Shown piece by piece: positions 1-10,760 of a stretch of 10,760 bases of DNA. The notes below the pieces were generated by a model. That model did not search any database. It was not told the DNA's origin and worked only from the letters and a program-made list of their open reading frames with translations. Source of the DNA: Candidatus Cloacimonadota bacterium (GTDB taxonomy: Bacteria; Cloacimonadota; Cloacimonadia; Cloacimonadales; Cloacimonadaceae); NCBI GenBank assembly GCA_028703735.1, contig JAQVMI010000034.1, positions 1 through 10,760 of the forward strand. The letters run 5' to 3'. A program made the position numbers and the translations under genes. Numbering within the stretch: the stretch's first letter is position 1; each line of letters begins with the position of its first letter.

Positions 1-300
1 TGGAAACTTCACCGCATTCCCACAGAGAATTTTTTGAACAAACACAAAGATCATTGCCCCCGCCTGATTATTCAATACGCCACAGAAAAAATGGATCCGG
101 ATAAAAAAGCACATTTTGCCAAAACAAAAGTGCCCAACTCTCAAAATAGATTTAACAAAAAGAATAAGGATAGACACCAGCAACATACTGGAGCAGATCC
201 CGTTAGAAAGGTTACCAAGAACGACACAGCACCTCGAAAAAAGGTGGAAACGCATACTCCTAAACCAAAAGCATTAAAACCAAACAGGATAAAGCCATGA
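1..300 (+). CDS. 3' end of an unidentified gene with a basic C-terminal tail (5' partial)
   Basis: The frame is open from the first base and ends with TGA at 298-300, so this is most likely the last 99 codons of a gene that begins upstream. A TTG at 34 is possible as a start, but nothing suggests it is used. The visible protein begins with a mixed segment (about residues 1-45, including RLIIQYATEKMDPD) that could be the end of a folded domain. After that it is dominated by Lys, Arg, Asn, Pro and Thr, the pattern of a disordered, strongly basic tail that might contact nucleic acid or membrane. I do not recognise the family. Its stop codon overlaps the ATG of the next gene as ATGA (297-300), so the two genes are probably translationally coupled. 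That the frame is coding rests on its openness and this overlap; the function is unknown. Confidence 0.6.
   Translation, partial: WKLHRIPTENFLNKHKDHCPRLIIQYATEKMDPDKKAHFAKTKVPNSQNRFNKKNKDRHQQHTGADPVRKVTKNDTAPRKKVETHTPKPKALKPNRIKP
286..289 (+). promoter_or_regulatory. Ribosome binding site of the C25 peptidase gene
   Basis: AGGA lies 7 nt before the ATG at 297, inside the end of the preceding gene. This supports ATG 297 as the start and fits the signal peptide that begins there. Confidence 0.6.
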
Positions 301-3026
301 AAACTACATTCCTAATCTTGATACTCCTGCTTCCCTTGTTCGTTATTGCCGAAAACATTAGTTTGGATATCCCCTTACCACAAGATGTTTCAAAGTTTGA
401 AACGGGAGATTTCGGTAGTCTGGGTTTGGGTACTATATCCAGCCCTGGCACTGCACAACTTCCGGTAAAAAGTATAAATGTTCTCCTGCCTCCCGGGGCA
501 GAGCTTGTTTCCTGGCAGATTACTCTCTCTGCGGCGATATCTGTTGCGGGGAAAGCTCCTAAGCGTAATTCCGCATTTTCCAATGGCGACAGAATACTAT
601 CCTCCGATATCAGAAAAGATAGTATTTCGCCTTATAGTTTCTTAGGTTTACGTAAATGGGGAGATCTGAACTATGCTGCATTTTATGTATTACCTGCCAC
701 CTGGAATGGTGAAGCATGGCAAATTAGCAGTTCTTGCCAAGTTAGTGTGGATTATAGCGTAGTAAGCACCAGCTCAAACCGGATTCCACCTACCTTTATG
801 GAACATAGTTTTTTTGCCAATCCGCAAGATATGGATCGCTGGTATGCAAGATCATCAGATAGAAATTATGATGTTTTGGTAATTTCTACTCCTGCGCTTT
901 ATGCTCAGCTTGCTACCTGGGTATCCTTTAGAGAATCCCAAGGTTTAGTTGTAACATTTACAGATATTGCCACAGCTTTAAGCACCGGTATTGGTGGCAC
1001 CGAAGAAGCTAAGCTACGCAGCTACTTACGAAATGAGTATCTTGGTAATTCTTTTAGTTACCTGTTATTGGTAGGTGATTATAACACCGTTCCCACTGCT
1101 TTCCTAACCCCCGAGCCAGATGGTTTCGAAACGGTTCCCTCAGATTTCTTCTTTAGCGATCTTAGCAGCAATTGGGATAGCGATAATGATGGCAAATTGG
1201 GAGAATACTCCACAGGTTTTATGAATCAGGATTACGAAGTGGATTTTACTCCTGAAGTTTTTGTGGGTAGAATTTCCACCAATAGTAGCTCTCAAGTGGC
1301 AAACATTGCCAGCAGGATTGTGGCTTTTGAACAGAGCAGCGCAGCCTGGAAAAACAAGAACCTGTTTCCAGCAGCATATTCAAACTATAATGGTGAGCCC
1401 GAACCACTAATGCCAGCCACCGATAGTGCCACTTATTCAGAATTTTGCATAAACACTATACTACAAGATCAGCCCAATACAACCCTTTACGAGCAGTTAG
1501 GGGTGGTTCCATCCTATCCCAGCAATTATCCTCTTAGCTACGAAGCATTGCAGCAATTACTTAACACAGAAAGCTGGGGATTCGTGAATTGGAGTGCTCA
1601 TGGCAGTTCTTCTTCCTCAGCTCGCAAAATCTGGATACAAGATTACGATCTGGATAATATACCCGATAGCGAGGAGATGACCTGGATGAATTTGGTTAAC
1701 CGCCAATCATTTGATAATCTTACCAATACAGATGGCACAGTGATATTTGCTGCCTCCTGCTATAATGGGATGATAGATTCTGATAATGCCAGCTTGGCAG
1801 AATATGCGTTAATCAAAAAGGCTGTGGGGGTAATTGGAGCTACGAGAACAGGTTGGTATAAAGTTGGATGGTTGAATCCTGGTTGGGGCGGGCTTTCCTC
1901 TTACAATTATCATTTTGTGGAAAACTATCGCCAAAACAAAACCAGCCTCGGAGCAGCACATGCTTATACCAATCTCTTGCATAGCCAGTTTTATATGTTT
2001 GGAGATCCAATTGATGCCGGAGGCATAATTTATCCTGAACTGCAAAATATTTATACTTATCTGCTCTATGGCGATCCCTTGGTGGGCTACACACCGGATG
2101 CTAACCTGCCCAATGGAGAGATATTGGTTTGGGAACCTAATGGCAATAGTGGTTTACCTGTGGTTAATGCGCTAAGACAATCTACCGGCATGAATGTGAT
2201 TTACTCCGACAAATTGATTACTGACTATAACTATCTTAGTAATTTTGAGGCTGTGTTCTGTCTGTTTGGGCAAAGTGATGCCAGCTTTCCCACTCCCCAA
2301 TCCTTCGAGTACGGATATCTAAATAGTTACCTTGCAGGAGGGGGGAAACTGTATCTGGAACCCTGGATTGCGCAGGATCCCACAGACGATTTTTGGACAA
2401 AATTTGGCACAAATGCCCCTTATCCTGGTGTTGCGCACATAGAAAGTATCGTTCACCCCGTAAGCGAAAATATCTGGCAATATGCATATCCTGATAATTC
2501 GGTTAGTATTCTGGAACCCAATTCTGCCAATGCTCATACTATCTTTATCGCCCCTGGTAATGAATTGACCGATTCCAATGTGGCAATCTGGAATACAAAC
2601 GGGAACTATCGCACTGTAACCGCCTCCTTTAATCTTTGTGGAGTGCTTGGTGAGGACAATAACCTTACAGATATGATCAGAATTATTTGTGACACCTTAA
2701 ATGTAAACACCCTAAACCCTGTAAGTAATCAAGATCCAGAATCAACCCCAGCCATGAATATATTTAGCATTTATCCCAATCCCGGCAAGGGTTTCGCAAA
2801 TATCCAAATCAGCCTAAGCAAAAATGAACCGGTAGAAATTGAAGTTTACAACATGAGAGGACAAAAGGTAAAAACCCTTATACAATCAATTATGAGCAAG
2901 GGAGAACACCAAATTCTATGGGATGGCAAGGATGAAGGAAACAGGAAATGCAGCAGTGGAGTGTACTTTATGAAGCTACGCACTGGATCTGAGCTACAAT
3001 GCAAAAAGCTTCTGTTGCTGCAATGA
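297..3026 (+). CDS. Secreted gingipain-type cysteine peptidase (family C25) with type IX secretion-style C-terminal tail
   Basis: This is a 909-aa secreted protein. Residues 1-18 form a signal peptide (MKTTFLILILLLPLFVIA). The middle carries C25 hallmarks: the aspartate-rich loop D294-S-D-N-D-G-K after SDFFFSDL, probably calcium binding; the FVGRI motif; a catalytic His in NWSAHGSS (H435); and a catalytic Cys in FAASCYNG (C488). This is the His-Cys dyad order of gingipains. A segment of roughly 200-250 residues follows with no family I can name. The last about 84 residues, starting at YPNP (826-829), form a FlgD-like/Por-secretion tail (EVYNMRGQKV, GVYFMKL) that in Bacteroidota directs export through the type IX system and surface attachment. 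By analogy it is an extracellular protease, perhaps for protein-derived nutrients. The C25 assignment is firm, while substrate specificity is unknown. The gene ends with tandem stops TGA TAA. Its start overlaps the upstream stop, and the gene is probably the last of that operon. Confidence 0.92.
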   Translation: MKTTFLILILLLPLFVIAENISLDIPLPQDVSKFETGDFGSLGLGTISSPGTAQLPVKSINVLLPPGAELVSWQITLSAAISVAGKAPKRNSAFSNGDRILSSDIRKDSISPYSFLGLRKWGDLNYAAFYVLPATWNGEAWQISSSCQVSVDYSVVSTSSNRIPPTFMEHSFFANPQDMDRWYARSSDRNYDVLVISTPALYAQLATWVSFRESQGLVVTFTDIATALSTGIGGTEEAKLRSYLRNEYLGNSFSYLLLVGDYNTVPTAFLTPEPDGFETVPSDFFFSDLSSNWDSDNDGKLGEYSTGFMNQDYEVDFTPEVFVGRISTNSSSQVANIASRIVAFEQSSAAWKNKNLFPAAYSNYNGEPEPLMPATDSATYSEFCINTILQDQPNTTLYEQLGVVPSYPSNYPLSYEALQQLLNTESWGFVNWSAHGSSSSSARKIWIQDYDLDNIPDSEEMTWMNLVNRQSFDNLTNTDGTVIFAASCYNGMIDSDNASLAEYALIKKAVGVIGATRTGWYKVGWLNPGWGGLSSYNYHFVENYRQNKTSLGAAHAYTNLLHSQFYMFGDPIDAGGIIYPELQNIYTYLLYGDPLVGYTPDANLPNGEILVWEPNGNSGLPVVNALRQSTGMNVIYSDKLITDYNYLSNFEAVFCLFGQSDASFPTPQSFEYGYLNSYLAGGGKLYLEPWIAQDPTDDFWTKFGTNAPYPGVAHIESIVHPVSENIWQYAYPDNSVSILEPNSANAHTIFIAPGNELTDSNVAIWNTNGNYRTVTASFNLCGVLGEDNNLTDMIRIICDTLNVNTLNPVSNQDPESTPAMNIFSIYPNPGKGFANIQISLSKNEPVEIEVYNMRGQKVKTLIQSIMSKGEHQILWDGKDEGNRKCSSGVYFMKLRTGSELQCKKLLLLQ

Positions 3027-3040
3027 TAAGCAGATTGTGC

Positions 3041-3069
3041 TTGACAACCAAGGTTTTAGCGGCTATCCT
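3041..3069 (+). promoter_or_regulatory. Sigma-70-like promoter before the aminolipid acyltransferase pair
   Basis: A perfect -35 hexamer TTGACA (3041-3046) is followed after exactly 17 nt by TATCCT (3064-3069), which matches 4 of 6 bases of TATAAT. It lies in the only gap between the C25 gene and the acyltransferase genes, about 35 nt before the predicted start codon. This implies that the lipid genes are transcribed separately from the peptidase. FCB bacteria can use other -10/-35 sequences, so this is a prediction. Confidence 0.5.
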
Positions 3070-3095
3070 GTTTTTAAGGAACCACTAATTGTCTT

Positions 3096-3101
3096 GGGGA
3101 G
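3096..3101 (+). promoter_or_regulatory. Ribosome binding site deciding the start of the N-acyltransferase gene
   Basis: GGGGAG is followed by two tandem ATGs at 3104 and 3107. Spacing is 2 nt to the first and 5 nt to the second, so 3107 is preferred. The upstream in-frame TTG at 3089 precedes the site and cannot use it. Confidence 0.6.
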
Positions 3102-3106
3102 AAATG

Positions 3107-3952
3107 ATGCCGGAAAAAAAGCAACTAAAATTCATCATTAGTGCTTTGAACTTAATGAAGGTTAACCGATACAAGAACTATAAAGCCAATATTGTTATCA
3201 ATATTGAGCGCAAGAACTTCATTGTAAAAACTGCTGATAGTTCTGAGGAACTGCTGGAAGCATTACGCCTGCGGCATGACGTATTTATCACCGAATTGCT
3301 AAAAAGAAAGAAAAAATCTGGCATTGATAAGGATAGATTTGATAAAGCCTGTGACCACTTGATTATAATAGACAAAAGATGCAATAAGATTATCGGAACT
3401 TATCGTTTGCAATCCTCTCTTTATACCAGAAAATGGTACACTGCCACAGAGTTTCACATGAGGCAGATTAAGCGTTTGCCAGGTAATAAACTGGAGCTTG
3501 GCAGAGCTTGTGTTCATCCCGATTTTCGAAATGGAGTAACCATATCTTTACTTTGGGAAGGCATCAGAGCCTACATAACTGCCAGTGAAAGCAGTTACCT
3601 GTTCGGATGTTCCAGCATTAAAACTATGGACAAAGAAGAAATTAGACTTATATACTACTACCTTAAGCAAAATGGACACATTTCTGATGATCACCGTGTA
3701 CGCCCTAAAGGTAAGTTTAAGGTACCGGGATTAAAAAAACATGTGAAAAGACAACCTATCCAAATAGAGAATATCGAGCATAATTTGATGAGAGACAAAA
3801 TACCTCCTTTACTAAACTCTTATCTTAGAGTGGGTGCTAAAGTTTGCGGAATTCCTGCTATGGATAAAGGCTTCAAATGTATAGATTTTTTAACTTTGAT
3901 GAACGTTGCGGATCTTGCCGAAGCACGTAAGCGCAAAGATGATACTGAGTAA
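3107..3952 (+). CDS. OlsB/GlsB-family acyl-ACP:amino acid N-acyltransferase
   Basis: The 281-aa protein belongs to the Acetyltransf_5/OlsB (hemolysin-like) branch of the GNAT fold. Known members transfer a 3-hydroxyacyl chain from acyl-ACP to the amino group of ornithine (OlsB) or glycine (GlsB), the first step of aminolipid synthesis at the inner membrane. Family motifs appear in order: RLRHDVF (54-60), CDHLIII (82-88), IIGTYRL (95-101), ELGRACVHPDFRNG (130-143), LFGCSSI (165-171), and the C-terminal block PPLLNSYLRVGAKVCG (233-248) leading to DFLTLM (260-265). The first about 35 residues are basic and look like an extension. The start at 3107 is chosen from the GGGGAG site. The next gene, a PlsC-type O-acyltransferase, overlaps by 14 nt, so the two very probably act in sequence on one lipid. 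Whether the head group is ornithine, glycine or another amino acid cannot be read from the sequence. Confidence 0.85.
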   Translation: MPEKKQLKFIISALNLMKVNRYKNYKANIVINIERKNFIVKTADSSEELLEALRLRHDVFITELLKRKKKSGIDKDRFDKACDHLIIIDKRCNKIIGTYRLQSSLYTRKWYTATEFHMRQIKRLPGNKLELGRACVHPDFRNGVTISLLWEGIRAYITASESSYLFGCSSIKTMDKEEIRLIYYYLKQNGHISDDHRVRPKGKFKVPGLKKHVKRQPIQIENIEHNLMRDKIPPLLNSYLRVGAKVCGIPAMDKGFKCIDFLTLMNVADLAEARKRKDDTE

Positions 3953-4763
3953 ACTATTTACCCTCTTACGCAAAACATGGCACTTCTTCTGGCATCTTAG
4001 CTTGGTGGCAGATTTCTTTTTGCATGCACTGTTTATTCGCTTGCTGAATCACAATCCCATAATATTACGTCAGAAGCAGGTACATAATACAAACAGGATT
4101 AGCAAGAAATTCCTGAAAGCTTTCGGAATAACGCTAAAAATAAACCATCCGGAACGGCTGAAACAGCTAAGCGGACAAAGCTATCTGGCAGTGGCAAATC
4201 ACGTTTCCTACACCGATATTATTCTGCTTTCCTCCATAGAAAACTATGCCTTTATAACTTCAGTAGAGATGGGGAATAATCCCTTTTTAGGCAACATAAC
4301 CAGAGAAGGGGGCTGCCTTTTTACCGATAGGAAAAAGTTTGTTTCCCTACCCAAGGAAATTGAAAAATTCGCCGACACCATAAAACAAGGATTTAAAGTT
4401 ATGCTTTTTCCAGAGGGAACCAGTACTAACGGAGAGACTGTAAAAGAATTTCGCAAATCTTTGTTTCAAGTAGCAATTCTGGCAGATTGCCCGGTGCTGC
4501 CCTTCTGTGTGAAATATCTTAGCCTGGATGGCAAAATTATCGATTCAGCTAACCGTGATATCTTATGCTGGTACGGAGATATGGATTTTGCTCCACATTT
4601 CATGAAGCTCTTAGGACACACCATAGAGGTTGAAATCGATGTGTTAGAGCCAGTATATGCCCCGCACAAAATAGTGCGCCAGGAGCTATCAAACGGCGTT
4701 TATTCGCAAATTATGGATTGCTATCATAAAAATCAGCCTACACTGAAGCATCTTTCATCTTAG
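3939..4763 (+). CDS. PlsC/LPLAT-family O-acyltransferase, probably the second step of aminolipid synthesis
   Basis: The 274-aa membrane-associated acyltransferase starts with an amphipathic to hydrophobic segment (about residues 1-35, rich in Phe, Trp, Leu and His) likely to sit at the membrane. It then shows the LPLAT blocks: the catalytic HX4D as NHVSYTD (H88, D93), GGCLFTDR as block II, and FPEGTST (157-163) as block III for phosphate or carboxylate binding. The start ATG at 3939 overlaps the upstream stop by 14 nt; an in-frame TTG at 3906 would give an 11-residue longer protein but lies deeper in the preceding gene and has no clear ribosome site. Taken alone the family would suggest lysophosphatidic acid acyltransferase. 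The overlap with an OlsB/GlsB-type gene makes an OlsA/GlsA-like role, acylating the hydroxyl of a lyso-aminolipid, more likely. A dual role is possible, as reported for some OlsA-type enzymes. Confidence 0.85.
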   Translation: MILSKLFTLLRKTWHFFWHLSLVADFFLHALFIRLLNHNPIILRQKQVHNTNRISKKFLKAFGITLKINHPERLKQLSGQSYLAVANHVSYTDIILLSSIENYAFITSVEMGNNPFLGNITREGGCLFTDRKKFVSLPKEIEKFADTIKQGFKVMLFPEGTSTNGETVKEFRKSLFQVAILADCPVLPFCVKYLSLDGKIIDSANRDILCWYGDMDFAPHFMKLLGHTIEVEIDVLEPVYAPHKIVRQELSNGVYSQIMDCYHKNQPTLKHLSS

Positions 4764-4794
4764 CCTATTGTAAGCACATATTTCTACAATAGGC
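4763..4794 (+). terminator. Perfect 10-bp inverted repeat after the acyltransferase pair (possible terminator or 3' hairpin)
   Basis: GCCTATTGTA (4763-4772) and its exact reverse complement TACAATAGGC (4785-4794) flank a 12-nt loop. The left arm begins on the last base of the stop codon. No run of T follows, so it is not a canonical intrinsic terminator. It may act as a mRNA 3' end stabiliser, a U-tract-less terminator, or an operator for the next unit. Confidence 0.45.
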
Positions 4795-4821
4795 AATATA
4801 TATCACACTAATATCTTTAAC

Positions 4822-4826
4822 AGGAG
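4822..4826 (+). promoter_or_regulatory. Ribosome binding site of the small membrane protein
   Basis: AGGAG is placed 5 nt before the ATG at 4832. It is one of the two clearest Shine-Dalgarno sequences in the window, and supports this short frame as a real gene. Confidence 0.7.
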
Positions 4827-4831
4827 AAAAC

Positions 4832-5026
4832 ATGAAGTCCAAAAACAACAACCGCCTGCAGCTTGGGAAAGTAAATTTCTTGCTACTTGCCCTTGCCGCA
4901 ATTTTGCTAATAGTGGGATATTTCATTATGTCACTAAACGAAATAGTAATCTCACCCATCCTATTAGCCATAGTTTATGTGATTATTATCCCCTTCGCTT
5001 TGCTATATCAACCTAAACAACAATAA
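4832..5026 (+). CDS. Small two-helix membrane protein (resembles DUF3098)
   Basis: The 64-aa protein has a short polar, basic N-terminus (MKSKNNNRLQLGK) and two hydrophobic helices, about residues 14-34 and 37-59, joined by a tight polar turn (SLNE), then a polar end PKQQ. The arrangement LGKxNFLLL...VGYFIMS resembles DUF3098-type inner-membrane proteins of Bacteroidota and relatives, whose function is not known, but this protein is short and the match is by eye. Both ends would face the same side, probably the cytoplasm given the basic N-terminus. It is preceded by a strong ribosome site and is followed after one base by the DUF58 gene, so the two are co-transcribed and may be functionally linked. 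Confidence 0.7.
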   Translation: MKSKNNNRLQLGKVNFLLLALAAILLIVGYFIMSLNEIVISPILLAIVYVIIIPFALLYQPKQQ

Positions 5027-5027
5027 C

Positions 5028-5906
5028 ATGCCTCTACTATCTGAAGAAGCTCTGGTTAGGCTTAATAAGTTCCAATTAACGGCAAAAAGCATCGTGGAAG
5101 GGTTTCTGGTTGGTTTGCACAAATCGCCATACCATGGATTTAGTGCAGAATTTTCGGATCATCGTCAATATAACCAGGGCGAGCCACTTAAAGATCTTGA
5201 TTGGAAGATATTGGCAAAAACTGAGCGTTATTATGTGAAGCGTTACGAAGAAGAAACTAATTTACGCAGCTACATCTTGCTGGATCATAGTAAATCTATG
5301 TTCTATGGTTCTGCGGCAAGCACCAAAATAGACTATGCTACCAGGCTTGCGGGTGCTTTAGCCTGGCTGATGATCTCGCAGAAAGATGCAGCAGGGCTGT
5401 ATACTTTCAATACTAAAATCACTGCAGCCTATCCACCGAAAGCAATTCGCAGCTATACAGCTCAGCTTTTTACAGCTTTACTAAATTTGGAAGCAGTATC
5501 AGAAACAGATATTTTAACTCCCCTCCACCAAATTGCAGAACTTATTAGAAAACGCAGCTTAGTTATTTTGATTAGCGACTTACTGGATGATCCTGAAAAG
5601 ATTATGGCAGCCCTTAAGCATTTTCGCACCAGAAATCACGAGGTATTAGTGTTTCACATAGTAGATGCGCAAGAGCAACTATTTGATTTTAAGAGAGAAA
5701 CACAATTTGTAGATAGTGAGACAGGAGAGAAAATTACGGTATCCCCCTGGCAAATCCGCAAGGAGTATCAAGAAAATTACAATTCCTTTTCGTTGCAGTT
5801 GAAACAAGAATGCCATAAGCATAGAATCGAATACACCGAGGTGAACACCTCTACACCCTTGGAAGACCTATTGCTAAAATACCTGATTCAAAGGAAAAGA
5901 GGTTAA
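5028..5906 (+). CDS. DUF58 family protein with intact MIDAS (von Willebrand A-like)
   Basis: The 292-aa soluble protein begins with the DUF58 signature FSDHRQYNQGEPLKDLDWK (42-60), followed by VKRYEEE (70-76). It continues as a vWA-like fold with a complete metal-ion-dependent adhesion site: D86-H-S88-K-S90 (DxSxS), a likely threonine at T160, and D184 in LISDLLDD. DUF58 proteins usually pair with a MoxR-type AAA+ ATPase and membrane vWA (Bat) proteins in systems thought to assist folding or metal insertion and cell-envelope stress. No moxR or bat gene is in this window. Its only partner here is the small membrane protein, one base upstream. There is no ribosome site before the ATG, which suggests translational coupling. 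The fumarase genes follow after 4 nt. The family call is firm; the cellular role is not known. Confidence 0.9.
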   Translation: MPLLSEEALVRLNKFQLTAKSIVEGFLVGLHKSPYHGFSAEFSDHRQYNQGEPLKDLDWKILAKTERYYVKRYEEETNLRSYILLDHSKSMFYGSAASTKIDYATRLAGALAWLMISQKDAAGLYTFNTKITAAYPPKAIRSYTAQLFTALLNLEAVSETDILTPLHQIAELIRKRSLVILISDLLDDPEKIMAALKHFRTRNHEVLVFHIVDAQEQLFDFKRETQFVDSETGEKITVSPWQIRKEYQENYNSFSLQLKQECHKHRIEYTEVNTSTPLEDLLLKYLIQRKRG

Positions 5907-5910
5907 GAGA

Positions 5911-6762
5911 ATGAAAGTAAGAGTGCTTGAATCTGCTTATATTGAACAAGAACTCTTTGCCGCTATTCAAAGCATAAGCTTCAACCCTGATCCGGACATC
6001 AAATTCTGCCTTCAAAAAGCCCTTGATAACGAAACATCACCTCTTGCCAAGGACATCCTGATGTGCATGCTACAGAATCTTAAAGCTGCTGCAACAGATA
6101 GAATCCCCTTATGCCAGGATACTGGTAGCTTGGTAGTGTTTGCAGATATTGGCTGCAAACTCCAAATCCTGGGAGATTCCCTTCCAATAATAGTAAACAA
6201 TGCCCTAAGAAGGGCTACATCTGAGCTGTACCTTAGAGCCTCGATGCTTAAAGACCCTTTGTTTTCGCGTATAAACACGGGTGATAACACACCTGCCTTT
6301 TTTCACTGTCGCATAAACCCGGGAGATTCGCTAAAGCTAAAAATAGCCCAAAAGGGTGGAGGTGCCGAAAACATGAGCCGTCTTAAAATGTTTACCCCTG
6401 CCGCCAGTGAAGCAGATATTATTGACTTTGTGGTGGAAACCGTTCTGCTTGCCGGAGCAAAAGCCTGCCCTCCTCTGGTAATTGGAGTTGGCATTGGGGG
6501 AAATTTTGAAACCTCTGCCATAATGGCGAAAGAAGCTTTGTTGCAGCCACTGCTAATGCATAATCAGGATTTAAACTATGCGAACTTGGAGGAGAAGATG
6601 TTAAAAGCAGTAAACAATACCGGCATAGGAGTTCAGGGTATGGGGGGTAATTATACAGCCTTTGCAGTCCACATTTTGGAACAGCCCTGCCACATTGCCT
6701 CATTACCCGTGGCGGTTAACCTTCAGTGCCACTCTCATCGTCATATTAGTATCGAGCTTTAA
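5911..6762 (+). CDS. Class I fumarate hydratase, alpha (Fe-S) subunit
   Basis: The 283-aa protein is the N-terminal half-equivalent of class I fumarases, which interconvert fumarate and L-malate using a catalytic, oxygen-sensitive 4Fe-4S cluster. All three cluster cysteines are visible: C68 in PLCQDTG, C186 in CPPLVIGVGIGGNFE and C273 in LQCHSHRH. Other family blocks are NTGDNTPAFFH, KGGGAENMS and NNTGIGVQGMGG. Length matches the two-subunit form found in anaerobes and archaea. A weak ribosome site AGAGG (5898-5902) lies 8 nt before the ATG. The beta subunit gene follows after 5 nt, so an alpha/beta enzyme is formed. L(+)-tartrate dehydratase TtdAB has the same architecture and cannot be excluded by eye, but there are no tartrate genes nearby. 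The role would be in the reductive or oxidative branch of the TCA cycle, in the cytoplasm. Confidence 0.9.
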   Translation: MKVRVLESAYIEQELFAAIQSISFNPDPDIKFCLQKALDNETSPLAKDILMCMLQNLKAAATDRIPLCQDTGSLVVFADIGCKLQILGDSLPIIVNNALRRATSELYLRASMLKDPLFSRINTGDNTPAFFHCRINPGDSLKLKIAQKGGGAENMSRLKMFTPAASEADIIDFVVETVLLAGAKACPPLVIGVGIGGNFETSAIMAKEALLQPLLMHNQDLNYANLEEKMLKAVNNTGIGVQGMGGNYTAFAVHILEQPCHIASLPVAVNLQCHSHRHISIEL

Positions 6763-6767
6763 CCACA

Positions 6768-7271
6768 ATGAATATCCAGAAATTGGTTTTGCCACTATCT
6801 TTGCAGGATATTAGCCAGCTTAAACAAGGAGACAAGGCTTTGCTTACCGGAATATTACTAACAGCACGCGATGCTGCTCATAAACGGTTAGCAGAGTGTA
6901 TTAGTAACAAGCAAGAACTTCCCTTCGATTTACGCGAGAGTACAATTTTCTATTGTGGACCAAGCCCAACCCCTGATGGTAAAATATGCGGAGCTGTAGG
7001 ACCCACCACAAGTTCCAGGATGGACAAATGGACACCCCTACTATTGGAACATGGGCTTAGAGCTATGATTGGCAAGGGAGAAAGAAGTGAAGCAGTTCAA
7101 AATGAAATCAGAAGAATGGGTTCAATATATTTTGTAGCAGTGGGAGGAATTAGCGCATACTTGACAAGGCACATTGTTTCATGTGAAACATACCTATGGG
7201 AGGAGCTTGGTACTGAGGCAATATATAGACTAAGGGTTGTCGATTTCCCTGTTTATGTAAGTATAGTTTGA
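6768..7271 (+). CDS. Class I fumarate hydratase, beta subunit
   Basis: The 167-aa protein corresponds to the C-terminal domain of class I fumarases, which supplies substrate-binding residues and completes the active site with the alpha chain. Diagnostic blocks are TARDAAHKR (32-40), YCGPSP (62-67), GPTTSSRMD (79-87), MIGKG (100-104) and GTEAIYRLRVVDFPVYV (148-164). There is no ribosome site in the 5-nt gap after the alpha gene, so translation is probably coupled. It ends at TGA 7269-7271, facing the purE gene. A near-perfect parS sequence lies in codons 136-141 (I-V-S-C-E-T), in a region that varies between family members, which may be why the protein tolerates it. Confidence 0.9.
   Translation: MNIQKLVLPLSLQDISQLKQGDKALLTGILLTARDAAHKRLAECISNKQELPFDLRESTIFYCGPSPTPDGKICGAVGPTTSSRMDKWTPLLLEHGLRAMIGKGERSEAVQNEIRRMGSIYFVAVGGISAYLTRHIVSCETYLWEELGTEAIYRLRVVDFPVYVSIV
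7175..7190. other. parS: Second, one-mismatch parS site inside the fumarase beta gene
   Basis: TGTTTCATGTGAAACA differs from the parS consensus TGTTTCACGTGAAACA only at the eighth base (T for C). Both half-sites are otherwise intact. One-mismatch sites of this sort are known ParB targets in bacteria with several parS copies. It lies 497 bp centre-to-centre from the perfect site in purE. Function is inferred from sequence identity only. Confidence 0.75.
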
Positions 7272-7310
7272 TTACCTGAACCATCTAACAGATATATTCT
7301 TCAAATAGTC
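7272..7310. other. Convergent gap between fumarase beta and purE
   Basis: These 39 bases separate two convergent genes. I see no GC-rich hairpin with a T run. Only a 5-bp inverted repeat CCTGA (7275-7279) with TCAGG (7311-7315) is visible, with a loop of about 31 nt, too weak to call a terminator. Confidence 0.4.
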
Positions 7311-7763
7311 TCAGGCATTCTTTAGTGCGGATTTGTATAGCTTAAATTTCTCGCTTAATCCCTTGTCAGCCAAACTCAATATTTGCACTGCTAATAATGC
7401 GGCATTCTTTGCTCCTCCAATTGCCACACAAGCTACAGGAACACCTGCCGGCATCTGCACAATCGAATACAGGGAGTCAATACCGTTCAGAGCACCCGAA
7501 GCCAATGGCAACCCAATAACAGGTAAACATGTATGGGCAGCTACTACTCCAGGTAAATGAGCAGCGAGTCCCGCAGCAGCAATAATAACCTTTATTCCCT
7601 CAGATTCCGCATTTTTGGCAAGTAGCGCAGTGTTTTCGGGATCGCGATGAGCGGAAGAGATGTGTAAATCATGTTTCACGTGAAACAGATCTAAAATCTC
7701 AACCGCTGGAGCGATTTTTTCGATATCGCTTTTGCTGCCTAATATTATTCTTACGCTAAGCAC
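7311..7763 (-). CDS. purE: N5-carboxyaminoimidazole ribonucleotide mutase (PurE)
   Basis: The 150-aa protein has the usual length of a bacterial PurE, a cytoplasmic octameric enzyme of purine synthesis that converts N5-CAIR to CAIR. Visible blocks are GSKSD (9-13), SAHRDP (37-42, with the active-site His39), AAAGLAAHLPGVVAAHT (62-78), LPVIGLPL (80-87) and VQMPAGVPVACVAIG (102-116). In most class I enzymes the second block reads SAHRTP, so D41 is a mild oddity. The start is GTG at 7763-7761, sharing its first G with the TAG stop of the upstream HTH-EIIA gene, and there is no ribosome site, so translation is coupled. Codons 26-31 (LFHVKH) contain a perfect parS site; this lies in the variable strand before SAHR. 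No other purine gene is in view, so purE is separated from any pur operon. Confidence 0.92.
   Translation of the reverse strand: MLSVRIILGSKSDIEKIAPAVEILDLFHVKHDLHISSAHRDPENTALLAKNAESEGIKVIIAAAGLAAHLPGVVAAHTCLPVIGLPLASGALNGIDSLYSIVQMPAGVPVACVAIGGAKNAALLAVQILSLADKGLSEKFKLYKSALKNA
7672..7687. other. parS: Perfect parS centromere site inside purE
   Basis: TGTTTCACGTGAAACA is a perfect 16-bp palindrome identical to the well-known bacterial chromosomal parS consensus bound by ParB, as defined in Bacillus subtilis and conserved very widely. An exact match is expected by chance about 3 times per million windows of this size with even base use (10,760 / 4^16). ParB loads on parS and spreads, recruiting SMC and working with ParA for origin segregation. 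parS sites usually lie near oriC, and intragenic sites are common. Confidence 0.92.
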
Positions 7764-8437
7764 TATTTGCTGGATTGCTCTGGGATTATGGTAAGTGATT
7801 TATGGATTGCTGTAGCATCTTCGGCAGTAGAAAAACTTTCCAATACTTCTGCATTCATAATAAGTTTAGAGATGTAGGACAGTGAAAATAAATGCTGTTT
7901 GTCGTTGTGTAACAGTAACATAAAGAATATATTAACCGGTTTATTGTCTGGGGCATCAAAATCAACTGGCTCAGCAGAGCGACCAAACAAGATGCTGGGT
8001 GCTTTGATCTTAGATGGGTGCAAATGTCTGGGATGTAACAAAGCCACACCGTTGCCTATGGCAGTGGAAATAAGCTCTTCTCTGGCAACCACAACTTCAT
8101 AAAGCCAGCGAGCATCGCGTACAAGTTTCAGGTCCTTAGCTTTCTCACTTAAAATACGAATCGAATCGTATTTATTTTCGGCAGAGAAATCTAAAAAGAT
8201 GTTCTCGGGACGCATGTATTCTTCAAAGTGGCAAATCACGCGTTTTAGAGCTAACATCTTTTCGTCTGTTTCGTTTAAATTCTCCAGCCATTCATTAAGT
8301 GAGTCCTCATCAATCTTCACATTTTTTCCTACGAGTTTGCTTTCAAACAATCCCGTAGCGATCATTTCCTGCACTACTCTGTCGGATACCTTTAACTTCT
8401 TGGCAGCGTCAGCTTTAGACAAGAATTTCTTTGCCAT
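7763..8437 (-). CDS. Excisionase/MerR-type HTH fused to a PTS EIIA (PtsN/fructose-type) domain
   Basis: The 224-aa protein has two parts. Residues about 3-55 form a short excisionase-like winged helix (LSKADAAKKLKVSDRVVQEMI, a GK-V-I-DEDSL-EWL turn), of the type that reads DNA. Residues about 74-220 form an EIIA domain of the mannitol/fructose/PtsN family: REELISTAIGNGVALLHPRH contains the phosphorylatable His (H135), followed by the conserved FxAPDxxPVNIFFMLL and HLFSLSYISKLI segments. This suggests a DNA-binding or signalling protein switched by phosphorylation from HPr, rather than a sugar permease part, since no EIIB or EIIC gene is nearby. Start choice: an ATG at 8449 is in frame, but GGAGGT at 8447-8442 overlaps it and sits 4 nt before ATG 8437, which I take as the start. 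The stop overlaps the purE start. The target genes are unknown; the divergent lptE unit is one candidate. Confidence 0.85.
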   Translation of the reverse strand: MAKKFLSKADAAKKLKVSDRVVQEMIATGLFESKLVGKNVKIDEDSLNEWLENLNETDEKMLALKRVICHFEEYMRPENIFLDFSAENKYDSIRILSEKAKDLKLVRDARWLYEVVVAREELISTAIGNGVALLHPRHLHPSKIKAPSILFGRSAEPVDFDAPDNKPVNIFFMLLLHNDKQHLFSLSYISKLIMNAEVLESFSTAEDATAIHKSLTIIPEQSSK

Positions 8438-8441
8438 TGAT

Positions 8442-8447
8442 ACCTCC
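8442..8447 (-). promoter_or_regulatory. Ribosome binding site deciding the start of the HTH-EIIA gene
   Basis: GGAGGT on the minus strand lies 4 nt before ATG 8437-8435. The alternative ATG at 8449-8447 overlaps this sequence and has no site of its own, so the shorter protein is preferred. Confidence 0.7.
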
Positions 8448-8449
8448 AT

Positions 8450-8531
8450 ATCGTTAGGTTTTTAGCTATATTTATATCCTCTTGCAAGGTTTAACTTGAC
8501 AAGTAAGCAAGCTTTTTTTGGATATGGCTTT
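8450..8531. promoter_or_regulatory. Divergent promoter region between HTH-EIIA and lptE-like genes
   Basis: This AT-rich 82-nt region must drive both directions. On the minus strand TATAAA (8476-8471) is a possible -10, with only a poor -35 at the right distance. On the plus strand TTGACA (8496-8501) is a perfect -35 hexamer, but no good -10 follows at 16-18 nt. Both promoters are therefore uncertain. Confidence 0.35.
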
Positions 8532-9032
8532 ATGGTCAAGAGATTTATTTTCCCAGCTCTGCTTTTACTAATTCTGAGCAGTTGTTTTTACTCGGTTTAT
8601 TCGAATGCTTACCCTCATTTAAAGAATATTAGGGTCTTGGCTTTCGAGAATCGCAGCAGCGAATTTGCGCTTGGTGACAAGCTACTAACCAATCTAAGTA
8701 ACGAAATTCGCAATGATGGACGGTTAAAGCTGGTTACCCGCGATCCTGATTGCACCCTGGAAGGGGCAGTAACCCTATTTACGGAAAAGGTGTACAGCTA
8801 TGATGCAGCAAATCAGGTTCAGGATTACCAGCTACAGATGAATGTAACAGTTACATTTACAGATCTGATTAATAACCAGGTTCTTTACGAGAATAAGAAT
8901 CTGGTGTTGACAGAGCTTTATGCCATCGCAGAAGGTGGCACAGCAAAATTTAAAACAAAAGAGGAAGCTATAGATGAGCTCATCGTTAAACTCTACCAAA
9001 ACATCCTCCAAAACAGCCTCGAAAACTGGTAA
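8532..9032 (+). CDS. lptE: LptE-like LPS-assembly outer-membrane lipoprotein
   Basis: From ATG 8532 the protein is 166 aa and starts with a lipoprotein signal: basic MVKR, a hydrophobic core and the lipobox LSSC with lipidated C18. An in-frame TTG at 8496 would put 12 unneeded residues before the signal peptide and is rejected. The mature part follows the LptE family layout: KNIRVLAFENRS (31-42), then GDKLLTNLSNEIRNDGRLKLVTR (48-70), LEGAVTLF (77-84), and VTVTFTDLINNQVLYEN (105-121). LptE plugs the LptD barrel and helps insert lipopolysaccharide in the outer membrane, which indicates a diderm cell with LPS. Sequence conservation in this family is low, so the name is by layout and motif pattern. 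It overlaps the pseudouridine synthase frame by 59 nt. Confidence 0.8.
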   Translation: MVKRFIFPALLLLILSSCFYSVYSNAYPHLKNIRVLAFENRSSEFALGDKLLTNLSNEIRNDGRLKLVTRDPDCTLEGAVTLFTEKVYSYDAANQVQDYQLQMNVTVTFTDLINNQVLYENKNLVLTELYAIAEGGTAKFKTKEEAIDELIVKLYQNILQNSLENW

Positions 9033-9792
9033 TTCTGTGCGCTTAAACCGCTATCTGGCAGATTGCGGTTTGGGTAGTCGCAGAAAAGTGGAGGCTTTGA
9101 TTACATCAGGCAGAGTTAAGCTGAATGGCGTTCTCTGCACCGATTTATCAATTCAGATAAACTCTGAGAAAGACAGCGTGGAATTGGATGATAAACCTGT
9201 TTCGGCAAACAAGCAAAAAGTGTATATTATGCTTAACAAGCCCAGGGGATATGTTGTTTCCCAAAGTGATGAATTAGGTCGTGAAACCGTTTACAAACTA
9301 CTTCCGGAAAATGCCGGCAATTTGGCTTATGCTGGACGCCTGGACAAGAATTCTGAAGGGCTATTGCTTTTTACTAACGACACTTCTTTGATAAACCTGT
9401 TAACCCACCCAAGCTACAAAGTGCAAAAGGTTTATAAAGTGGATATCAGCCGTCCTTTAAAGAAAAAGGAGCTGGATAAACTGCGTAGCGGTGTAGAAAT
9501 AGAAGGTGGCATTACACATGGTGCAGGAGTTTTTGTGAAGCAGGAAACAGAGGGTTCGATGAGCCTGAAGATGGTTATTGGCGAAGGGCGTAAAAGGCAG
9601 ATTAGGCAGATGGTGGAAGCTGTGGGTGCCAAGGTAAGGATGCTAAAGCGTTTGCAATTTGGTCCTTTGAAGCTGAAAGATTTGCCTACCGGACGATGGC
9701 GTTACCTGGAACCTGGAGAGGTAAGAGCTTTATTCAGCGAAAAGAAAAACATAGATAAGAAACAGCCTGGAACAGAAACCGCAAAGTATTAA
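8974..9792 (+). CDS. RsuA/RluB-family rRNA pseudouridine synthase
   Basis: The 272-aa protein has an S4 RNA-binding domain (about 22-70: VRLNRYLADCGLGSRRKVEALI, then GRVKLNG) and a pseudouridine synthase domain with IMLNKPRGYVVSQ, the catalytic AGRLDKNSEGLLLFTND (Asp124) and GEGRKRQIRQMVEAVG. It isomerises a uridine in ribosomal RNA; RluB (23S) is more likely than RsuA (16S), but the site cannot be told by eye. The ATG at 8974 lies 59 nt inside the lptE frame and is preceded by AGAGGA about 8 nt upstream. It gives a 21-residue Ser/Thr/Lys-rich leader. GTG 9037, just after the lptE stop, would remove that leader but has no ribosome site. The C-terminal tail after about 255 is Lys-rich. Confidence 0.9.
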   Translation: MSSSLNSTKTSSKTASKTGNSVRLNRYLADCGLGSRRKVEALITSGRVKLNGVLCTDLSIQINSEKDSVELDDKPVSANKQKVYIMLNKPRGYVVSQSDELGRETVYKLLPENAGNLAYAGRLDKNSEGLLLFTNDTSLINLLTHPSYKVQKVYKVDISRPLKKKELDKLRSGVEIEGGITHGAGVFVKQETEGSMSLKMVIGEGRKRQIRQMVEAVGAKVRMLKRLQFGPLKLKDLPTGRWRYLEPGEVRALFSEKKNIDKKQPGTETAKY

Positions 9793-9794
9793 AC

Positions 9795-9800
9795 AAGGAA
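9795..9800 (+). promoter_or_regulatory. Ribosome binding site of the YchF-like gene
   Basis: AAGGAA lies 7 nt before ATG 9808 in the 15-nt gap after the pseudouridine synthase stop, supporting the start and co-transcription. Confidence 0.6.
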
Positions 9801-9807
9801 CGGATAG

Positions 9808-10760
9808 ATGAAATTAGCACTAATTGGCTTACCAAAAACCGGCAAAACCACCATATTCAATGCACTTACACGCAGCGAGCATAATACAGATAAATATGCC
9901 CCTACAGCAACAGAAGCTTATATCGGAATGGTGCAGGTAGCAGATGATAGGATTACTCGCTTAGCAGAGCTGTATAAGCCCAAGAAAACCATTTATGCCA
10001 CAATAGAGTATCATGATTACCCGGGAATCTTTGCTAAAGAGGGTGATACTGCAGATAATGCCATGCTTTCCGAAATAAAAGGTGCCGAAGCTTTTGTAAT
10101 CGTGCTGCGAGGATTTGCGGATGAAGAATTGGATAGTTTATGCAGTTTGGGAGATCCAGAGGCACAATTAAGGCGGATAGAAGAAGAGATGATGTTGCAC
10201 GATTTGATTGTGGCAGAAAAACGTCTCGAAAAGATTGAATTGGGTTATAAAAGAGGTATCCGCACTTCTGCAATTATTTCGGAAGAAAAGGCTCTGCGCG
10301 AGATTTGCGCTCAGCTTCAGGATAACAATCCTTTGCGTTCTTTGGATTTACCACCGGATGAAGAAAAAGCAGTGCGTGGATTCCAGTTCTTTTCTGCCAA
10401 GCCCATGTTGATCCTGATAAATTGCACAGAAGATAGCGTGGCTGCCTGGGATGATACAATCGAAAAACTCCAATCACGCGGTTACAGGTCTTACGCTATT
10501 GCCGGCAAGTTCGAAGAAGAGCTTAGCAGGCTGGATAGCGAGGAAGCCGAAATGTTTATGACGGATATGGGCATGACTGAATCCATTCGTGACCGTTTAA
10601 CTCACTGGAGCTATCAGCTTATGGGATATATAAGCTTCTTTACCGTAGGTGCCGATGAAGTAAGAGCCTGGACATTGGAAAGCGGTGATAATGCTGTGGC
10701 AGCAGCGGGTAAGATTCATTCCGATCTGGCACGGGGGTTCATTAGGGCAGAATGTTTTAA
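9808..10760 (+). CDS. YchF/OLA1-like P-loop NTPase, divergent (3' partial)
   Basis: The frame is open from ATG 9808 to the window end (317 codons); YchF proteins are usually about 360 aa, so about 40-50 residues are missing. Visible parts are a P-loop GLPKTGKTT (7-15), a G3 motif D70-Y-P-G, a helical insert (about 120-170), a G4-position N205-C-T-E208, and a C-terminal region typical of YchF: YISFFTVGADEVRAW (274-288), then the TGS-type ending ARGFIRAE. Classical YchF has NVGKS in the P-loop and DIAG plus a glycine-rich stretch at G3. Here these read KTGKT and DYPG, and the glycine stretch is missing. The N-x-x-E at G4 is the feature that gives YchF/OLA1 a preference for ATP over GTP. It is thus probably a paralogue or divergent lineage with an unknown role, perhaps ribosome-related. 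It is the third gene of the lptE unit. Confidence 0.85.
   Translation, partial: MKLALIGLPKTGKTTIFNALTRSEHNTDKYAPTATEAYIGMVQVADDRITRLAELYKPKKTIYATIEYHDYPGIFAKEGDTADNAMLSEIKGAEAFVIVLRGFADEELDSLCSLGDPEAQLRRIEEEMMLHDLIVAEKRLEKIELGYKRGIRTSAIISEEKALREICAQLQDNNPLRSLDLPPDEEKAVRGFQFFSAKPMLILINCTEDSVAAWDDTIEKLQSRGYRSYAIAGKFEEELSRLDSEEAEMFMTDMGMTESIRDRLTHWSYQLMGYISFFTVGADEVRAWTLESGDNAVAAAGKIHSDLARGFIRAECF

What the first reader, a model, noticed from the sequence alone, without database searches (positions are those of the whole stretch)
7672..7687. Perfect chromosomal centromere (parS) hidden in the purE coding sequence
TGTTTCACGTGAAACA is identical, base for base, to the bacterial parS consensus and is a full palindrome. 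By simple arithmetic an exact match is expected about 3e-6 times in a window of this length. It is carried in codons 26-31 of purE (LFHVKH), a variable segment just before the active-site SAHR block, so the protein appears to have accommodated the site. This marks the window as a probable ParB nucleation zone and hence near the replication origin.
Basis: partly seen in the sequence, partly recalled or inferred. Interest (0 to 1): 0.88.

Follow-up and report, generated by a model that had tools for sequence, protein, structure and literature searches.

The report
Chromosome centromere sites inside enzyme genes
A bacterium carries its likely chromosome-segregation landing sites (parS) inside two ordinary metabolic genes, and in one of them related species preserve the exact DNA letters far more strictly than the enzyme itself would need.

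Summary
In detail: TGTTTCACGTGAAACA lies at 7672-7687 in purE codons 26-31. They are the only matches with at most 1 mismatch in the 2.5 Mb bin. The parS reading is well supported: one ParB_N protein with parS-type residues; 41 of 49 family genomes carry a site; in 11 of 14 relatives with dnaA contigs of 30 kb or more the site is on that contig, 12-35 kb from dnaA. In the family, sites stay at one address, the fumAB-purE block, but hop between genes. The strongest result concerns the companion fumAb site: its parS codons are almost fixed (synonymous identity 0.89-0.94 against 0.33), and the three aligned fumAb genes lying on another contig than parS have drifted. PurE has three residues unique to this species inside the 16-mer. 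Intragenic parS is known; the conserved address with moving sites and the protein accommodation are the new parts. ParB binding is untested, origin distance in this genome is inferred, SMC was not detected.

The parts
7672..7687 (.). parS site 1, exact consensus palindrome, in codons 26-31 of purE
   Evidence: own-unique PurE residues L26, H28, K30 inside it
7175..7190 (.). parS site 2, one mismatch (TGTTTCATGTGAAACA), in codons V-S-C-E-T of the fumarate hydratase beta gene; the position most used in the family (32 of 44 aligned genomes with at most 2 mismatches)
7311..7763 (-). purE, 5-(carboxyamino)imidazole ribonucleotide mutase; hosts site 1
   Evidence: TIGR01162 181.9 bits, cut-off 149.6
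6768..7271 (+). fumarate hydratase beta subunit; hosts site 2
   Evidence: TIGR00723 155.8 bits, cut-off 145.15
5911..6762 (+). fumarate hydratase alpha subunit; hosts parS in some relatives (G001, G007, G015, G026, G069)
   Evidence: PRK06246 322.4 bits, cut-off 276
7763..8449 (-). ptsN-like gene (excisionase-type domain plus PTS IIA) next to purE; in several outgroup families parS lies just after ptsN or ptsN-purE
   Evidence: (matches below the curated cut-offs)

Best explanation
The two palindromes are chromosomal parS sites of this bacterium. The genome's single ParB_N protein should nucleate on them, spread over the fumAB-purE block and, with ParA, move the newly copied origin region apart. 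Shown here by computation: the sequences, a ParB with parS-type residues, restriction of the sites to one block in the family, closeness to dnaA in most testable relatives, and selection on the DNA letters of the fumAb site beyond what the protein needs. Inferred: ParB binding, spreading and segregation, and the origin distance in this genome. Evolutionary reading, also inferred: the address next to ptsN-purE is old (shared with several families of the order), fumAB lies on its other side in this family, and single sites are born and lost within about 2.5 kb, which bends the residues of whichever enzyme gene holds them.
For: The 16-mer is the parS consensus used in PMC7383237 (passages seen). 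Only two matches with at most 1 mismatch in the bin, 497 bp apart. 41 of 49 family genomes have 1-2 such sites, control pattern 2 of 49; phylum sample 99 of 117, control 8 of 117. One ParB_N protein, E 8.7e-49 to Spo0J chain 1vz0_A, with R, S, K, G at the spacing of positions 173/179/184/201; R173 and G201 are the ParB-type residues. Sites of at most 2 mismatches lie in the fumAB block in 42 of 49 family genomes (6 of these 42 have 2-mismatch sites only) and beside the purE 3' end in 4 of 49; 3 of 49 could not be placed. The dnaA contig holds the site in 10 of 31 genomes against 1.03 expected from contig length, at most 7 in 200,000 simulations; in the one-contig G007 the distance is 23.4 kb. 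fumAb parS codons: synonymous identity 0.94 (32 genomes chosen by the DNA site) or 0.89 (34 chosen by residues only) against 0.33 in 62-63 background codons; 0 of 20,000 degeneracy-matched draws each. V-S-C/R-E-T is in 0 of 23 outgroup fumAb genes, though G044 and G054 have V-S-S-E. In G011, G014 and G024, where parS is at the purE side and fumAb on another contig, the fumAb codons have drifted.
Against: No binding data. The window's contig is not joined to dnaA. Congener G005 has its site at least about 74 kb from dnaA; G004 and G012 have dnaA contigs over 30 kb without a site. One of the 11 agreeing genomes (G035) has only a 2-mismatch site. The purE site is known from one species, so its own codon constraint is untested, and the residue test there was chosen after seeing the alignment. 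SMC_prok_B gave only 17-20 bits, cut-off 567, in a bin 80.8% complete. GC skew in sampled G007 stretches is weak. Three of 49 family genomes could not be placed, and 18 of 117 in the phylum sample have no site with at most 1 mismatch.
Confidence: 0.93

Rival explanations
1. The palindromes are operators of a transcription factor or RNA hairpins that regulate fumAB or purE.
For: They are palindromic and lie in or between genes of one block.
Against: The same 16-mer occurs in or beside unrelated genes in other families (named by eye: manC, rsmG, fmt, before parA; after ptsN); in G011 and G024 it is on the dnaA contig while fumAb is on another; it equals the parS consensus and a parS-type ParB is present.
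Confidence: 0.03
2. Chance: the purE copy arose by drift from the common F-x-V codons and has no function, while the fumAb copy is the only working site.
For: It is found in one species only; F27 and V29 are common PurE residues. In 13 family genomes the fumAb variant is the sole site with at most 1 mismatch, so one such site seems to suffice.
Against: Exact 16 of 16 match 497 bp from the family-wide site; 3 of 6 site residues unique to this species against 4 of 140 elsewhere, Fisher p 0.0013, test chosen after seeing the alignment; two sites with at most 1 mismatch within about 1.3 kb occur in 10 of 49 family genomes including this one.
Confidence: 0.1
3. The sites are Noc binding sites (nucleoid occlusion) rather than parS.
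For: Noc is a ParB paralogue with a related 16-bp site; this ParB has K at position 184 as Noc does.
Against: R173 and G201 are of the ParB type; the purE site has the parS and not the NBS letters; only one ParB_N protein was found in the bin.
Confidence: 0.01

Closest known systems
Chromosomal parS of ParABS systems
   Same: 16-bp consensus, near dnaA in most testable relatives, parS-type ParB in the genome
   Different: Only 1-2 sites with at most 1 mismatch per family genome, paired sites 0.4-1.3 kb apart; parB can be far off (305 kb from the site in G007; 34-46 kb in G015, G017, G032)
Intragenic parS of Pseudomonas aeruginosa (nine of ten predicted in coding sequences) and parS1 in trpCF of Corynebacterium glutamicum
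   Same: parS carried inside coding sequence (passages seen in PMC4368675 and PMC7083940)
   Different: Here codon and residue constraint is measured across species, with drift in fumAb copies that lie away from parS; the passages I saw do not report such a test
Noc binding site (NBS)
   Same: related palindrome family
   Different: site letters and ParB residues are parS-type

Membership tests
chromosomal parS | 16-bp palindrome matching TGTTTCACGTGAAACA | tested here: met
   consensus as stated in PMC7383237
chromosomal parS | ParB with R173/G201-type DNA-binding residues in the same genome | tested here: met
   residues counted by spacing from printed alignments, numbering recalled and matched to PMC7383237 passages
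chromosomal parS | ParA partner beside ParB | tested here: inconclusive
   ORF at the contig edge next to parB looks like ParA by eye; not scored with a profile
chromosomal parS | lies near the replication origin | tested here: inconclusive
   11 of 14 relatives with dnaA contigs of 30 kb or more; the own contig is not linked; G005 is an exception
chromosomal parS | DNA sequence under selection as a site | tested here: met
   fumAb site; not testable for the purE site (one species)
chromosomal parS | ParB binds and spreads with CTP; origin segregation | not testable with these tools
   needs EMSA/BLI, ChIP-seq, microscopy
chromosomal parS | SMC loading at the site | tested here: inconclusive
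   no SMC_prok_B over the cut-off in a bin 80.8% complete
Noc binding site | NBS bases and Q/K/K/R residues in the protein | tested here: not met

The most novel reading that the evidence does not exclude
A bacterial centromere with a fixed chromosomal address but no fixed sequence position: parS sites are born and lost inside neighbouring enzyme genes, and selection for ParB binding has repeatedly rewritten enzyme residues (V-S-C/R-E-T in FumAb, a like motif at the FumAa N-terminus in two genera, F-H-V-K-H in PurE, F-H-V/M-K-Q in ManC of other families), so that protein evolution is driven by chromosome segregation.
Probability: 0.6. Interest if true: 0.65.

Novelty: new member of a known kind. 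Interest (0 to 1): 0.52.

Why it matters
It gives a natural experiment on how a centromere constrains the genes it sits in: the same enzyme can be compared with and without parS, and the codon constraint goes with the site. It also maps parS across a lineage that no tool named. My unverified guess at the phylum is Cloacimonadota; a search for Cloacimon-, parS and ParB together listed one paper, on ribosomal protein trees (listing only). The site could also serve as a marker for origin regions in fragmented bins.

Tried and rejected
Rejected: purE as the special gene; in relatives the fumAB-purE block is the unit and purE codons hold the site only here. Rejected: counting 3-mismatch hits; in the eight family genomes without a site of at most 1 mismatch the reversed control pattern gave as many or more hits in seven of eight, so only hits of at most 2 mismatches were used for placing sites. 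Rejected: a chimeric contig; the order FumAb-PurE-PtsN-LptE-RluB-YchF recurs in 14 other family genomes. Weak: GC skew of G007 from 22 stretches, about 430 kb of 2.25 Mb: mean +0.029 in 12 first-half stretches, -0.015 in 10 second-half stretches. Led nowhere: SMC_prok_B in the own bin. Livny 2007, the main parS survey, is not held; I saw it only as cited in other papers. No tool named the organism. Gene names in other families (manC, rsmG, fmt, parA and others) were given by eye, not by profile.

Dropped before counts: in the dnaA test, 4 of the 36 family genomes (G003 and G034 no dnaA hit, G013 partial, G019 no placeable site); for this genome only one of the two contigs that split dnaA was used for the expected value. 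In the fumAb codon test 44 of 49 family genomes were aligned (not G003, G008, G013, G019, G034). In the PurE residue test 146 of 150 columns were used. Order-level sites were fetched for 20 of 21 matching genomes (not G056). The 80 PurE loci are the kept part of 582, from a capped list.

Full report
What is there. The exact palindrome TGTTTCACGTGAAACA is at 7672-7687, inside purE (7311-7763, minus strand; TIGR01162 181.9 bits), read as LFHVKH in codons 26-31. A second site, TGTTTCATGTGAAACA, lies at 7175-7190 inside the fumarate hydratase beta gene (6768-7271). With up to 3 mismatches the window has these 2 matches against 0.03 expected, and none of 200 shuffles had 2. In the whole genome bin (2,504,960 bases, 472 contigs, 80.8% complete) they are the only matches with at most 1 mismatch; three single 2-mismatch hits lie on other contigs and the reversed control pattern has none.

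The machinery. The bin encodes one ParB_N protein (contig C218, E 1.7e-32) beside an ORF at the contig edge that looks like ParA by eye. It matches the Spo0J chain 1vz0_A at E 8.7e-49. Counted by spacing in the printed alignments it has R, S, K and G at the places numbered 173, 179, 184 and 201 in Caulobacter ParB. PMC7383237 (passages seen) gives R173 and G201 as the residues of ParB as against Q173 and R201 of Noc, and the same 16-mer as the parS consensus. No SMC_prok_B match reached its cut-off (best 20.2 bits of 567.35), which in an incomplete bin leaves SMC open.

Other genomes. Of 60 genomes (this one and relatives) 51 have a site with at most 1 mismatch (control pattern 1 of 60). In the family it is 41 of 49 (control 2 of 49), in a phylum sample 99 of 117 (control 8 of 117). 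Of the eight family genomes without one, six (G002, G012, G021, G035, G065, G068) have 2-mismatch sites in the fumAB block. Altogether 42 of 49 family genomes have their site(s) in the fumAB block, 4 of 49 (G008, G011, G014, G024) beside the purE 3' end (in G024 that is a 2-mismatch site; its 1-mismatch site is about 7 kb away), and 3 of 49 (G003, G013, G019) cannot be placed. Within the block the site moves: fumAb C-terminal codons, the fumAa/fumAb junction, the fumAa start, mid-fumAa, and in this genome also purE.

An old address. In other families of the order the gene run ychF-rluB-lptE-ptsN-purE is kept in a number of genomes. parS lies within 20 nt of the end of the purE alignment in G040, G041, G042, G046 and G048, or directly after ptsN in G050, G055, G058 and G059, where no purE was found in the fetched stretch: together 9 of the 20 order-level genomes whose sites I fetched. 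Six of the 20 (G038, G039, G044, G046, G051, G052) carry a site inside a gene that I take for manC, encoding F-(H/N)-(V/M)-K-Q. Other sites lie elsewhere, e.g. before a parA-like gene (G037) and in an fmt-like gene (G054). Of the 19 order-level genomes with both genes located, fumAb is on another contig than dnaA in 18; in G057 they share a contig, about 38 kb apart.

Origin. In G007, a single 2.25 Mb contig of the same genus, dnaA is at 310, the site at 23,670 and parB at 328,513. In 31 family genomes (G007 set aside) the dnaA contig holds the site in 10 against 1.03 expected from contig length; 200,000 simulations reached at most 7. Of 14 genomes with a dnaA contig of 30 kb or more, 11 have the site on it, at 12.3-34.7 kb (in G035 a 2-mismatch site). 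Against this: G004 and G012 do not, and G005 has its site at least about 74 kb from dnaA (distances to contig ends). The own dnaA is split over two contigs that do not reach the window. GC skew in G007 only weakly agrees.

Selection on the letters. In fumAb the site is written in the codons GTT TCA TGT/CGT GAA ACA. In 20 of 31 family genomes aligned first (those with at most 2 mismatches there), mean pairwise synonymous identity is 0.96 for the five codons against 0.33 for 57 other conserved degenerate codons, none of which reaches 0.90. With 44 of 49 family genomes aligned, four of the five codons pass the residue threshold (the C/R codon does not); their mean is 0.94 in 32 genomes chosen by the DNA site and 0.89 in 34 chosen by residues only, which avoids choosing on the DNA, against 0.33 for 62-63 others; 0 of 20,000 degeneracy-matched draws reached it in either case. 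The single best background codon reaches 0.88, and the ACA codon alone is 0.73-0.82. None of 23 outgroup fumAb genes has V-S-C/R-E-T, though G044 and G054 have V-S-S-E. Where fumAb lies on another contig than parS the codons have drifted: G024 keeps ISCET but spells it ATC TCC TGC GAA ACC; G011 and G014 differ more. G008, the fourth such genome, was not aligned, and as its parS is 189 bp from a contig end its fumAb could still be close. Seven of the 44 (G010, G018, G023, G028, G029, G031, G062) lack the fumAb site and have one at the fumAa/fumAb junction.

purE itself. None of 13 family members, 80 loci from genomes with record titles (the kept part of 582) or six congener orthologues (68-73% identical) reads FHVKH at this place. 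Among 25 sequences (24 others), three of the six site residues (L26, H28, K30) are unique to this species against 4 of 140 elsewhere, p 0.0013; I chose that test after seeing the alignment. Congeners: purE-ptsN lies away from fumAB in G001, G002, G005 and G007. In G004 both blocks end at contig edges (fumAb about 300 bp from one, purE about 550 bp from another), so they may be neighbours as in this window. In G003 fumAb was not found. No site of at most 2 mismatches was near purE in the five congener regions scanned (G001, G002, G004, G005, G007), and G003 has none at all. The bin also has a second, more distant purE on contig C66 (53% identical). With one species the codon constraint at this exact site cannot be tested.

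Literature. Intragenic parS is known: PMC4368675 (passages) says nine of ten P. aeruginosa sites are most likely in coding sequences; PMC7083940 (passages) places one of ten in trpCF. PMC4409726 and PMC3899335 were seen as passages only. My searches (listings of the top rows) showed no paper on codon or residue constraint imposed by parS, but the library lacks most subscription papers, including Livny 2007.

Verdict. Very probably a true parS pair of ordinary sequence in a lineage the tools did not name. The interest lies in the conserved address with moving sites and in the measurable bending of enzyme sequence by a centromere.

Noticed in passing
7763-8449: A two-part protein, excisionase-type DNA-binding domain plus PTS IIA domain, next to purE, 77-92% identical in the family and 47-65% in outgroup families, where it often sits beside parS; function unknown.
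   Followed up: partly
G000 contig C66:4090-4527 (L274, L343): A second purE-like gene in the same bin, 53% identical to the window's PurE. Congener G006 has one of the same kind; its window-type copy was not found, but its ptsN lies 208 bp from a contig edge.
   Followed up: partly
L213:12506-12521 (G030), L216:371-386 (G034), L327:4703-4718 (G071), L328:12090-12105 (G072), inside olsB: A 2-mismatch parS-like stretch recurs inside the olsB ornithine-lipid gene of four genomes; perhaps only a conserved peptide, perhaps a weak site. The own olsB has 4 mismatches at 3450.
   Followed up: no
start of fumAa in L183 (G001), L187 (G007), L203 (G002), L336 (G069), L339 (G068): The FumAa N-terminus carries parS-like codons (YVSRET, YVSHET, YVLCET, YVSHET, LLSRET) in two genera, g1 and g3: convergent gain or repeated loss.
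   Followed up: partly
window 297-3026: Large protein with a type IX secretion sorting tail (TIGR04183); related stretches match in many neighbouring loci.
   Followed up: no
L234:7959-8001 (G051): Two parS sites 27 bp apart inside the manC-like gene, the first in an extra peptide segment that looks like a duplicated site.
   Followed up: no
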